A stretch of 64,000 bases of DNA, taken from Actinacidiphila cocklensis (lineage in GTDB: Bacteria > Actinomycetota > Actinomycetes > Streptomycetales > Streptomycetaceae). The DNA is taken from contig NZ_CAJSLV010000081.1 of assembly GCF_907177275.1 (NCBI RefSeq), forward strand, positions 1 through 64,000, in the 5' to 3' direction. Under the pieces are notes generated by a model. It was not told the origin of the DNA and did no database searches. It worked only from the letters and a program-made list of their open reading frames with translations. Numbering within the stretch: the first letter of the stretch is position 1; each line of letters begins with the position of its first letter. The position numbers and the translations under genes are program-made. Shown piece by piece: positions 1 through 64,000 of the stretch.

Positions 1-291
1 GGCCGGTTCCGGGGTGGAGGGCGGCGGCGCCGGGGCGGGGAACCTCGCGGCCAGGCCTTCGAGGAGCCGGGCGTAGGCGGCGCGCTGCGGCGACCGCGGC
101 TCGGTCCTTCCCGACTCCCAGTTCCCGACGGCCTCTCGGCGCGTGTCGACCGCGTGCGCGATCTGGGCCTGGCTCAGCCCTGCGGCCTCCCGCAACCGCC
201 GGCGCTCGGCGGGCGGCGGCAGCACCTCCGCGGCCGCCACCTCCTCCAGCAACGCGTCGACCGCACTGAACAGCTCGTTCTCCGTGGGCAT
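1..291 (-). CDS. XRE-type HTH protein, 5' part only (runs off the left edge)
   Basis: ATG at 291 opens a reading frame of 97 codons that leaves the window without a stop. After an acidic N-terminus (MPTENELFSAVDALLEEV), residues about 28-62 form a helix-turn-helix of the XRE type: LREAAGLSQAQIAHAVDTRR, then VGNWESGRTEPR. A Pro/Ala-rich linker follows (PAPAPPPSTPEP). DNA binding is supported; the function of the missing C-terminal part is unknown. In Streptomyces an HTH of this style opens several larger proteins, including telomere- or plasmid-associated ones, so a longer multidomain protein is possible. That last point is inference from memory of the family. Confidence 0.6.
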   Translation of the reverse strand, partial: MPTENELFSAVDALLEEVAAAEVLPPPAERRRLREAAGLSQAQIAHAVDTRREAVGNWESGRTEPRSPQRAAYARLLEGLAARFPAPAPPPSTPEPA

Positions 292-401
292 CACCCACCT
301 CCGCGCGCCAACCTAGCAAGGTTCGCGCACCGGATCGCACGCGAATCGCTCGAAGGGCGGGCCGTCACCGCCGGGCAGGTACCAAGCGGTATGGGCGCAC
401 G

Positions 402-439
402 CGGCACCCCCCGCCCCTTGCGGGAGCGGGGGGGTGCCG
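402..439. terminator. Strong GC hairpin (terminator-like)
   Basis: An 11-bp stem pairs CGGCACCCCCC (402-412) with GGGGGGTGCCG (429-439). The hairpin lies 110 bases upstream of the XRE start and directly after the MerR stub on the minus strand. It could insulate the XRE gene from upstream minus-strand transcripts. Confidence 0.55.
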
Positions 440-468
440 GTTGCAGGTGAGGCCCGGTCAGGCCGTTT

Positions 469-546
469 CCGGTGCCGCAGGGGCGTCACCGTCAGGCCGG
501 TGGCCTGGGCGAACTGCCCGATCGGCAGCAGGTCCTCGGTGTCCAC
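469..546 (-). pseudogene. Remnant of a MerR-family regulator (N-terminal stub)
   Basis: From GTG at 546 the first 25 residues (DTEDLLPIGQFAQATG, then LTVTPLRH) match the start of MerR-type regulators, where helix 1 and the recognition helix read roughly 'IGxFAxxTGLTVxALRHYD'. After the LRH motif the similarity stops: the frame continues with low-complexity sequence and meets the hairpin at 402-439. The wing, dimer helix and effector domain are missing. This is a decayed or recombined fragment, probably not functional. The rest of the gap (292-401 and 547-729) shows no recognisable gene on either strand. Confidence 0.5.
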
Positions 547-729
547 GGGGACCAGAGTGCGGTCTCGGGCAAGGCGAGAGTCACGGGGGATCGCCCGCCC
601 GTGCGGGGCGGTTGCACGGCCGGGCCGCGGTGCGGCCGGAGCGCACCGCGGCGGAGGCCGGCATCATCGGACGGGCGAACCGTTACGGGGCGTACTGCCT
701 GCGGCGGTGGCGTACTCCTGCCGTCGGGG

Positions 730-1158
730 TCAGCGGACGCGGGACTCCGACTCCTCGTCGTTGTCCTCGCCCGGGATGTAGACGTCGCGGACGCTGACGT
801 TGATCTCCACGACTTCCAGGCCCGTCATGCGCTCCACCGCGTTGGCGACGTGGGAGCGGATCTGGGCGGCGGCGTCGGCGATCTCGGTGCCGTAGAGGAC
901 GACGACGTCCAGGTCCACCGCTGCCTGCTTCTCGCCGACCTCGACCTTCACTCCGCGGGTGAAGTCCGTTGAGCGCGACACCGTGTCGCGTACGGCCCCC
1001 ATCGCGCGGGTGGCGCCGCCGCCCATGGTGTGGACGCCGTCGACCTCACGGGCGGCGATGCCGGCGATGACCGCCACCACGGAGTCGGCGATGGTGGTCC
1101 TGCCGCCGATGTCGCTGCGACGGCTGGAGACGGACCTGGACGCGTTCTCGTTCGCCAT
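730..1158 (-). CDS. Asp23/Gls24 family envelope stress response protein
   Basis: A 142-residue protein with the Asp23/Gls24 fold: TTIADSVVAVIAGIAAREVD at about residues 21-40, then the VEVGEKQAAVDLDVVVLYG strand region and a final VSVRDVYIPGE. Members of this family are small cytosolic or membrane-associated proteins linked to cell-wall stress and alkaline shock. The exact biochemical role is not settled. I chose ATG 1158 because AGGGG stands just upstream and the family consensus begins soon after; longer frames upstream lack homology. The flotillin-type gene lies upstream in the same direction, but 267 bases away, so co-transcription is uncertain. Confidence 0.82.
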   Translation of the reverse strand: MANENASRSVSSRRSDIGGRTTIADSVVAVIAGIAAREVDGVHTMGGGATRAMGAVRDTVSRSTDFTRGVKVEVGEKQAAVDLDVVVLYGTEIADAAAQIRSHVANAVERMTGLEVVEINVSVRDVYIPGEDNDEESESRVR

Positions 1159-1425
1159 GGGAATACCCCTTAGCTGGGAAGGGTGGATCGTCGTACCGGC
1201 CGGGCCGTTTCGCCTCGTGCGGCGGTACCTCGCGGGCCTCGCGCGGTGGTGCCCGGCAGGCGGGCGCCTGGCGCGCGAACGGGCTGCTCGGCCCTCTCGT
1301 TCCACTGTGCGGCCGGTGCTGCGAGGGCGCCACTTCACGCGGGTGGGCGCAACGCCCCGGAACGTGCGGACGCCGCCGGGCGCGGGGCCTCGGCGGCGTC
1401 GTCGCGGTGGTGCGGGAGCCCGGGG

Positions 1426-2580
1426 TCAGTCGATGTCGACCTTGCCGTCGCCGTTGCCGCGGCGGCGGACCTCGACGGCACCGGAGGACGCCGCGGCGCC
1501 GTCCTCGCCCAGGTTCTTGCGGACCGAGTCGAGGATGGTCAGCCCCTGGCTGACCAGGCCCGCGGCGATCTCGCTGAGGCCGTCGGCGCCGTTGAGAACG
1601 TTGACGTTCGCGCCGGACAGGCCGGCGGCGGCCTCCTTGACGATCTGCGGCAGCTGGTCGATGAGCATCCGGTCCAGGGCGACCCGGTCGTGGGACGCGG
1701 CCGCGGCGGCCTGGATACGCATCCGCTCGGCGTCGGCGACGGCGAGCACCCGGATGCGCTCGGCCTCGGCCTCCGCGGGCTTGACGATCTCGGCGACCAG
1801 TTGCTGCTGGCGCAGCTCCGCGGCCCGCAGCGCCAGTTCGGTCTGGGCGGCGAGCACCTCCTGCTGGGCGTGGGCCTGGGCGAGCGGGCCTGCCTGGGCG
1901 GCCTGCGCCTGGGCGCGGTCCACCTGGGCGGAGTACTCGGCCTGGACGACGGCGGTCTGCCGGGCGTACTCGGCCTGGTTGCGGGCGGCGGCCTGCTGTG
2001 CTTCGACGGAGGCCTGGGTGGCCTGGGCCTGGGCGATCTGCGCCTGCCGCTGGATGGCGGCCTTGTGCGGGGCGGACATCGCCTCGATGTAGCCGGTGTC
2101 GCCGTCGTCGATGGACTGGATCTGCAGCGAGTCGACGCTCAGGCCGATCTTCGCCATCTCCGTCTTGGAGGTCTCCAGTACCTCGGTGGCGAGCTTCTGC
2201 CGCTCGGTGACGATCTCCTCGACGGTCATCGAGCCGATGATGGACCGCAGGTGGCCGGCGAAGATTCGGCCGGTGAGGATCGACATCTGGTCCTGGTCGG
2301 ACAGGAAGCGCTGGCCGGCGTTGACGATGCTCTCGTGGTCGTTGCCGACCTTGAAGGCGATGACGGCCTTGACGGTCAGCGCGATGCCCTGCCGGGTCAC
2401 GCAGGTCTCGGCGACCTCGGACTCGCACATCGCCAGGGTCAGGAACCGGGTCTTGCGGAAGACCGGCAGGACGAACTTGCCGTGCCCGGTGACCACACGG
2501 AAGGGCGCACCGCCCAGTCCCCTGCGACCGCCCGAGATCAGCATCGCCTCGTCGGGTGCGGGTACGCGATAACCGAACAT
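1426..2580 (-). CDS. SPFH/flotillin-like membrane scaffold protein
   Basis: The 384-residue protein has an SPFH (band 7) domain at about residues 10-170 (KFVLPVFRKTRFLTLAMCES, SILTGRIFAGHLRSIIGSMT, VEEIVTERQKLATEVLE). A long Ala/Gln/Glu-rich coiled coil follows (about 175-300), and then the flotillin tail region with DRMLIDQLPQIVKEAAAGLS. Flotillins organise membrane microdomains and oligomerise through the coiled coil. No clear N-terminal membrane segment is visible, so membrane contact is likely peripheral or through the SPFH domain. A GAAGGAG site precedes ATG 2580. The small NfeD-like gene immediately upstream, 27 bases away, is the classical partner. Confidence 0.85.
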   Translation of the reverse strand: MFGYRVPAPDEAMLISGGRRGLGGAPFRVVTGHGKFVLPVFRKTRFLTLAMCESEVAETCVTRQGIALTVKAVIAFKVGNDHESIVNAGQRFLSDQDQMSILTGRIFAGHLRSIIGSMTVEEIVTERQKLATEVLETSKTEMAKIGLSVDSLQIQSIDDGDTGYIEAMSAPHKAAIQRQAQIAQAQATQASVEAQQAAARNQAEYARQTAVVQAEYSAQVDRAQAQAAQAGPLAQAHAQQEVLAAQTELALRAAELRQQQLVAEIVKPAEAEAERIRVLAVADAERMRIQAAAAASHDRVALDRMLIDQLPQIVKEAAAGLSGANVNVLNGADGLSEIAAGLVSQGLTILDSVRKNLGEDGAAASSGAVEVRRRGNGDGKVDID

Positions 2581-2607
2581 CCTTGACTTCTCCTTCGTCT
2601 GCGCGGC

Positions 2608-2844
2608 TCAGCCGGCCGGGGCGTCCAGCGGGTCGGCCCAGTCGATCACGTCGACCTGACGCGTGCCGCGGGAATCCACCACGAGCACCGTGGCGCCCTT
2701 CGGCAGCGGATCGTCGGACCATGCGAGGAAGGCCTCGGTGCCGCCCCTGACCCGCACCAGGACCTCGCCGGGTCCCTGGGTGCCCCGGGTGCCGACCAGC
2801 AGTTCCCCGGTACAGCCGATCACGGCATCGTCCCGTGCCACCAC
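2608..2844 (-). CDS. NfeD-like OB-fold protein, flotillin partner
   Basis: 78 residues that look like a stand-alone OB-fold: DDAVIGCTGELLVGTRGTQG, then GEVLVRVRGGTEAFLAWSDD and PLPKGATVLVVDSRGTRQVDVIDW. This 'VG..G.....GP.G.V.V.G....A......I..G..V.VV......L.V' pattern is that of NfeD C-terminal domains, which are encoded next to SPFH proteins. No membrane segments are present, unlike full NfeD. GTG 2844 and GTG 2841 are both possible starts. The gene runs into the flotillin gene with a 27-base gap, so the two probably form an operon. The family assignment rests on pattern and context. Confidence 0.65.
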   Translation of the reverse strand: MVARDDAVIGCTGELLVGTRGTQGPGEVLVRVRGGTEAFLAWSDDPLPKGATVLVVDSRGTRQVDVIDWADPLDAPAG

Positions 2845-2997
2845 CGGCCGCCCTCTCGTCGTCGTCCGAATGCCCGGCCGTCACCATCCTCCCACCAGGG
2901 GACGTCCGGCGGATACGTGTCCACCCACCGGGTCGGCGTGCTCAAGGGGGCCTGGCCGTGCCAGGGTGTCGCTGTTACTCGAACAGCGGGAGGCTGG

Positions 2998-4905
2998 ATG
3001 TTCCGGGGCTTTGCCACGCCCTTGACAGGTCGGACCGAAAGGGAACGCTCCGGTACGTCGTCGCCGTGGGCGTACATCCGGACCGAGACCGGCAGTGCGG
3101 CGGTGCTGCTGGCCGCGACGCTGGCGGCGCTGGTGTGGGTGAACATCGCGCCGGGCAGCTACGCGTCGGTGTGGGAGACGCATCTGTCCGTGCGGCTGGG
3201 GTCGCACGCCATCGACATGGACCTGCGCGAGTGGGTGAACAGCGGCCTGATGACGCTGTTCTTCCTGGTCGTGGGGCTGGAGGCGCGGCGCGAGTTCGAC
3301 ATGGGGGAACTGCGGGACCGGCGGCGCATCCCGCTGCCGCTGCTGGCGGGGATCTGCGGGATGGTCGTGCCGGTGGCGATCTACCTGGCGGTGAACGCAG
3401 GCTCGTCCTCGGCGCACGGCTGGGGTGCGGCGATGTCGACCGACACGGCGTTCGCGCTGGGCATGCTGGCGCTTCTCGGGTCGCGCTTCCCGCGGCGGCT
3501 GCACACGTTCATCCTCACGGTGGCGGTGGTCGACGACTTCGTGGCGCTCGCGGTGATCGCGGTCGCGTACAGCGAGCACCTGTCGTGGACGCCGCTGCTG
3601 ATCGGTCTGGGGGTGCTGCTGGCGACCGCGCTGGTCCGCAGGACGGGGACGCGGCGGGGGCCGGTGTACGCGGTGCTGGCGATCGTGGCGTGGGGCGCCT
3701 TCCTGCAGTCCGGGGTCGACCCGGTGGTGGTGGGTCTGATCATCGGCATGCTGTCGTACGCCTACCCGGCGTCGCGGGACGCGCTGGAGCGGGCCAGCGG
3801 TCTGTTCCGGTCCTTCCGTGAGCAGCCGACGCCGGATCTGGAGCGGGAGGCGCGGCAGGGCATCGCGTCGGCGCTGTCGCCCAACGACCGGTTGCAGCGG
3901 CTGTACCACCCGTGGACCAGTTATGTGATCGTGCCGCTGTTCGCGCTGGCCAACGCCGGTATCGAGATCAACGGGTCGCTGCTGTCGAGTGCCTTCACCT
4001 CGCCGATCACGCTGGGCATCCTGCTCGGCTACGGTCTGGGCAAGCCGATCGCCGTCGTGGGGGCGTCGCTGCTGGCGACGCGGCTGAGCGGCGGCCGGAT
4101 GCGACCGCCGGTGGGCTGGGGGGCGGTGGTCGGCGGCGGGACCATCGCCGGTATCGGCTTCACCGTGTCGCTGCTGATCGCGACGCTGGCCTTCGACGGG
4201 CGGGAGCTGGACCAGGCGAAGATCGGCGTGCTCAGCGCGGTGGTCTTCGCGATGCTCGCGACCTCGCTGGTGGCGCTGGTGATGTCGCGGCTGCCGAGGG
4301 AGCGCAGGGCGCTGGCGCTGCTGGGCACCGCGGAGTCGGTCGTGGACCTCGCGGAGCCGGTGGACCCCGACCGCGACCATGTCCGCGGGCCGATGGACGC
4401 GCCGGTGACGGTGGTGGAGTACGGCGACTTCGAGTGCCCGTACTGCGGGCAGGCCGAGCCCGTGGTGCGCGCGCTGCTGGCCGACTTCGGGGACGTGCGG
4501 TACGTCTGGCGGCATCTGCCGCTGACCGATGTGCACCCGAACGCGCAGCTCGCGGCGGAGGCGGCGGAGGTGGCAGGGCTGCAGGGCGCGTTCTGGAACA
4601 TGCGCGACCTGCTGTTCGAGAACCAGGACCGGCTGGGGGTGAAGGACCTGCTGGCGCACGCCGAGGAGCTGTCCTTGGACCTGCACGCCTTCCGTGAGGC
4701 GCTACGGGGCCGCAAGGGCGCGGCGCGGGTGGAGCGGGATGTGGAGTCGGCGGACCTGAGCGGGGTGTCGGGCACCCCGACGTTCTTCATCAACGGGCGC
4801 AGGCACCAGGGGGCGTACGACATCCAGACGCTGTCGGCTGCGGTCGTCGCCGCCCGTGACCGTGCGGTGCTGATCGACGGTGCGAATCCTGGCAAGGCAC
4901 GCTGA
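2998..4905 (+). CDS. nhaA: Na+/H+ antiporter NhaA fused to a DsbA-like thioredoxin domain
   Basis: A 635-residue fusion. Residues about 20-440 are an NhaA antiporter of about 12 membrane segments. It has the conserved STDTAF motif (Asp149) and the VVDDF pair (Asp179, Asp180) that bind and exchange Na+ and H+. Residues about 465-620 form a DsbA-type thioredoxin fold with the CPYC active site (Cys480/Cys483) and the cis-Pro loop GVSGTPTFFING. This architecture recurs in actinobacteria. The redox domain would lie on one membrane face, but which face is not decided here. ATG 2998 was chosen over an in-frame ATG at 2917 because GGGAGG precedes it and homology starts there. It is divergent from the NfeD-like gene, with about 150 bases between starts. 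Confidence 0.9.
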   Translation: MFRGFATPLTGRTERERSGTSSPWAYIRTETGSAAVLLAATLAALVWVNIAPGSYASVWETHLSVRLGSHAIDMDLREWVNSGLMTLFFLVVGLEARREFDMGELRDRRRIPLPLLAGICGMVVPVAIYLAVNAGSSSAHGWGAAMSTDTAFALGMLALLGSRFPRRLHTFILTVAVVDDFVALAVIAVAYSEHLSWTPLLIGLGVLLATALVRRTGTRRGPVYAVLAIVAWGAFLQSGVDPVVVGLIIGMLSYAYPASRDALERASGLFRSFREQPTPDLEREARQGIASALSPNDRLQRLYHPWTSYVIVPLFALANAGIEINGSLLSSAFTSPITLGILLGYGLGKPIAVVGASLLATRLSGGRMRPPVGWGAVVGGGTIAGIGFTVSLLIATLAFDGRELDQAKIGVLSAVVFAMLATSLVALVMSRLPRERRALALLGTAESVVDLAEPVDPDRDHVRGPMDAPVTVVEYGDFECPYCGQAEPVVRALLADFGDVRYVWRHLPLTDVHPNAQLAAEAAEVAGLQGAFWNMRDLLFENQDRLGVKDLLAHAEELSLDLHAFREALRGRKGAARVERDVESADLSGVSGTPTFFINGRRHQGAYDIQTLSAAVVAARDRAVLIDGANPGKAR

Positions 4906-4923
4906 GGAGGTGACGCGACGGGG

Positions 4924-5154
4924 TCAGCGGCGTACGCAGCGCACGGCGAGCGGGGCGTCGGGTGACTGGTGTCCGCCGCTGGCGACCATGCGGACCTCGC
5001 CGTCCGCGCTGATCTCGGCGCGGACGATGCCCGTCTCGTCCTGGTAGATGGGGTAGCCGCCGGCTCCTGACCGGTCGGTGCGGTGGACCAGCACCGCGTC
5101 GTCCTCGACGGCGGCGGCGTGGAAGACCAGCTCGTATGTTTCCGGATAGTCCAT
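4924..5154 (-). CDS. Small conserved hypothetical protein (DUF6296-like)
   Basis: A 76-residue acidic protein starting MDYPETYELVFH, with alternating strand-like segments (DDAVLVHRTDRSGAGGYPIY, TGIVRAEISADGEVRMVASG). It has no signal peptide, membrane segment or metal motif. The sequence resembles a family of about 80-residue Streptomyces proteins that I recall as DUF6296; that label is tentative. It is convergent with nhaA, 18 bases from its stop. Function unknown. Confidence 0.6.
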   Translation of the reverse strand: MDYPETYELVFHAAAVEDDAVLVHRTDRSGAGGYPIYQDETGIVRAEISADGEVRMVASGGHQSPDAPLAVRCVRR

Positions 5155-5220
5155 GCGGATACCTCCCGACGTGGGCTGCCGGTCCCCTTCATCATCCCTC
5201 GGGCGCGGCGGGTGCGCCTC

Positions 5221-5400
5221 TCAGCGGCCGGGGGGTGGGGTCCTGGCCGGTCGGTCGAGCAGGCCGGCCTTGTCCGCGGCGGCCACTGCGGCGGCGCGGT
5301 CGCGTACGCCGAGCTCGGCGTACAGGTGCAGCAGGTGGGTCTTGACGGTGGCCTCGCCGATGAACAGGCGGCGGGCGGCTTCCTTGTTCGTGGTGCCGGC
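5221..5400 (-). pseudogene. C-terminal remnant of a LuxR/NarL-type response regulator
   Basis: The last 60 codons of a frame ending at 5221 read LVAAGTTNKEAARRLFIGEA, then TVKTHLLHLYAELGVRDRAA and AVAAADKAGLLDR. This is the recognition half of a LuxR-type HTH as found at the end of two-component response regulators. The receiver domain and the first HTH helix (LTPRE) are absent. The sequence upstream to 5496 stays open but has no homology, and the frame starting there is proline-rich. I read this as a truncated, probably inactive gene. The partner kinase is not in the window. Confidence 0.55.
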
Positions 5401-5574
5401 GGCGACGAGGTGCCGTGGCCTTCCCTGATCTTGGGGCGGCCCTTCGCCGCCGTGGTCAGAGAGTCCCGCGCGGGGTGGCACCGGCGGATCGACCACCGGG
5501 GTGCGGTGCGGCGGCAGGTGGCGGACGGCGGCATGAACCGATCGGTTGACGGGCGCGCGGGTGGGGCGCCTGGC

Positions 5575-6309
5575 TCAACGGGTGCGCAGCCACTGCGCGG
5601 CGGCAGCCGGGGAGGCGACGGCGGGCACGCCGGGAGGCGGGGGCGGGCGGCGGACGATCAGTACGGGCAGGGCGGCCTCGCGGGCGGCGGTGAGCTTGGC
5701 TGCGGTGGCGGGGCCGCCGCTGTCCTTGGTGACCAGGACGTCGATGCCGTGCCGGCGCAGCAGGGCGCGTTCCGCGTCGAGGGTGAACGGGCCGCGGTCG
5801 AGCAGGACCCGGCAGTGCGCGGGCAGCGGCGGGGGCGGCGGGGCGATCGAGCGGGCCAGGCAGCTCAGCGGAAGCCCGGCGAAGGCCGCCAGGTCCTGGC
5901 GGCCGACGGTGAGGAACGGGCGGTGCCCGAGCGCCGGGAGCAGGGCCGCGGCCGCGGCGAGGGTGTCCGCCCAGTGCCAGCGGTCCCCCTCCCCCGGGCT
6001 CCAGCCGGGCCTGCGCAGCGCGAGCAGCGGCACGCCCGCCGCGTCGGCCGCGAGCGCCGCGTGCCGGCTGATCGCCTCGGCGAAGGGGTGGGTGGCGTCG
6101 ACGACGGCGTCGGCGCGCTGCTCGCGCAGCCACCCGGCCAGGCCCTCGGGGCCGCCGAACCCGCCGATCCTGACCTGCCCGGCGGGCAGCCGCGGCTCGG
6201 GCGTCCGCCCGGCAAGCGACGTGGTCACCTCGACCCCGGGCTCCGCGGCGACCAGTTCCGCCAGAACGCGGGCCTCGGCGGTCCCACCGAGAATGACGAC
6301 CCGCCGCAT
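5575..6309 (-). CDS. cobK: Precorrin-6A reductase (CobK)
   Basis: 244 residues with the CobK/CbiJ pattern: an N-terminal nucleotide-binding start RRVVILGGTAEARVLAELVA, the central VVDATHPFAEAISRHAALAA motif, and VLVTKDSGGPATAAKLTAAR near the C-terminus. The enzyme reduces precorrin-6A (or cobalt-precorrin-6A) to the dihydro form with NADPH during corrin ring synthesis. With CobF upstream (which needs the aerobic pathway) it is best called cobK. ATG 6309 is favoured; in-frame GTG codons at 6312 and 6315 are alternatives. It is separated from cobF by a 420-base non-coding stretch, so it may have its own promoter. Confidence 0.88.
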   Translation of the reverse strand: MRRVVILGGTAEARVLAELVAAEPGVEVTTSLAGRTPEPRLPAGQVRIGGFGGPEGLAGWLREQRADAVVDATHPFAEAISRHAALAADAAGVPLLALRRPGWSPGEGDRWHWADTLAAAAALLPALGHRPFLTVGRQDLAAFAGLPLSCLARSIAPPPPPLPAHCRVLLDRGPFTLDAERALLRRHGIDVLVTKDSGGPATAAKLTAAREAALPVLIVRRPPPPPGVPAVASPAAAAQWLRTR

Positions 6310-6731
6310 CACCACGCCCCGCCGCGCCCGGCGACCACCGCTGCCGCGCCGTGGATCAGCGCGCGGCGCCGCGCGGCCGCGCCGGGCACGCCACAGCCCG
6401 CCGCAGCAGGTCGATCCCCGTATACCGAGCCCGCGAGAGGCCGCCTCAGCGGGCGGCACCCGGCCACTGCGGGCACACCACCATCTGCCGTACGGACGCC
6501 CGCTGCACCGCGGCACTCACCACCTACCGCGCCCGTCACGTCAGGAAGCCTCCACGCAGGGCGGGACCCTGTCGCGCGAGGCCCGCCACAACCGCCGTAC
6601 TGACGCCCACCGCACCGCCGCACTCACCGCGGACGGCGCCCGGGCCGCCGAGAGGCCGCCGTGCGGGGCGCGCGCCCGAGCCCCCGCCGCAGCGCGGCAC
6701 TCGCCGAGTGCCGAACCCGGGCCGGGAGGGC
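6310..6731. other. Non-coding stretch between cobF and cobK with an imperfect direct repeat
   Basis: No convincing gene is present on either strand; all open frames here are low-complexity. A 34-base element at 6488-6521 recurs at 6595-6628 with 30 of 34 positions identical. It starts CCGTAC, ends CACTCACC, and is spaced 107 bases start to start. A shorter word CGAGAGGCCGCC occurs at 6434-6445 and 6649-6660. I see no complete B12 riboswitch: an isolated GGCCACTG on the plus strand lacks the other conserved boxes and both flanking genes are on the minus strand. Confidence 0.5.
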
Positions 6732-7559
6732 TCATCGCGGGCCGCCGCCCTGCGAAAGGGTCTCGCCGGGGCCGGGCGAGGAGGCCGGCTGAACCGTCCT
6801 GCGGAGCAGGTACGTGTCCATGATCCAGCCCTTGCGGGTGCGGGCGGCGGCGCGGGTGGTGCGGATGCGGTCGGCCATCTCCTCGGTGAGGGGGCCGGCG
6901 AGGAGGATCTCATCGGGGGTGCCGAGGTAGGCGCCCCAGTAGATGTGCAGGCCCTGGCCTGCGAGGGCACCGAAGGCCTGGCGGGCGTCGAGCATCACCA
7001 CCACGTCGTCCACGCCGTCGGGCAGCCCGCCGCCGTCGGCGAGCCGCCGGCCGGTGGTGATCTGGACCGGGCGGCCGACCTGGTTGAGCCCGGTGCGGTG
7101 CCGGGCGGCGAGCGTCGCGACGCTGCTGATGCCGGGCACCACCGTCCAGTCGAAGTCGGTGCCGCCGCGGGCGTGGACGTCCTCCAGGATCGCCAGCGTG
7201 CTGTCGTAGAGGGCGGGGTCGCCCCAGACCAGGAACGCCCCGCAGCCGCCGTCGGCCAACTCCTCGGCGATCAGCCGCTGGTAGATGTCGCCGCGGCGGC
7301 GCCGCCAGTCGTCGACGGCCGGTGCGTACGACCCGGTGGCGGCCGTACGGTCGCGGTCCGGGTCGGTGGCGACGACCACCCGGTGCGGTTGGGGCGCGTG
7401 CCGTTGCAGGATCTCCTCGCGCAGCCGCACCAGGCCTGCCTTGTCCTCGCCCTTGTCGAGCAGGAAGAAGACGTCGACGCGCCCCAGGGCGCGTACCGCC
7501 TGCAGGGTGAGCTGCTCGGGGTCACCCGCGCCGATGCCGATGACGTAGATCTGCTTCAC
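6732..7559 (-). CDS. cobF: Precorrin-6A synthase, deacetylating (CobF)
   Basis: 275 residues of the tetrapyrrole methylase fold. The start is IYVIGIGAGDPEQLTLQAVR, the central loop is AFLVWGDPALYDSTLAILED, and the SAM-binding segment is VVPGISSVATLAARH, with GWIMDTYLLRR near the end. CobF methylates C1 of precorrin-5 and releases acetate, a step restricted to the oxygen-dependent cobalamin route, so this gene marks the aerobic pathway. GTG 7559 begins the conserved KQIYVIG segment. It lies 50 bases downstream of the FhuF-like gene on the same strand and so probably belongs to the riboswitch-controlled unit. Confidence 0.9.
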   Translation of the reverse strand: MKQIYVIGIGAGDPEQLTLQAVRALGRVDVFFLLDKGEDKAGLVRLREEILQRHAPQPHRVVVATDPDRDRTAATGSYAPAVDDWRRRRGDIYQRLIAEELADGGCGAFLVWGDPALYDSTLAILEDVHARGGTDFDWTVVPGISSVATLAARHRTGLNQVGRPVQITTGRRLADGGGLPDGVDDVVVMLDARQAFGALAGQGLHIYWGAYLGTPDEILLAGPLTEEMADRIRTTRAAARTRKGWIMDTYLLRRTVQPASSPGPGETLSQGGGPR

Positions 7560-7609
7560 GCACCGGAGTGTGGCACAGCGTGCCATCCGGCTCGTGGCGG
7601 CGGTCCCGC

Positions 7610-8359
7610 TCATGCGGTGGGGGCGCGCAGGGCGCAGTCGCCGCACAGGGCGCCCCTGCGGTCGGGGGCGGCGCGGTAGATCAGGCAGCAGCTGCGCCGC
7701 CGGAAGGCGCCGGTGGGCGTACGGGCGCCCTGCGGGCGCAGCGGCGGCCGTTGCAGCAGCTGGGCGGCGAACGCATGTGCGGGGGCGGCCAGTTCGGGGC
7801 GGGCGGCGGCCAGCGCCGTCGCGGCGCCGTTGACGGCGGAGGCGGTGTTGCCCAGCAGGATGTGCGGGGAGACGCCCAACGGCCGGAAGTGGTCGGCGAG
7901 TTCGGCGAGCGGACCGGCCAGCAGCCGGCGGGCCACGGCGTCGGCGAGTTGCTCGGGCGTTGCCGCACGCGGGTGCAGGGCGTCGTCCGGCAGGGAGAGC
8001 GGGACAGGGCCGCCCAGCGCCGGCTGCCAGCGCACCGCGCCGAGGTGGTAGCCGAACGGCCGCCCGTGCAGGACCGCCGCGGCCAGCGCGGGCGACACCA
8101 GGCGTGCGGCCAGGCCGAGATGGGCGACGGAGGCGGCGACCCGCAGCTCGACCGCGGCTGCCGGCTGGCCGCCGGCCGCGGCCAGATACGCCTGGACGGC
8201 GGCTGCCCGCTCGGCCGGCAGCGCGCCGGCCATCGGCTGCCACGGCTCGCCGGGCGGTGCGCCCGCCGGGTGGGTGGTGACGGCGAAGAACGGCCCGAGC
8301 GCGGCGATCTCCTCGACCACCGCGCCCGGTGCCGCCGTTGCGTGCGGGGGGTGCGTCAT
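7610..8359 (-). CDS. FhuF-like (2Fe-2S) protein
   Basis: 249 residues. The C-terminus carries the FhuF-type iron-sulfur signature: adjacent cysteines in RRRSCCLIYR, then CGDC after GAL (CC-x10-CxxC). The middle section (HPRAATPEQLADAVARRLLA, then PLAELADHFRPLGVSPHILLGN) matches ferric-siderophore-reductase-like helices. FhuF proteins reduce Fe(III) in siderophores; here the position between cobF and cbtA suggests a role in metal or corrin redox chemistry, which is inference. Its start overlaps the cbtA stop by four bases (ATGA), showing translational coupling. Confidence 0.78.
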   Translation of the reverse strand: MTHPPHATAAPGAVVEEIAALGPFFAVTTHPAGAPPGEPWQPMAGALPAERAAAVQAYLAAAGGQPAAAVELRVAASVAHLGLAARLVSPALAAAVLHGRPFGYHLGAVRWQPALGGPVPLSLPDDALHPRAATPEQLADAVARRLLAGPLAELADHFRPLGVSPHILLGNTASAVNGAATALAAARPELAAPAHAFAAQLLQRPPLRPQGARTPTGAFRRRSCCLIYRAAPDRRGALCGDCALRAPTA

Positions 8360-9213
8360 ACCGGTACGGGCGCCGCCCCCGGGGCGGCCGCCTCGGCCCG
8401 CGGCTGCAGGACGCGTTCGGCCAGCGGTGCGAAGACCAGGCCGATCGCCGACCAGAGCAGCAGCTGGGCCGCGACGGAGTAGCAGCGGAAGGAGAACAGC
8501 ACGTCGGCCGGGAAGCCCGGGTAGACGATGCGGCCGTGGCCGTCGGTCAGCGGCAGCGGCGTCTCGGTGGCGTGGTTGCCGAAGTGCTCCTTGTTGTACG
8601 CCAGATGACCCACCGAGGGCAGTACCAGCATCACGGCCCCGATGGCGACGACGAAGGCGCCGGCCGCCAGCAGGGTCGCGTTCCAGTTGCCGACCCTGGG
8701 TTGCAGCCGCCTGCCGAGCCAGGCGGCGGCGACCAGGAAGGCCACCGAGAGCACCACCATGAGCAGGTACAGGCCGCTGCGCGCCCTGATGGTGTCCTCG
8801 TGGCCGATGGCGGGCGGGTTGGCCGGGTACTTCAGGAACGGCACCAGGTACATGCCGAGGAATCCGCCGCCGGCGACCAGCAGGGCCAGGCTGCGGGCGC
8901 GCAGGGCGCCGACCCGGCCGAGGCAGACGGCGTAGGCGACGGCGAACAGCGCGCCCATCGCCATGCCGAAGACGATCATGCCGGCGCCGATGCCGACGTC
9001 GGCCTGGACGGTGCGGCTGAACAGGTCGGGGTCGGCCGCGGCGGCCGGCAGCCCCGCGGCCTTGTCGAGTGCGGCCTGCGCGGCGTCCCGGCCGCTCTCG
9101 TAGTCGATCGCCTTGCTGATCTGCGGCTCGGCGAAGATGCGGGCGAAGAGGAACGCGAGCAGACCGGCGGCTGCGCCGGCGAGGATGCCGCGCAGTATGA
9201 GCTTCTTTTCCAT
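8356..9213 (-). CDS. cbtA: CbtA family cobalt transporter subunit
   Basis: 285 residues with five or more membrane segments. The start is KLILRGILAGAAAGLLAFLF, followed by a lumenal-type loop containing AIDYESGRDAAQ, then GIGAGMIVFGMAMGALFAVA and later YLLMVVLSVAFLVAAAWLG. The C-terminal part has LPSVGHLAYNKEHFGNHATE, a His-containing loop typical of CbtA. CbtA and CbtB are predicted cobalt importer subunits commonly found under B12 riboswitch control. The gene follows cbtB by 34 bases and overlaps the next gene by four. Confidence 0.88.
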   Translation of the reverse strand: MEKKLILRGILAGAAAGLLAFLFARIFAEPQISKAIDYESGRDAAQAALDKAAGLPAAAADPDLFSRTVQADVGIGAGMIVFGMAMGALFAVAYAVCLGRVGALRARSLALLVAGGGFLGMYLVPFLKYPANPPAIGHEDTIRARSGLYLLMVVLSVAFLVAAAWLGRRLQPRVGNWNATLLAAGAFVVAIGAVMLVLPSVGHLAYNKEHFGNHATETPLPLTDGHGRIVYPGFPADVLFSFRCYSVAAQLLLWSAIGLVFAPLAERVLQPRAEAAAPGAAPVPV

Positions 9214-9247
9214 GTCGAGTTGTCCGATACCTCGGGTTCCGGCGGTG

Positions 9248-9463
9248 TCAGTGGCAGGGGAAACCGAGGAAGTGCCGGGCGTCGTGGACGAACTCGTGGA
9301 CGTGCATGTCCTTGCCGAAGACCGAGACGGCGCCCTGGTCGACACCGACGAAGTAGTAGGCGATCAGCGCGAGGGCGGCGGCGCCGAACATCCACAGTGC
9401 GGCTTTGGCGGCGGGCAGGACGACCGGCGTGGCTGCCGGGCGGGATGCGGAAATGCTGCTCAA
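9248..9463 (-). CDS. cbtB: CbtB family cobalt transporter subunit
   Basis: 71 residues with a single membrane segment (AALWMFGAAALALIAYYFVG) followed by a short exported tail rich in histidine: HVHEFVHDARHFLGFPCH. The terminal His and Cys cluster is the CbtB hallmark and probably hands cobalt to CbtA. A TAAGGAGGG site stands just upstream, downstream of the cobalamin riboswitch aptamer. This is the first gene of the cbtB-cbtA-(FhuF-like)-cobF unit. Confidence 0.9.
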   Translation of the reverse strand: MSSISASRPAATPVVLPAAKAALWMFGAAALALIAYYFVGVDQGAVSVFGKDMHVHEFVHDARHFLGFPCH

Positions 9464-9509
9464 GGTGAGCCCTCCTTAGGGGATCGTGCGTCCCTGTTCC
9501 ATGGGCGTC

Positions 9510-9607
9510 GTGATGAGCGGCTGTCTGACTCCCCGTTACGCCGGTTGCGGCGGCGGGTCACAGTGGCGCGACCGTGCTGGAATTCCACCAGCTTCCCCAG
9601 TCATCAC
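9510..9607 (-). promoter_or_regulatory. Cobalamin (B12) riboswitch
   Basis: Read on the minus strand, the aptamer is closed by GTGATGA (9607-9601) pairing with TCATCAC (9516-9510). Inside it carries the conserved words in order: GGGGAAGC, GGTGGAATTCC, CGCGCCACTGTGA and GGAGTCAGACAGC. A compact GGGA/TCCC hairpin and the TAAGGAGGG ribosome site of cbtB follow within 45 bases. This suggests control at translation initiation when cobalamin is bound. Confidence 0.9.
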
Positions 9608-9761
9608 TACACAGCGAGCGTAGGGCTCGGTTCTGTCATGCGTCAATCAGGACGAACGGACATCGGCCACGCTTTCCCGGCAGGTGTGATCAGGCTCTCC
9701 CGGGGCGCCCGCGGCGCGCTGACCTCGGGCGGGTTGAACGGAACGGAGCAGGGGCAGGCTA

Positions 9762-9778
9762 TTGCGAGTCATTCGCAA
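9762..9778. promoter_or_regulatory. Nur-box-like operator upstream of the NiCoT gene
   Basis: A perfect 6-5-6 inverted repeat, TTGCGA / TCGCAA with five bases between, stands 54 bases before the NiCoT start. The nickel-responsive Fur-family regulator Nur of Streptomyces binds TTGCAA-n5-TTGCAA-type boxes, so this is a likely Nur site. A further TTGCGG lies 15 bases downstream. Confidence 0.6.
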
Positions 9779-9831
9779 CAAGTAGTCTGTTGCGGTAAGC
9801 GCCCCCAGCCGCTCCGACGGAGGACGAACGT

Positions 9832-10965
9832 ATGACCACCACCACCGAGGCCGCCGTCGCCACGGGGTCCCGCTGGCGCCGGATACGCAGCTCGATGACC
9901 CGGGCGGAGTGGACCCGGCTGGGCGGGATGGCGGCGTTCATCGTGGCGCTGCACGTCATCGGGTGGTTCACGCTGGTGGCGATCGTGGCGCCCGAGCACT
10001 ACAGCGTCGGCACCAAGTCCTTCGGTATCGGCATCGGGGTCACCGCCTACACCCTGGGCATGCGGCACGCCTTCGACGCCGACCACATCGCGGCGATCGA
10101 CAACACCACCCGCAAGCTGATGCACGAGGGCAAGCGGCCGCTGTCGGTGGGCTTCTGGTTCTCGCTGGGCCACTCCAGCATCGTCTTCGCCCTGGCCTTC
10201 CTGCTCTCGCTGGGCGTGAAGTCGCTGGCGAACCCGGTGGAGGACGACGGCTCGGCGCTGCACAGCGTCACCGGCTGGATCGGCACCACGGTCTCGGGGA
10301 CCTTCCTCTACGCCATCGCGTTCGTCAACCTGCTGATCCTGGCAGGGATCTGGAAGGTCTTCCGGCAGATGCGCGAAGGCCACTTCGACGAGGCCGCCCT
10401 GGAGGAGCAGCTCAACAACCGCGGGCTGATGAACCGGCTGCTCGGCCGGCTGATGAAGTCGGTGACCAAGCCCTGGCAGATGTACCCGATCGGCCTGCTG
10501 TTCGGCCTGGGCTTCGACACCGCCACCGAGATCGCGCTGCTGGTGCTGGCGGGCTCCGGCGCCGCCTCCGGCCTGCCCTGGTACGCGATCCTGTGCCTGC
10601 CGGTGCTGTTCGCGGCCGGAATGTGCCTGCTGGACACCATCGACGGCTCGTTCATGAACTTCGCCTACGAGTGGGCCTTCTCCAAGCCGGTGCGCAAGGT
10701 CTACTACAACCTGACCATCACCGGCCTGTCGGTCGCGGTGGCCCTGATCATCGGCACCGTCGAACTGCTCGGCCTGGTCAGCGAGAAGGCCGACCTGCAC
10801 GGCGCCTTCTGGGACTGGATCGGCGGCCTCGACCTCAACATCGTCGGCTACGTCATCGTCGGCCTGTTCTTCGCCACCTGGGCGGTGGCCTTCGCGGTGT
10901 GGAAGTTCGGCAACATCGAGGAGAAGTGGACCGCGGGCCTGCGGATGGCGGAGCAGCAGGACTGA
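9832..10965 (+). CDS. NiCoT family nickel/cobalt permease (HoxN/NixA type)
   Basis: 377 residues, eight or so membrane segments. The family signature GMRHAFDADHIAAIDN is present (His79, Asp84 and His85 of HX4DH), as are FSLGHSSIVF and LGFDTATEIALLVL. NiCoT permeases import Ni2+ and/or Co2+ with high affinity using the proton gradient; the preference cannot be read from sequence alone. A GGAGG site lies nine bases before ATG 9832. It is divergent from cbtB: the Nur-like box is near this gene and the B12 riboswitch serves the opposite side. Nickel is also needed for the urease encoded at 44-48 kb. Confidence 0.93.
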   Translation: MTTTTEAAVATGSRWRRIRSSMTRAEWTRLGGMAAFIVALHVIGWFTLVAIVAPEHYSVGTKSFGIGIGVTAYTLGMRHAFDADHIAAIDNTTRKLMHEGKRPLSVGFWFSLGHSSIVFALAFLLSLGVKSLANPVEDDGSALHSVTGWIGTTVSGTFLYAIAFVNLLILAGIWKVFRQMREGHFDEAALEEQLNNRGLMNRLLGRLMKSVTKPWQMYPIGLLFGLGFDTATEIALLVLAGSGAASGLPWYAILCLPVLFAAGMCLLDTIDGSFMNFAYEWAFSKPVRKVYYNLTITGLSVAVALIIGTVELLGLVSEKADLHGAFWDWIGGLDLNIVGYVIVGLFFATWAVAFAVWKFGNIEEKWTAGLRMAEQQD

Positions 10966-10981
10966 GCGCCCGCCCGCCGGC

Positions 10982-11428
10982 TCACTCCGCGCCGGCCGGC
11001 GACCGCCGCTCCAGCGCGGTGCGCAGCGTCGCCATCGTCGCGGCCACCTGATCGAGCCCGCCGGACGGGACGCCGACGGTCAGGGCCGCCAGCTCCGCCT
11101 CGACCACAGGGCGGGAACGCTCCAGCAGCGCGGCACCCTCCGCCGTCAGCCCAAGGACCGAGGAGCGCCGGTCCTGGGGGTGCGCGCTGCGCACGCACCA
11201 GCCGGCCGCCTCCAGCCGGTCGACCGCCTTGCTGGTGGCCCCCACGGTGATCGCCACCTCGCGGGCGATGTCGAGCACCCGGCAGCCGGGCACCCGGTCG
11301 ATGATCGCCATGAACTCGAACTGGCCGAGGCCCAGCCCCAGTTCGGTCTGGAGCCGGGCGTTCACGGCGTTGTAGAGCCGGGTCTCGACGCGGACGAGGT
11401 CGGTGAAGACCTGGGTGACGTAGGTCAC
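10982..11428 (-). CDS. MarR family transcriptional regulator
   Basis: 148 residues with the MarR winged helix: GLGQFEFMAIIDRVPGCRVL, the recognition region ITVGATSKAVDRLEAAGWCV, and the wing RSAHPQDRRSSVLGLTAEGA. The family binds palindromes as dimers and is released by small phenolic or lipophilic ligands. GTG 11428 was picked because AAGGAG stands eight bases upstream and the frame further upstream belongs to the antisense of the next gene. It is divergent from an esterase gene, and two matching palindromes lie between them. Confidence 0.9.
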   Translation of the reverse strand: MTYVTQVFTDLVRVETRLYNAVNARLQTELGLGLGQFEFMAIIDRVPGCRVLDIAREVAITVGATSKAVDRLEAAGWCVRSAHPQDRRSSVLGLTAEGAALLERSRPVVEAELAALTVGVPSGGLDQVAATMATLRTALERRSPAGAE

Positions 11429-11442
11429 AGAGAACTCCTTTA

Positions 11443-11504
11443 GATTCCTGGGAATCATCTTCCCTGGCATCCAGTTGGCATGTGGCAGATGCATTCCGAG
11501 GAAT
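11443..11504. promoter_or_regulatory. Two palindromic operators between marR-type gene and esterase
   Basis: Site 1 is GATTCC-TG-GGAATC (11443-11456), immediately upstream of the MarR ribosome site. Site 2 is ATTCC-GA-GGAAT (11493-11504), which shares the same core and the right-hand C. Their centres are 49 bases apart. The shared 6-2-6 design in a divergent promoter region fits autoregulation by the adjacent MarR protein plus control of the esterase. Confidence 0.6.
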
Positions 11505-11536
11505 CCATCATCCCATCGTGCCCCCTGGAGGCCCGC

Positions 11537-12445
11537 ATGACCCGGCAGCAGCGCGACACTCTGGACGACCTGCTCCGCAGCATCCCGCGCACACCGGACC
11601 CCGAACCCGAGGCCGCCCGCCTCGCTTTCGCCCGGGGCATCACCCGGCCGGCACCCGACGGCGTCGCCACCCGCCGGACCGTCCTGGGCGGGCGCCCGGC
11701 CCTCGAACTGGAGCCGGCCGGCGCCGCGGACCGCGGGCGGCTGCTCTACCTGCACGGCGGCGGATACGTCATCGGCTCGCCCGACACGCACGCGGGGCTG
11801 GTCGGCGAGCTGGTCCGCAGGGCCGGGATCCGGGCCACCTCGCTGGACTACCGGCTGGCGCCCGAGCACCCCTTCCCCGCGGCGCTGGACGACGGGCTCG
11901 CTGCCTACCGGGCGCTGCTGGACGGCGGCACGGACCCGGCGGAGCTGGTCGTCGCGGGCGACTCCGCGGGCGGCGGACTGGCGATCTCGCTGCTGGTCGC
12001 AGCCCGGGCCGCGGGGCTGCCGCAGCCGGCCGCGGTCGCCGTGCTGTCGCCCTGGACCGACCTCACCCTCGGCGGCGACAGCATCCGCACCCTGGAGGCG
12101 GCCGACCCGATCTTCGTCGCCGAGGACCTGGCGGACTACGCCGGGCACTACCTCGGCGACGGCGACCGGGCGCAGCCCCTGGCCAGCCCGCTGTTCGCCG
12201 ACCTCACGGGACTGCCCCCGCTGCTGGTGCAGGTCGGCGCGCACGAGCTGCTGCTCGACGACGCCGTCCGGCTGGCCGGGCGGGCCGGAGCCGGCGACGT
12301 CGAGGTCACCCTGGAGGTCTGGCCCGGGGTCCCGCACGTCTTCCAGCACCACTACGGACGGCTCGACGACGCGGACGCCGCCCTGGACCGCATCGCCGGC
12401 TTCCTCACGGCCAGGCTGACCGCCCCTCAGCTCGCCGCCCGCTGA
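11537..12445 (+). CDS. Alpha/beta hydrolase, hormone-sensitive-lipase type esterase
   Basis: 302 residues with the HSL family layout: the oxyanion HGGG box at His73 (YLHGGGYVIGSP), the nucleophile elbow GDSAGGG with Ser143, the acid in VGAHELLLDDA, and the catalytic histidine in WPGVPHVFQHHYG. Also typical is SLDYRLAPEHPFPAALDDGL. These cytosolic enzymes cleave short-chain or aryl esters. The start at ATG 11537 follows a GGAGG site; a frame extending to 11480 would overlap the operators. It is probably the target of the divergent MarR regulator. Confidence 0.9.
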   Translation: MTRQQRDTLDDLLRSIPRTPDPEPEAARLAFARGITRPAPDGVATRRTVLGGRPALELEPAGAADRGRLLYLHGGGYVIGSPDTHAGLVGELVRRAGIRATSLDYRLAPEHPFPAALDDGLAAYRALLDGGTDPAELVVAGDSAGGGLAISLLVAARAAGLPQPAAVAVLSPWTDLTLGGDSIRTLEAADPIFVAEDLADYAGHYLGDGDRAQPLASPLFADLTGLPPLLVQVGAHELLLDDAVRLAGRAGAGDVEVTLEVWPGVPHVFQHHYGRLDDADAALDRIAGFLTARLTAPQLAAR

Positions 12446-12454
12446 CCGGCAAGA

Positions 12455-13279
12455 TCACCCGGACGGACGGGTGCCGATGACGACGGTCGCCCCGAGGTCG
12501 TCGTCGGTCGCGACCCGGGGCAGCAGGCCGCCGCCGGCCAGGATGCCGGCGGCGGCCTCCGCCTGCCGCTCGCCGGACTCCACCAGCAGCGAGCCGCCCG
12601 GGGCGAGCCATTCCGCGGCGTGGGCGGCGACCCTGCGCATCACGTCGAGACCGTCACCGCCCCCGTCGAGGGCGATCAGCGCCTCGTGGTCGCGGGCCTC
12701 GGCCGGCAGCAGGCCGACCGCGGCGCTGGGCACGTAGGGCACGTTGGCGGCCAGCAGGTCGACGGTGCCGCACAGGCCCGCGGGCAGCGCCGCGAAGAGG
12801 TCGCCGCGGTGGACCTGCCCGCCGGCCCGGGCGAGGTTGCGGGCGGCGCACGCGACGGCCGCCGGGTCGAGGTCGGCCGCATGCAGCCGGGTACGCCCCA
12901 GGGCCGCGGCCAGGGCGGCGCCGACCGCGCCCGAGCCGCAGCACAGGTCGAGCACGACGGGCTCGCGCCCCTCCCGCGCGGCGGCGCGGCCGAGCGCGAC
13001 GGCTTCGCGCACCAGGAGTTCGGTGCGGCGCCGGGGCACGAAGACCCCGGGGTCGACGGCGATCCGCAGTCCGCAGAACTCGGCCCAGCCGACGACGTGT
13101 TCCAGCGGCAGCCCGCCGGCCCGGCGGGCGACCATCGCGGCCGTCTCCTCGGGTCCGGTGGCGGCGGCCAGGATGATCCGCGCCTCGTCCTCGGCGAAGA
13201 CGCAGCCCGCGGCCCTGAGTTGCGCGACGACGGTGGTGTAGGTAGCCGCGCGCGGCAGCGGCATGAGGGAGTCCGACAT
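12455..13279 (-). CDS. PrmC/HemK-like protein (putative N5-glutamine methyltransferase)
   Basis: 274 residues. There is an N-terminal helical domain, then a class I SAM-dependent methyltransferase: FVPRRRTELLVREAVALGRA, motif I VVLDLCCGSGAVGAALAAAL, HAADLDPAAVACAARNLARA and LLAANVPYVPSAAVG. PrmC methylates the GGQ glutamine of release factors using an NPPY active-site loop; here that loop reads NVPY. The canonical prmC is normally next to prfA, which is absent, so this is the divergent paralogue often labelled 'putative protein N5-glutamine methyltransferase'. The substrate is uncertain. It is convergent with the esterase (nine-base gap). Confidence 0.8.
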   Translation of the reverse strand: MSDSLMPLPRAATYTTVVAQLRAAGCVFAEDEARIILAAATGPEETAAMVARRAGGLPLEHVVGWAEFCGLRIAVDPGVFVPRRRTELLVREAVALGRAAAREGREPVVLDLCCGSGAVGAALAAALGRTRLHAADLDPAAVACAARNLARAGGQVHRGDLFAALPAGLCGTVDLLAANVPYVPSAAVGLLPAEARDHEALIALDGGGDGLDVMRRVAAHAAEWLAPGGSLLVESGERQAEAAAGILAGGGLLPRVATDDDLGATVVIGTRPSG

Positions 13280-13475
13280 GTGAACCTCTCGGGAAGCCTG
13301 GTGGCCCTCCCCCGGCTCCGGTCAGGAGGCCGCAGGCCTCGCGAGGCCGTGCGGTGGGAGCGCCCGGTACGAACCAGCGGTAATCGGTCCCACCTCCTCA
13401 GCTTGTCGCGGCGTGCTGCCGGTCGGCGCCCAAGCTACCCCACCGCACTGCGGCCGTCTGCACCGACCCGCTGTG

Positions 13476-13569
13476 TAACGGTTAAGCATCAGCGCTGAAT
13501 CAGTCCCTTTACCGGCCAACAACCCAATGCAATAGTGCCGTCGTTCCGTTACTGAAACGCTTAAGTAAC
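13476..13569. promoter_or_regulatory. Two operator-like sites upstream of the sugar-binding protein gene
   Basis: Site 1 has TAACGGTTA, a palindrome centred on G, at 13476-13484, continuing AGCA. Site 2 has AAACGCTTAAG at 13555-13565, flanked by GTTACT (13548-13553) and AGTAAC (13564-13569) as an inverted pair. The shared pattern is roughly WAACGSTTAAG. Related motifs precede the beta-mannosidase gene at 19.2 kb, suggesting one regulator, perhaps LacI family. The rest of the 13280-13630 gap holds no gene. Confidence 0.55.
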
Positions 13570-13630
13570 CGCGCTGCGCGTCGTCCCTCCTGTCACTCGC
13601 TAGGACGGCGTCGAAACGGAGATGGTGCAT

Positions 13631-14956
13631 ATGAAGCGCACAGCACTCGCCGGTTCGCTGCTCGCCACCATGGCGCTGCTGGCCACGGCCTGTGGCGGCG
13701 GCGGCTCGTCGTCGTCCGGCGGCGAATCGGCCGCCTCACCGACCGACCCGAGCAAGGTCACCGGCGACATCAAGGTCCTGACCCAGCGCACCGACCTGGT
13801 GCAGGACGGGACGATGAAGAAGTACGCGGCCGAGTTCAACAAGCTCTACCCGAAGGTCCACGTCACCTTCGAGGGCATCACGGACTACGAGGGCGAGGTC
13901 AAGATCCGGATGAACACGTCGAACTACGGCGACGTGCTCATGATCCCCGCGGCCATCAAGACCGACGACTACCCGAAGTTCTTCGCCTCGCTGGGCACCG
14001 CCGACGAGTTGGGCAAGAAGTACACCTTCACCGAGAAGGCCACCGTCGGCGGCAAGGTCTACGGCATCGCCAACTTCGCCAACGTGGACGGCTTCGTCTA
14101 CAACAAGGCCGTCTGGCAGCAGGCCGGGATCGCCGACTGGCCGAAGACGCCCGACGAGTTCCTGACCGACCTGTCGGCCATCAAGTCCAAGACGTCCGCG
14201 ACGCCGTACTACACCAACTACAAGGACGGCTGGCCGCTGACCGGCTGGACGCAGGTCCAGGGCTCGGTGACCTGCGACCCGAAGGCGACCGACGCGCCGG
14301 CCTCCCAGTCCGACCCGTGGCAGGCAGGCACCGACCTGAACGTCGGCGACACGCTGCTCTACAACATCGTGCACGGCAAGCTCTCCGAGCAGGACCCGAC
14401 TACCACCAACTGGGAGAACAGCAAGAACCTGCTGGCCACCGGGAAGATCGGCACCATGTGGCTGGGCTCGTGGGCCATCGTGCAGATGCAGGACGCGGCC
14501 AAGAAGGCCGGCAAGGACCCGTCCGAGATCGGCTACATGCCCTTCCCGTCGCAGAAGGACGGCAAGTTCTGCACCCCGGTAGCGCCCGACTACCAGGAGG
14601 CGGTGAACATCCACTCCGGCCACAAGGCGGCCGCCCGGGCCTGGATCGACTGGTTCACCGACAAGTCCGGCTATGTGCAGACCAACCAGGCCGTCCCGAC
14701 GCTCAGGGGCGGCGCGATGCCGACGGCGCTGAAGCCCTTCCAGGACGCCGGCGTGCAGTTCGTGGAGATGTCGCAGGCGCAGAGCGCCAAGGTCACCAGC
14801 ATCGACAACCAGTCCGAGATCGGCATGACCAACAAGCCCGACTACCGCCAGCACCTGATCGACGTGGCCCGCGGTGCGGCCGGCGGCGACCTGCCGGGCA
14901 TCTTCGCCGACCTCGCCAAGAAGTGGTCCTCCGCGCAGAAGACCGCAAGCCTGTGA
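13631..14956 (+). CDS. ABC transporter sugar-binding lipoprotein
   Basis: 441 residues. The signal peptide MKRTALAGSLLATMALLATA ends in a lipobox before the cysteine of ACGGGG, followed by a Ser/Gly linker. The rest is a family 1 solute-binding protein: ITDYEGEVKIRMNTSNYGDV, GIANFANVDGFVYNKAVWQQ, TGKIGTMWLGSWAIVQMQDA and AARAWIDWFTDKSGYVQ. It sits outside the membrane and captures an oligosaccharide, probably a mannoside given the neighbouring beta-mannosidase (inference). ATG 13631 is preferred over ATG 13622 for its distance from GGAG. The stop overlaps the next gene by four bases. Confidence 0.92.
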   Translation: MKRTALAGSLLATMALLATACGGGGSSSSGGESAASPTDPSKVTGDIKVLTQRTDLVQDGTMKKYAAEFNKLYPKVHVTFEGITDYEGEVKIRMNTSNYGDVLMIPAAIKTDDYPKFFASLGTADELGKKYTFTEKATVGGKVYGIANFANVDGFVYNKAVWQQAGIADWPKTPDEFLTDLSAIKSKTSATPYYTNYKDGWPLTGWTQVQGSVTCDPKATDAPASQSDPWQAGTDLNVGDTLLYNIVHGKLSEQDPTTTNWENSKNLLATGKIGTMWLGSWAIVQMQDAAKKAGKDPSEIGYMPFPSQKDGKFCTPVAPDYQEAVNIHSGHKAAARAWIDWFTDKSGYVQTNQAVPTLRGGAMPTALKPFQDAGVQFVEMSQAQSAKVTSIDNQSEIGMTNKPDYRQHLIDVARGAAGGDLPGIFADLAKKWSSAQKTASL

Positions 14957-15828
14957 CCCGCGCTCGGGTCTGGCGGACCGTGACGCCGTGGCTCTACCTG
15001 GCGGTGCCGCTCGCTCTGCTGATCACGTTCACCTACATACCCGTCGGGAACATGATCAGGGACAGCTTCACCGACTGGGACGGGGTCAGCCCCGACCGCG
15101 ACTACGTCGGGACCAGGAACTACGTGGAGCTGTTCACCAGACCCGAGCTGTTCCAGGTCTTCTTCGTCAGCATCTACTACCTGGTCGCGTCGGTGGTGCA
15201 GATCGTGCTGGCGCTGTACTTCGCCACCGTGCTGAGCTTCGACCTGCGGTTCAGGAACCTCTTCAAGGGGATCCTGTTCTTCCCCTACCTCATCAACGGG
15301 GTCGCGATCGGCCTGGTGTTCCTGTACTTCTTCCAGCCGCACGGCACCCTCGACACGGTGCTGAGCGCCTTCGGGGTGCACGGGCACCACTTCTGGCTGG
15401 GCAGCGGGCGGATGGCCAACACCTCGCTGGCCGGGGTGTCGGTGTGGCGCTTCATGGGCCTGAACTTCGTGCTCTTCCTGGGCGCGATCCAGTCGATACC
15501 CGGCGAGCTGTACGAGGCCTCGGAGCTGGACGGCGCCAACCGCTGGCAGCAGTTCCGGCACATCATCGCGCCGGGCATCAAGCCGGTGCTGAGCCTGAGC
15601 GCGATCCTGGCGATCTCCGGGTCGCTGTCGGCGTTCGAGATCCCGTTCATCATGACCAACGGCGCCGCCGGCACCCAGACCTTCGTGATCCAGACGGTGA
15701 AGCTGGCCTTCGAGTTCAACAAGATGGGGCTCGCCTCCGCGGCGGCCGTCGCCCTGCTGGTGATCATCCTGCTGGTGACCTGGCTGCAGCGCGTCGTGGT
15801 GCCGGACGAGAGGAACGATCTCGTATGA
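14953..15828 (+). CDS. ABC sugar transporter permease (MalF-type)
   Basis: 291 residues, six membrane segments, beginning TPWLYLAVPLALLITFTYIP. The EAA loop that docks the ATPase reads YEASELDGANRWQQFRHIIA, then PGIKP. Carbohydrate permeases of this class (binding-protein-dependent transport inner membrane component) form a heterodimer with the next gene product. The GTG start at 14953 overlaps the binding-protein stop (GTGA), which shows coupling. No ATP-binding subunit is encoded here; in Streptomyces a shared ATPase such as MsiK commonly energises these permeases. Confidence 0.92.
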   Translation: MTRARVWRTVTPWLYLAVPLALLITFTYIPVGNMIRDSFTDWDGVSPDRDYVGTRNYVELFTRPELFQVFFVSIYYLVASVVQIVLALYFATVLSFDLRFRNLFKGILFFPYLINGVAIGLVFLYFFQPHGTLDTVLSAFGVHGHHFWLGSGRMANTSLAGVSVWRFMGLNFVLFLGAIQSIPGELYEASELDGANRWQQFRHIIAPGIKPVLSLSAILAISGSLSAFEIPFIMTNGAAGTQTFVIQTVKLAFEFNKMGLASAAAVALLVIILLVTWLQRVVVPDERNDLV

Positions 15829-16655
15829 CCCGCAAGGCGCTGCTGAGGGCGCTGGTGTACCTCTCGCTCCTGCTGGCCGGCGCGGTGGTGCTGCTGCCGC
15901 TGCTCGCGGTGTTCCTGACCTCGCTGAAGACGTCCGAGGAGATCGGCCAGGGCAGCGGTGCGCTGACGCTGCCGCACAACTGGCTGAACTACCACAACTA
16001 CGTGACGGCCTTCCGGGCCGGCAAGATGCTCAGAGCGTTCTGGAACACCGCGTTCATCCTGGTGTTCTCGATCGGTGGGACCGTGCTGATCGGGTCGATG
16101 GCGGCGTTCGCGATCGACCGCTTCACCTTCCGGCTGCGCCGGCTGGTGATCGCGCTGTTCCTGATCGGCTCGCTGGTGCCGAGCGTGACGACCCAGGTCG
16201 CGACCTTCAAGATCGTCGACAACTTCGGGATGTTCGACAGCCGCTGGGCGCCCATCGTGCTCTACATGGGCACCGACATCGTCTCGATCTACATCTTCCT
16301 GCAGTTCATCAGGGGCATCCCGATCTCGCTGGACGAGGCGGCCAGGATCGACGGGGCCAACACCTTCACCATCTACTGGCGGATCATCCTGCCGCTGCTC
16401 AAACCGGCCATCGCCACCGTGGTGATCATCAAGGGCATCACCGTCTACAACGACTTCTACATCCCCTTCCTCTACATGCCGTCGGAGAACCTGGGCACCA
16501 TCTCGACGTCGCTGTTCCGCTTCAAGGGTCCGTTCGGCGCCCACTGGGAGGACATCTCGGCGGGCGCGATCCTGGTGATGGTGCCGACGCTGGTGGTCTT
16601 CCTGTTCCTGCAGCGGTTCATCTACAACGGCTTCACCCGGGGTGCGACGAAGTAG
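15825..16655 (+). CDS. ABC sugar transporter permease (MalG-type)
   Basis: 276 residues, six membrane segments. The start is ALLRALVYLSLLLAGAVVLL, and it carries the MalG features PHNWLNYHNYVTAF and the EAA loop LDEAARIDGANTFTIYWRII, then LPLLKPAIAT. It pairs with the preceding permease, whose stop it overlaps by four bases (ATGA). Its 3' end overlaps the end of the opposing beta-mannosidase gene by 23 bases, so the two transcripts converge there. Confidence 0.92.
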   Translation: MTRKALLRALVYLSLLLAGAVVLLPLLAVFLTSLKTSEEIGQGSGALTLPHNWLNYHNYVTAFRAGKMLRAFWNTAFILVFSIGGTVLIGSMAAFAIDRFTFRLRRLVIALFLIGSLVPSVTTQVATFKIVDNFGMFDSRWAPIVLYMGTDIVSIYIFLQFIRGIPISLDEAARIDGANTFTIYWRIILPLLKPAIATVVIIKGITVYNDFYIPFLYMPSENLGTISTSLFRFKGPFGAHWEDISAGAILVMVPTLVVFLFLQRFIYNGFTRGATK

Positions 16656-19149
16656 CCCGCGGCCCGGTACCGGCCCCGCCGTCCCGCACGGCCGCGTTCA
16701 CGCAGGAGAGCGCGGCCGCTGCGGCGTCCGGCGAGGGCCGGTCCCAGCCGCTCACGGTGATCGTCACGCTCTCGCCCGGCAGCAGGGTGGTCAGGCCGCG
16801 GTCCGCGCCGGCCTCGGGGCCGAGCCGGTCGGCCTGCAGCAGCAGGTCGCGCAGCAGGGTGCGGGCGGTGACGGTCACCGCTGCCCTGCCGTCGGGGCGT
16901 ACGGCGACGTCGACGTCCCAACTGGGCTCGGGGTAGCCGAAGTCCTTGTCGCGCACCGGGAACCAGAAGGCGCGCTCGTCGCCGACCCGTACGGTCAGCA
17001 GCTCCTTGCCGCTGCCGGCCGCGGGCAGCACCTCGGCGGGCAGCGCGATCCGCGCGACGGTCCTGGGCGCCGCGGTGAACGGCAGCCGCACCTCGGCGAG
17101 TACGGCGCCGTCCACCGCGACCCGGCACAGGACCGCCGTGCCCGTCCAGTCCTGCGCGGTCTGGTTGACCAGCGCCGCGACGAGCCCTTCGGGGCGCGGT
17201 TGCACGGTGATCAGCCGGTCGGCGTAGAGGCGCTTCAGCTCGTGGTAGAGCGGCTTGGGGCGCTCGTCACCGTCGATGGCGGCCCAGGAGGTCACCGGCC
17301 AGCAGTCGTTGAGCTGCCAGACGACGGTGCCGGCGCAGACCGGCCAGTGCGATCGCCAGTGCTCGATACCGGTGGCGATCGCCCGCACCTGGTTGACCTG
17401 GGTCAGGTAGTGCCAGGTGTCGAAGTCGGCGGGGACGGGGAAGTGGTGGGCCAGGCCGCGGGCGAGCTTGCCGTTGCCGTCACCGGCCTTCTGGTGGTGC
17501 AGCATGCCGGGCGAGTCGGGCGTCAGCGGATCGTCGGACAGCGCGCGGCGGGCCGTGGCGTACGCGGGCGGCGCCTGCCAGCCGAACTCGGCGACGAAGC
17601 GCGGGACGTCGTCGAGGTAGGCGGTGTAGTCGACGCGGTTCCACACCTCCCAGGAGTGCGCGGTGCCGTGCCGCGGGTCGTTGGGGTGGTGGTCCCAGGA
17701 GCCCGACCAGGGGCTGCCGGCCCAGTAGGGGCGGGTGGGGTCGGTCTCGGCGACGATCCTGGCCAGCAGGCCGAGGTAGTAGCCCTCGCCCCACGAGTCG
17801 CCGGCCAGGGCCTCCTCCCACTCCCAGTCGCGGAAGCCCCACAGGTTCTCGTTGTTGCCGTTCCACAGCGCAAGGCTCGGGTGGGCGGCGAGCCTGCTGA
17901 CGTTCTCCCTGGCCTCGGCCTCGATCTCGGAGCGCAGCGGCTGCTCCTCGGGGTAGGCGGCGCAGGCGAACAGGAAGTCCTGCCACACCAGCAGGCCCAG
18001 CTCGTCGCAGGCGACGTAGAAGTCGTCGCTCTCGTAGATGCCGCCGCCCCACACCCGCACCAGGTCCACGCCGGCCGCCGCGGCCTGCTCCAGGCGCCGC
18101 CGGTAGCGGGCGGCGTCGATCCTGGTGGGCAGGGCGTCGTCGGGGATCCAGTTCACGCCGCGGGCGAAGACCGGGGTGCCGTTGACGACCAGGGTGAAGG
18201 CGGTGCCGTGCTCGTCGGGCGAGGTGTCCAGGGTGACGGTGCGGAAGCCGATGCGGCGCTGCCAGCGGTCCAGCTCGGCGGCGGGGCCGCGGGCCTGCGC
18301 GTCGAGGAGGGTGACCTCGCAGTCGTACAGCGGCTGCTCGCCGTAGCCGTGCGGCCACCACAGGTCGGGCGCGGCGATCTCGGCGACCGCGGCGGCCCGG
18401 TCGGCGCCGGCCGGCACGACGGTCTCGGTGACGGTCCCGCCGACCCGCAGCCGTACGGTCAGCGGCCGCTCCGCGCCTGCCGCGGTGCGTTCCAGTTCGA
18501 CACGGGCCTCGACCCGGCCGGTGCCGTCGGTGACGGTGACCAGCGGGGTGACCCGGGCCAGCCGGGCGGTGGACCAGTGTTCGAGGCGCACCGGCTTCCA
18601 TATCCCGGCGGTGACCAGGGTCGGCCCCCAGTCCCAGCCGAAGGAGCAGGCCATCTTGCGGATGAACTGGAACGGCTCGGGATAGGCGTTGGGCCGGTCT
18701 CCCACCAGCGACCTGACCCGCTCGGCCTCGGTGTAGGCCGAGGTGAAGGCCACGGTCAACGGCACGCCTGTGCCCGGGAGTTCGCCGGTGACGTCGAAGC
18801 GGTAGGAGCGGTGCATGTTGCGGGTGCGGCCGAGGACGCTGCCGCCGAGGGTGATCTCGGCGACGGTGTCGAGCCCGTCGAAGACGAGGTCGCTGCGCTC
18901 GTGGGTGGTGGCGTGCGGGGGCAGGACCGTCTCGTACGTCCAGTCGGTGCGGCCGACCCAGGCGGCGTCGAGCTCGTTGCGGTCCAGGAAGGGGTCGGCG
19001 AGCAGGCCCGCGGCCAGCAGGTCGGTGTGGACGCAGCCGGGGACGGCGGCGGTGACCTTCTCCCGGCCGTCCTCGCCCGTGCCGGCGCCCCTGAAGTCGC
19101 CCGGCAGGCGGAGGTTCCAGCCGTCGACCACCGGCGTGACGTCCTTCAT
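16633..19149 (-). CDS. Beta-mannosidase, glycoside hydrolase family 2
   Basis: 838 residues with the GH2 layout. An N-terminal sugar-binding jelly roll comes first (WVGRTDWTYETVLPPHA, LVFDGLDTVAEITLGGSVLG, MACSFGWDWGPTLVTAGIWK), then an immunoglobulin-like linker, then the TIM barrel. The acid/base is Glu434 in ALWNGNNENLWGF and the nucleophile Glu521 in FVAEFGWQAPP. RVWGGGIYESDDFYVACDEL is characteristic of beta-mannosidases. No signal peptide, so it probably cleaves imported manno-oligosaccharides in the cytoplasm. It is convergent with the permease operon but has operator-like motifs like those upstream of that operon, which suggests joint induction. Confidence 0.92.
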   Translation of the reverse strand: MKDVTPVVDGWNLRLPGDFRGAGTGEDGREKVTAAVPGCVHTDLLAAGLLADPFLDRNELDAAWVGRTDWTYETVLPPHATTHERSDLVFDGLDTVAEITLGGSVLGRTRNMHRSYRFDVTGELPGTGVPLTVAFTSAYTEAERVRSLVGDRPNAYPEPFQFIRKMACSFGWDWGPTLVTAGIWKPVRLEHWSTARLARVTPLVTVTDGTGRVEARVELERTAAGAERPLTVRLRVGGTVTETVVPAGADRAAAVAEIAAPDLWWPHGYGEQPLYDCEVTLLDAQARGPAAELDRWQRRIGFRTVTLDTSPDEHGTAFTLVVNGTPVFARGVNWIPDDALPTRIDAARYRRRLEQAAAAGVDLVRVWGGGIYESDDFYVACDELGLLVWQDFLFACAAYPEEQPLRSEIEAEARENVSRLAAHPSLALWNGNNENLWGFRDWEWEEALAGDSWGEGYYLGLLARIVAETDPTRPYWAGSPWSGSWDHHPNDPRHGTAHSWEVWNRVDYTAYLDDVPRFVAEFGWQAPPAYATARRALSDDPLTPDSPGMLHHQKAGDGNGKLARGLAHHFPVPADFDTWHYLTQVNQVRAIATGIEHWRSHWPVCAGTVVWQLNDCWPVTSWAAIDGDERPKPLYHELKRLYADRLITVQPRPEGLVAALVNQTAQDWTGTAVLCRVAVDGAVLAEVRLPFTAAPRTVARIALPAEVLPAAGSGKELLTVRVGDERAFWFPVRDKDFGYPEPSWDVDVAVRPDGRAAVTVTARTLLRDLLLQADRLGPEAGADRGLTTLLPGESVTITVSGWDRPSPDAAAAALSCVNAAVRDGGAGTGPRATSSHPG

Positions 19150-19213
19150 CGCTACTCCTTGCCTCTTGCCTACGGCGTCGGCTGGTTCCCTGGCCCTGGC
19201 CTGGCCGGGTCCA

Positions 19214-19290
19214 TTAAACGGTAAAGCACGGCAAGTGCAGATGGGAAGCGGGGGGTTGGGACGAAGAAGCCGTATTTACTTAACCGATAC
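19214..19290. promoter_or_regulatory. Operator-like sites upstream of the beta-mannosidase gene
   Basis: TTAAACGGTAAAG lies at 19214-19226, and on the minus strand TATCGGTTAAG with flanking GTAT/ATAC arms lies within 19272-19290. Both resemble the two sites before the binding-protein gene at 13.5 kb (shared core AACGGTTAAG with one or two changes). They stand 65-140 bases upstream of ATG 19149, the right place for an operator or promoter element. Confidence 0.5.
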
Positions 19291-19375
19291 AGATGCCGCT
19301 CGCGAGGGCGCGGGGCACGGGCCGGCCCCGGTGGGCGGCCCGGCGGGGAGCGCTGACCTGCGCGGCAGGGCGGCG

Positions 19376-19903
19376 TCAGGGGCGGTGGCGCAGGGAGAGG
19401 GCGACGCAGCCGGCGGTGGCGGCCAGGGCGAGGGCCGCGGGCAGGCGTGCCCAGGCGGTGTCGGCCACGGGCGCGGTGGACGCGGCGAAGACCACCGCGG
19501 CCGCCGCGGTGGCGGCCAGTGCGGGAGTGGCGCGGTCGACGCCCGCGGGAGCGGTCGCTCCCATCGTCCAGCCGTCGGTGAGCAGCAGGTAGGCGACCAG
19601 CAGGCCGGTGACGCAGGCGGCGAGCCAGACCGCCGGAGCGGTCAGCGCGGCCAGGACGACCGCGCCGGCCGCCAGCAGCGTGTTGCGCCGGTGCACCGCG
19701 ACCGCGGCCCACCGCATGGAGTTGAGCACCGGGCGCGCGTCGACCATCGGCGCGGCCCACCAGGCGGCGCCGGACGCGGCAAGGACGAATGCCCAGCCGG
19801 CGAGGGACCCGTCGAGGGCGCGGGGCGGGTTGCAGGCGGTGACGGCCAGGGCGACGCCGAGGATGCGGGCGGTCAGCCGGTGGGCGTCGAAGTCGCGGCT
19901 CAC
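19376..19903 (-). CDS. Conserved membrane protein of the MoxR-DUF58 operon
   Basis: 175 residues with about five hydrophobic segments (LGVALAVTACNPP, SLAGWAFVLAASGAAWWAAP, RNTLLAAGAVVLAALTAPAV, WLAACVTGLLVAYLLLTDGW, TPALAATAAAAVVFAASTAP). Nothing catalytic is recognisable. Streptomyces MoxR/DUF58 operons often end in such an integral membrane gene. The GTG start at 19903 overlaps the DUF58 stop by four bases, so it is the last gene of this unit. Confidence 0.7.
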   Translation of the reverse strand: MSRDFDAHRLTARILGVALAVTACNPPRALDGSLAGWAFVLAASGAAWWAAPMVDARPVLNSMRWAAVAVHRRNTLLAAGAVVLAALTAPAVWLAACVTGLLVAYLLLTDGWTMGATAPAGVDRATPALAATAAAAVVFAASTAPVADTAWARLPAALALAATAGCVALSLRHRP

Positions 19904-21224
19904 GGGCGTCCTCCGTGGATACGGGTGCGCAGCAGCGGCGCGAGGGCCAGGTCGAGGGTCTCGCCCGGCCGGTGGGCGATGAGGGCGATGCCGCGCTCGG
20001 TCAGCGCGAAGCGCATCGCGTCGCGGTCGGCCCGCCACAGCCGCAGGGCCAGCTCCGCGGTGCGGTCGCCGGGTTCGACCTCGGGGTCGCCGGTCGGGAT
20101 CTCCACCACGACCAGCGGGTTGGCCCGCGACCTGACCTGGTCGAGCACCTCCAGGATGCGCTGGTCGATGAGCGGCGTGAAGACGTAGACCAGCGCGCTC
20201 TGCGGCAGTGCGGGCGGCGGCAGCCTGTGCAGGCTGCTGGAGCGGTGGCCGAGGTCCTTGCGGACGTCGAGGACGCTCTCCACGATCCGGTAGAAGTAGC
20301 TCTGGCCGCTGCCGGGTTGCAGCCAGCGGGTGGTGCCGCCGACCGAGACCACGCCGATCCGGTCGTGGGTGCGCAGATACGCGCGGACCAGTCCTGCCGC
20401 GGCGCGGAAGGTCTCGTCGAGCGAGGACGTGCCGGTCGCCGGGTCGCGGACGTCGGCCAGCACGTCGAGCAGGACGACGGTGTCCGAGGCCCTCTCCGCG
20501 GCGAACTGGTGCAGCTGGAGTTCGCCGCGCCGGGTGGTCGCGGGCCAGTGGATGCGCCGCTGCCGGTCGCCGCGTACGTACGGGTGGATGCCGGTGACCT
20601 CGACGCCCTCGCCGCGCTGGGCGGAGGTGTGCTCGCCGAGCCGCTGCGGCAGCCGTACCGGGATCGGGGTGAGGCCGGTCGCGGTGGGGACCGGGAAGAC
20701 CGCGACCTCGCCGAGGTCCACGCGCAGGGTGCGGCGGGCGGCGCCGCCGGTGTCGTAGACGTCGAGGTCGACCGTGCCGACCGTCCAGCGGCCCCAGCGC
20801 TGGGCGGTGAAGGTCAGCCTGACGCGCGCTTCGGTGACGCTGAGGTCGTCCAGCCGCATGCCGGGGCCGAGGGTGAGGCCCGGGTCGAGGCGGCCGGCCG
20901 CGCCGTCGTGCGCGAGGGTGAGGGTGGCGGTGATCTGCTCGCCCTCGAAGCAGCGCCGCGGCTCGACGTCGACGGCGGCTGTGAGCCGCTGCGGCCGGCG
21001 GCCGGTGGGCAGCGCCAGTGCGAGCAGGGCCAGCGGGGCGGCGGCCGCGGCCAGCAGCCAGGCGTGGCCGGTGACCAGGGCGGCGGCCAACGCGACCGCG
21101 CCGACCGTGCCGTAGCGCAGGGTCCGCTCGCTCGCCCGCCAGCCGGGCGGCGGCGCGGGCGGCGGTTCGGTGGGCGCGGAGGTCGCACCGCCCAGTGCCC
21201 GGTCCAGGGCGGCGGGTCGTCCGG

Positions 21225-21228
<4 letters not shown>
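19900..21228 (-). CDS. DUF58 domain protein with two N-terminal membrane segments
   Basis: 442 residues. Two hydrophobic helices (residues about 38-75: YGTVGAVALAAALVTGHAWL, AAAAPLALLALALP) precede a beta-rich region. The DUF58 signature RGEGVEVTGIHPYVRGDRQR, then RIHWPATTRRGELQLHQFAA, opens a von Willebrand A-like fold (DTVVLLDVLADVRDP, RIGVVSVGGTTRWLQPGSGQ). DUF58 proteins work with MoxR AAA+ ATPases in assembling or activating partner complexes; the client here is unknown. Start and stop both overlap neighbours by four bases. Confidence 0.85.
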
Positions 21229-22232
<1,004 letters not shown>

Positions 22233-22285
22233 TGCTGGTCCTCACTGTGCCTGGTGGTGGTACGGACGCACGCCGGTCGCGGGGT

Positions 22286-22801
22286 TCACAGCGCCTCCAG
22301 CCGGTCGAGCAGGGCGCGCAGCACCCGCTCCGGCTCGTCCGGGCGGTGCGCCGGCCGGCGTTCCGGGTCGATCCAGGGCCACAGGTCGGCACCGACGAGT
22401 GCCTCGGCCCGCTCGGGCCTGCGGTAGAGGTCGACACCGTGCCGCTCGGCGAGCCGGGCCGCGAAGAGGCGCTGCAGCTGGGGCCTGAGCGTGGCGTTGA
22501 AGTGCACGTCGCTGCGGTCGCCGACCGACTTGTCGACGACGCGCTGCCATTCGCCGAGCGCGGGTGCCCGGCTGCCGAGCAGCCGCACCGAGCGGCGGAA
22601 GCCGCTGTCCTGGGCGCCGGAGCCGCTGACGTAGCGGGCGATGGCGAGGCCCGCGACGGTGCACACGGCCAGCCCGGTGGCCGCGCCGGGCAGTCCCTCC
22701 GCGAGTCCGAGCACGACGACACAGACGGCGCCGACGGCGGCGAGCAGGGTCAGCGAGTGGCGTACGGAGCCGGGGGCGCCGGGCTCGGGGCGTTCGATCA
22801 C
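22286..22801 (-). CDS. Hypothetical membrane-anchored protein of the MoxR operon
   Basis: 171 residues. Two hydrophobic segments near the N-terminus (LLAAVGAVCVVVLGLAEGLP, ATGLAVCTVAGLAIARYV) anchor a soluble C-terminal part with DSGFRRSVRLLGSRAPALGE, WQRVVDKSVGDRSDVHFNAT and LRPQLQRLFAARLAERHGVD. Charged and basic, with no known catalytic motif. Actinobacterial MoxR operons regularly carry a protein of this type between DUF4129 and MoxR. The GTG start overlaps the upstream stop by four bases. Confidence 0.75.
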   Translation of the reverse strand: MIERPEPGAPGSVRHSLTLLAAVGAVCVVVLGLAEGLPGAATGLAVCTVAGLAIARYVSGSGAQDSGFRRSVRLLGSRAPALGEWQRVVDKSVGDRSDVHFNATLRPQLQRLFAARLAERHGVDLYRRPERAEALVGADLWPWIDPERRPAHRPDEPERVLRALLDRLEAL

Positions 22802-23874
22802 CGGTGGGCTCCCGCCCTCGGTTGCGGACCCCCGGTGCCGCCGGCGGGCGGGGTGTCGGACGGGGGCTGCGGGTCGTCGGCCGCGGGCTGCGGGTCGTCG
22901 GCCGCGGCGGCGCGTTCCGCGAGCTGCGCCGCGATGGCGTCGAGCGCGGCGGCGGCCCGGTCGCGGTGGGTGCCGTCCATGGGATGCGTGGAGTAGCGGG
23001 CCTCGCGGAACAGCGCCGTCAGGTCGGTGGCGTGCGGGCCGGTCAGCAGGCCGCTGCCGGCGGCGCGGGCCAGCAGGTCCTGCGGGCTGTCGGAGGCCCT
23101 GCGGGCGATCCCGGAGTGGGCCAGCGAGGTCTCCATGGCCGCGTAGCAGGCGATGACGGCGGCCCGGGCGTCGGTGCCGTCGAGCAACGCGCGCCGCCCG
23201 GAGTCGACGGCGTCGGCGAGCACGTCCTGCTCGGCAGGGCGGTAGGTGCCTGCCGGCGGGGGCACCTCGGTGCGCCGGAGCTGGCGCCACAGCCGGTATC
23301 CGGCGACGAGCAGCGCGAGGACCAGCACCGCGATCCCGGCCACGACCAGGAGGTGCGGCAGGGTGATCGAGGGGACGTGGCCGGCCCCGCTGCCCGGGTG
23401 TGGTGTGAACGGTGGCAGGGTGCGGTGCGGGAAGTCGTCGTCGCCGGTCTGCTCGGGGGCCGGGCTGCCGCCGCCGGAAGGGAAGTCGTGCATGCTGAGC
23501 AGCAGCACCGGCACCACCACGGCCGCGGCGATCAGGGTCACCCGGACCGCGTCGGCGAGCCGCTGCTCGAAGGACGGCAGGTTCTGGTCGTAGCCCAGCC
23601 GGGAACGGTAGTGGCTGCTGAGCAGCACTCCCGCGGCCAGGCAGCCGAGGGCGATCAGGATGACGACCGCGGAGTTGTCCAGCGGCCCGCCGCTCCTGGC
23701 CGTCAGCGAGCGGCCCGGGCGCAGCAGCACCGCGCCGAGCGCGGTACCGGCGACGGCGACGACGGCCAGTGCGGCACCGGCCGCTCCCGGCCGGCCCCGT
23801 CCTCCCGCTGCCGGCCGGTCCTGGTGGTGCTCGCCGGCTTGTCGCGTCCCGGTTGTGGCGTCGTGCTCGTCCAC
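22798..23874 (-). CDS. DUF4129 domain membrane protein
   Basis: 358 residues with about four membrane segments (GAALAVVAVAGTALGAVLL, SAVVILIALGCLAAGVLL, TLIAAAVVVPVLLLSMH, HLLVVAGIAVLVLALLVAGY). A cytosolic C-terminal DUF4129 region follows: AVDSGRRALLDGTDARAAVI, then ACYAAMETSLAHSGIARRAS, SPQDLLARAAGSGLL and LFREARYSTHPM. The tail contains a tandem AADDPQP repeat. GTG 23874 has a strong GGAGGGGAGG site. This is the first gene of the five-gene operon ending at 19376. DUF4129 proteins usually accompany MoxR, DUF58 and transglutaminase-like genes; no transglutaminase is present here. Confidence 0.82.
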   Translation of the reverse strand: MDEHDATTGTRQAGEHHQDRPAAGGRGRPGAAGAALAVVAVAGTALGAVLLRPGRSLTARSGGPLDNSAVVILIALGCLAAGVLLSSHYRSRLGYDQNLPSFEQRLADAVRVTLIAAAVVVPVLLLSMHDFPSGGGSPAPEQTGDDDFPHRTLPPFTPHPGSGAGHVPSITLPHLLVVAGIAVLVLALLVAGYRLWRQLRRTEVPPPAGTYRPAEQDVLADAVDSGRRALLDGTDARAAVIACYAAMETSLAHSGIARRASDSPQDLLARAAGSGLLTGPHATDLTALFREARYSTHPMDGTHRDRAAAALDAIAAQLAERAAAADDPQPAADDPQPPSDTPPAGGTGGPQPRAGAHR

Positions 23875-24219
23875 CGCCGCCTCCCCTCCTGGCGGTCGGC
23901 AGCTTCGCACACGGGTCCGCCGCCGGCTGCGGCGGCCCCTGGTAGCGGACGTTCCGCTTCGCCCGGCGGGCGCGCGGGCCGCAGGAGGCGGTCTCGCCGG
24001 CGCTGTCGGCGAGGATGACCACGACCGCGTTCAGGCCGCCGGCCTGCGCGGTCGGCACGCCGGTGAGAGGTCGTCCAGCGCGTCGCCCTGGCCCTCGGGC
24101 GGACGGGACCTTGCGGACCCGCCCAAGGGCCGCCGCCCCTCACGGCGCGACCCGCGGCGGGCGCCCGCAGCACCCGGTGAGCCGTACGGGTGAGGGCCGG
24201 CGGGCGGTCCCGGGCGGCT

Positions 24220-24254
24220 GTGCCGCCCCTCGCACAAGCTGCGAGGGGCGGCAC
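24220..24254. terminator. Perfect 15-bp stem hairpin in a divergent intergenic region
   Basis: GTGCCGCCCCTCGCA (24220-24234) pairs perfectly with its complement at 24240-24254 around a five-base loop. It lies between the divergent DUF4129 and baeRF3 genes, where a terminator is not expected, and is followed by AT-rich ATTGATATATCC. It may end a lost gene, shield the baeRF3 promoter from read-through, or act in RNA. The rest of 23875-24335 shows no supported gene; a minus-strand frame (24058-23886) contains a stretch of mixed composition but no homology that I recognise. Confidence 0.5.
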
Positions 24255-24335
24255 ATTGATATATCCATGAAGAGACAAAGGGACGACCCGGGGGACGTCA
24301 CCGGCACACGATGCCGCCGCCGAAAGGGCAATGCC

Positions 24336-25433
24336 ATGCATGCGCCGATCAGCCCCGCCATCCTCGCCGACCTGCGCCGGCCGCGGCCCTACCCCGCCGT
24401 GTCGGTGCTGCTGCCGACCCACCGCCGCGAACCGGACAACGCGCAGGACGCGGTACGGCTGCGCAATCTACTGGAAGAGGCCAAGGACGCGGTGCACAAC
24501 GACCCCGAGGTGTCCCGGGCGGACCGGATCGACGTGATCGGCCAGCTCGACCAGGCGCTCGGCGAGGTGGACCTGGTGCACGCGGAGGACGGCCTGGCGA
24601 TCTTCGCCGCGCCCGGCGAGCACCAGGTGTGGACGCTGGCCAGGACCGTCCCGGCCCGGGTGCTGCTGGCGCAGACGTTCCTGACCCGCAACCTGGTGGC
24701 CGCGCACGTCGCCAACCAGCCGTTCTGGGTGCTGGCGCTGTCCGCGGACGTCGCGACGATGTGGAGCGGGACGAAGGGACGGGCTCCCGAGCAGTTCACC
24801 GGGACCTTCCCGGTGCGGCGGGTGCCGGAGGACTTCGACCCGGAGCGGGAGGAGCGGATCGGCGACACGCCGAGCACCTTCAACGACGAGCGGACCCGGC
24901 AGTTCCTGCGCGAGGTGACCGAGAGCGCCGGTGTGGTCGTCGCGGCCGACCCGCGGCCGATGTACGTGGTCGGCGAGTCGGAGGCGCTGGCCGCGCTGGA
25001 CGACGCGGGCAAGCTGGTGAAGGAGGCCGCCGGGCTGATCACCCAGGGCGGGCTGGCCGAGGGGCCGGCGGAGGCCCTGCGCCAGGCGCTCGCCACCGCC
25101 GCGGGCACGCGGGCGCAGGAGGAGGTCGCGGGCGTGCTGTCGGAGCTGGACGACGCGCGCAGCCGCAAGGCCTTCGCCGGCGGCGTGGACGAGGTGTGGC
25201 AGTCGGTCGCGGAGGCGCGGGTGGCGCTGGTCGCGATCGAGGACGGCTACCGCACGACGGTGCGGGACGACGGCGACCACCTCGTCCCGGCGGCCTCGGG
25301 CGACCGGGGCGCGCGGGACGACATCGTCGACGAGATCGCCGAGCAGGCGCTCGACACGGGGGCGAGGGTGCGGTTCGTCCCCGACGGCGAACTGGCCGAT
25401 GTCGGGCACGTCGCGGCGGTGCTGCGCTACTGA
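24336..25433 (+). CDS. baeRF3-type bacterial release-factor-like protein
   Basis: 365 residues resembling the bacterial archaeo-eukaryotic release-factor families (baeRF3). The N-terminal domain has YPAVSVLLPTHRREPDNAQD, and the middle region has LAIFAAPGEHQVWTLARTVP and QPFWVLALSADVATMWSGTK. The RNase-E-like C-terminal half has VVVAADPRPMYVVGESEALA and VDEVWQSVAEARVALVAIED. These proteins are thought to act on stalled or hibernating ribosomes; no direct role is known here. ATG 24336 follows AAAGGG. It is convergent with the hemerythrin gene. Confidence 0.72.
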   Translation: MHAPISPAILADLRRPRPYPAVSVLLPTHRREPDNAQDAVRLRNLLEEAKDAVHNDPEVSRADRIDVIGQLDQALGEVDLVHAEDGLAIFAAPGEHQVWTLARTVPARVLLAQTFLTRNLVAAHVANQPFWVLALSADVATMWSGTKGRAPEQFTGTFPVRRVPEDFDPEREERIGDTPSTFNDERTRQFLREVTESAGVVVAADPRPMYVVGESEALAALDDAGKLVKEAAGLITQGGLAEGPAEALRQALATAAGTRAQEEVAGVLSELDDARSRKAFAGGVDEVWQSVAEARVALVAIEDGYRTTVRDDGDHLVPAASGDRGARDDIVDEIAEQALDTGARVRFVPDGELADVGHVAAVLRY

Positions 25434-25464
25434 GCCGCCCGTCGGGCGCGGGCCACGGCCCCGC

Positions 25465-26088
25465 TCAGACCTGCCAGAGCTGCTTCTTGCGGTAGGAGCG
25501 CTGCCACAGGAGCTTGTTGACCGCGCGGACCGGGGGAGGGAACGCGGACAGGAATTCGCGCTGCTCCTGGGCGGTGGTGCCGTCGGCGACCCACGGGACG
25601 TAGACGGCGACGCCCTTGACGCCGAGGTTCCTGGCGTTGGCGAGACCGAACTTCCGCCACTCGGCAGGCGTCAGCACGTCCTGGATCAGCGGCAGCGCAC
25701 GGTCCTCCTCGTGCGCGAAGTGGTGGTCCATCACCAGGTAGAGGTCCTCGATCCTGGCCGGGAGGTCGTCGGCGCCGGCCCTGAGCGCGGTGTCGACCTC
25801 GGCGATCCGCGGGCCGAGTTCCGCGTGCTCGGCCTCCATGGCCTCCATCAGCCGCTGGTCTTCCGGGCGGTCCTCGATCCTGGCCTCGACCTGGGGCCAC
25901 AGGGCCGCGTCCTCGACGGAGTGGTGGTTGTCGAGTTGGAGGCTGAAGTTCTCCCAGCCGGCCAGGACCTGCGGCGTGCCGGCCCGGCCCGCCTCCACGG
26001 CGGCGGCCAGCCGCCGCAGGTCGCGCCGGAAGGCGCGGTGGGTCGCGTACATGATGGTGAAATCGATGTCCTGCTGCGTGTCGGCCAC
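25465..26088 (-). CDS. Hemerythrin HHE domain protein
   Basis: 207 residues. The four-helix hemerythrin ligand pattern is present: His17 region (YATHRAFRRDLRRL), the HHSVEDAALWPQVEARIED motif, EAEHAELGPRI, and MDHHFAHEEDRALPL. These His and Glu residues bind a di-iron centre that senses O2, NO or peroxide. The C-terminal part (about 145-207) is basic and unrelated to the fold. It is divergent from the ECF41 sigma gene, with a regulatory region between that contains a GATGTGACATC palindrome. A role in oxidative or nitrosative stress is inferred. Confidence 0.85.
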   Translation of the reverse strand: MADTQQDIDFTIMYATHRAFRRDLRRLAAAVEAGRAGTPQVLAGWENFSLQLDNHHSVEDAALWPQVEARIEDRPEDQRLMEAMEAEHAELGPRIAEVDTALRAGADDLPARIEDLYLVMDHHFAHEEDRALPLIQDVLTPAEWRKFGLANARNLGVKGVAVYVPWVADGTTAQEQREFLSAFPPPVRAVNKLLWQRSYRKKQLWQV

Positions 26089-26249
26089 GGCGGACTACTT
26101 CCTTCGGTACGTCGTTGGGGTCCTGCCGTCCCGGGCGGGGCGGCAGGGGGCGTGGCCATGGACCGGCGGCTCCCCTCCAGCACCCGTTTCCGGGCTGCCG
26201 CCGGGCCGTCGGCCACGCCCCATGCATCACAGAGTCCCCGCGCCGCCAC

Positions 26250-26360
26250 GATGTGACATCCGGCCCGCAGCGGGTCCGCGGAAACGGCCGGGCAAACACG
26301 CCCCAGCCGCACATTTAGGCCACCGAAGGAGACGCACATCACATTTCGGCCATCCGATGT
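26250..26360. promoter_or_regulatory. Palindromes and a 30-bp-spaced direct repeat upstream of the ECF41 gene
   Basis: GATGTGACATC (26250-26260) is a perfect palindrome. CACATTTAGGCCA at 26310-26322 recurs as CACATTTCGGCCA at 26340-26352, exactly 30 bases apart, and the arms ACATC (26336-26340) and GATGT (26356-26360) flank the second copy. The layout suggests cooperative binding of a regulator, or sigma-factor autoregulation, between the hemerythrin and sigma genes. The 26089-26424 gap contains no gene. Confidence 0.45.
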
Positions 26361-26424
26361 CACGCTGGAAGGTGCGTGCACCCTCTCAGGGCCAACGGGG
26401 AAACGCACCACAGGAGGCTCCATC

Positions 26425-27408
26425 GTGTCCGACACTCCGACCCGGCAGCTGGCGGCTGCCCCTGACAACCGCGCGACCGCGGTGTTCGTCAGTCACCGGG
26501 AGCTGCTGTTCTCGGTGGCCTACAACATGCTCGGCAGCGTCTCCGACACCGAGGACGTCCTGCAGGAGACCTGGCTGGCCTGGACCCGCCGCAGCGGGAG
26601 GCAGACCGGCGCGGACATCGAGAACCCGCGCGCGTACCTGGTCAGGATCGCGGTCAACCAGGCGCTCGCGCGGCAGGCCAGCATCAGCCGCCGCCGCGAG
26701 ACGTACGTCGGCCCGTGGCTGCCCGAGCCGCTGGCCACCGGGGCGCAGCAGACCGCGGACCAGCCGCAGGCGGCGGAGGCGGCGGACGTCGCCGAGTCGG
26801 CGCTGCGCAGCGAGTCGGTGTCGATGGCGATGCTGGTGGTGCTGGAGACGCTGACGCCGCTGGAGCGGGCGGTGTTCGTGCTGCACGAGGTGTTCGGCTA
26901 CCCGCACACCGAGATCGCCGAGATCCTGGAGCGCAGCCCGTCGGCGATCCGGCAGCTGGCGCACCGGGCGCGCGAGCACGTGCAGGCCCGCAGGCCGCGC
27001 TACCAGGCCGACCGGCGGCTGCAGCGGCAGGTGACCGAGCGGTTCATCGCCGCGGCGCTGGGCGGGGACCTGACGGAGCTGATGAGCCTGCTCGCCCCCG
27101 AGGTGACCCTGTGGACCGACGGCGGCGGCAAGGCGAACGCGGCGCTGCGGCCGGTGTCCGGCCAGGAGAAGGTGGCGAAGCTGATCACCGGCTACGCCGC
27201 CAACCGGCTGCCGGAGTCGGTCGACATCCGCTACCGGCAGGTCAACGGCGACCCGTCGGTGGTGGTGTTCTCCGGCGACTCCCCCACCGCTGTCATGGTC
27301 GTGGACCTGGACGCGGACAGCGACAGGGTCACGGACATCTACCTGGTCACCAACCCGGACAAGCTCTCCGGCGTCTCCCCGCAGGAGGGCGGCCCCGCGG
27401 GGCCCTGA
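26425..27408 (+). CDS. ECF41-type RNA polymerase sigma factor with SnoaL-like C-terminal domain
   Basis: 327 residues. Sigma region 2 is FSVAYNMLGSVSDTEDVLQE, then TWLAW; region 4 is LTPLERAVFVLHEVFGYPHT, then EIAEILERSPSAIRQLAHRA. The extended C-terminus is SnoaL-like and carries the ECF41 hallmark DGGGK (Asp232-Lys236) plus the terminal NPDKL. In ECF41 factors this domain replaces an anti-sigma factor and tunes core binding. GTG 26425 has CAGGAGG upstream. The usual ECF41 neighbours (carboxymuconolactone decarboxylase, oxidoreductase or epimerase) are absent; the nearest genes are hemerythrin and SRPBCC proteins. Confidence 0.92.
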   Translation: MSDTPTRQLAAAPDNRATAVFVSHRELLFSVAYNMLGSVSDTEDVLQETWLAWTRRSGRQTGADIENPRAYLVRIAVNQALARQASISRRRETYVGPWLPEPLATGAQQTADQPQAAEAADVAESALRSESVSMAMLVVLETLTPLERAVFVLHEVFGYPHTEIAEILERSPSAIRQLAHRAREHVQARRPRYQADRRLQRQVTERFIAAALGGDLTELMSLLAPEVTLWTDGGGKANAALRPVSGQEKVAKLITGYAANRLPESVDIRYRQVNGDPSVVVFSGDSPTAVMVVDLDADSDRVTDIYLVTNPDKLSGVSPQEGGPAGP

Positions 27409-27445
27409 CCGGCACGGCGTCCCGCAGACCCCCGGACATGCGGGA

Positions 27446-27478
27446 GCCCCGGCCGGGACGGGGGGACCTGGCCGGGGC
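27446..27478. terminator. Intergenic hairpin between the convergent ECF41 and SRPBCC genes
   Basis: GCCCCGGCC (27446-27454) pairs with GGCCGGGGC (27470-27478) across a 15-base loop. It is placed 38 bases after the sigma-factor stop and before the opposing stop at 27530, so it can terminate both transcripts. Confidence 0.6.
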
Positions 27479-27529
27479 AGTCACGCATGACGGGCTCGGG
27501 GGCGCCGCGTCACGTTGTTAGTTTAACAC

Positions 27530-28087
27530 TCAATGAGCGTAGTCGAATCCACCCGGCGCGGTGCGCAGCGGTGTCGCGGCCGGGGCGCCGGGGTCACCGC
27601 CGGACCCGCCCGAGGCGGGCACCTGCGGGCCGTGCAGCGGGGCGGCTGCGGAGCCGCCGAGGATGTCGCCGAACTTGCGGGCGTCGGCGGGCAGGTCGCG
27701 CCGCCACGCCATCGCGACGACCGGGGCGAGCAGCAGCAGCGCGGCACTCAGGCAGCTGGTCACGGACAGCCGGACCATCGTGCCGTCACCGTGCGGGATC
27801 AGGTCGAAGCCGTACACGGGCACCTGGGTGCCCAGCGGGCTCCACATCCGCTGCCCGCGGAAGACTATGCGTCGGCAGGGCTCGAAGTGGTCGCACACCA
27901 GCCGGTGCGGCCGGCGCCTGCCCGGGTATCGGTAGCCGTACGCGGCGTCGCGGCCGGGCAGCACGTCGTCGGCGTCCACGGAGGTCACCCCGGAGCTCCA
28001 CAGGGCGAGATTGCGGGCGTCGGCGAGAAAGTCGAAGACCTCGGCGTCCGGCCTCGACACGAACACGCTCGTGGACACGCTCGGCAT
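27530..28087 (-). CDS. SRPBCC (polyketide cyclase/START-like) protein
   Basis: 185 residues. The opening STSVFVSRPDAEVFDFLADA, then NLALW, is the typical SRPBCC entry. The strand region GYRYPGRRRPHRLVCDHFEP and VYGFDLIPHGDGTMVRLSVT follows. A hydrophobic helix (LSAALLLLAPVVAMAW) and a Pro/Gly-rich tail of about 40 residues end it. The fold binds hydrophobic ligands; the specific ligand is unknown. ATG 28087 follows GGGAGG. The tail beyond residue about 150 looks disordered. Confidence 0.75.
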   Translation of the reverse strand: MPSVSTSVFVSRPDAEVFDFLADARNLALWSSGVTSVDADDVLPGRDAAYGYRYPGRRRPHRLVCDHFEPCRRIVFRGQRMWSPLGTQVPVYGFDLIPHGDGTMVRLSVTSCLSAALLLLAPVVAMAWRRDLPADARKFGDILGGSAAAPLHGPQVPASGGSGGDPGAPAATPLRTAPGGFDYAH

Positions 28088-28303
28088 CACAAACCTCCCC
28101 GGTAGCGGCGTGGGCGGCGAGCCATGACACGGGCACGGACCTGACCGCGGTGCGCACGCCGGCCGGTGGGACGCTGCCTGTTTCACTCCTCCTGGAAAGC
28201 GTGCCCCGCAAAGGTGCCCATGTCGTGGCAATACACCCATTGGGGTGACCACGCTGCGTGGTCGGGGATGAAACCGCAGGCCGCAGGCCGATAGCCTGAC
28301 CGG

Positions 28304-28768
28304 GTGGACGAGCAGAAATCCCCGACACGATTCGAACGCGGGACCGACGGGCCGAAGGTGATCGTGGCCGGCCTCGACGGCTCCGACTCGTCCTGGCGCG
28401 CCGCCGCCTATGCGGCGGGGCTGGCGCGGCGGCAGAACGCCCTGCTGGCCCTCGTCTACGTGCAGCCGTACCTGCCGGGCGGCGCGGCGATGGGCGTCCC
28501 GGTGTCGGAGGTGGACACCGGGATCGCGGCCCAGCTGGTGGCCGAGATCCGCGCGTCGGTGGAGCGGCTGAGCGGGACCTTCGAGGTGCGGTGGGAGTTC
28601 CACACCTTCCGCGGCGACCCCTTCGGCGGTCTTGCCGCGGCCGCCGACCAGCTGACCGCGGACGCGGTCGTGGTCGGCGCCTCGGAGCGGGCCGGCCACC
28701 GGCTGGTGGGCTCGGTGGCCGTCCGCCTGGTGAAGGCGGGCAAGTGGCCCGTCACCGTCGTGCCGTAG
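28304..28768 (+). CDS. Universal stress protein
   Basis: 154 residues with one Usp domain: VIVAGLDGSDSSWRAAAYAA, LALVYVQPYLPG, FHTFRGDPFGGLAAAADQLT, and the nucleotide-loop region VVVGASERAGHRLVGSVAVR, then VKAGKWPVTVVP. The G-2x-G-9x-G-S/T ATP motif is only partly matched (GASERAGHRLVGSVA), so binding is uncertain. No ribosome site precedes GTG 28304; a TAGCCT -10-like word lies about nine bases upstream, which fits a leaderless transcript. The 3' end overlaps the opposing regulator by 17 bases. Confidence 0.85.
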   Translation: MDEQKSPTRFERGTDGPKVIVAGLDGSDSSWRAAAYAAGLARRQNALLALVYVQPYLPGGAAMGVPVSEVDTGIAAQLVAEIRASVERLSGTFEVRWEFHTFRGDPFGGLAAAADQLTADAVVVGASERAGHRLVGSVAVRLVKAGKWPVTVVP

Positions 28769-29336
28769 CCCCCTGCTGCACCCGGTCGCCCTGCGCGGGG
28801 GCGTACTTGTAGCCGACCCGGCGCACGGTCACGATGCTGCCGCGGTGGTCCGCGCCGAGCTTGCGGCGCAGCCGGGCGATGTGCACGTCCACGGTGCGGC
28901 CGTCGCCGACGTGGCCGTACCCCCACACCGTAGTGACCAGCTGGTCGCGGGAGTGCACCCGGTGCGGGTGCGCCACCAGGTGTGCCAGCAGTTCGAACTC
29001 CAGGTAGGTCAGGTCGAGTTGGCGGTCGTCGACCGCCGCGGTGCGGCGGTCCTCGTCGATCCGCACCCCGCCTGCGGCGAGCGGCTGCTCGGCGACGGCG
29101 GGTGGCTGCGGCGACGGCGCGCCCGGCTCGGCGGGCACCAGCACCAGGTAGCCGACCATCGGGGCGCCGCCGGCGACCGCGGGCAGCACGTGCCCGGGCG
29201 CGGGCAGCCAGGTCGCGCCGGGCGGCAGGAAGTCGGGGGCGGGGGGCACCTCGTCGGGGCGTACCGCACGCAGCCGCTGCCGGTTGCCGGCGGCGGAAGG
29301 GGTGGGCAGGGACGTCAGGGAAGGCAGGTTGGACAT
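28752..29336 (-). CDS. Orphan winged-helix (OmpR/PhoB-type) DNA-binding protein
   Basis: 194 residues. The first 100 are Pro/Ala-rich and poorly conserved. The C-terminal half is a trans_reg_C winged helix: VDDRQLDLTYLEFELLAHLV, HRVHSRDQLVTTVWGYGHVG, DGRTVDVHIARLRRKLGADH, then VTVRRVGYKYAP. No phosphoacceptor receiver domain is present, so it is not a standard response regulator. Streptomyces has several such orphan regulators. ATG 29336 begins MSNLPSLTSL; an in-frame upstream extension to 29408 lacks support. Confidence 0.85.
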   Translation of the reverse strand: MSNLPSLTSLPTPSAAGNRQRLRAVRPDEVPPAPDFLPPGATWLPAPGHVLPAVAGGAPMVGYLVLVPAEPGAPSPQPPAVAEQPLAAGGVRIDEDRRTAAVDDRQLDLTYLEFELLAHLVAHPHRVHSRDQLVTTVWGYGHVGDGRTVDVHIARLRRKLGADHRGSIVTVRRVGYKYAPAQGDRVQQGATARR

Positions 29337-29439
29337 GGGTTCGGCTCTTTCGCGCGAAGGGTCGTGGGACTCCGTTGTGCGCGGGACCGGTTGCCGCCGT
29401 ACGGCCACCCGTTGCCGATGAGGCAGGGCTGCTGGCAGG

Positions 29440-29577
29440 TCAGCGAGGGACGCGGGTCCGCGCGGGGATCGCGCGGCAACACCAGCGGTCGAAGTGGTGC
29501 TCCTGCCGGGACGGCCAGAAGGGCTCGAGGTCGTTTCGACCTGTCCCGGTGTCAGTAGTGCTGGCCATGTCCCCCAT
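29440..29577 (-). CDS. Small hypothetical protein
   Basis: A 45-residue frame from ATG 29577 (or 42 residues from ATG 29568). It contains RNDLEPFWPSRQEHHFDRWC, then CR, a notable aromatic, His and double-Cys segment followed by a basic tail. The composition differs from random antisense frames in this GC-rich DNA, so it may be real, and the His/Cys cluster could bind metal. No family is recognised. It is divergent from the FUSC transporter gene. Confidence 0.4.
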   Translation of the reverse strand: MGDMASTTDTGTGRNDLEPFWPSRQEHHFDRWCCRAIPARTRVPR

Positions 29578-29727
29578 TGAAGCAGACGGCGGCGCGCAGG
29601 TGTGAGGGGGCGGGGCGGCCCGCGGAGTGTGCCCGGTCACCCCGACCCCCTGAAGCGCCCCGTATCAGCTGGTACAGGGCATTTCGCAGCTGCCCGGTGG
29701 ATCTTCCTTCTGCCTATTCTCTGCACC

Positions 29728-31809
29728 ATGACGTGGTTGCGTGCGCTGCGGGAGACCGCCAGGTCCGGCCTGCGGGTGGAACGGACCCGGCTGGAGCCGC
29801 TGGTGGCGCTGCGTGCGGCCTGCGGCGTGGCGATCGTCGTGGGCCTCTCGCTGTGGCTGTGGTCGCCGCCGGTGGCCGCCTCGTCGGCCTTCGGCGCCTT
29901 CGCCGCGGGGATGGCGACCTTCCAGCGCAGCTGGCGGCCGAGGCCGGTGCTCGCGCTCGCCGCGGGCGCGGGGCTGGCGGTGAGCACCTTCCTGGGATAC
30001 CTGGCCGCCTCGCATGTGGCGGTGTTCGTCGTCCTGCTCGCGGTGTGGGCCTTCGCCGCCGGCATGGCGTGGGCGCTCGGCCCGACCACCGGCGTCGTCG
30101 CGTCGCTGACGGTCGCGGTGATGCTGGTGACGGTCACTCTGCCGACGTCGACGCTGAGCGCGTTGCACCACGCCGCCCTCGTCGGGCTCGGCGCGCTGGT
30201 GCAGGCGGCGCTGATCGTGGTCTTCCCGATCCGCCGCTGGGGCGCCCAGCGCGACGCGCTGGCCGACGCGTTCGCCGCCGAGGCGGACTACGCGCGCCGG
30301 CTGCGGCACGACCCGCTGGCGCCCTTCGACCCCGAGCCGCTGATGACCGCCCGCAGCGCGGCCGTGGTGAGCGCCCGGCAGGCCAGGCGGCGGCCGGAGG
30401 AGCTGCACGGCAACCGGGCGCTGGCCGAGCGCATCCGCCCGGTGCTCGCGTCGCTGGCCGACCCGACGGTGGGCGCCGCGGCCGAGGGCCCCGAACGGGA
30501 CCGGGCGCGCGAGGTGCTGGCGGTGGCGGCGACCGTCCTGGACGCGGTGGCCCGGGCGATCAGGAACGGCGGGCCGGTACGGGTCCCCGACCAGGCCGAC
30601 GCGCTGCTGCGGGCCGACGCGCCGGGCACCGAACTGACCGGCGCGGCCCGCAGGTCGGCGACCCGTCTGGTGTCGCTGCTGAGCGCCGCGGTGGAGCGGG
30701 CCGAGGGCTCGGGTCCCTCCGACGCGACCGGCACCGCGCATCTGCTGCGCCCGTCGGTCGGCGAGATGCTGCCGACCGCGGTGCGCACCGTGCGCCGCCA
30801 GGTCCGCTGGGACTCGCCGGTCTTCCGGCACGCGCTGCGGGTCTCAGCGGTGGCCTCGGCCGGTTACCTGCTGGGCACCGCGCTGCCGCTGGGCCACGGC
30901 TACTGGGCGCCGCTGGCCGCCGTCATGGTGATGCGGCCGGACTTCACCCAGACCTACGAGCGCGGGGTCGCGCGCTTCGCCGGGTCGCTGGTGGGCGTCG
31001 CGCTGGCCACCGCGATCGCCCGGGTCGCGCACCCGGGCACGTACACCTTCGCCGCGCTCGCGGTGGTCAGCATCGGGCTGATGTACCTGCTGCTGCGCAT
31101 CGGCTACGTGGTCGCGCAGGCCTGCGTGGGCGCCTACGTGGTCTTCCTGCTGGGCATGGGCGGTACGCAGCTGGAGCAGACGGTGCGCGACCGGGTGCTG
31201 CTGACGCTGCTCGGCGGGCTGCTGGCGATGGCGGCCTACGCGGTCTTCCCCGCCTGGGAGACCCCGCGGCTGCGGGACCGGCTGGCCGACTGGATCGAGG
31301 CGACCGCCGGATACGTGGCCGCGGTGATGGAGGCGCACGCCGATCCGTCGCGGCGCCGGCCCGGTGCCGTACGCCGGGCGCTGCTCGATCTGCGGGCGGC
31401 GGGCGCGGCCTGGGACCAGGCGGTGACCAGGGCCGACGCGGAACCGGTGCGGCACCGCGGCCTGTCGCGCAGCGCGGTGCGGGACGCGGACGCCGCGCTG
31501 TCGGCGGTGGGCCGGGTGGGCCTGGTGATGGAGGCGCACCAGCCGGGCAAGGACAGGGCGCCGGTGCCGGAGGCGGCGCGCTTCGCGGCGGCGCTGCGGG
31601 AGGTCACGGCGACCGCGGCCGACGAGGTCAGGGCGCGCAGGGCGCCGGACTGGCAGGCGCTGCGCGCCGAGCTGGCCGGCTGGCAGTCCGATCCGGCGGG
31701 CGACCGGGTCGTACGCCGTGGCGCGGAGCTGCTGGTGGACACTCTCGACGAGCTGGCCGAGGCGCTCCGCCCCAGGTCGGCGGGGCAGCGACACCCGGCC
31801 GGAGGCTAG
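29728..31809 (+). CDS. FUSC family (aromatic acid exporter-like) membrane protein
   Basis: 693 residues in two membrane halves. The N-terminal half (residues about 25-170) has six hydrophobic segments starting VALRAACGVAIVVGLSLWLW. The second (about 370-520) contains the FUSC core GHGYWAPLAAVMVMRPDFTQ, then TYERGVARFAGSLVGVALAT. Each half is followed by a long soluble helical domain. The family includes efflux proteins for aromatic acids such as YccS/AaeB; substrate unknown. ATG 29728 lacks a ribosome site and has TATTCT about eight bases upstream, which suggests a leaderless message. Confidence 0.87.
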   Translation: MTWLRALRETARSGLRVERTRLEPLVALRAACGVAIVVGLSLWLWSPPVAASSAFGAFAAGMATFQRSWRPRPVLALAAGAGLAVSTFLGYLAASHVAVFVVLLAVWAFAAGMAWALGPTTGVVASLTVAVMLVTVTLPTSTLSALHHAALVGLGALVQAALIVVFPIRRWGAQRDALADAFAAEADYARRLRHDPLAPFDPEPLMTARSAAVVSARQARRRPEELHGNRALAERIRPVLASLADPTVGAAAEGPERDRAREVLAVAATVLDAVARAIRNGGPVRVPDQADALLRADAPGTELTGAARRSATRLVSLLSAAVERAEGSGPSDATGTAHLLRPSVGEMLPTAVRTVRRQVRWDSPVFRHALRVSAVASAGYLLGTALPLGHGYWAPLAAVMVMRPDFTQTYERGVARFAGSLVGVALATAIARVAHPGTYTFAALAVVSIGLMYLLLRIGYVVAQACVGAYVVFLLGMGGTQLEQTVRDRVLLTLLGGLLAMAAYAVFPAWETPRLRDRLADWIEATAGYVAAVMEAHADPSRRRPGAVRRALLDLRAAGAAWDQAVTRADAEPVRHRGLSRSAVRDADAALSAVGRVGLVMEAHQPGKDRAPVPEAARFAAALREVTATAADEVRARRAPDWQALRAELAGWQSDPAGDRVVRRGAELLVDTLDELAEALRPRSAGQRHPAGG

Positions 31810-31879
31810 GGCGTGCCCGGGGGCGGTGTGGCATGCGGGCGGGTCTACGCTGGTGGGCCGGACCAGAAGGAGCCTTCCC

Positions 31880-32032
31880 ATGCACATCGGCACGATCCAC
31901 GACGTGACGAACCTGGCGCTGTCGAACTCGCCGGGCCCAGGGCCGGTGATGCGCACGGTCATCGTCGTCACGGTGGTCGGCGTGGCGCTCATGGCGTGGT
32001 TCCTGCTGCGGGGCTACGGCAACGACAAGTAG
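31880..32032 (+). CDS. Small single-pass membrane protein
   Basis: 50 residues with one membrane helix (TVIVVTVVGVALMAWFLLRG) and a short tail GYGNDK. AAGGAG stands eight bases before ATG 31880, a strong sign of translation. It lies 70 bases after the FUSC gene and ends just before a 10-bp stem terminator. Similar short proteins occur in streptomycetes, but no function is known to me. Confidence 0.65.
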   Translation: MHIGTIHDVTNLALSNSPGPGPVMRTVIVVTVVGVALMAWFLLRGYGNDK

Positions 32033-32038
32033 GCCCGC

Positions 32039-32072
32039 GGCCCGCCGTACCCGCTGAAGGGGACGGCGGGCC
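32039..32072. terminator. Bidirectional terminator hairpin
   Basis: GGCCCGCCGT (32039-32048) pairs perfectly with ACGGCGGGCC (32063-32072) around a 14-base loop. It separates the small membrane protein gene from the convergent acyl-CoA dehydrogenase gene. Confidence 0.75.
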
Positions 32073-32081
32073 CTGAGCCGG

Positions 32082-33311
32082 TCAGCGGATCGGCACCCCG
32101 GACAGCGTCCTGGCGATGACCAGCCGCTGGATCTCGCTGGTGCCCTCGAAGATCGTGTAGATCGCGCTGTCGCGGTGCATCCGCTCGACCGGGTACTCGC
32201 GGGTGTAGCCGTTGCCGCCGAGGATCTGGATGGCCTGGGCGGTGACCTTCTTGGCCGTCTCGCTGGCGAAGAGCTTGGACATCGACCCCTCGGCCGAGGT
32301 GAAGGGCTTGCCCGCGGTCGCCATCCAGGAGGCCCGCCACACCAGCAGCCGGGCCGCGTCGATCTGGGTGCGCATGTCGGCGAGCTGGAAGGCGACGCCC
32401 TGGTTGTCGATGATCGGCCGGCCGAACTGCTCGCGCCCGGTGGCGTATTCGAGGGCGTACTCGTACGCGGCCCGCGCGGTGCCCACCGCCATCGCGCCGA
32501 CCGCGGGCCGGGAGGCCTCGAAGGTGGCCATGGCGGCGTTCTTGCTGCCGCCCGCGCCGCCGGACTTCGCCCGCTCGTGCGCCCTGGCCAGCCGCTCGTC
32601 GAGCTTGTCCTTGCCGCCGAGCAGGCAGTCGCCGGGGACGCGGACGTCCTCCAGGACGACCTCCGCGGTGTGCGAGGCGCGGATGCCGTGCTTCTTGAAC
32701 TTCTGGCCCTGCGAGAGTCCCGGCGTGCCGGGCGGCACGATGAAGGAGGCGTGGCCGCGGGTGCCCAGCTCCGGGTCGACCACCGCGACGACGACGTGGA
32801 CGTTGGCGATGCCGCCGTTGGTGGCCCAGGTCTTGGTGCCGTTGAGCACCCACTCGCCGGTGGCCTCGTCATACACCGCGCGGGTGCGCATGGCGCCCAC
32901 GTCGGAGCCGGCGTCGGGCTCGGAGGAGCAGAACGCGGCGACCTTGACGTCGGCGGCGTCGCCGTACATCTGGGGGACCCAGGTGCCGATCTGCTCCTCG
33001 GTGCCGTTGGCCAGGACGCCGACCGCGGCCAGCCCGGTGCCGACGATGGACAGGGCGATGCCCGCGTCACCCCAGAACAGCTCCTCCATCGTCATCGGGA
33101 TGCCGAGCCCGGTGGGGTCGAAGAACTGCTGGGCGTAGAAGTCCAGCGAGTACAGGCCGATCTTGGCCGCCTCCTGGATGATGGGCCACGGGGTCTCCTC
33201 GCGTTCGTCCCATTCGGCCGCGGCCGGGCGCATCACGTCGGCGGCGAAGCCGTGGATCCAGTCGCGCACGGACCGCTGGTCATCGTTGAGATCGAGCGTG
33301 AAGTCGCCCAT
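32082..33311 (-). CDS. Acyl-CoA dehydrogenase
   Basis: 409 residues, complete: N-terminal helices (LDLNDDQRSVRDWIHGFAAD), FAD-binding strand region (VAAFCSSEPDAGSDVGAMRT, NGTKTWATNGGIANVHVVVA), and C-terminal helices with QILGGNGYTREYPVERMHRD. The catalytic base is Glu389 in IFEGTSEIQRLVIARTL. It oxidises an acyl-CoA thioester at the alpha-beta bond during fatty or branched acid degradation; chain length is not predictable here. ATG 33311 follows GGAGGGG. It is divergent from a TetR gene with a perfect palindrome between, so it is probably repressed by that protein. Confidence 0.92.
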   Translation of the reverse strand: MGDFTLDLNDDQRSVRDWIHGFAADVMRPAAAEWDEREETPWPIIQEAAKIGLYSLDFYAQQFFDPTGLGIPMTMEELFWGDAGIALSIVGTGLAAVGVLANGTEEQIGTWVPQMYGDAADVKVAAFCSSEPDAGSDVGAMRTRAVYDEATGEWVLNGTKTWATNGGIANVHVVVAVVDPELGTRGHASFIVPPGTPGLSQGQKFKKHGIRASHTAEVVLEDVRVPGDCLLGGKDKLDERLARAHERAKSGGAGGSKNAAMATFEASRPAVGAMAVGTARAAYEYALEYATGREQFGRPIIDNQGVAFQLADMRTQIDAARLLVWRASWMATAGKPFTSAEGSMSKLFASETAKKVTAQAIQILGGNGYTREYPVERMHRDSAIYTIFEGTSEIQRLVIARTLSGVPIR

Positions 33312-33337
33312 CGTCCCCTCCACATGCTAGTTACTTG

Positions 33338-33359
33338 CGGTAACAGCAGTCTGTTACCG
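33338..33359. promoter_or_regulatory. TetR-type operator between the dehydrogenase and TetR genes
   Basis: CGGTAACAG (33338-33346) and CTGTTACCG (33351-33359) form a perfect 9-4-9 inverted repeat 27 bases upstream of the dehydrogenase start and 100 bases upstream of the tetR start. Further half-sites (GTTACTTG, GGTAAG) flank it. Position and symmetry fit a TetR dimer site that controls both divergent genes. Confidence 0.75.
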
Positions 33360-33458
33360 TCTGGTAAGCGATGTCAACTCGCCAAACTCCGCGTGAGCGC
33401 CCGTGCCGGGGGTGTTACGTTGCGCAGACCACCGGCAATCGAACAGCGGGGAGGCGCG

Positions 33459-34100
33459 GTGGAGACCGGCCAGCGGGGTGACCAGCGGACGGCCGCACAG
33501 CGGCGGCGTACCGAACTGCTCGAGGCCGCCGAGCGGGTGGTGCTGCGGGACGGGCCGGAGGCGTCGATGAACGCCATCGCGGCCGAGGCCGGCATCACCA
33601 AGCCCATCCTCTACCGCCACTTCGGCGACAAGAGCGGCCTGTACCGCGCACTGGCCAAGCGGCACACCGACGCCCTGCTGGCCACCCTGCGCGCCGCGCT
33701 CGACTCCCCCGGCGACCGCAGGGACCGGGTCGAGGCGACGCTGCACGCGTACCTGTCGGCCATCGAGACCCGGCCGCAGGTCTACCGCTTCCTGATGCAC
33801 CCCGCCGAGGCCCCCTCGGACGAGAAGGGCTTCGACGTCGGAAGGCACTCCGTCCCGCTGCTGCGCCGGATGGGCGAGGACCTCGGCGAGGTGATAGCCG
33901 AACGGCTCGACCTCGGCCCCGACACCCGCCAGGTCGCCAGGGTATGGGGGCACGGCATCGTCGGGATGATGTACGCGGCGGGCGACTGGTGGCTCGGCGA
34001 GCGGCCGCTGTCACGCGATCTGCTGGTGCGTCACCTGGCCGACCTGCTCTGGGGCCGACTCGCCGAGACCGGCGACCGGGCGGGCAGCCGCGGGCTGTGA
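33459..34100 (+). CDS. TetR family transcriptional regulator
   Basis: 213 residues. N-terminal HTH: RRTELLEAAERVVLRDGPEA, then SMNAIAAEAGITKPILYRHF, then GDKSGLYRALA. The C-terminal ligand domain contains YLSAIETRPQVYRFLMHPAE and WGHGIVGMMYAAGDWWLGER, similar to regulators of lipid metabolism. GTG 33459 follows GGGGAGG. It is divergent from the acyl-CoA dehydrogenase; the ligand may be an acyl-CoA (inference from context). Confidence 0.9.
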   Translation: METGQRGDQRTAAQRRRTELLEAAERVVLRDGPEASMNAIAAEAGITKPILYRHFGDKSGLYRALAKRHTDALLATLRAALDSPGDRRDRVEATLHAYLSAIETRPQVYRFLMHPAEAPSDEKGFDVGRHSVPLLRRMGEDLGEVIAERLDLGPDTRQVARVWGHGIVGMMYAAGDWWLGERPLSRDLLVRHLADLLWGRLAETGDRAGSRGL

Positions 34101-34260
34101 CCGCGGGCCGCCTCCGGGCAGCGCATTGCCGGTCCGCGGCGCGAAGTCGATAGGCTGGCCTCGACCGGAACTTGCCGGCCGCCGCAGCGGCCGCCCGGGG
34201 GACGGAAAACCGGCCGCCGCAGGCGGCATCGCGGCCGGAGTCGAGGAGGAAGAACAGACG

Positions 34261-35499
34261 ATGGCAGGCAACTCGGAGCCGCTGTCGCCACGGGCGAAGC
34301 TGGCCGTGACGGCGGGCAGGGCGGCGGCGGCGGTGTCCCGCGCGGCGGGCAAGGGCAGCGGGTCGGTGATCGGCGGCAAGGTCGCGCTGCGTTTCGACCC
34401 CGACCTGCTGGCCAGGCTCGCCCGGCACCTCGATGTGGTGCTGGTGTCCGCCACCAACGGCAAGACGACCACCACCCGGCTGCTCGCCGAGGCGCTGCGG
34501 GCCGGCGGCCCCGTGGTCTCGAACGCGCTCGGTGCCAACATGCCGGCCGGCATCACCTCCGCGCTGGCCGGCGGCTCCGACGCCCGCTTCGGCGTGATCG
34601 AGGTGGACGAGAAGTACCTGGCCGGCGTGGCCAGGGACGTCGCCCCCAAGGCCATCGCCCTGCTGAACCTGTCACGCGACCAGCTCGACCGGGCCGCGGA
34701 GACCCGGATGCTGGCGGAGAAGTGGCGCGAGGGCCTGGCCGGGTCCGAGGCGATCATCGTCGCCAACGCGGACGACCCGCTGATCACCTGGGCCGCGTCC
34801 TCCAGCCCCACCGTGGTGTGGGTCGCGGCCGGCCAGTCGTGGAAGGACGACGCCTGGTCCTGCCCGTCCTGCGGCGGGGTGCTGCAGCGCCCGGGCGACG
34901 ACTGGTTCTGCGGCGAGTGCGGCTTCCGCCGCCCCACCCCGACCTGGGCGCTGTCCGGCGACCACGTCGTCGACCCGTACGGCGTGGCCTGGCCGATCCA
35001 GCTCCAGCTGCCGGGCCGGGCCAACAAGTCCAACGCGGCCGTCTCCGCCGCGGTCGCCGCCGCCTTCGGCATCGACCCCAAGGTCGCCCTGGAGCGGATG
35101 TACAAGGTGCAGGCGGTCGCCGGGCGCTACGACGTGGTGTCCTTCATGCAGCGCGACCTGCGGCTGCTGCTGGCCAAGAACCCGGCCGGCTGGCTGGAGA
35201 CCTTCTCGCTGATCGACGGCCCGCCCACCCCGGTGATCCTGTCGGTGAACGCGCGCGGCGCCGACGGCACCGACACCTCGTGGCTGTGGGACGTGGACTA
35301 CACCCGGCTGGCCGGGCACCCGATCCTGGTGATCGGCGACCGCAAGCTCGACCTGGCGGTACGCCTGGAGGTCGCGGGCCTGCAGTTCAGGGTCTGCGCC
35401 GACCTCGACGAGGCGGTACGGGCGGCGCCGCCCGGCCGGATCGAGGCCATCGCCAACTACACCGCCTTCCAGGACCTGCGCCGCCGCGTCGGCAACTGA
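34261..35499 (+). CDS. murT: Lipid II isoglutaminyl synthase, MurT subunit
   Basis: 412 residues. The Mur ligase central domain has the P-loop SATNGKTTTTRLLAEALR (Lys68), GVIEVDEKYLAGVARDVAPK and LLNLSRDQLDR. A Cys4 zinc ribbon (Cys201, Cys204, Cys217, Cys220) typical of MurT is inserted. The DUF1727 C-terminal domain includes NPAGWLETFSLIDG. MurT activates the alpha-carboxylate of D-Glu in lipid II with ATP, and GatD supplies ammonia, so the stem peptide gains D-isoglutamine. GAGGAGG precedes ATG 34261. gatD follows by 73 bases. Confidence 0.95.
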   Translation: MAGNSEPLSPRAKLAVTAGRAAAAVSRAAGKGSGSVIGGKVALRFDPDLLARLARHLDVVLVSATNGKTTTTRLLAEALRAGGPVVSNALGANMPAGITSALAGGSDARFGVIEVDEKYLAGVARDVAPKAIALLNLSRDQLDRAAETRMLAEKWREGLAGSEAIIVANADDPLITWAASSSPTVVWVAAGQSWKDDAWSCPSCGGVLQRPGDDWFCGECGFRRPTPTWALSGDHVVDPYGVAWPIQLQLPGRANKSNAAVSAAVAAAFGIDPKVALERMYKVQAVAGRYDVVSFMQRDLRLLLAKNPAGWLETFSLIDGPPTPVILSVNARGADGTDTSWLWDVDYTRLAGHPILVIGDRKLDLAVRLEVAGLQFRVCADLDEAVRAAPPGRIEAIANYTAFQDLRRRVGN

Positions 35500-35572
35500 C
35501 CCGCGGCGGGACGCACCGCCCGCCGCCCCGTTCGCCGGCCCAGCCGCTGCCGCCCGACAAGGAGAAGCACGA

Positions 35573-36301
35573 ATGAGTGAGTCCAGCCTGCGCCTGGTGT
35601 GGGTCTACCCCGACCTGCTGAGCACCTACGGCGACCAGGGCAACGCACTGGTGGTGGAGCGCCGGGCGGTGCAGCGCCGGGTCCCGGTGACCCGGGTGGA
35701 CGTCCGGTCCGACCAGGTCATCCCGACCTCCGGCGACATCTACCTGATCGGCGGCGGCGAGGACCGCCCGCAGCGGCTGGCCGCCGAACGGCTGCGCCGC
35801 GACGGCGGGTTGAACCGGGCGGTGGCCAACGGCGCGATCGTCTTCTCGGTCTGCGCCGGCTACCAGATCCTCGGCCACGAGTTCATCAACGACCTGGGCC
35901 GCCCCGAACCGGGCCTGGGCCTGCTCGACGTGGTGAGCACCCGGGGCGAGGGCGACCGGTGCGTCGGCGACGTGCTCGCCGACATAGACCCGCAGCTCGG
36001 CCTGCCGCCGCTGACCGGGTTCGAGAACCACCAGGGCATCACCCACCTCGGGCGCACCGCGCGGCCGCTGGCCCGGCTGCGGGTCGGCAGGGGCAACGGC
36101 ACCGGCGACGGGACCGAAGGCGCGTTCAACGACACGGTCTTCGGCACGTACATGCACGGTCCGGTGATGGCCCGCAACCCGCACATCGCGGACCTGATGA
36201 TCAAGCTGGCCCTCGACGTGAACGCGCTGCCGCCGGTCGACGACCAGTGGTACGACGCGCTGCGCGCCGAGCGGATCGCGGCGGCGGTGCAGCCCGCCTG
36301 A
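35573..36301 (+). CDS. gatD: Lipid II isoglutaminyl synthase, GatD glutamine amidotransferase subunit
   Basis: 242 residues of the CobB/CobQ-like class I amidotransferase fold. The nucleophile is Cys94 in FSVCAGYQILGHEF and the histidine is His195 in GTYMHGPVMARNP; LIGGGEDRPQRLAAERL and GFENHQGITHLG are typical of GatD. It hydrolyses glutamine and channels ammonia to MurT on the cytoplasmic face of the membrane. AAGGAG stands before ATG 35573. Confidence 0.94.
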   Translation: MSESSLRLVWVYPDLLSTYGDQGNALVVERRAVQRRVPVTRVDVRSDQVIPTSGDIYLIGGGEDRPQRLAAERLRRDGGLNRAVANGAIVFSVCAGYQILGHEFINDLGRPEPGLGLLDVVSTRGEGDRCVGDVLADIDPQLGLPPLTGFENHQGITHLGRTARPLARLRVGRGNGTGDGTEGAFNDTVFGTYMHGPVMARNPHIADLMIKLALDVNALPPVDDQWYDALRAERIAAAVQPA

Positions 36302-36469
36302 CCGGCGGCCCGTCACGCTGCGAGACGGTCGCCTGCTGTTCGGGTAATCGTCAGGTGTCCGCAGTGCGGTCGGCGTGGAGGCGTGCGCCATGGGCTCGGT
36401 AAGCTTTGCCGCGATCCATCCGGACGAGGGGGTCCGGCCGTCCGGTCGAGTTGCGGGAGTATCGAGAGC

Positions 36470-37495
36470 ATGCGTATTGGTGTACTGACCAGCGGCGGCG
36501 ACTGCCCCGGGCTGAACGCCGTCATCCGGTCCGTGGTGCACCGCGCCGTCGTGGACCACAATGACGAGGTCATCGGCTTCCACGACGGGTGGAAGGGGCT
36601 GCTGGAGTGCGACTACCGCAAGCTCGACCTGGACGCGGTGAGCGGCATCCTGGCCCGTGGCGGCACCATCCTCGGCTCGTCCCGGGTGCAGCCGGCGCAT
36701 CTGCGCGGCGGTGTCGAGCAGGCCAGGGGCCATGTCGCGGACCTGGGCCTGGACGCGATCATCCCGATCGGCGGTGAGGGCACCCTCAAGGCGGCCCGGC
36801 TGCTGTCGGACGCAGGCCTGCCGATCGTCGGGGTGCCCAAGACCATCGACAACGACATCGCCTCGACCGACGTCACCTTCGGCTTCGACACCGCGGTGAT
36901 GGTCGCCACCGAGGCGCTCGACCGGCTCAAGACCACCGCGGAGTCGCACCAGCGGGTGCTGATCGTGGAGGTCATGGGGCGGCACACCGGGTGGATCGCG
37001 CTGCACTCGGGCATGGCCGCGGGCGCGCACGCGATCGTGGTGCCCGAGCGGCCCTTCGACATCGCCGAGCTGACCGCGCTGGTCGGCAAGCGCTTCGAGG
37101 CGGGCAAGAAGTTCGCCATAGTGGTGGTCTCCGAGGGCGCCAAGCCGCGCGAGGGCACCATGGAGTTCTCCTCCGGCGCCACCGACGTCTACGGGCACGA
37201 GCGCTTCAGCGGTATCGCCAACCAGCTGTCGGTCGAGCTGGAGGAGCGCCTCGGCAAGGAGGCCCGCCCGGTGATCCTCGGCCATGTGCAGCGCGGCGGC
37301 ACCCCCACCGCGTACGACAGGGTGCTGGCCACCCGCTTCGGCTGGCACGCCGTGGAGGCCGTGCACAACGGGCGGTTCGGCATGATGACCGCGCTGCGCG
37401 GCACCGACATCACCCTCGTGCCGCTCGCCGACGCGGTGCAGCACCTCAAGACCGTGCCCGCCGACCGCTACACCGAGGCCGAGTGCGTCCTGTGA
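36470..37495 (+). CDS. pfkA: 6-phosphofructokinase (group III, actinobacterial)
   Basis: 341 residues. N-terminal GVLTSGGDCPGLNAVIRSVV, the phosphate-donor loop IPIGGEGTLKAARLL, the catalytic PKTIDNDIASTDVTFGFDTA, and VMGRHTGWIALHSGMAAGAH. Glycine in GGEGT points to ATP as donor, while the lysine of PKTIDND (glycine in E. coli PfkA) places it in group III, which is known from Streptomyces and related actinomycetes. It phosphorylates fructose 6-phosphate in glycolysis. A terminator at 37548 ends the unit. Confidence 0.93.
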   Translation: MRIGVLTSGGDCPGLNAVIRSVVHRAVVDHNDEVIGFHDGWKGLLECDYRKLDLDAVSGILARGGTILGSSRVQPAHLRGGVEQARGHVADLGLDAIIPIGGEGTLKAARLLSDAGLPIVGVPKTIDNDIASTDVTFGFDTAVMVATEALDRLKTTAESHQRVLIVEVMGRHTGWIALHSGMAAGAHAIVVPERPFDIAELTALVGKRFEAGKKFAIVVVSEGAKPREGTMEFSSGATDVYGHERFSGIANQLSVELEERLGKEARPVILGHVQRGGTPTAYDRVLATRFGWHAVEAVHNGRFGMMTALRGTDITLVPLADAVQHLKTVPADRYTEAECVL

Positions 37496-37547
37496 GCCGC
37501 TGACCACCGCAGCGCACAGCACCGGCGCCCGCCGCGCGTCGACGCAG

Positions 37548-37583
37548 CCGCCCCCGCCCGGACCTCCGGAGGGGGGCGGTTCT
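37548..37583 (+). terminator. Terminator after pfkA
   Basis: CCGCCCCC (37548-37555) pairs with GGGGGCGG (37572-37579), with an inner CCGG/CCGG extension, and TTCT follows. It lies 52 bases past the pfkA stop and about 66 bases before the ctaG start. Confidence 0.6.
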
Positions 37584-37648
37584 ACTCTGGAGCGGGCACT
37601 ACGGTCGAATCGGCCTGCTGCCGGTCGGCGCGAGCAAGGAGTGAACGG

Positions 37649-38605
37649 ATGGACCACGGTGGGCACGGCATGCACATGGACCTGCCGCCGTTCACCCTCG
37701 GCCGGGGGCTGGCCTTCAGCAGCGGCGACCCGTTCTTCCTGATCGGCTGCATCCTGCTGCTCGTGCTGTACGGCGTGGCGGTGCTGCGGCTGTACCGGCG
37801 CGGCGACCGCTGGCCGGTGGGGCGTACGGTGGCGTTCGCCGTCGGGGTGCTGACCATCGGGCTGACGATGTGCACCCGGCTCAACGACTACGGCATGGTC
37901 ATGTTCAGCGTGCACATGGTGCAGCACATGATCCTCAGCATGCTCTCGCCGATCCTGCTGCTGCTCGGCGCCCCGGTGACGCTGGCGCTGCGCGCGCTGC
38001 CGACGGCCGGCCGCAACCGGACCGGGCCGCGCGAGCTGCTGGTGAAGCTGCTGCACAGCCGGTACCTGCGGGTCGTCACGCATGCGGCGTTCACCATCCC
38101 GCTGTTCATCGCGAGCCTCTACGCGCTGTACTTCTCGCCGCTGTTCGACTTCCTGATGCGCAGCGAGGCCGGCCACCTGGCGATGATGGTGCACTTCCTC
38201 GCGGTGGGCCTGCTGTTCTTCTGGCCGATCATGGGCGTCGACCCAGGACCGCACCGGCCGGGCTACGTGATGCGGATGCTGGAGCTGTTCGCCGGCATGC
38301 CCTTCCACGCCTTCTTCGGCATCGCGGTGATGATGGCGAGCGAGCCGCTGGTGACCACCTTCAAGCACCCCGCGGCGTCGCTGGGCATCGACCCGCTCGG
38401 CGACCAGACCGCGGCCGGCGGTATCGCCTGGGCGTTCAGCGAGATCCCGTCGGTGATCGTGCTGGTGGCCCTGCTCTTCCAGTGGTACACCTCCGAGCAG
38501 CGCCAGGCCCGCCGCAAGGACCGGGCCGCCGACCGGGACGGCGACGCCGAACTCGTGGCGTACAACGCGTATCTCGCCTCGCTCGAGGCGCGCGGACGCG
38601 GCTAG
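37649..38605 (+). CDS. ctaG: CtaG/Caa3-type cytochrome c oxidase assembly membrane protein
   Basis: 318 residues, about seven membrane segments, with the CtaG_Caa3 motifs NDYGMVMFSVHMVQHMILSM, LSPILLLLGAPVTLALRALP, LMRSEAGHLAMMVHFLAVGL and EIPSVIVLVALLFQWY. The N-terminus MDHGGHGMHMD is rich in His and Met and could bind copper, fitting a role in metal delivery to the oxidase; that part is inference. AAGGAG precedes ATG 37649. The C-terminal tail is charged and cytosolic. Confidence 0.88.
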   Translation: MDHGGHGMHMDLPPFTLGRGLAFSSGDPFFLIGCILLLVLYGVAVLRLYRRGDRWPVGRTVAFAVGVLTIGLTMCTRLNDYGMVMFSVHMVQHMILSMLSPILLLLGAPVTLALRALPTAGRNRTGPRELLVKLLHSRYLRVVTHAAFTIPLFIASLYALYFSPLFDFLMRSEAGHLAMMVHFLAVGLLFFWPIMGVDPGPHRPGYVMRMLELFAGMPFHAFFGIAVMMASEPLVTTFKHPAASLGIDPLGDQTAAGGIAWAFSEIPSVIVLVALLFQWYTSEQRQARRKDRAADRDGDAELVAYNAYLASLEARGRG

Positions 38606-38772
38606 AGCCCTCTCGCGGGGACCCCTCGGGCACGCGGATCGCCGACACGTGGCCGGCGTGACCGCCGCGCGCTGGTCGCGGCCGGTGGGCGGGCACTACT
38701 CTCTGCCGGGGCGCGGGTGGACCGGCGCAGCGCGGCCCGGGCGTTCCGGGACCTGTGGAGGGGGAGGTGCCC

Positions 38773-39492
38773 GTGTTCTACCGGGTGCTCAAGTACGTGA
38801 TTCTCGGACCGCTGCTGCGGCTGCTGTTCCGGCCGCGGATCGAGGGCATGGAGAACATCCCGGAGACCGGTGCGGCGATCGTCGCCGGCAACCACCTGTC
38901 CTTCTCCGACCACTTCGTGATGCCGGCGATGCTGCCGCGCCGGATCACCTTCCTGGCGAAGGCCGAGTACTTCACGGGTCCCGGGCTCAAGGGCCGGCTG
39001 ACCGCGGCCTTCTTCCGCGGGGTGGGCCAGATTCCGGTGGACCGCTCGGGCGGCAAGGCCTCGCAGTCGGCGATCGACGCGGCGCTGGGCGTGCTGGGCC
39101 GCGGCGAGCTGCTGGGCATCTACCCCGAGGGCACCCGCTCGCACGACGGGCGGCTCTACCGCGGCAGGACGGGCGTGGCGGTGATGGCGCTGCGCGCCCA
39201 CGCGCCGGTCGTCCCGTGCGCGATGCTCGGCACCTTCGAGCTGCAGCCGCCCGGGCGGAAGATCCCGCGGATGGGCCGGGTCACCATCCGCTTCGGCGCC
39301 CCGCTGGACTTCAGCCGCTTCTACGGCATGGAGGACCGGCGCGAGGTGGTGCGCGCGGTGACCGACGAGATCATGTACGAGGTGCTGGGGATGTCGGGCC
39401 AGGAGTACGTCGACCGGTACGCGGGCGAGGTGAAGGCCGAGCAGCAGGCGCAGCAGAAGGGCGTGGCGGCGCGGCTGCGCCGCAAGTCCTGA
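38773..39492 (+). CDS. 1-acyl-sn-glycerol-3-phosphate acyltransferase (PlsC-like)
   Basis: 239 residues of the LPLAT family. Block 1 NHLSFSDH (HX4D), block 2 GQIPVDRSGGKASQSAIDAA, block 3 YPEGTRSHDGRLYRGRTGVA, and block 4 VVPCAMLGTFELQPPG. It acylates lysophosphatidic acid (or a related acceptor) with acyl-CoA or acyl-ACP at the membrane. GTG 38773 was chosen because GGGGGAGG stands seven bases upstream; a GTG at 38755 is also in frame. The tail KAEQQAQQKGVAARLRRKS is basic. Confidence 0.88.
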   Translation: MFYRVLKYVILGPLLRLLFRPRIEGMENIPETGAAIVAGNHLSFSDHFVMPAMLPRRITFLAKAEYFTGPGLKGRLTAAFFRGVGQIPVDRSGGKASQSAIDAALGVLGRGELLGIYPEGTRSHDGRLYRGRTGVAVMALRAHAPVVPCAMLGTFELQPPGRKIPRMGRVTIRFGAPLDFSRFYGMEDRREVVRAVTDEIMYEVLGMSGQEYVDRYAGEVKAEQQAQQKGVAARLRRKS

Positions 39493-39563
39493 CCGCCCGC
39501 CGCCGCCCGGGGCCGGGCGAAATCGCCTCGCACCGCGGGCGGCGGTCCGCATAGCCTCGGCCC

Positions 39564-40409
39564 ATGAGCGCACGGCTGCGGAACATCGCCCGGGAGAACG
39601 AACGGATCGTCAGCGAGGGCGGCTACCGCGGCCCCGCCGGGCAGTGGGTCGGCCTCGGCCCTGCCGTGGCGGCCGCCGCCGACGGCACCCGGCTGTTCGG
39701 TCCCGGCCCGGTGCCGGCGCCGGCGCCGCCGGAAGGACCGGGCGCGCACTGCACGGTCACGCCGGAGGACAGCATCGCGGCCGCGCGGCGGCTGACCGCT
39801 GCGGGCACCGCGCCGGTCGCCGTGCTGAACTTCGCCTCCGCCCGCAACCCCGGCGGCGGCTACCTCAACGGCGCGCAGGCCCAGGAAGAGGCGCTGTGCC
39901 GGTCTTCGGCCCTCTACACCTGCCTGCTGCGCGCGCCCGGCTACTACGAGCACCACCGCGCGCACCGCGACGCCTTCTACTCGGACCGGGTCATCCACTC
40001 CCCCGCCGTGCCGGTCTTCCGCGACGGGCGGGGCGACCTGCTGGACGAGCCGTGGACGGCCGGCTTCCTCACCTCCCCCGCGCCCAACGCCGGGGTGATC
40101 GCGCGGACGCTGCCGAAGCGTACGGCCGAGGTCGGTCCCGCGCTCGACGCGCGGGCCGAGCGGGTGCTCGAAGTGGCGGTCGCGCAGGGCTACCGGCGGC
40201 TGGTGCTGGGCGCCTGGGGCTGCGGGGTCTTCCGCAACGACCCGGCCAGGGTGGCGGAAGCCTTCGCGGTGCTGCTGCGGCCGGGCGGGCGGTTCGCGCA
40301 CGCCGTGGACGAGGCGGTCTTCGCGGTCCTCGACCGCCGCCCGGACTCGCCTGTACGTGCCGCCTTCGACGCGGCCTTCCCCGTCCCCGTGGTGCGCTCC
40401 CCCGCCTGA
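39564..40409 (+). CDS. Bacterial-type poly(ADP-ribose) glycohydrolase (TIGR02452 family)
   Basis: 281 residues. The macrodomain-related core carries the PARG signature GGG-x6-QEE in ARNPGGGYLNGAQAQEEALC; the second Glu is the catalytic residue. Also conserved are VLNFASARNPG, SSALYTCL, FTSP-like LTSPAPNAGVIA and LVLGAWGCGVFRNDP. The enzyme hydrolyses ribose-ribose bonds of poly(ADP-ribose). No PARP gene is visible in the window. No ribosome site; TAGCCT lies seven bases before ATG 39564, which suggests a leaderless mRNA. It is followed by a 16-bp stem terminator. Confidence 0.88.
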   Translation: MSARLRNIARENERIVSEGGYRGPAGQWVGLGPAVAAAADGTRLFGPGPVPAPAPPEGPGAHCTVTPEDSIAAARRLTAAGTAPVAVLNFASARNPGGGYLNGAQAQEEALCRSSALYTCLLRAPGYYEHHRAHRDAFYSDRVIHSPAVPVFRDGRGDLLDEPWTAGFLTSPAPNAGVIARTLPKRTAEVGPALDARAERVLEVAVAQGYRRLVLGAWGCGVFRNDPARVAEAFAVLLRPGGRFAHAVDEAVFAVLDRRPDSPVRAAFDAAFPVPVVRSPA

Positions 40410-40418
40410 CGCGCCGAG

Positions 40419-40459
40419 GGCCGCCGCCCGCACCCCTGTTTCCGGTGCGGGCGGCGGCC
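40419..40459. terminator. Strong bidirectional terminator
   Basis: GGCCGCCGCCCGCACC (40419-40434) pairs perfectly with its complement at 40444-40459 around a nine-base loop. It separates the convergent PARG and TAP-like peptidase genes. Confidence 0.85.
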
Positions 40460-40476
40460 CCTGGTCCGTGCGTGGA

Positions 40477-42063
40477 TTACGGCACGGGGGTGGCGTGCGG
40501 TCCGCACACCACGTCGTGCCCGTCGAGCGTGCCGTGCAGCAGGTAGTCGTCCACGCGGGAGTTGATGCACGGGTTCACCAGGTTGGTGACGCCGTGCGAG
40601 CCCGCGCCCTGCTCGGTGATCAGCCGCGACCCGGCCAGCCGGCGGTGGGTCTCCAGCGCACCGGGATACGGGGTCGCCGCGTCGTTGGTGCTCTGCACGA
40701 TCAGCACACCGGGCAGCCCGTGGTGCGAGCGGACGTCCACCGGGGTCTGCTGGCGGACCGGCCAGGTGGCGCACGGCAGGTTCATCCAGGCGTTGGACCA
40801 GGTCAGCAGCGGGTACTTCGCGTGCAGCGCGGTGTTGTCGCGGTCCCACCTGCGCCAGCTGGTGGGCCACTTGGCGTCGGTGCACTCCACCGCGGTGTAG
40901 ACGGCGGTGCCGTTCTCCGCGGTGGTGTTGCCCGCGGTGTCCGACAGGTCCGGGCCGGCCGCGTCGACCATGGCCTGGGTGTCACCGGCCGCGTAACGGC
41001 TCCACACGCCGGCGACGGTGGCCCAGGTGGAGTCGTAATAGGGGGCGTTGGTGAAGAAGCTGAGCAGCTCGTTGGGGCCGACGACGCCGCCGATCGGATG
41101 CGCCTTGGTCGCCGCCCGCAGGGCCTCCCACTTCGCCTGGACCTGGGCGACGGTGCTGCCCAGGTGGTAGACGGAGTCGTACTTGGCGACCCATGCCTCC
41201 CAGTCGGCCCAGCGGCCCTGGAAGGCCACGTCCTGGTCGAGGTTGTTCTGGTACCAGACCTGGTCGCGCGACGGGTCGACCACGCTGTCGATGATCATCC
41301 GCCGCACGTGGGTCGGGAAGAGCGTGGCGTAGACCGATCCCAGGTACGTACCGTAGGAGACCCCCAGGTAGTTGAGCCGGTCCTCGTGCAGGGCCGCCCT
41401 GATGACGTCCAGGTCGCGCGCGGTGTTGGGGGTGGTCATCTGGGAGAGCATCGCCGCGCCGGTGCGCTCCAGGCAGCCCTGGGCGTACTCGGCGGCCAGC
41501 TTGCGCTGGGCCTGCTTGTCGGCGTCCGTGTCCGGCACCGGGTCCGCCTTCGGCGCAGAGACGTACTCCGCCGGGTCCTCGCAGGAGATCGGCGCCGAGT
41601 GGCCGACGCCCCGCGGGTCGAAGCCGATGAAGTCGTACGCCTTGGCGGTCTTGGTCCACAGCGGTGCCCCGGTGGCGCTGCGCACCGGGAAGCGCAGGCC
41701 CGAGCCGCCGGGGCCGCCCGGGTTGTAGACCAGTGCGCCCTGCCGCTCGCCGGCCGTACCGGTGCTCGCCGCGCGGTCCACGGCGAGCTTGATAATGTCG
41801 CCGTACGGTTTGCGGTAGTCGACGGGTACGGTCACCCAGCCGCACTGGACCGGGGCCGCCAGGCCCCAGCCGTCGGGACACGCCGCCCACTGGATGCCCT
41901 CGTGCCGGGCTTCGCCCGCGGCGAGGACCACGCCGACGGACTCCGGTACGGTCACGGCCGGCAGGTGGTGCCTGCCGGCGGTCTGTGCGGTGGCGGCCGG
42001 CGCCGCGGCGATGGCGCCCGCGATCAGGGCGCCGGTGGAGACGAGCACGATCGTGCGTCTCAC
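40477..42063 (-). CDS. Secreted alpha/beta hydrolase, tripeptidyl aminopeptidase (TAP/SlpD) type
   Basis: 528 residues. Sec signal peptide MRRTIVLVSTGALIAGAIAA, ending APAATAQ with an AxA cleavage site. The catalytic serine is Ser236 in LGVSYGTYLGSVYA, the aspartate lies in IVQSTNDAATPYPGALE, and the histidine in GAGSHGVTNLVNP. The oxyanion region YNPGGPGGSGLRFPV and the TAP-like C-terminal domain complete the family pattern. Streptomyces relatives remove tripeptides from secreted proteins. Several Cys residues (WAACPDGWG, CGWVTVPVD, CINSR, VVCGPH) may form disulfides, in line with secretion. Confidence 0.9.
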   Translation of the reverse strand: MRRTIVLVSTGALIAGAIAAAPAATAQTAGRHHLPAVTVPESVGVVLAAGEARHEGIQWAACPDGWGLAAPVQCGWVTVPVDYRKPYGDIIKLAVDRAASTGTAGERQGALVYNPGGPGGSGLRFPVRSATGAPLWTKTAKAYDFIGFDPRGVGHSAPISCEDPAEYVSAPKADPVPDTDADKQAQRKLAAEYAQGCLERTGAAMLSQMTTPNTARDLDVIRAALHEDRLNYLGVSYGTYLGSVYATLFPTHVRRMIIDSVVDPSRDQVWYQNNLDQDVAFQGRWADWEAWVAKYDSVYHLGSTVAQVQAKWEALRAATKAHPIGGVVGPNELLSFFTNAPYYDSTWATVAGVWSRYAAGDTQAMVDAAGPDLSDTAGNTTAENGTAVYTAVECTDAKWPTSWRRWDRDNTALHAKYPLLTWSNAWMNLPCATWPVRQQTPVDVRSHHGLPGVLIVQSTNDAATPYPGALETHRRLAGSRLITEQGAGSHGVTNLVNPCINSRVDDYLLHGTLDGHDVVCGPHATPVP

Positions 42064-42082
42064 GTCGAACCTCCCCCTCTGG

Positions 42083-42103
42083 ACCGTGGCTTGTGACCAC
42101 GGT
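42083..42103. terminator. Hairpin between the amidotransferase-like and peptidase genes
   Basis: ACCGTGG (42083-42089) and CCACGGT (42097-42103) form a perfect 7-7-7 hairpin. It lies just after the stop of the upstream minus-strand gene and 20 bases before the peptidase ribosome site. It may be a terminator or an operator. A TTTT run follows on the plus-strand side. Confidence 0.5.
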
Positions 42104-42105
42104 TT

Positions 42106-42960
42106 TCACAGTGATGAGGTGCGAATCCTTTCCCCTGTGTGGCCGCTGTGAACAGGCCGCCCGGGTGATTCTTCATCAAAGCGTGATTTCGCCTGCGCGT
42201 TGGCCTGCGCCGCATGGGTGACGGCGGCCTCGGCGAGCGCGGTGAGGAACGGATGCGGGTCGGTGCCGTCGCCTGCCAGCTCCGGCTGGAAGAGCGTGGC
42301 CAGGTAGAAGGGGTGGCCGGGCAGCTCGGCGATCCTGGGCGCCCCCTCGCTGTCGTGGCCGGTGAAGCGCAGGCCCGACTCGGCCAGTCGCGGCAGCAGC
42401 GCGGGGACGGGTCCGTAGGCGCAGTGGAAGCGCTCGACGCTCTCCCGGCTGCCGAGCAGCTGCTCCGCGCGGCTGCCGGGGACGGTGGTCAGCCGGCCCT
42501 CGTGGCCGACCAGGGAGCAGGCCAGCGGGCCGATCAGCAGGTCGCCGGCCTCCTCAGGGGTGCGCGGGTCGTTCTCGGCGTGCCGGGCGGTGGTCAGGCC
42601 GCACACGTTGCGGGCGAACTCCAGCAGCGCGTGCTGGAAGCCGCCGCAGGTGCCGAGGAAGGGGATGGCGTTCTCGCGGGCGGTGCGCACCGCGGTCAGC
42701 GCGCCCGCCTCGCTGCGGTACGGGCTGCCCGGCAGCAGCCACACGGCGTCGAAGCCGCGGACGGCGCCGGGCGACTGCGCGTCCTCGGTGGGGATCCAGT
42801 ACGCCTCGACGGGCAGGGCGTGCCGGCGCCTGAGCGCGTCGAGCAGGCCGGGCACGCGCTGGTGCGACCGGACGGACGGGCTGCGGTCGCCGACCAGGGC
42901 GATACGGGCGGTTGCCTCAGGGGCGCGGGCGGTACGGGAGTCCGGTGTCATGGCGCTCAT
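42106..42960 (-). CDS. Class I glutamine amidotransferase-like protein (CTP synthase C-terminal related)
   Basis: 284 residues resembling the glutaminase half of CTP synthase: IALVGDRSPSVRSHQRVPGL, LLPGSPYRSEAGALTAVRTA, the nucleophile elbow FLGTCGGFQHALLEFARNVC, and LATLFQPELAG. The cysteine is present, but where CTP synthase has FHPE this protein reads FQPE, so the usual catalytic histidine is replaced by glutamine. A further histidine occurs in DPHPFL. The family is known as 'CTP synthase C-terminal region-related (seleno)protein'; activity is unproven. The last 25 residues are a non-conserved tail. It is divergent from a LysR gene. Confidence 0.75.
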   Translation of the reverse strand: MSAMTPDSRTARAPEATARIALVGDRSPSVRSHQRVPGLLDALRRRHALPVEAYWIPTEDAQSPGAVRGFDAVWLLPGSPYRSEAGALTAVRTARENAIPFLGTCGGFQHALLEFARNVCGLTTARHAENDPRTPEEAGDLLIGPLACSLVGHEGRLTTVPGSRAEQLLGSRESVERFHCAYGPVPALLPRLAESGLRFTGHDSEGAPRIAELPGHPFYLATLFQPELAGDGTDPHPFLTALAEAAVTHAAQANAQAKSRFDEESPGRPVHSGHTGERIRTSSL

Positions 42961-43008
42961 CGTGGGCCTGGAGGCGACATCACGTCCAACGATTCATGCT
43001 GCTTCCCG

Positions 43009-43025
43009 CATCAGTGATACTGATG
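43009..43025. promoter_or_regulatory. Palindromic operator at the LysR start
   Basis: CATCAGT (43009-43015), spacer GAT, ACTGATG (43019-43025) is a perfect 7-3-7 palindrome. It overlaps the start-codon region of the lysR gene and lies 49 bases upstream of the amidotransferase-like gene. GATACT within it could be the -10 of a leaderless lysR transcript, so binding here would be autorepressive. Confidence 0.55.
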
Positions 43026-43901
43026 GCCATGGATCCCCATCTGCTGCGTACGTTCACCGCGGTCGCCCGGCTGGGGTCCTTCTCCGCCGCGGCCCAGGAG
43101 CTGGGCTACACCCAGTCGGCGGTCTCGCAGCAGGTCGCCGCGCTGGAGGCGGACCTCGGGGTGGCGCTGCTCGGCCGCCGCCCGGTCGCCCCCACCGAAG
43201 CGGGCGCCCGGCTGATGGAGCACGCGGGTCTCCTGCTCACCCGGCTCGCGGCGGCCCGCGCCGACGTCCTGCGGGTGGCGCGTACGCCGGTGGTACGTCT
43301 GGTGGTGGGTACGAGCGGCTGCGCGTTCGGGCCGCGGGCCGGGCGGGCGCTCGCGCGGCTTCGGGGCGCGATGCCGCGGGCGGAGGTGGCGGTGCGGGGG
43401 CTGGAGCGGGCCGCCGCCGTTCCCGCGGTGGTCGCCGGCGAGGTCGACGCCGCCCTGGTGGACGGGGCGGTGGCGCCGACCGACCCGCTGCGGCTGCCGC
43501 AGGCCGAGGGGCTGACGGTGGCCGGGGCGGGCGAGGAGCCGCTGGCGGTCCTGCTGCCGCCCAGGCACCCGCTCGCCGGCCGGGACGGGCTGCGCCTGGC
43601 CGACCTCACCGACGCGCTGTGGCTCGACGCGCCGGGCGCCGCGGTGCCGCTCGCCGACCTGCGGGCGGCGCTGCCGGGGGCGTATCCGGTGGGGGTGCCC
43701 TACACGGGCGGCGACGCGCGGGTGCTCCACGAACTGGTGCGGGCCGGGCACGGCCTCGCCGTCCTGCCGCGCTCCGCAGCGGGTCCCGCGGCCGTACCGC
43801 TGGCCGCACCGCACCTCGTCCACCGCGTGGAACTGGTCCACGGCGCCGTCGCGGGCGCCGCCGTCACGCTGCTGGCCGGGGCTTTTGCGGATGCGCCCTA
43901 A
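43023..43901 (+). CDS. LysR family transcriptional regulator
   Basis: 292 residues. HTH: MDPHLLRTFTAVARLGSFSA, then AAQELGYTQSAVSQQVAALE, then ADLGVALLGRRPVAPTEAGA. The effector domain is a type 2 periplasmic-binding fold (VVAGEVDAALVDG, PLAVLLPPRHPLAGRDGLRL, LHELVRAGHGLAVLPRSAAG). ATG 43023 and ATG 43029 are both possible; no ribosome site is visible. Divergent to the amidotransferase-like gene, which is its likely target. The stop overlaps the opposing ureD stop by four bases. Confidence 0.88.
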   Translation: MAMDPHLLRTFTAVARLGSFSAAAQELGYTQSAVSQQVAALEADLGVALLGRRPVAPTEAGARLMEHAGLLLTRLAAARADVLRVARTPVVRLVVGTSGCAFGPRAGRALARLRGAMPRAEVAVRGLERAAAVPAVVAGEVDAALVDGAVAPTDPLRLPQAEGLTVAGAGEEPLAVLLPPRHPLAGRDGLRLADLTDALWLDAPGAAVPLADLRAALPGAYPVGVPYTGGDARVLHELVRAGHGLAVLPRSAAGPAAVPLAAPHLVHRVELVHGAVAGAAVTLLAGAFADAP

Positions 43902-44628
43902 CGAGCCAGGGCGGCTGCCGTCGAGGTGAAGGCGGGGCGCGGGGCGGTGGAGGTCAGCAGGAGCGCGGGGCCGGCGGCGAGCGGGGTGAGGGAGCTGAGC
44001 GGCGGCAGGTCGAGGTCGGCGGGAAGGTCGGGCGGCGGGACGAGCAGGAGCTGGCCGAGGGTGCGGTGCCCGCCGAGGACGGCGGGGCCGTCCCAGCCCG
44101 GCGCGGCACCGGGGCCGAAGGCCAGCGCCTGGTCGAGCAGCGTACGCCCGTCGTGGTCGACGGTGAGCCGGGTCGTGAGGTGCCCGGGGGCCTCGCCGTG
44201 CCGCCCGAGCACCAGCTCCTCGCGCAGCACCAGCCTCGCCCCCGCGGCCAGCCGCACCCGGGTGGTCATCCGCAGGTCGCTGCCCCCGGCGGCGATCACC
44301 GGCTCCGGCAGCCAGCGCAGCTCCGCGCCCTCACCGACCGTCAGCCGCACGTCGTAGAAGGCCGGCCGGCCCTCGTGGTCGGGCAGCGAGACGGTCGCGG
44401 CGGCCGAGTCGACGGTCAGCCGCGCCCCGGCGGCGACGTCCACGTCGATACGCAGCCGGTCGCCGCCGAGCGGCGCGCTCATCGCGCCGACCACGGTGAC
44501 CCGGGCCTCACCGCCGCGGGACGCGCGGGTCCTGCGCAGGGCGAGGGCGCCCGCGCCGGCGAGCACCGGCAGCGCCGTACCGCCGGACCGGTCGCGTACC
44601 GCGCCGATCCGGGCCGTGGAGGTGACCG

Positions 44629-44632
<4 letters not shown>
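43898..44632 (-). CDS. ureD: Urease accessory protein UreD
   Basis: 244 residues of the UreD/UreH beta-helical scaffold: [60 protein letters not shown], and [20 protein letters not shown]. It forms the UreD-UreF-UreG complex that delivers nickel and CO2 to apo-urease. ATG 44632 overlaps the ureG stop by four bases. It is the last gene of the urease operon. Confidence 0.88.
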
Positions 44633-45312
<680 letters not shown>

Positions 45313-45327
45313 GTCGGGCTCCGTCGG

Positions 45328-46047
45328 TCATGAGGCGAACAGCCGTACCGGCCAGGCCGCGTGGTGCTCCGCGCCGATGTCGAGCAGGGGCGCGGAGGCG
45401 GCGGGCAGGGCGGTGGGGCCGTGGGTGAGGGCGCGGCCGGCGGCTTCGGCGGCGGCGCGGGCGGTGGTGTCGATCTGCGGGGCGAGCCGGGCCAGGACGG
45501 CGGCGGCGTGGAAGGGGTCCAGGCTGAGCAGCCGGACCGCGGCGGTGGCCGGTCCCGCGGCGGATTCGTACGCGGCCGCGTGGGCGGCGTCCAGCGGGCG
45601 CAGGCCCGCGGCCCGCGCGGTCACGCCGAGGACGACGGGCTGGTGGGCGCCGCGCGGCCGGGCCGCGGCGAGCGCGTCCAGGTCGGCGCCGGGCCAGGTG
45701 GCGCGGGCGGCCCGCATCAGCTGGCGGCCGAGTCGCCGGGAGACGGTGCGCAGCGCGAGCGAGGGCGTACGGGCGTCCGCGGCGTCGTCGAGCACGAGCG
45801 GGTCGAGTCCAGCGGTCGTCGCCGCGGCCAGTGCGGCGGCGACCAGTCCTGTGGTGTGCAGCCGGCCGCGGCAGAAGTCCGCGAGGCCGGCCGCGTCGCG
45901 GATCCGCCCGTCGGCGACCGCCGCCTCCGCGCCGCCGGAGTGCGCGTGGCCGCCTGCTGGGAAGCGCCCGTCGGACAGCAGCAGCAGCGCGGAGAGCGCA
46001 CCGGCGCCGGACCCTGCGGCTTGGGCGGCTTCGGCGGTGGTCGTCAT
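45328..46047 (-). CDS. ureF: Urease accessory protein UreF
   Basis: 239 residues, all helical. LSALLLLSDGRFPAGGHAHS, then GGAEAAVADGRI, is the UreF opening, followed by GRLHTTGLVAAALAA and LRTVSRRLGRQLMRAARATW; YESAAGPATAAVRLLSLDPF is the conserved late helix. It bridges UreG to UreD. ATG 46047 is 12 bases downstream of the ureC stop. Confidence 0.9.
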   Translation of the reverse strand: MTTTAEAAQAAGSGAGALSALLLLSDGRFPAGGHAHSGGAEAAVADGRIRDAAGLADFCRGRLHTTGLVAAALAAATTAGLDPLVLDDAADARTPSLALRTVSRRLGRQLMRAARATWPGADLDALAAARPRGAHQPVVLGVTARAAGLRPLDAAHAAAYESAAGPATAAVRLLSLDPFHAAAVLARLAPQIDTTARAAAEAAGRALTHGPTALPAASAPLLDIGAEHHAAWPVRLFAS

Positions 46048-46058
46048 CGTCTCCGGCC

Positions 46059-47780
46059 TCAGAAGAGGAAGTACCGCTGGGCCATGGGAAGTTCGGCGGC
46101 GGGCGCGGGCTCCACGACCTCGCCGTCGATCCGTACCGTGAAGGTGTCGGGGTCGACCCTGACCTCCGGCAGTGCCGAGTTCTCCCGCATGTCGGCCTTG
46201 GTGACCGCCCGGGTGTCGCCCGCGGCCGTGAAGCGCTTGCCCAGGCCCAGGCGTTCCGCCAGGCCGTCGTCGAGTGCCGCCTGGCTGGTGAAGTTGACCG
46301 AGTTCCCGGCTGGGGCGGCGCCGACGCCGCCGAACATCGGCCGGGGCAGCACGGGTTGCGGGGTCGGGATGGACGCGTTCGCGTCGCCCATCTGCGCGTA
46401 GGCGATCTGGCCGCCCTTGAGGACCAGTTGCGGCTTGACGCCGAAGAAGGCCGGGTCCCACAGCACGAGGTCGGCGAGCTTGCCCGGCTCGACCGAGCCG
46501 ATCTCGTGGTCGAGGCCCTGGGCGACCGCCGGGTTGATGGTGTATTTGGCCACGTACCGCCGCGCCCGGTGGTTGTCGGCGGCGCCGTCGCCGGGCAGCG
46601 CTCCGCGGCGGCGCTTCATGACGTGCGCGGTCTGCCAGGTGCGCAGCGCGATCTCGCCGATCCTGCCCATGGCCTGCGAGTCGGAGCTGATGATGCTGAT
46701 CGCGCCGAGGTCGTGCAGGACGTCCTCGGCCGCGATGGTGGACGGGCGGATCCGGGACTCGGCGAAGGCGAGGTCCTCCGGCACCGCGGGGTTGAGGTGG
46801 TGGCAGACCATCAGCATGTCGAGGTGCTCCTCGACGGTGTTGACGGTGTGCGGCCGGGTCGGGTTGGTGGACGACGGCAGCACGTTGGAGTGCGAGACGA
46901 CGCTGATGATGTCGGGGGCGTGGCCGCCGCCGGCGCCCTCGGTGTGGTAGGCGTGGATGCCGCGCCCCGCGATGGCGGCGAGGGTGTCCTCGACGAAGCC
47001 GGCTTCGTTCAACGTGTCGGTGTGCAGCGCGAGTTGCGCCCCGGTCCGCTCGCAGACCGCGAGGCAGGCGTCGATCGCGGCCGGGGTCGCGCCCCAGTCC
47101 TCGTGGATCTTGAAGCCGACGGCTCCGGCCCGCAGTTGGGCGTGCAGAGCTTCCGGGTTGACGGTGTTGCCCTTGCCGAGCAGCCCGACGTTGACCGGAT
47201 ACGCCTCCAGGGCCGCGAACATCCGCGCCAGGTGCCAGCTGCCCGGGGTGATAGTGGTGGCCTTTGTGCCCTCCGCGGGTCCCGTGCCGCCGCCGAGCAC
47301 CGTGGTCACGCCGGAGGCGAGGGCCTCGTCCATCAGGGTCGGCGAGATGAAGTGGACGTGGGCGTCGACGGTGCCCGCGGTGAGGATCCTGCCGTTGCCC
47401 GCGATGATCTCGGTCTCCGGGCCGATGACCAGGTCCGGGTGGACGCCGTCCATGGTCTCCGGGTTGCCGGCCTTGCCCAGCGCGGTGATGCGGCCGTCCC
47501 GCAGGCCGACGTCGGCCTTGACGACGCCCCAGTGGTCCAGGACGACCGCCCCGGTGATCACCGTGTCGGGCGCCCCCTCGGCGCGGGTGGCGCGGCCCTG
47601 GCCCATGGACTCGCGGATGACCTTGCCGCCGCCGAAGACGGCTTCGTCGCCGGCATTTCCAGGACCGCCCGCGAGGTCGCGCTCGACCTCGACGAGCAGG
47701 TCGGTGTCGGCGAGCCGGATACGGTCGCCGGTGGTGGGGCCGTAGAGGTCGGCGTAGACGGGGCGGGGCAGTTCAGCCAT
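46059..47780 (-). CDS. ureC: Urease alpha subunit UreC
   Basis: 573 residues, normal length. Active-site features are all present: HVHFISP (Ni ligands), the carbamylated lysine Lys224 in [16 protein letters not shown], the His ligands in [16 protein letters not shown] and [14 protein letters not shown], the flap MVCHHLNP with catalytic Cys and His, and [12 protein letters not shown]. It binds two Ni2+ and hydrolyses urea to ammonia and carbamate in the cytoplasm. It overlaps ureB by eight bases. Confidence 0.97.
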
Positions 47781-48084
47781 CGAGCGCTCCCCCGGTCTCG
47801 CCGCGCAGGCCCGCGACCACCCGGGCGCCGGCGATCGGCACCAGTTCGACCTCGGCGGGGATGCCCGGCTCGAAGCGTACGGCGGTGCCCGCCGCGATGT
47901 TCAGCCGCAGGCCGCGGGCGGCGGCGCGGTCGAAGCTCAGGCCGGGGTTGGCCTCGGCGAAGTGGTAGTGGGAGCCGACCTGGACCGGGCGGTCGGCGGT
48001 GTTGACCACCGCGAGCCGGGTCACCGGGCGGCCGGTGTTGAGTACGACCGGCGCGTCGGCGTGGACAATTTCTCCGGGAATCAC
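47773..48084 (-). CDS. ureB: Urease beta subunit UreB
   Basis: 103 residues with the UreB core [40 protein letters not shown] and [15 protein letters not shown], then [13 protein letters not shown] structural subunit that packs against UreC. It lies nine bases after ureA and overlaps ureC. Confidence 0.95.
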
Positions 48085-48093
48085 GACGCCCCC

Positions 48094-48396
48094 TCAGACG
48101 ATCGGCTCGTGCACGGTGACGAGCTTGGTGCCGTCGGGGAAGGTCGCCTCGACCTGGACGTCGTGGACCATCTCCGGGATGCCGTCCATGACGTCGTCGC
48201 GGGTCAGGACGCTGCGGCCGGACTCCATGAGTTCGGCGACGCTGCGTCCGTCGCGGGCGCCCTCCAGGATGTGCGCGGTGATCAGCGCGACGGCCTCGGG
48301 GTGGTTGAGCCGCAGGCCGCGGGCGCGCCGCCGGTCGGCCACGTCCGCCGCGACATGGATGAGCAGGCGTTCCTGCTCGTGGGGGGTCAACCGCAC
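48094..48396 (-). CDS. ureA: Urease gamma subunit UreA
   Basis: 100 residues: [20 protein letters not shown], then [60 protein letters not shown], then [17 protein letters not shown]. First gene of ureABCFGD. No ureE is present. The 71 bases upstream to the antitoxin gene contain GTTAACGG and GTTACGGT words but no operator that I can name. Confidence 0.95.
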
Positions 48397-48467
48397 AGCC
48401 GCACCTCACAGTCTCTGGCCAGGCCCGTGAGATTAGTTCGGCGGAGTTTCGCCCGCGTTAACGGCTG

Positions 48468-48770
48468 TTACGGTCGCCGGTCGCCCGTGTCGGGTCCGCG
48501 GTGCTCGGCGGCGATGCCGAACCTGCGGCGTTCGCCCGTGGCGGACGCCCGGGAGCCGACGGTGGACACCGTACTGATCACCTGCTCCTCCGGCTGCTCG
48601 TCGAGCTGGCGCAGTCGTTGCAGGTCAGCGGCGGAGACGAGGGCGACGAGCGGCTTGCCGTGCCGGGTCAGCACCACCTGTTCACCGCCGTAGACCACGC
48701 GGTTGATGAGGTCGGCAAGCTCTGCCCGCGCTTGTGTCACCGGGACGTCATGGGTCATGCTCCCCATCAT
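48468..48770 (-). CDS. Phd/YefM family antitoxin, no adjacent toxin
   Basis: 100 residues. The Phd/YefM fold is clear: VPVTQARAELADLINRVVYG, then GEQVVLTRHGKPLVALVSAA, then DLQRLRQLDEQPEE. The C-terminal 45 residues (rich in Arg, Ser, Glu) are the usual disordered toxin-neutralising tail. Starts at 48770, 48767 or 48758 are possible. No RelE/YoeB or Doc-type toxin lies next to it: ureA follows and a clpP gene is divergent. A 17-base palindrome stands seven bases upstream and is the likely autoregulatory operator. Confidence 0.85.
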   Translation of the reverse strand: MMGSMTHDVPVTQARAELADLINRVVYGGEQVVLTRHGKPLVALVSAADLQRLRQLDEQPEEQVISTVSTVGSRASATGERRRFGIAAEHRGPDTGDRRP

Positions 48771-48776
48771 AACGAG

Positions 48777-48793
48777 ATGTACGTCCTGTACAT
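48777..48793. promoter_or_regulatory. Palindromic operator shared by the antitoxin and clpP genes
   Basis: ATGTAC (48777-48782), GTCCT, GTACAT (48788-48793) is a perfect 6-5-6 inverted repeat. It lies seven bases upstream of the antitoxin start and 25 bases upstream of the clpP start. Phd/YefM proteins bind short palindromes of this kind, so both divergent genes may be under antitoxin control. Confidence 0.65.
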
Positions 48794-48817
48794 TTTGAAC
48801 GCATGGAGGTGCTTGCC

Positions 48818-49453
48818 ATGTTCCGACCCACCGCCCGCTACGTGCTGCCGGAGTTCACCGAGCGCAGCAGCAACGGCATCCGCACCATGGACCCGTACTC
48901 CAAGCTGCTCCAGGAGCGGATCGTCTTCCTGGGCACCCCGATCGACGACACCTCGGCCAACGACGTGATGGCCCAGCTCATCCACTTGGAGAGCGCTTCC
49001 CCGGAACAGGACATCCACCTGTACGTCAACTCCCCCGGCGGCTCCTTCTCCGCCATGACCGCGATCTACGACACGATGCAGTTCGTCACCTGCGACGTCG
49101 CGACCGTGTGCATCGGGCAGGCGGCGTCGGCCGCCGCGGTGCTGCTGGCGGCGGGCACGCCGGGCAAGCGCATGATCACCCCGGGCGCGCGCGTCCTGAT
49201 CCACCAGCCGTCACTGGGCGACGTGGTGCAGGGCGACGTGTCGGACCTGGAGATCCAGGCCAACGAACTGCTGCGCACCCGCGAGATGTTGGAGACGCTG
49301 CTGGCCCGCCACACCGGGCAGGAGATCGACCGCGTCCGTACCGACATCGAGCGCGACAAGGTCTTCGACGCCGAATCCGCGGTCGCCTACGGGCTGGTGG
49401 ACCGGCTGACCACCAGCCGCAAGACCAACGGCCCCGCCTACGGACTGCGGTGA
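48818..49453 (+). CDS. ATP-dependent Clp protease proteolytic subunit (ClpP paralogue)
   Basis: 211 residues. The ClpP fold is complete: [40 protein letters not shown], the nucleophile Ser104 in [20 protein letters not shown], the histidine His129 in [20 protein letters not shown], and the aspartate in [20 protein letters not shown]. Streptomycetes have several clpP copies; this is a lone one, without a clpX or a second clpP beside it. ATG 48818 is preferred to ATG 48803 because GGAGGT stands six bases upstream. It is divergent from an orphan antitoxin gene. Confidence 0.93.
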
Positions 49454-49459
49454 GGCACC

Positions 49460-49774
49460 GTGGTGCCGGAACTGCCGCCGCTGCCGGCGCTGACCCGCTC
49501 GGAGGGCGAGCTGATCGACTGCTACCTGGAGGTCGTTGACCTGCTCGGCCGGATCAACCCGTCGCGCACCACCGACACGTACGGGGCACTGCGGGCCGCC
49601 CAGGCGCTGGTGGGCAGGGCGGTCGCGCTGCGCGAGGCGCTGACGGTGATGCATCTGCGCGGCGAGACGGATCTGCACCACGCCACCCTGGGGCGGGCGC
49701 TGCGGGTGCTCGACGGCGAACGCCGGTCGTCGCTCGCCGCCGTGCCGCCGGAGGCGGGTGGGGCCGCGGACTGA
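49460..49774 (+). CDS. Small helical hypothetical protein downstream of clpP
   Basis: 104 residues. GTG 49460 begins six bases after the clpP stop, so the two are probably co-translated. The predicted structure is helical (LTRSEGELIDCYLEVVDLLG, ALRAAQALVGRAVALREALT, HHATLGRALRVLDGERRSSL). No motif is recognised. The tight linkage suggests it could be an adaptor or partner of this ClpP, which is speculation. Confidence 0.6.
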   Translation: MVPELPPLPALTRSEGELIDCYLEVVDLLGRINPSRTTDTYGALRAAQALVGRAVALREALTVMHLRGETDLHHATLGRALRVLDGERRSSLAAVPPEAGGAAD

Positions 49775-50014
49775 GCGAACCGGGCGGGTGCGGCGGCAAG
49801 GCCGGGACGGCGGCCGCGATCGTCACCGTGCGGCGCGGCCGCCCCCGATTCGGCCGAACATCGGCTCAGCCCATTGGCGGATCGGCAACCCGGCGCGGGA
49901 GGGCGGCGCGGTTGCGCGCCCGTTTGCCGACAGCCGACAAGCCCGCAGGTCACACGGGCCGCCGAACGGAAGGACCACCCGGACGGCGGAGCGCCGCCAC
50001 CCGGAAGGACGCAC

Positions 50015-50030
50015 TGTGATGAAGGTCACA
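50015..50030. promoter_or_regulatory. Crp-type binding site
   Basis: TGTGA-TGAAGG-TCACA (50015-50030) matches the classical Crp consensus perfectly in both half-sites. It lies about 90 bases upstream of the c-di-AMP riboswitch that serves the NlpC/P60 gene. Streptomyces Crp binds GTGA-n6-TCAC sites. The rest of the gap 49775-50117 shows no gene. Confidence 0.7.
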
Positions 50031-50117
50031 ACGGGCGTTTCCCGCCCGGTGCCGGCGCGCGGCGTGCGTCACGATCCGTGGTGACGACAAGCCCCCGCCG
50101 CCGTGGCGGGGCGGTCC

Positions 50118-50308
50118 GCACGGACGCCGAATCCCGCCGGCGTGCGGATGCCAGGTCGACACGAGCGCAACGGCGGGAGCGGAGGACCCAGGCACGACGA
50201 GGCGGCCGCCCTGAGCACGAAGGGCCGCCTCTTGGGGTGAAGCCGCTGCATGCGGCCGGGCATCTTCGCCTGCTCGAACCCGACAGGTCATCCTTCGCAG
50301 GCTGACGA
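50118..50308 (+). promoter_or_regulatory. c-di-AMP (ydaO/yuaA) riboswitch
   Basis: The leader of the NlpC/P60 gene holds the conserved words of this class in order: ACGCCGAATCCCG near 50124, GGCGGGAGCGGAGGACCC near 50170-50190, TTGGGGTGAAGCCGC near 50233, CCGGGCATC, and the 3' block CGAACCCGACAGGTCATCC, then TTCGCAGGC, ending near 50303. The ligand c-di-AMP normally lowers expression of wall-hydrolase genes in actinobacteria. Confidence 0.88.
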
Positions 50309-50321
50309 CGAAGGGTTGCGC

Positions 50322-50801
50322 ATGACCGCGCCTATCGCACTGTCCGCACGGCTGTCCCGATTCGGGGCCGCGTCCGTGCTCACCGCCGCAGCGGTCGCCG
50401 TCCCCGCGCTGCTGCCGGGCGCCGCACAGCAGGCGGGAGCCGCCACGCTGGCCGTGAAGGCCCTCGGGGTGGCGGCCTCCAAGCAGGGCTCGCCCTACCA
50501 GTGGGGCGCCACGGGCCCCAGCCGCTTCGACTGCTCGGGCCTGACGCTGTACTCGTTCAGCCAGGCCGGCAAGAAGCTTCCGCGCACCGCTGTGGCGCAG
50601 TACGGCAGCACCAGGCACATCGCGGCGTCCGCGCGCCGGGTGGGCGACCTGGTGTTCTTCCACTCCGGTTCTTCCGGCTCGTCGGTCTACCACGTCGGGA
50701 TCTACGCGGGCGGCGGCCGGATCTGGCACGCTCCCAAGACCGGCGCGCGGGTCCGGCTGGAGCGCATCTGGACCAGCAGCGTGTGGTACGGACGGGTATA
50801 G
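50322..50801 (+). CDS. Secreted NlpC/P60 peptidoglycan hydrolase
   Basis: 159 residues. Signal peptide with an Ala-rich core (FGAASVLTAAAVAVPALLPG, cleavage near AGAA). The catalytic domain follows directly: ASKQGSPYQWGATGPSRFDC, SGLTLYSF with Cys71, VYHVGIYAG with His124, and IWHAPKTG with His136 as the third residue. These endopeptidases cut the stem peptide in peptidoglycan. It has no extra wall-binding domain. GAAGGG precedes ATG 50322. Expression is probably set by Crp-cAMP and the c-di-AMP riboswitch upstream. Confidence 0.92.
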   Translation: MTAPIALSARLSRFGAASVLTAAAVAVPALLPGAAQQAGAATLAVKALGVAASKQGSPYQWGATGPSRFDCSGLTLYSFSQAGKKLPRTAVAQYGSTRHIAASARRVGDLVFFHSGSSGSSVYHVGIYAGGGRIWHAPKTGARVRLERIWTSSVWYGRV

Positions 50802-50847
50802 CCGCCGCCGGCGCACCGGACGTGCGGCCCGTACGAGCGATGACCTT

Positions 50848-50893
50848 GGAGAGCGCTCTCCCGGAAGGGTGGGGAAAACCCGCCCGGGAGAGC
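50848..50893. terminator. Terminator region between the NlpC/P60 and DUF1996 genes
   Basis: GCTCTCCCGG (50855-50864) pairs with CCGGGAGAGC (50884-50893). The left arm is also part of a palindrome, GGAGAGCGCTCTCC (50848-50861), so two alternative foldings exist. The location between convergent genes fits termination in both directions. The same GAGAGCGCTCTC core reappears upstream of the DUF1996 gene. Confidence 0.6.
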
Positions 50894-50906
50894 ATGTCCG
50901 GACGGG

Positions 50907-52031
50907 TCAGTGGATGAGCTGGTAGTTGCTGTCGAGGACGGCACCCTTGCCCGGCTGGGACTCGTCGTAGCCGTGGCCGTCGCACTGCAGGCCGCCGTTG
51001 ATGCAGTGGGCGACCATCGCGGACTGGGTCGCGGTGTCCCAGTCGGCGAAGAAGTCGTAGTGGAAGGAGTAGCCCGCGCCGCTGGCCAGGTGCACCTGCG
51101 ACATGTCGCCGTTGACCGGCCAGGCCATCTTGAACTCGATCATCGGCAGGGCGACCGGGTGGTCGGCCGGGCAGACGTTCTGGTTGGCGCCCCACGCGAC
51201 CGGATAGGCCATGTGGCTCTTGTGGTCAGGAGTGTCCAGGTGGATGCCGTCCCAGCAACTGGGGGCCTGCAGACGGATGTTCAGCTGCGTGTCCTGGGTG
51301 CTAGGGCAGGACGCCGGGAAGTTCCAGTTGTGGTAACTGGTGCCGCACTCCCAGCCCTCGACCGTGCCCTTGAGGTTCTTGAACTCGTCCTGGGTCTGCA
51401 TCGGGCTGCCCACCACGAACCGCAGCCCCTTGGGGAAGGGCCGCACCGAGGTGTAGTCGTTGACCGACGACTTGTAGTAGATCGTCTGCGGCCCGATCGG
51501 CAGGATCTTCTGGTCGCCCTTGAACAGCGAGGGCATCCAGTACGCCGACTTGTCCCCGGGCGCCAGACACGCGGTGCCGCCTGCCGCCTCCAGCGACGCC
51601 GTCGTGGAGTTGCCGTTCGTGCTGGTGTTGCCCATGAAGGTGTGGTCGTGGGACTTGCCCGGCTGGCCCGGGTACACGATCGGGTCGTCAGGGGCGGTGT
51701 GGTCGGGCGCGCACTTGGCCTGGAACTCGTGGAAGTACGCGTGCGGCGGGTCGTACGTCGACGGAGTCACCCCGGTCACCGGCGGGTTGGCCATGATGTA
51801 GCCGTCGCCGTCCGGGTCGTCGCCCGAGGTCTGGTTCGACACCGCCATACCCGGCATCTCCGCCATCGCGTTGCCGGCGGGCGAGCCGTGGGACGCGGCA
51901 GCCGACGAGCCGGCCGGTGACGCGGTCGGCGTGCTCGCCGCCGCGTTCGCGGTCAGCAGCGCGCCGCCGCCGACCGTGACCAGCGCGAGGGCGACGAGCA
52001 GCCCGGGGATCTTTCTCGGCCTCCGTGGCAT
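50907..52031 (-). CDS. Secreted DUF1996 domain protein
   Basis: 374 residues. Signal peptide KIPGLLVALALVTVGGGALL, then TANAAA. A Ser/Ala/Met-rich linker follows, then DUF1996 from residue about 90: HAYFHEFQAKCAPDHTAPDD, GKSHDHTFMGNTSTNGNSTT, YWMPSLFKGDQKILPIGPQT, IYYKSS, WECGTSYHNWNFPASCPSTQ, and LQAPSCWDGIHLDTPDHKSH. Eight or so Cys suggest disulfides, and conserved His/Asp residues could form a catalytic or metal site. The function of DUF1996 is unknown; it also occurs in fungi. GGAGG precedes ATG 52031. Two strong palindromes lie upstream. Confidence 0.88.
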   Translation of the reverse strand: MPRRPRKIPGLLVALALVTVGGGALLTANAAASTPTASPAGSSAAASHGSPAGNAMAEMPGMAVSNQTSGDDPDGDGYIMANPPVTGVTPSTYDPPHAYFHEFQAKCAPDHTAPDDPIVYPGQPGKSHDHTFMGNTSTNGNSTTASLEAAGGTACLAPGDKSAYWMPSLFKGDQKILPIGPQTIYYKSSVNDYTSVRPFPKGLRFVVGSPMQTQDEFKNLKGTVEGWECGTSYHNWNFPASCPSTQDTQLNIRLQAPSCWDGIHLDTPDHKSHMAYPVAWGANQNVCPADHPVALPMIEFKMAWPVNGDMSQVHLASGAGYSFHYDFFADWDTATQSAMVAHCINGGLQCDGHGYDESQPGKGAVLDSNYQLIH

Positions 52032-52060
52032 GGAAACCTCCTTGTGCGCAGGGGGGATGT

Positions 52061-52132
52061 TATGGGCATGACAGCCCATATGCCCGGAATACGCGGTTTC
52101 GGCGATCCGGGAGTCGGGAGAGCGCTCTCCCG
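52061..52132. promoter_or_regulatory. Two palindromic operators upstream of the DUF1996 gene
   Basis: Site 1: TATGGGC (52061-52067), ATGACA, GCCCATA (52074-52080), a perfect 7-6-7 repeat 30 bases before the start codon. Site 2: an 18-base uninterrupted palindrome, CGGGAGAGCGCTCTCCCG, at 52115-52132. Site 2 resembles LacI-family operators, such as CebR-type sites with a GAGCGCTC centre. The 52032-52315 gap has no gene. Confidence 0.6.
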
Positions 52133-52315
52133 GCCTCGGAATGTTCCGCCCGCACTACGGATGTGTCAACAGTTGATGAAGGGACACAAACAGCCCCACC
52201 ACGGGCTCTCGCGGCCCGAACACCCGCTCACCTGGGCGGCGTTCCATTGGTGAGGATTCTGTGAAGGCTTCCGGTTTCCGCGTGCGGCCCGGCACTCGGC
52301 CGTCCCTCCGGCGGT

Positions 52316-52744
52316 TCAGCCGACCGGAACCGCCCACGGCAGCATGATCCACACGGTCTTGCCCCCGTCGTCGGTCGGGGTGACCTGGAGGCTGCCGCCG
52401 GACTCCGCAGCGAGGTGACGGACGATCACCATCCCCCGTCCGTTGTCCTCCTGCACGGCCGCGGCCTCCTGCCGGGGCCAGCGCGGGTGGCTGTCGGTGA
52501 CCCCGATGTGCAGCTGCTCGGAGCGTTCGAGGCGCACGTCGACGGTGAAGGTCGGCGACAGCCCCGAGGTGTGCAGCACTGCGTTGGTGGCCAGCTCCGA
52601 GACGATCAGGCGTACGGCGTCGACGGCCGGGGACTCGGCGGGCAGCCCCCAGTCGGCCAGCAGACCGCACACGTAGCGCCTGGCCGTCGTCACCGACGCG
52701 GGGTCGCTCGGCAGGGTGATGGATGCTTCCTGAAGATCTGCCAT
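52316..52744 (-). CDS. RsbW-like histidine-kinase-type ATPase (anti-sigma/regulatory)
   Basis: 142 residues of a stand-alone HATPase_c domain. N box: VDAVRLIVSELATNAVLHTS. G1 box: LHIGVTDSHPRWP. G2 box: DNGRGMVIVRHLAAESGGSL. It ends with GGKTVWIMLPW. Streptomyces has many of these anti-sigma or switch-type kinases. Its position, divergent from an XRE/DUF397 pair, is a recurring arrangement. ATG 52744. Confidence 0.9.
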   Translation of the reverse strand: MADLQEASITLPSDPASVTTARRYVCGLLADWGLPAESPAVDAVRLIVSELATNAVLHTSGLSPTFTVDVRLERSEQLHIGVTDSHPRWPRQEAAAVQEDNGRGMVIVRHLAAESGGSLQVTPTDDGGKTVWIMLPWAVPVG

Positions 52745-53022
52745 GGCGACGCTTCCCTTTCCCGCCGTGACCTGGCTCCGGTGCGCACCTGCGCCGCAGC
52801 GGGGCGCCCGAGAATTGGGCCGCCTCGCTCACGTCGGGTTCGCGCCAGAATGACACTCATCGTGCCGCCAATACGGACGTTCCACAGGTGTCTGCATATA
52901 TCTGTCGCTCAAAACGGTGAACTCTGCTACGTGAGAACGCATTTGGTCGGCAGACTGTCGTATCGGGTGAATAGGGCGGCGTGCTGGGCGGCATGCCGCA
53001 TACCGAGGAGGCGCGAGAGACG

Positions 53023-53913
53023 ATGGAAAGAGTGCCGGCAGTACGCCGGCGCAGACTCGGCGCGGAGCTGCGGCGATTGCGCGACCTGGCGGGACTGACC
53101 AGCGGCGAGGCCGCGGACCTCGCCGGGTGGCACCAGTCGAAGGTCAGCCGGATCGAGACCGGCCACAGCAGCGTACGAGCCGAGGACGTCAACCTGCTGC
53201 TGGACATCTACGCCGTTCGCGACCGCGACGTCCGCGAGCTGCTGCGCACGCTCGCCGGGTACGGCCACCAGCGGGGCTGGTGGCACGACTTCCGGGAGGT
53301 CCTGCCGGTGGAGTACCGCGACTTCATCAGCCTGGAGACCGGGGCGACCCGGGCCAGGTCGATGGAGACCAGCGTCGTTCCCGGGCTGCTGCAGACCCCG
53401 GCGTACGCGCATGCGCTGACCGCGGACGTCATGCCGCAGCTCGGCTCACGCGAGGTGGCGGCGCTGGTCGATGTGCGGATCGCCCGGCAGGCGGTGCTGC
53501 AGCAGGACCCGCCGCTCGAACTGACCGCGGTGCTCGACGAGGCGGTGCTGCGGCGCGAGGTCGGCGGCCCCGAGGTGATGGCGGGTCAGCTGCGGCGGCT
53601 GGTGGAGGCGGCGGAGCTGCCGCATGTGTCCCTGCATGTGCTGCCATTTGCCGCGGGCGGGCACATAGGGGTGACCGGCTCTTTCGTTATCTTCTCCTTT
53701 CCGCGCATCGCTGATCTGGATGTGGTTGTTCTCGACCATCTGACGAGTAGTCTCTGTGTCGATCGGAAAGAGGACATCACCGCTTACGCCGCCGCGTTCG
53801 CCCGATTGCGTGATCGCGCGCTTCCCTGTGCGGAATCGGCTGCGATGATCGCTGGAATCGGTTCCGAGTTCTCGCGGACGCCGCGGCCCACCAAGGAGGC
53901 ACACACATCATGA
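53023..53913 (+). CDS. XRE family regulator with DUF5753 domain
   Basis: 296 residues from ATG 53023. HTH: RRRRLGAELRRLRDLAGLTS, then GEAADLAGWHQSKVSRIETG. Then DUF5753: SLETGATRARSMETSVVPGL, LQTPAYAHALTADVMP, RIARQAVLQQDPPLELTAVL, DEAVLRREVGGPEVMAGQLR and VLPFAAGGHIGVTGSFVIFS. These WhiJ-like proteins are developmental regulators or antitoxin-like partners of DUF397 proteins. Starts at 52981 or 52993 are also in frame; GAGGAGG stands 11 bases before 53023. It overlaps the DUF397 gene by four bases. Confidence 0.9.
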   Translation: MERVPAVRRRRLGAELRRLRDLAGLTSGEAADLAGWHQSKVSRIETGHSSVRAEDVNLLLDIYAVRDRDVRELLRTLAGYGHQRGWWHDFREVLPVEYRDFISLETGATRARSMETSVVPGLLQTPAYAHALTADVMPQLGSREVAALVDVRIARQAVLQQDPPLELTAVLDEAVLRREVGGPEVMAGQLRRLVEAAELPHVSLHVLPFAAGGHIGVTGSFVIFSFPRIADLDVVVLDHLTSSLCVDRKEDITAYAAAFARLRDRALPCAESAAMIAGIGSEFSRTPRPTKEAHTS

Positions 53914-54155
53914 CCGCGCTGTCCCCGTCGCCCTTCGGGCATGTTTCCAACAGTGCGACGCTCGCGGGCGTCGCCTGGCGGCGCAGCAGCCACAGCACGG
54001 CGGCGAACAACTGTGTCGAGGCGGGGGTGTTGCCCTCGGGAGAGGTCGCGGTCCGCGACTCCAAGGACGTCACGGGGCCCGCCCTGCTCTTCCCACCTGG
54101 GGTGTGGGGGGCCTTCGTCCGCGCCCTCGCGGACGAAGGCCTCAGCGCCTCCTAG
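53910..54155 (+). CDS. DUF397 protein
   Basis: 81 residues: LAGVAWRRSSHSTAANNCVE, then AGVLPSGEVAVRDSKDVTGP, then ALLFPPGVWGAFVRALADEG. The W-x-x-SS and VRDSKD motifs define DUF397. Such small proteins pair with the preceding XRE/DUF5753 regulator throughout Streptomyces and probably bind it. ATGA overlap with the regulator gene shows coupling. Confidence 0.92.
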   Translation: MTALSPSPFGHVSNSATLAGVAWRRSSHSTAANNCVEAGVLPSGEVAVRDSKDVTGPALLFPPGVWGAFVRALADEGLSAS

Positions 54156-54227
54156 GGCCTTCCCGCCCGTCCCCGGAGGATGTCTGCCGACCTTCTCCCG
54201 GTGGCGGGCCGGTCGTTCCTGGCACAC

Positions 54228-54266
54228 CTGACAGCTCGCCCTCTCCTGCGGAGGGCGAGCTGTCAG
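54228..54266. terminator. Strong bidirectional terminator
   Basis: A perfect 16-bp stem, CTGACAGCTCGCCCTC (54228-54243) with its complement at 54251-54266, and a seven-base loop. It ends the DUF397 transcript and overlaps the last codons of bioF on the other strand. Confidence 0.85.
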
Positions 54267-55429
54267 GCTCCCGGGGGCGCGGTCGCGACGACCGTGGACA
54301 CCGCCGTGGCGATCTGCTCGTCGGTCAGGCCCGCGTTGGCCGTCAGGCGCAGCCGCGAGACGCCGTCGGGCACGGACGGGGGGCGGAAGCAGCCGACGGA
54401 CAGGCCTGCCGAGCGGCAGGCGGCGGCCCACTCGACGGCCGCGGATGGCGAAGGTGCGCGGACCGAGACGACGCAGGCGTCGGGCGCAGTCGCGTCGAGG
54501 CCGGCCGCGGTGAGCAGCCGGTGGAAGGTGCGGGCGGCGGCGAGGGCGCGGCCGGCCCTCTCGGGCTCGCGGCGCAGCAGCCGCAGCGCGCCGAGGGCGG
54601 CGCCCGCGGCGGCCGGGGCGAGGCCGGTGTCGAAGATGAAGGTGCGGGCTGCGTTGACGAGGTGGTCGATGACGGCCGCCGGGCCGAGCACGACACCGCC
54701 CTGCGCGCCCAGTGCCTTCGACAGGGTCGCGGTGCACACCACGTCGGGCGCCCCCGCCAGGCCCGCCGCGTGGACGGCGCCGCGGCCGCCGTCGCCGAGG
54801 ACGCCGAGGCCGTGGGCGTCGTCGACCAGGAGGGCTGCGCCGTTCTCGCGTGCGGCGGCGGCGAGTTCGGCGAGCGGTGCGGCGTCGCCGTCGACCGAGA
54901 AGACCGAGTCGCTGACGACGACGGCCCGTCCGGTGTGCCCGGCGAGCGCTTTGCGTACGGCGTCGGGGTCGGCGTGCGGCACGACCTCGGTGCGTGCCCT
55001 GGACAGCCGGCAGCCGTCGATCAGCGAGGCGTGGTTGGCGGCGTCGGAGACCAGCAGGGTGCCGTGCGCGGTGAGCGCGGTGACCGCCGCGAGGTTGGCC
55101 GCGTATCCGGAGGCCAGGACCAGCGCGGCGTCGAAGCCGGTGAAGTCGGCGATCTCCGCTTCGAGTTCCGCGTGCAGCGCGGTGCTGCCGGTGACCAGCC
55201 GGGAGCCGGTGGCCCCGGCGCCCCAGTGCAGGCACGCGTCGGCGCCGGCCCTGGTGACCTCGGGGTGGCGGCTCAGGCCGAGGTAGTCGTTGCCCGCCAG
55301 GTCCAGCAGCGGCGACTGCGCGGGCCGGGGGCGCAGTTCGCGGTGCAGCCCCGCGGCGGCGCGTGCGGCGGTCTGCTCCTCGATCCAGCCGAAGGGGCTG
55401 TGCGGCGCGGCGGTCGGTGTGCTGTTCAC
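54263..55429 (-). CDS. bioF: 8-amino-7-oxononanoate synthase (BioF)
   Basis: 388 residues, a fold type I PLP enzyme. LDLAGNDYLGLSRHPEVTRA, GAGATGSRLVTGSTALHAEL, SDAANHASLIDGCRLSRA, LVDDAHGLGVLGDGGRGAVH, and the PLP lysine Lys238 in CTATLSKALGAQGGVVLGPA. It condenses pimeloyl-ACP or -CoA with alanine to make KAPA, the first dedicated step of the biotin ring pathway. GTG 55429. It is divergent from bioB, so the 168-base gap between them should hold both promoters. Confidence 0.93.
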   Translation of the reverse strand: MNSTPTAAPHSPFGWIEEQTAARAAAGLHRELRPRPAQSPLLDLAGNDYLGLSRHPEVTRAGADACLHWGAGATGSRLVTGSTALHAELEAEIADFTGFDAALVLASGYAANLAAVTALTAHGTLLVSDAANHASLIDGCRLSRARTEVVPHADPDAVRKALAGHTGRAVVVSDSVFSVDGDAAPLAELAAAARENGAALLVDDAHGLGVLGDGGRGAVHAAGLAGAPDVVCTATLSKALGAQGGVVLGPAAVIDHLVNAARTFIFDTGLAPAAAGAALGALRLLRREPERAGRALAAARTFHRLLTAAGLDATAPDACVVSVRAPSPSAAVEWAAACRSAGLSVGCFRPPSVPDGVSRLRLTANAGLTDEQIATAVSTVVATAPPGA

Positions 55430-55597
55430 TGCGGTCCCCGGGGGTCGTGGCGGTCGGCTGGCCTTGGCCGACCGCGTCCACCTGCAACGTACTGGCCCTC
55501 AACCGTGCACAGGGTGTGGTGATGCACACACCACGGGCCACCGCTGTTGTGCGGTCCGTCATTGGCCGCGGGCCGTCCGATACGCGAGGATCCCCCC

Positions 55598-56773
55598 ATG
55601 GATCTGCTGACCGCACTGGTGGACAAGGGGCTGCGACGCGAGCTGCCCAGCCGTGAAGAGGCGCTGGCCGTGCTGGCGACCTCCGACGATGACCTGCTGG
55701 ATGTGGTGGCCGCTGCGGGGCGCGTGCGCCGCCAGTGGTTCGGCCACAGGGTGAAGCTGAACTACCTGGTCAACCTCAAGTCCGGGCTGTGTCCCGAGGA
55801 CTGCTCGTACTGCTCGCAGCGGCTCGGCTCGCAGGCCGGGATTCTGAAGTACACCTGGCTCAAGCCCGAGGAGGCCGCCGCCGCGGCGAGCGCGGGGGTG
55901 GCCGGCGGTGCCAAGCGGGTCTGCCTGGTGGCCAGCGGGCGCGGCCCGACCGACCGGGACGTGGACCGGGTCTCGCAGACCATCGCGGCGATCAAGGACC
56001 AGAACGAGGACGTCGAGGTGTGCGCCTGCCTGGGCCTGCTGTCCGGCGGCCAGGCCGACCGGCTGCGGGCCGCGGGCGCGGACGCGTACAACCACAACCT
56101 GAACACCTCGGAGGGGACCTACGGGTCCATCACGACCACCCACACGTACGCCGATCGGGTGGATACCGTGCAGCAGGCCCAGGCGGCCGGGCTCTCGGCG
56201 TGCTCGGGGCTGATCGCGGGCATGGGCGAGAGCGACGAGGACCTGGTCGACGTGGTGTTCGGGCTGCGCGAGCTGGACCCGGACTCGGTGCCGGTGAACT
56301 TCCTGATCCCCTTCGAGGGCACCCCGCTGGCCGAGCAGTGGAACCTGACCCCGCAGCGGTGCCTGCGCATCCTGGCGATGGTCAGGTTCGTCTGCCCGGA
56401 CGTGGAGGTGCGGCTGGCCGGCGGGCGCGAGGTGCACCTGCGCACGATGCAGCCGCTGGCACTGCACCTGGCCAACTCGATCTTCCTGGGCGACTACCTG
56501 ACCAGCGAGGGCCAGGCGGGCCAGGCCGACCTCGACATGATCGCGGACGCGGGCTTCGAGGTGGAGGGCGCGGACACCGTGACGCTGCCCGAGCACCGTT
56601 CGGCCGGTGTGTGCGGTACGCACGAGGCCGGTTGCGGGAGCGGCGGCTGCGGCGAGGGCGACGCGGGCGGCTGCCACGACACCGCCGCGGAGCCCGCCGT
56701 GCCGGCCGCGCGGACGGATCTGGTGGCGGTACGCCGCCGCGGCGCGGGGACGGATCTGCCGCCCAATGCCTGA
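55598..56773 (+). CDS. bioB: Biotin synthase (BioB) with cysteine-rich C-terminal extension
   Basis: 391 residues. The radical-SAM cluster motif is [10 protein letters not shown]. The residues that bind the second cluster in E. coli have counterparts in [32 protein letters not shown] and RLAGGREV. It inserts sulfur into dethiobiotin. Past residue about 335 there is a tail of about 55 residues beginning [20 protein letters not shown], with four Cys and two His before a Pro/Arg-rich end; E. coli BioB stops near 346. The tail could bind metal or sulfur. ATG 55598. bioA overlaps it by eight bases. Confidence 0.95.
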
Positions 56774-58088
56774 GCACTACCCGGCGCTTTCCCCGCTGCC
56801 GCCCGAGGCGCTGCTCAACCTCGACCGGCAGCACGTCTGGCATCCCTACGGCCCGATGCCCGGTCGCCAGGAGCCGCTGGTCGTCGCCTCGGCGTCGGGC
56901 GTGCGGCTGCGGCTGGCCGCGCCCGCACACGGGCGCAGCGAGCTGGTCGACGGGATGTCGTCGTGGTGGTCGGCGATCCACGGCTACCGCCACCCGGTGC
57001 TGGACGCGGCGGTGCGCGACCAGCTGGGCCGGATGAGCCATGTGATGTTCGGCGGGCTGACGCACGAGCCGGCGGTACGGCTGGCGGCGCGGCTGGTGGA
57101 GATCACGCCGGAGCCGCTGCAGCACGTCTTCCTCGCGGACTCCGGTTCGGTGTCGGTCGAGGTCGCGGTCAAGATGTGCCTGCAGTACTGGCGTTCGCTG
57201 GGCCGGCCGGCCAAGCGGCGGCTGCTGACCTGGCGCGGCGGCTACCACGGCGACACCTGGCAGCCGATGTCGGTGTGCGACCCCGAGGGCGGCATGCACC
57301 AGCTGTGGTCGGGGGTGCTGCCCGAGCAGGTCTTCGCCGACGCGCCGCCGCCCGGCTTCGACGCCGAGCCGGACCCGGGGTACGCGGAGCATCTGCGGGA
57401 GCTGATCGGCCGCCACGCCGCCGAGCTGGCGGCGGTGATCGTGGAGCCGGTGGTGCAGGGCGCGGGCGGGATGGCCTTCCACTCCCCCGGCTACCTGCGG
57501 GTGCTGCGGGAGGCCTGCGACGAGCACGACGTGCTGCTGGTCTTCGACGAGATCGCCACCGGCTTCGGGCGTACCGGCGAGCTGTTCGCGGCCGGGCACG
57601 CCGGGGTCAGCCCGGATGTGATGTGCGTGGGCAAGGCGCTGACGGGCGGGTATCTGACGATGGCGGCGGCGCTGTGCACCGGCCGGGTCGCCGAGGGGAT
57701 CTCCCGCGGCGAGGTGCCGGTGCTGGCGCACGGCCCGACGTTCATGGGCAACCCGCTGGCCGCGGCCGTCGCCAACGCCTCGCTCGACGTGCTGCTCGGC
57801 CAGGACTGGGCGCAGCAGGTCAAGCGGATCGAGGCGGGCCTGCGGGACGGCCTGGCGGAGGTCGCCGGGCTGCCGGGGGTGCGCGACGTGCGGGTGCTGG
57901 GCGCGATCGGGGTGGTCCAGCTCGACCACCCGGTGGACATGGCGGCGGCGACCGCGGCCGCGGTACGGGCCGGGGTGTGGCTGCGGCCCTTCCGCGACCT
58001 GGTCTACACGATGCCGCCGTATGTGACCGCGGACGAGGACGTGGCGCGGATCTGCGCGGGCGTCAGGGATGCCGCGCTGGCGGCGTGA
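56766..58088 (+). CDS. bioA: Adenosylmethionine-8-amino-7-oxononanoate aminotransferase (BioA)
   Basis: 440 residues, class III aminotransferase. [80 protein letters not shown] and the PLP lysine Lys290 in [18 protein letters not shown]. It converts KAPA to DAPA with SAM as amino donor. ATG 56766 lies inside the end of bioB, so translation is coupled. Confidence 0.95.
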
Positions 58089-58179
58089 GCGCGGCACGGT
58101 TGGGCAGGGTTCCCGGGGCGCCGTGCGCGGCGGCCAGGGCAGGGGGGCAGGCACGACGACGAGGAACGGAGCGACACCC

Positions 58180-58911
58180 ATGGCCATCGTGGTCATCACC
58201 GGTACGGGCACCGAGGTCGGCAAGACGATGGCGACCGCCGCGGTGGCTGCCGCGTCCCTGGCGCAGGGGCTGAGCGTGGCGGTGCTCAAGCCCGCGCAGA
58301 CCGGGGTCGCCGAGGGCGAGCCGGGGGACGCGGCCGAGGTGGCGCGGCTGGCGGGTGCGGTGACGGCGGTGGAGCTGGCCCGCTACCCCGAGCCGCTGGC
58401 GCCGGCCACCGCGGCCGCGCGGTCCGGGCTGCCCGCCGTGGGTCCCGACGAGATCGCCGAGGCCGCCGCGAAGCTCGCCGCGGTCCACGACGTGGTGCTG
58501 GTGGAGGGCGCGGGCGGGCTGCTGGTGCGCTACGACGCGCAGGGCTCGACGCTGGCGGACGCGGCCGCGATGCTGCGGGCCAGGGTGCTGCTGGTGGCGC
58601 AGCCGGGGCTCGGCACGCTCAACGCGTCGGCGCTGACCGCCGAGGCGCTGAGCAGCCGGAAACTCAGCTGCGCCGGGGTGATCTTCGGCAGCTGGCGCGG
58701 CGACCCGGACCTGGCCGAGTGCTGCAACGTCACCGACCTGCCCGCGGTCGTGGGAGCGCCGCTGCTGGGCGCGCTGCCCCAGTCGGTGGCGGGCCTGTCC
58801 CCCACCGCCTTCCGGACCGCGGCGCCGGACTGGCTGGCGCCGCAACTGGGCGGCACCTGGGACGCGGAGGCCTTCACGCAGGCGTACGCACCGCCGGCGT
58901 ACAAGCACTAG
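58180..58911 (+). CDS. bioD: Dethiobiotin synthetase (BioD)
   Basis: 243 residues. P-loop VVITGTGTEVGKTMATAAVA, substrate region VLKPAQTGVAEGEPGDAAEV, YPEPLAPATAAARSG, VLVEGAGGLLVRYDAQGSTL and VAQPGLGTLNASALTAEAL. It forms the ureido ring from DAPA, CO2 and ATP. It follows bioA by 91 bases, with ACGGAG before ATG 58180. Confidence 0.95.
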   Translation: MAIVVITGTGTEVGKTMATAAVAAASLAQGLSVAVLKPAQTGVAEGEPGDAAEVARLAGAVTAVELARYPEPLAPATAAARSGLPAVGPDEIAEAAAKLAAVHDVVLVEGAGGLLVRYDAQGSTLADAAAMLRARVLLVAQPGLGTLNASALTAEALSSRKLSCAGVIFGSWRGDPDLAECCNVTDLPAVVGAPLLGALPQSVAGLSPTAFRTAAPDWLAPQLGGTWDAEAFTQAYAPPAYKH

Positions 58912-58944
58912 AGCCGGACCGCGCGGGTCGGCGGGGGCCGCGGG

Positions 58945-59322
58945 TCAGACGGTGACGGTCCAGGCGCGCAGCTCGTCTGCGATGCGGTGGACGCTCACCG
59001 AACCGTCCTTCACCAGCCGGGCCAGGTCGCGGACCTGTTCCGGTGTGGTGGTGACGTGCAGCCCGCCGGCGACCAGGTAGGCGTAGGCGACGGCGGCGGC
59101 GAAGAGCGCGTTGGAGCGTTCCAGGGCGGGGATGTGCAGCAGCAGCTGGAGCAGGGCCGCGGCCCGGGTGTGGTCGTCGGGGTAGACGGGCAGGCCGAAT
59201 ATCTCGGCGTCGTGCCGGCCGACCGCGGCCACCAGCGCACCCCAGTCGGTGACCTGGGGGTCGCCGGGGGTGTTGTGCTCGGCGACCATGAGCAGCCAGG
59301 CCAGGTCGATGCGCAGGCTCAA
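58945..59322 (-). CDS. Degenerate Fic/Doc-like toxin
   Basis: 125 residues. DLAWLLMVAEHNTPGDPQVT, AAVGRHDAEIFGLPVYPDDH, then TRAAALLQLLLHIPALERSN, ALFAAAVAYAYLVAGGLHVT, and VSVHRIADELRAWTV. The length and helical order follow Doc, but where the active motif HxFx[D/N]GNKR should be the sequence has IPALERSNALFA. The catalytic His, the phosphate-binding Gly-Asn and the Lys/Arg are not recognisable. It may be an inactive Fic fold or have a changed activity. It overlaps the upstream RHH antitoxin gene by four bases. Confidence 0.7.
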   Translation of the reverse strand: MSLRIDLAWLLMVAEHNTPGDPQVTDWGALVAAVGRHDAEIFGLPVYPDDHTRAAALLQLLLHIPALERSNALFAAAVAYAYLVAGGLHVTTTPEQVRDLARLVKDGSVSVHRIADELRAWTVTV

Positions 59323-59558
59323 CGGGTGCCTTCACCCCGGTTTTCCTCGCGGGTGCCGAATTCCTCGGCGAAGACCTCCTCGTACTGGCGCATGAAGTCG
59401 GCGGCTGCCTGCACGAAGGCCCGGCCGTTCTCGCCCTCGTCCCGCTGGACCAGTTCCTCGATGTAGCGGTTCACACTGATGCCGCGCTGCGAGGCGCGTT
59501 CCCGCGCGGTCTCGGCGGTGGCTTCGTCCACCCGCACGTTCAACTGGGTCTTGGCCAT
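59319..59558 (-). CDS. Ribbon-helix-helix antitoxin
   Basis: 79 residues. N-terminal RHH: TQLNVRVDEATAETARERAS, then QRGISVNRYIEELVQRDE. A C-terminal acidic helix follows (FVQAAADFMRQYEEVFAEEF). The fold is that of Arc/HicB-type DNA-binding antitoxins. No ribosome site precedes ATG 59558. A palindrome ten bases upstream, CTAGCG-n6-CGCTAG, is the likely operator. It is coupled to the Fic-like gene. Confidence 0.85.
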   Translation of the reverse strand: MAKTQLNVRVDEATAETARERASQRGISVNRYIEELVQRDEGENGRAFVQAAADFMRQYEEVFAEEFGTREENRGEGTR

Positions 59559-59567
59559 GAAACCAAG

Positions 59568-59585
59568 CTAGCGCTGATCCGCTAG
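59568..59585. promoter_or_regulatory. Palindromic operator upstream of the RHH antitoxin
   Basis: CTAGCG (59568-59573), six-base spacer, CGCTAG (59580-59585), a perfect 6-6-6 repeat that overlaps the expected promoter of the antitoxin-Fic pair. It fits autoregulation by the RHH protein. Confidence 0.6.
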
Positions 59586-59672
59586 TAGCGGCAAGGGTGC
59601 CGGTCGGACGTACGGCGGCCGGCCGTCTCGTATCGCGGAATTACGGGCTCCGGGCAGCGGGCCGGTGGTGGG

Positions 59673-60110
59673 ATGGCGGGCATGACCGCTCCACGTATCA
59701 GGGCCGCGGGCGCCGCCGACGCCGCGACCGTCCTGGCCTTCTGGCGGGTGGCCGCCGAGGGCACCAGCATCAGCGACGACGAGGCCGGCTTCGCCCGGTT
59801 GGTCGGCACCGACTCGGGCGCGCTGCTGCTCGCCGAGCGGGACGGCGTGCTGGTGGGCACGGTGATCGCCGGTTTCGACGGCTGGCGGTGCCACCTGTAC
59901 CGGCTGGCCGTGCATCCCGACGCCCGCCGCCAGGGCGTCGCGCGGGTGCTGCTGGACGCGGCGGAGGAGCGGTTCGCCGCGCTGGGCGGGCGACGCGGCG
60001 ACGCGATGGTGCTGGAGCGCAACGAGAGCGCCCACCACGCCTGGCGGGCCGCGGGCTACGCCCCCGAGCCGCACTGGCGGCGCTGGACGAAGCCGCTGCG
60101 CCGCGCCTGA
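59673..60110 (+). CDS. GNAT family N-acetyltransferase
   Basis: 145 residues (142 from ATG 59682). One GNAT domain: ADAATVLAFWRVAAEGTSIS, LLAERDGVLVGTVIAGFDGW, the acetyl-CoA loop LAVHPDARRQGVARVLLDAA, then LERNESAHHAWRAAGYAPEP. Substrate unknown. It stands alone between the antitoxin module and the CNNM pair. Confidence 0.88.
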   Translation: MAGMTAPRIRAAGAADAATVLAFWRVAAEGTSISDDEAGFARLVGTDSGALLLAERDGVLVGTVIAGFDGWRCHLYRLAVHPDARRQGVARVLLDAAEERFAALGGRRGDAMVLERNESAHHAWRAAGYAPEPHWRRWTKPLRRA

Positions 60111-60180
60111 CGGGGCGTCGCGCGCTGCAGGCGGGGTGCGGGCGGGCGGCGGCTGACCGATCATGGGACCGAGGTGTCCG

Positions 60181-61512
60181 ATGACCGAAGCGCTGCTCCT
60201 GCTCGTGGCCCTGCTCCTGAGTCTCGCCTGCGGTGTCTTCGTCGCGGCGGAGTTCTCGCTGACCACCATCGAGCGCGGCGAGCTGGAGCGGGCGGTGCAG
60301 CGCGGTGAGCGGGGCGCGGCCGCGGCACTGGCAGGGGTGCGGTCGCTGATGGTGCAGCTGTCGGGGGCGCAGCTGGGCATCACGGTGACCGGGCTGGTCA
60401 TCGGCATGCTGGCCCGCGGTTCGATCGCCGAGCTGCTGCGCGGGCCGCTGCGCTCGGCCGGGGTACCGGGCTCCACGGCGTCGTCGCTGGCACTGGTGCT
60501 GGGCACGGCGCTGTCCACGGTCGTGCTGATGGTGGTGGGCGAGCTGGTGCCGAAGAACTGGGCGATCTCCCGGCCGCTGCCGGTCGTCAAGGCCGTCGCG
60601 GCGCCGCAGCGCGCCTTCACCACGGCGTTCGGGCCGCTGATCCACCATCTGAACAACACCGCCAACCGGGTGCTGCGCCGGATGGGCCTCGAACCGGCCG
60701 AGGAGCTGGCGTCGGCCCGCGGCCCGCAGGAGCTGGGGGCGCTGGCCCGGCACTCGGCGAAGGCCGGGGCGCTGGAGCCGGACACCGCGGAGCTGTTCGT
60801 CAGGACGCTGAGCCTGGCCGACCTGACCGCGGAGAACGTGATGACGCCGCGGGTCCAGGTCACCGCGCTGGAGGCACAGGCGACCGCCGCGGACGTCGCG
60901 AACGCCACCCGGGCGACCGGCCTGTCCCGCTTCCCTGTCTACCGCGGCACCCTCGACGCGGTGATCGGCACGGTGCACATCAAGGACGTCCTGGCGGTGC
61001 CGGCCGGCCGCAGGCCGCGCACGCAGGTCACCGAGCTGCTGCGGGACGCCCTGCTGGTGCCCGAGTCGCTGACCGTGGACCGGCTGCTGGACCGGTTGTC
61101 GGAGTCCCGTTCGATGGCGGTGGTCATCGACGAGTACGGCGGTACGGCCGGTGTGGCGACGGTGGAGGACATCGTCGAGGAGGTGGTCGGCGAGGTCACC
61201 GACGAGCACGACCCGCAGCAGCTGCCCGACCTGCTCTTCGTCCGCGAGGAGGCGGACGGCCGGCGGGTCTACGACGCGGACGGCGCGACCCGTACCGAGG
61301 ACCAGCTGCGGCGGATCGGCCTGCAGGTGCCGGACGGGCCGTACGAGACGCTGGCCGGCCTGGTCGCGGCGCGGCTCGGCCGCATCCCGGTACGCGGAGA
61401 CGCCGTACGGCTCGCGGGCTGGCTGATCGAGGTCGTGGACGACGCGGGGCACCGGGCGGCACGGGTGCGGCTGGTGTCGCCGCCGGACGGGCGGCAGGGG
61501 CCGTACGTATGA
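60181..61512 (+). CDS. CNNM/CorC-type membrane protein with CBS pair and CorC domain
   Basis: 443 residues. CNNM (DUF21) membrane domain at about 1-190: LLSLACGVFVAAEFSLTTIE, LSGAQLGITVTGLVIGMLAR, VLMVVGELVPKNWAISRPLP. A CBS pair follows (about 215-340: VMTPRVQVTALEAQATAADV, SRFPVYRGTLDAVIGTVHIK, VVIDEYGGTAGVATVEDIVE), and a C-terminal CorC/HlyC domain (TRTEDQLRRIGLQVPDGPYE). The family is linked to Mg2+/Co2+ efflux or homeostasis, with CBS domains sensing nucleotides. ATG 60181 follows GAGGTG. It overlaps the next gene by four bases. Confidence 0.9.
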   Translation: MTEALLLLVALLLSLACGVFVAAEFSLTTIERGELERAVQRGERGAAAALAGVRSLMVQLSGAQLGITVTGLVIGMLARGSIAELLRGPLRSAGVPGSTASSLALVLGTALSTVVLMVVGELVPKNWAISRPLPVVKAVAAPQRAFTTAFGPLIHHLNNTANRVLRRMGLEPAEELASARGPQELGALARHSAKAGALEPDTAELFVRTLSLADLTAENVMTPRVQVTALEAQATAADVANATRATGLSRFPVYRGTLDAVIGTVHIKDVLAVPAGRRPRTQVTELLRDALLVPESLTVDRLLDRLSESRSMAVVIDEYGGTAGVATVEDIVEEVVGEVTDEHDPQQLPDLLFVREEADGRRVYDADGATRTEDQLRRIGLQVPDGPYETLAGLVAARLGRIPVRGDAVRLAGWLIEVVDDAGHRAARVRLVSPPDGRQGPYV

Positions 61513-62522
61513 CCGTGGTCCAGCTGGTCGTCGGGCTGCTCACCCTGGTGGTGAACGCCTTCTTCGTCGGCGCCGAGTTCGCGATGATCTCGGTGCGGCG
61601 CGGCCAGGTCGAGTCGGGCGCCGAGGCGGGCGACAAGCGGGCGGGCAGGGTGCTGTGGGGCCTGGAGCACCTGGCGCCGCTGCTGGCCGCCGCCCAGCTG
61701 GGCATCACCGCATGCACCCTGGTGCTCGGCATCGTCGCCGAGCCGGCCATCGCGCATCTGCTGGAGCCGGTGCTGCACGGCGCGGGGGTGCCGGACGGCG
61801 CGATCCACGTGATCGCCTTCGTGGTGTCGCTGGCGCTGGCGACGTATCTGCACATGCTGTTCGGCGAGATGGTGCCGAAGAACATCGCGCTGGCCGACCC
61901 GGTGCGCTCCGCGCTGCTGCTCGGGCCGCCGCTGGTGGCCTTCACCCGGGCGTTGCGGCCGGTGATCTTCGGGATCAACGCGCTGGCCAACGGGCTGCTG
62001 CGGCTGCTGCACGTGGAGCCGCGCACCGAGGTGGCGGCGGTCTTCTCCGACGACGAGCTGGCCCGGATGGTGGGGGACGCGGGGGCGGCGGGGCTGCTGG
62101 ACGAGCGGGCCACCGAGCGGCTGCGGGACGCGCTGGAGCTGGGCCGCCGCCCGGTCGGCGAGATCGTGCTGCCGGCCGACCGGGTGGTGCGCGCCCCGCT
62201 CGGCATCACCCCCGAGGGGCTGGAGGCGCTGGCGGCGCGCTCGGGCTTCTCGCGCTTCCCGGTGGCCGACGGCGACGGCCGGGTGCTGGGCTACCTGCAC
62301 GTGAAGGACGCGCTGGACGCCGAGCCGCGGGAGGCCGCCTTCCCCCGGGCCGCGCTGCGCCCCATCACCCGGGTCGGCGCCGCGACCCCGCTCGACGACG
62401 TCCTGACCGCGATGCGCGCCGCGAGCGCGCACCTGGCGGCGGTGGTGGACGAGGAGGGCCGCGGGGTCGGCCTGGTCACGATGGAGGACGTGCTCAAGCA
62501 GCTGGTCGGCCCCGGCATCTAG
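61509..62522 (+). CDS. CNNM-type membrane protein without CorC domain
   Basis: 337 residues. Membrane domain: LVVNAFFVGAEFAMISVRRG, LAAAQLGITACTLVLGIVAE, HMLFGEMVPKNIALADP. A CBS pair (VLPADRVVRAPLGITPEGLE, GFSRFPVADGDGRVLGYLHV, VVDEEGRGVGLVTMEDVLKQ) ends the protein; the CorC domain of its partner is missing. The two coupled paralogues probably form a heteromer, which is inference from the overlap and the complementary architecture. Confidence 0.9.
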   Translation: MTVVQLVVGLLTLVVNAFFVGAEFAMISVRRGQVESGAEAGDKRAGRVLWGLEHLAPLLAAAQLGITACTLVLGIVAEPAIAHLLEPVLHGAGVPDGAIHVIAFVVSLALATYLHMLFGEMVPKNIALADPVRSALLLGPPLVAFTRALRPVIFGINALANGLLRLLHVEPRTEVAAVFSDDELARMVGDAGAAGLLDERATERLRDALELGRRPVGEIVLPADRVVRAPLGITPEGLEALAARSGFSRFPVADGDGRVLGYLHVKDALDAEPREAAFPRAALRPITRVGAATPLDDVLTAMRAASAHLAAVVDEEGRGVGLVTMEDVLKQLVGPGI

Positions 62523-62535
62523 GGCCTGTCCGCGG

Positions 62536-63246
62536 TCACCAGGGCAGGGTGCCCTCGGCGGTGACGTAGCCGCCGGTGGGTCCGTCGGGACCGAGCCGGG
62601 CCATCCGCACGATGATCTCGGCGCCCTGCTCGACGGTCTGGACGCCGGTGTTGCCGTTCAGGTCGGTCCTGGTGAAGCCGGGCTCGACCGCGTTGACCCG
62701 GAAGCCGGGGAAGGCCTTGGCGTACTGCACGGTGAGCATGTTGACCGCGGTCTTGGACGCCGGGTAGGCCACGCCCGGGTAGTCGTACGCGTGGGTGCCG
62801 GGCGCGGAGAGCGTCGCGAGGGAGGCCAGGCCGCTGCTGACGTTGACCACCACGGGCGCGGCGGAGCGCCGCAGCAGCGGCAGGAAGGCGTGCGTCACGC
62901 GGACCGTGCCGAAGACGTTCGTCTCGAACGTGGCGCGCATGATGTCGGCGGTCAGGTCGGCGGCTCCGACGACGGTGCCGTCCCGGTCCATCTCGTGCTG
63001 GACGCCGGCGTTGTTCACCAGGACGTCCAGGCCGCCGTCCGCCTCGACCGCCTTCACCGCGGCCGCGACGGACGCGTCATCGGTGACGTCGAGCCGGACG
63101 GCCCGCGCGCCCAGCCGCTCGGCGGCCAGCCTGCCGCGTTCGGCGTCCCTGCTGCCGATCCAGACGGTGTGGCCCGCGGCGACGAGCCGGCGGGCGGTCT
63201 CGTACCCGAGGCCCTTGTTCGCTCCGGTGATCAGTGTCGTTGTCAT
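62536..63246 (-). CDS. Short-chain dehydrogenase/reductase
   Basis: 236 residues, classical SDR. NAD(P) motif TLITGANKGLGYETARRLVA (TGxxxGxG), Arg in IGSRDAERG suggesting NADPH, DVLVNNAGVQHEMDRDG (NNAG), the Ser in VVVNVSSGLASLATLS, and YPASKTAV supplying YxxxK. Substrate unknown. It is convergent with the second CNNM gene and divergent from an XRE regulator, which probably controls it. Confidence 0.92.
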   Translation of the reverse strand: MTTTLITGANKGLGYETARRLVAAGHTVWIGSRDAERGRLAAERLGARAVRLDVTDDASVAAAVKAVEADGGLDVLVNNAGVQHEMDRDGTVVGAADLTADIMRATFETNVFGTVRVTHAFLPLLRRSAAPVVVNVSSGLASLATLSAPGTHAYDYPGVAYPASKTAVNMLTVQYAKAFPGFRVNAVEPGFTRTDLNGNTGVQTVEQGAEIIVRMARLGPDGPTGGYVTAEGTLPW

Positions 63247-63349
63247 GCCTCCAGGGTGCGGCGGCGGTGCCCTGGCGGCCATGCCCCTGGGCTTCCTGGG
63301 ACCGGCAGTACCAGGACGTCCGTGCTGCCGCGGTGCGAGAGTGGGTGTC

Positions 63350-64000
63350 ATGGCGACCACGGAATTCGGGCATCTGCTGCGGCGCTGGCGCGACCGGGTG
63401 TCCCCCGAGACGGCCGGGCTGACGGTCGGCGGCCACCGGCGCGCGGCGGGGCTGCGACGCGAGGAACTGGCGCTGCTCGCCGGGATCTCGGTCGACTACA
63501 TCACCCGGCTGGAACAGGGCCGGTCCGCGAACCCCTCCGAGCAGGTCGTGGAGGCGCTGGGGCGGGCGCTGCGGCTGTCGGGAGGCGAGCGCGAGCAGCT
63601 CTTCCACGCCGCCGGGCTCGTGCCGCCGGGCCGCGGCACGGTGCCGGCGTTCATCCCGGCGAGCGTGCAGCGGCTGCTCGACCGGCTGTCGGGGACGCCG
63701 GTCGCGGTCTCCGACGCGTCCTGGACGCTGCTGCTGGCCAACCCGCTGTGGACGGCGCTGATGGGCGAGCTCCACGGCAAGGAGCGCAACGCGGTGTGGC
63801 GCACCTTCCTCGGCTCGACCGCACGTACGGTGCACACACCCGAGTCGCTGGCCTCGCTGCACGTCTCGCAGGTCGCCGGGCTGCGGGCGACCGCCGCCCG
63901 CTATCCGGCCGACCAGCGGCTGCGCCGGCTGATCGCGGAGCTGCGGGCCGGCAGCGAGCACTTCGCGCAGCTGTGGGAGTCCCGCGCGGTGGACGAGCAC
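63350..64000 (+). CDS. XRE family regulator with MmyB-like C-terminal domain (cut by the right edge)
   Basis: 217 codons without a stop. HTH: TEFGHLLRRWRDRVSPETAG, then [40 protein letters not shown]. The ligand-binding MmyB-like region follows: LLDRLSGTPVAVSDASWTLL, then LANPLWTALMGELHGKERNA, VWRTFLGS and VAGLRATAARYPADQRL. This class usually controls a divergent SDR or oxidoreductase gene, as here. TCCTGG (63294-63299) and CCAGGA (63311-63316) in the shared gap could be an operator. No ribosome site is visible before ATG 63350. Confidence 0.9.
   Translation, partial: MATTEFGHLLRRWRDRVSPETAGLTVGGHRRAAGLRREELALLAGISVDYITRLEQGRSANPSEQVVEALGRALRLSGGEREQLFHAAGLVPPGRGTVPAFIPASVQRLLDRLSGTPVAVSDASWTLLLANPLWTALMGELHGKERNAVWRTFLGSTARTVHTPESLASLHVSQVAGLRATAARYPADQRLRRLIAELRAGSEHFAQLWESRAVDEH

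Follow-up and report, generated by a model that had tools for sequence, protein, structure and literature searches.

The locus and its genes

The window analysed here is a stretch of 64,000 nucleotides from a 9.1-Mb genome of the genus Actinacidiphila. From left to right, the locus carries urease genes on the minus strand, a gene for a Phd/YefM-type antitoxin-like DNA-binding protein (48468-48758, minus strand), a gap of 59 bp holding a palindrome, a clpP gene (48818-49453, plus strand) and a gene for a small protein of 104 aa (49460-49774, plus strand). The antitoxin gene probably starts at the ATG at 48758 (96 aa) rather than at the ATG at 48770 (100 aa) chosen in a sequence-only reading of the same DNA, and the start of clpP is probably the ATG at 48818, with GGAGG ahead of it at 48805-48809. 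The clpP product, a paralogue of 211 aa, matches PF00574 (ClpP peptidase S14) at 1e-70 and has the triad Ser104-His129-Asp180. Only 6 bp separate the clpP stop from the start of the small gene, and three helices are predicted for its product, in keeping with the earlier description of a closely linked, helical protein. Pfam matches and ORF positions likewise bore out the arrangement of antitoxin, ClpP and 104-residue protein given in that reading, and the perfect ATGTAC-n5-GTACAT palindrome that it placed between antitoxin and clpP is present at 48777-48793 (ATGTAC-GTCCT-GTACAT).

The genome holds three ClpP genes, namely one adjacent pair and the lone gene of the window locus; a fourth match is weak (4.6e-7) and lies inside a much longer frame. 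Urease, NlpC/P60, DUF1996 and HATPase genes surround the locus in the interval inspected, 44-54 kb. Comparisons were made with 30 genus loci, which come from 34 antitoxin-bearing genus genomes (G009, G013, G029 and G034 were left out), and with a named set of Streptomycetaceae loci, the best 80 of 320 confirmed loci.

Search for a toxin

The place downstream of the antitoxin gene where a toxin usually stands is occupied by ureA (urease gamma, PF00547; 48094-48396, minus strand), with 71 bp between the end of ureA and the antitoxin stop on the same strand. To look for a toxin, same-strand ORFs of at least 50 aa with high GC3 that start no more than 400 bp downstream were collected in the 80 named loci. 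This screen returned ureA in 25 loci, a second family in 21, other families in at most 4 loci each and no ORF in 17. The second family was rejected as a toxin; in most of the 6 members inspected it runs antisense to a longer membrane-protein-like ORF. The small protein is also unlikely to be a toxin, because 12 genomes that lack the antitoxin carry its gene. Elsewhere in the window genome, three of the four other PF02604 loci have a toxin-like ORF directly downstream (YoeB, YoeB and PIN/VapC, judged by eye), and no clear neighbour was seen at the fourth. An adjacent cognate toxin, the criterion of a type II toxin-antitoxin module, is thus missing at the window locus, and no conserved toxin-like family takes its place in the 80 named loci, as expected for the orphan antitoxin proposed from the sequence.

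The antitoxin-family protein

The antitoxin matches Pfam PF02604 with 45.4 bits, against a cut-off of 29.8, and also matches TIGR01552. Its N-terminal half is nearly invariant among 36 aligned sequences, including R11 and R32, which we take from their motif position to be the counterparts of R10 and R31 of E. coli YefM. Those two YefM arginines are named as operator contacts in the portion of PMC3303803 consulted. Within the genus, dN/dS is 0.08 for residues 1-50 and 0.39 for residues 56-90. The C-terminal stretch VISxVS...RFGIAAEH is conserved in the same 36-sequence alignment. The structure model of the protein is weak (mean pLDDT 56) and was used only for its low-confidence tail; the tail is predicted to be disordered, yet its motif is conserved. 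At four loci (L067, L072, L091 and L107) the antitoxin is kept with its tail intact, and clpP, the small gene and the element described below are absent nearby.

A conserved directional element before clpP

The palindrome has a single exact match in the 9.1-Mb genome, and with up to 2 mismatches it has 2 matches in the window against 0.21 expected from shuffles. The window holds 78 perfect 6-n5-6 palindromes of any sequence, so symmetry by itself says little and the evidence is conservation. By eye, the palindrome is perfect in 26 of the 30 genus loci. In all 30, the 18 consecutive columns from 48779 to 48796 are invariant, while the clpP leader right after them varies; the left edge of the element is not marked by this alignment, as conservation on that side continues into the antitoxin gene. 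These columns form the core of a putative operator/promoter element, GTACGTCCTGTACATTTT on the plus strand, which in the family consensus extends to TTTTTTACAG.

A second comparison used 65 loci of other species, a set that omits L057 (4 mismatches) and the repeats of genus loci L044-L051, L054 and L061. Here, 17 of the 18 core columns carry 1.7-2.0 bits and the fifth, which is G or A, carries 1.2; the seven columns after the core carry 1.2-2.0 bits and the five before it 0.2-0.9. Columns past the element have at most 0.6 bits, and some further left, in the antitoxin leader, have 1.0-1.9. The full element is directional, reading GTAC(G/A)TCCTGTACATTTTTTACAG, with GTAC, GTAC and TTAC at 9-bp intervals. 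Since the outer letters of the left arm are poorly conserved, the perfect palindrome is one version of this directional element.

The position of the element is tied to clpP. In 75 of the 76 named loci that have clpP, its 13-nt core, with up to 2 mismatches, precedes the approximate clpP start by 21-132 bp and shares the orientation of the gene; the remaining one, L057, shows the half-sites with a different spacer. Fifteen of the 75 have the element at a distance of 62 bp to 3 kb from the antitoxin start, yet still before clpP. In six genomes (G216, G102, G258, G256, G254 and G285), antitoxin and clpP are separated by 10-37 kb or stand on different contigs, and here too the element accompanies clpP. 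None of the four named loci that lack clpP shows the element next to the antitoxin; a match at L067 was left out of the counts, being 1.8 kb away and downstream of nothing relevant. TGTAC occurs within 120 bp upstream of the antitoxin in all 61 adjacent loci and is missing from that interval in 11 of the 15 separated loci, so autoregulation is not universal.

The element may be read as overlapping two promoters. Conservation ends about 9 nt after the predicted clpP -10 box (TACATT, 48789-48794, plus strand), about where a start site would be; this box was placed within the element from the conservation edge and from a copy before an epimerase gene. That copy is in genome G259, where a second perfect element stands directly before the ATG of an NAD-dependent epimerase gene (L162:2022-2046; G259:C34:57021), 9 kb from the main locus. 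The epimerase gene is possibly a second target of the regulator, as well as a guide to the promoter. Counted from the predicted start site, the predicted sites have their centres at about -21, -12 and -3 and span about -23 to -1, positions that would suit a repressor. By eye, no conserved -35 box of a clpP promoter is recognisable in the 15 separated loci, and its absence could indicate an activator instead. On the minus strand, the predicted -10 box of the antitoxin gene (TATGAT, 48766-48771), read from the sequence, lies 7 nt before the ATG, making a leaderless antitoxin transcript likely. At L160 (G009:C2:150177), a second element stands with a 5'-fragment of clpP and lacks an antitoxin; it seems to mark a damaged duplicate of the locus.

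The letters of the element recall the antitoxin family itself. According to the parts consulted of two papers (PMC7730913, PMC3303803), TGTAC(A) is the core of YefM and Axe operators, where it is paired 12 bp apart. The putative operator of the window type has GTAC/TGTAC cores at a spacing of 9 bp as against the 12 bp of the YefM type. Compared by eye with the published boxes, GTTCGC-5N-GCG for ClgR and TCTGCC-3N-GGC... for PopR (PMC9765437, PMC9775585, as excerpted), the conserved site upstream of clpP is of the GTAC type and unlike either.

Co-occurrence of antitoxin, element and clpP

Antitoxin, clpP and small gene stand together in 30 of 30 genus loci and in 76 of the 80 named Streptomycetaceae loci. 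Of 297 genomes of the family, 158 have the antitoxin (E up to 1e-8), 136 contain the exact 17-nt element and 166 carry the small gene (E up to 1e-6). All 136 genomes with the element carry the antitoxin, and none of the 139 antitoxin-less genomes has the element. Such profiles ignore shared ancestry, except in the table made within the largest genus group, where the element is present in 95 of 112 genomes with the antitoxin and in 0 of 41 without it (17 antitoxin only, 0 element only). In a class-level sample, the antitoxin was matched in 30 of 345 genomes, 6 of them outside the family. It is divergent from clpP in four of these six (G365, G429, G555 and G517), with repeated TGTAC in the gap of the first three and a single TGTAC in G517; clpP was not found in the fetched stretch of the other two, one of which is a contig of only 3.5 kb. 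In G517 (L234) the antitoxin is divergent from an adjacent clpP pair and not from a lone clpP. The synteny is thus kept across the genus, the family and four genomes of other families, beyond close strains, and the suggested link of the orphan antitoxin and its palindrome to the window clpP is supported.

The exceptions were also followed. The exact element is missing from 22 genomes with the antitoxin, of which 21 were examined (G114 was left out). In 14 of these the fetched stretch has a version with 1-3 mismatches, including G155, where it overlaps the start of the ClpP alignment, G274, which has no clpP, and G249, which has a clpP fragment. G130 has an element with 1 mismatch beside the antitoxin and no clpP, G251 an element with a changed spacer, and G037, G044, G065 and G099 TGTAC repeats of another form; G085 has the antitoxin with neither element nor clpP nearby.

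On the other side, 48 of the 139 antitoxin-less genomes were tested for a lone clpP, and none has a full-length one. In 35 of the 48, all 108 ClpP matches (E up to 1e-20) are in adjacent pairs; another antitoxin-less genome, G005, has two clpP pairs only, and in the 12 that keep the small gene the lone clpP is absent or truncated. The loci of 7 of these 12 were fetched; none of the 7 has an element with up to 3 mismatches, and antitoxin tail fragments persist in four.

The asymmetry in these counts would fit an unconventional toxin-antitoxin-like module, in which the ClpP paralogue, often with an incomplete triad, would poison or reprogram the cell's essential ClpP rings; the antitoxin would act on it twice, as its repressor and as a partner bound through the RFGIAAEH tail. 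The antitoxin persists without a nearby clpP (four named loci, G085, G130 and G274) or with a fragment (G249), and a full-length lone clpP is found in 0 of 48 genomes without the antitoxin. Even so, we regard such a module as unlikely.

The same distribution bears on whether the element is the clpP promoter or operator of some other regulator, with the antitoxin a mere passenger. The 15 loci where the element tracks clpP rather than the antitoxin promoter would agree with this, as would the four named antitoxins that have neither clpP nor element. Against it, the antitoxin is present in every genome with the element, including those in which 10-37 kb separate the genes or each has a contig of its own, and G274 and G130 keep the element beside the antitoxin without clpP. 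TGTAC is, moreover, the operator core of the antitoxin's own family, and the site resembles neither the ClgR nor the PopR box (PMC9775585, as excerpted). The pairing also recurs with different ClpP lineages. In a 58-row tree (root arbitrary, several forks weak, long branches flagged), antitoxin-paired ClpPs fall in the lone lineage, in the clade of one housekeeping pair member and in another clade, which argues for a functional bond rather than for an inherited neighbourhood alone. A passenger role is accordingly rated quite improbable.

The ClpP paralogue and its catalytic triad

In the same tree, the window ClpP stands apart from ClpPs of paired genes. Its Ser-His-Asp triad is intact, as it is in 30 of 30 Actinacidiphila loci. 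Of 66 named loci beyond the genus, 27 have a complete triad (28 if a copy with an in-frame stop in the aligned stretch is included) and 38 an incomplete one; among 24 further family loci, some of them repeat strains of the named set, it is intact in 12. These scores were taken from alignment columns, which replaced an over-strict motif regex (18/57). Around the triad, the alignment is clear in the 57 named sequences displayed, a set that includes two fragments. The replacements are varied (e.g. SRD, SDD, SSD, ARE, PDE and GQV), and the antitoxin-linked ClpPs of G037, G044, G065 and G099 retain no triad residue. One copy reads SHN and may still work, by analogy with the Asn-bearing ClpP1 of Listeria, which works in a complex according to the portion of PMC9765437 consulted.

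A 97-row quick tree, made with the triad columns left out, requires a minimum of 15 switches between intact and non-intact triads. Median dN/dS is 0.34 for pairs with the same altered triad, 0.41 for any two altered copies and 0.30 for intact pairs, and the number of positions conserved to at least 95 percent is 71 among 50 altered copies and 91 among 40 intact ones. To judge from these substitution patterns, the altered copies are under purifying selection, somewhat relaxed, and are not plain pseudogenes. Inactive ClpP homologues as such are already known, since they made up 21 of the 121 Clp-like proteins in a survey of 2008 (PMC2605481). Among 24 paired-gene ClpPs, five from clpP3-clpP4-type pairs (L211, L213, L215, L218 and L227) have Gly at the expected catalytic His (SGD or SGE); this may be one member of each of the five ClpP3/4-type pairs.

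Antitoxins are common substrates of Clp and Lon proteases. From this, the sequence-only reading had proposed a feedback loop, in which the antitoxin represses clpP and is in turn degraded by the window-type ClpP, giving a self-adjusting circuit. The intact triad of the window and of all genus loci would allow for it, as would the predicted disorder of the antitoxin tail. In the excerpted account of PMC4989188, S. cattleya RelB was destabilised in E. coli by 4 of 6 ClpP-ClpX pairs, including that of ClpP3, a gene product listed there apart from the other clpP genes. However, the triad is incomplete in many loci, 38 of the 66 named non-genus ones, while operator and antitoxin are kept, so the loop is not general. 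For a Streptomyces YefM produced in E. coli, the loss of Lon alone made the protein more stable, and the loss of ClpP or ClpX did not, as reported in the portion of PMC6521030 consulted, which speaks against degradation by ClpP as a general rule. Further, Streptomyces ClpP1 or ClpP2 alone degraded no proteins in the excerpted experiments of PMC9765437, so the lone ClpP may not degrade proteins either. The tie of antitoxin and site to clpP therefore holds up, and degradation by the window-type ClpP does not as a general mechanism. A loop is possible in some species, because the window triad is intact and S. cattleya ClpP3-ClpX shortened the life of RelB; as the explanation of the locus, it seems improbable.

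The small protein

The 36-sequence alignment of the small protein has 34 invariant residues, and its AlphaFold model consists of three helices (mean pLDDT 81). No Pfam or NCBIfam match (E up to 1) and no PDB sequence match were obtained. A Foldseek search with the model gave a best E of 0.69 and no informative structural match; with VIA-align the best Z was 8.6, over rows covering mostly residues 8-74, a level common for helical bundles. No known adaptor was recognised in these searches, and they neither favour nor contradict the adaptor role suggested in the sequence-only reading.

Related cassettes in PKS-NRPS clusters

Related cassettes were found in two PKS-NRPS clusters (G116:C27, L194 and L195; G220:C16, L196). 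In both, antitoxin and element are divergent from a thioesterase gene, behind which come clpP, the small gene and the genes for PKS proteins and an NRPS. The two clusters also have a PPTase and a methyltransferase (Pfam was run on the G116 proteins only), and the cassette of the G116 cluster is a second copy beside the usual locus. Both cluster ClpPs have the catalytic motifs and fall in the housekeeping clade of the tree, not with the lone type. G116 and G220 are candidate producers of ClpP-directed compounds. Culp and colleagues reportedly described clipibicyclene in 2022, with a clpP-bearing inhibitor cluster.

These cassettes raise the question of whether the lone ClpP and the small protein protect against natural ClpP inhibitors as a decoy or insensitive subunit, which the antitoxin would switch on under attack. 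Precedents are ClpP-ADEP, a proven resistance factor (PMC12607617, PMC8182300), and a ClpP-inhibitor cluster that was marked by its clpP gene (PMC13386464), each as given in the parts consulted. Protection of this kind would be compatible with a repressor role of the antitoxin, but no biosynthetic genes were seen around the window locus in the 44-54 kb inspected, and the ClpPs of the clusters group with the housekeeping type. We consider protection doubtful as the function of the window locus.

Proposed mechanism

We consider it likely that the antitoxin-like protein is a stand-alone regulator, most likely a repressor, dedicated to the operon of clpP and the small gene. This explanation builds on the observed layout, element, co-occurrence, triad loss and purifying selection; from these we infer binding, repression, a signal and mixed rings. 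The regulator would bind GTAC-type sites 9 bp apart, overlapping the predicted -10 box of clpP and its own predicted promoter, such that a single site would govern both divergent genes. Its conserved tail, the part that holds the toxin in toxin-antitoxin pairs, would probably receive the inducing signal, either through release by a partner or through proteolysis. The repressed ClpP would serve as an accessory subunit and not just as a protease. Where its own triad is incomplete, as in many lineages, joining or capping the rings that other ClpPs form would be the only way left for it to act.

Relation to known systems and meaning

The locus shares with YefM-YoeB and Axe-Txe the Phd/YefM domain, paired TGTAC(A) over a predicted promoter and the counterpart contact arginines; unlike them, it has no toxin, its divergent target is clpP and its spacing is 9 bp rather than 12. 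As in ClgR-clpP1P2 and PopR-clpP3P4, each clpP unit would have its own regulator, although ClgR and PopR are paralogous activators and the window locus has an antitoxin-family protein that is probably a repressor. ClpP-ADEP and the clipibicyclene and metaze clusters resemble G116 and G220 in having an extra clpP in or near biosynthetic genes, whereas the window locus, in the 44-54 kb inspected, is outside any cluster and its ClpP is apart from the cluster ClpPs. The inactive ClpP isoforms of chloroplasts, as described in the portion of PMC8182300 consulted, likewise have the ClpP fold with an incomplete triad and are kept by selection; in contrast to them, triad loss here is varied and repeated within one single-gene bacterial locus.

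A lone clpP of this group may already have a name. In S. lividans, clpP5 is monocistronic according to the excerpted text of PMC9765437. Genome G179 has exactly two adjacent clpP pairs and a lone gene, so that, by elimination, the lone gene may correspond to clpP5; the window-type clpP has the small gene behind it. In the open-access literature searched, the texts consulted describe no regulator of a streptomycete lone clpP, and no title or abstract found deals with an antitoxin-clpP pairing.

The new proposals are a dedicated regulator, an exact DNA site and a conserved partner gene for the lone clpP, to be set beside ClgR-clpP1P2 and PopR-clpP3P4. At this locus the active site decays repeatedly while the control stays fixed. 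Non-catalytic ClpP subunits are known from the cyanobacterial and chloroplast line, and the locus suggests that their use extends to other bacteria. It further suggests that an orphan antitoxin can take on the role of an ordinary transcription factor, as a rule with a single conserved target.
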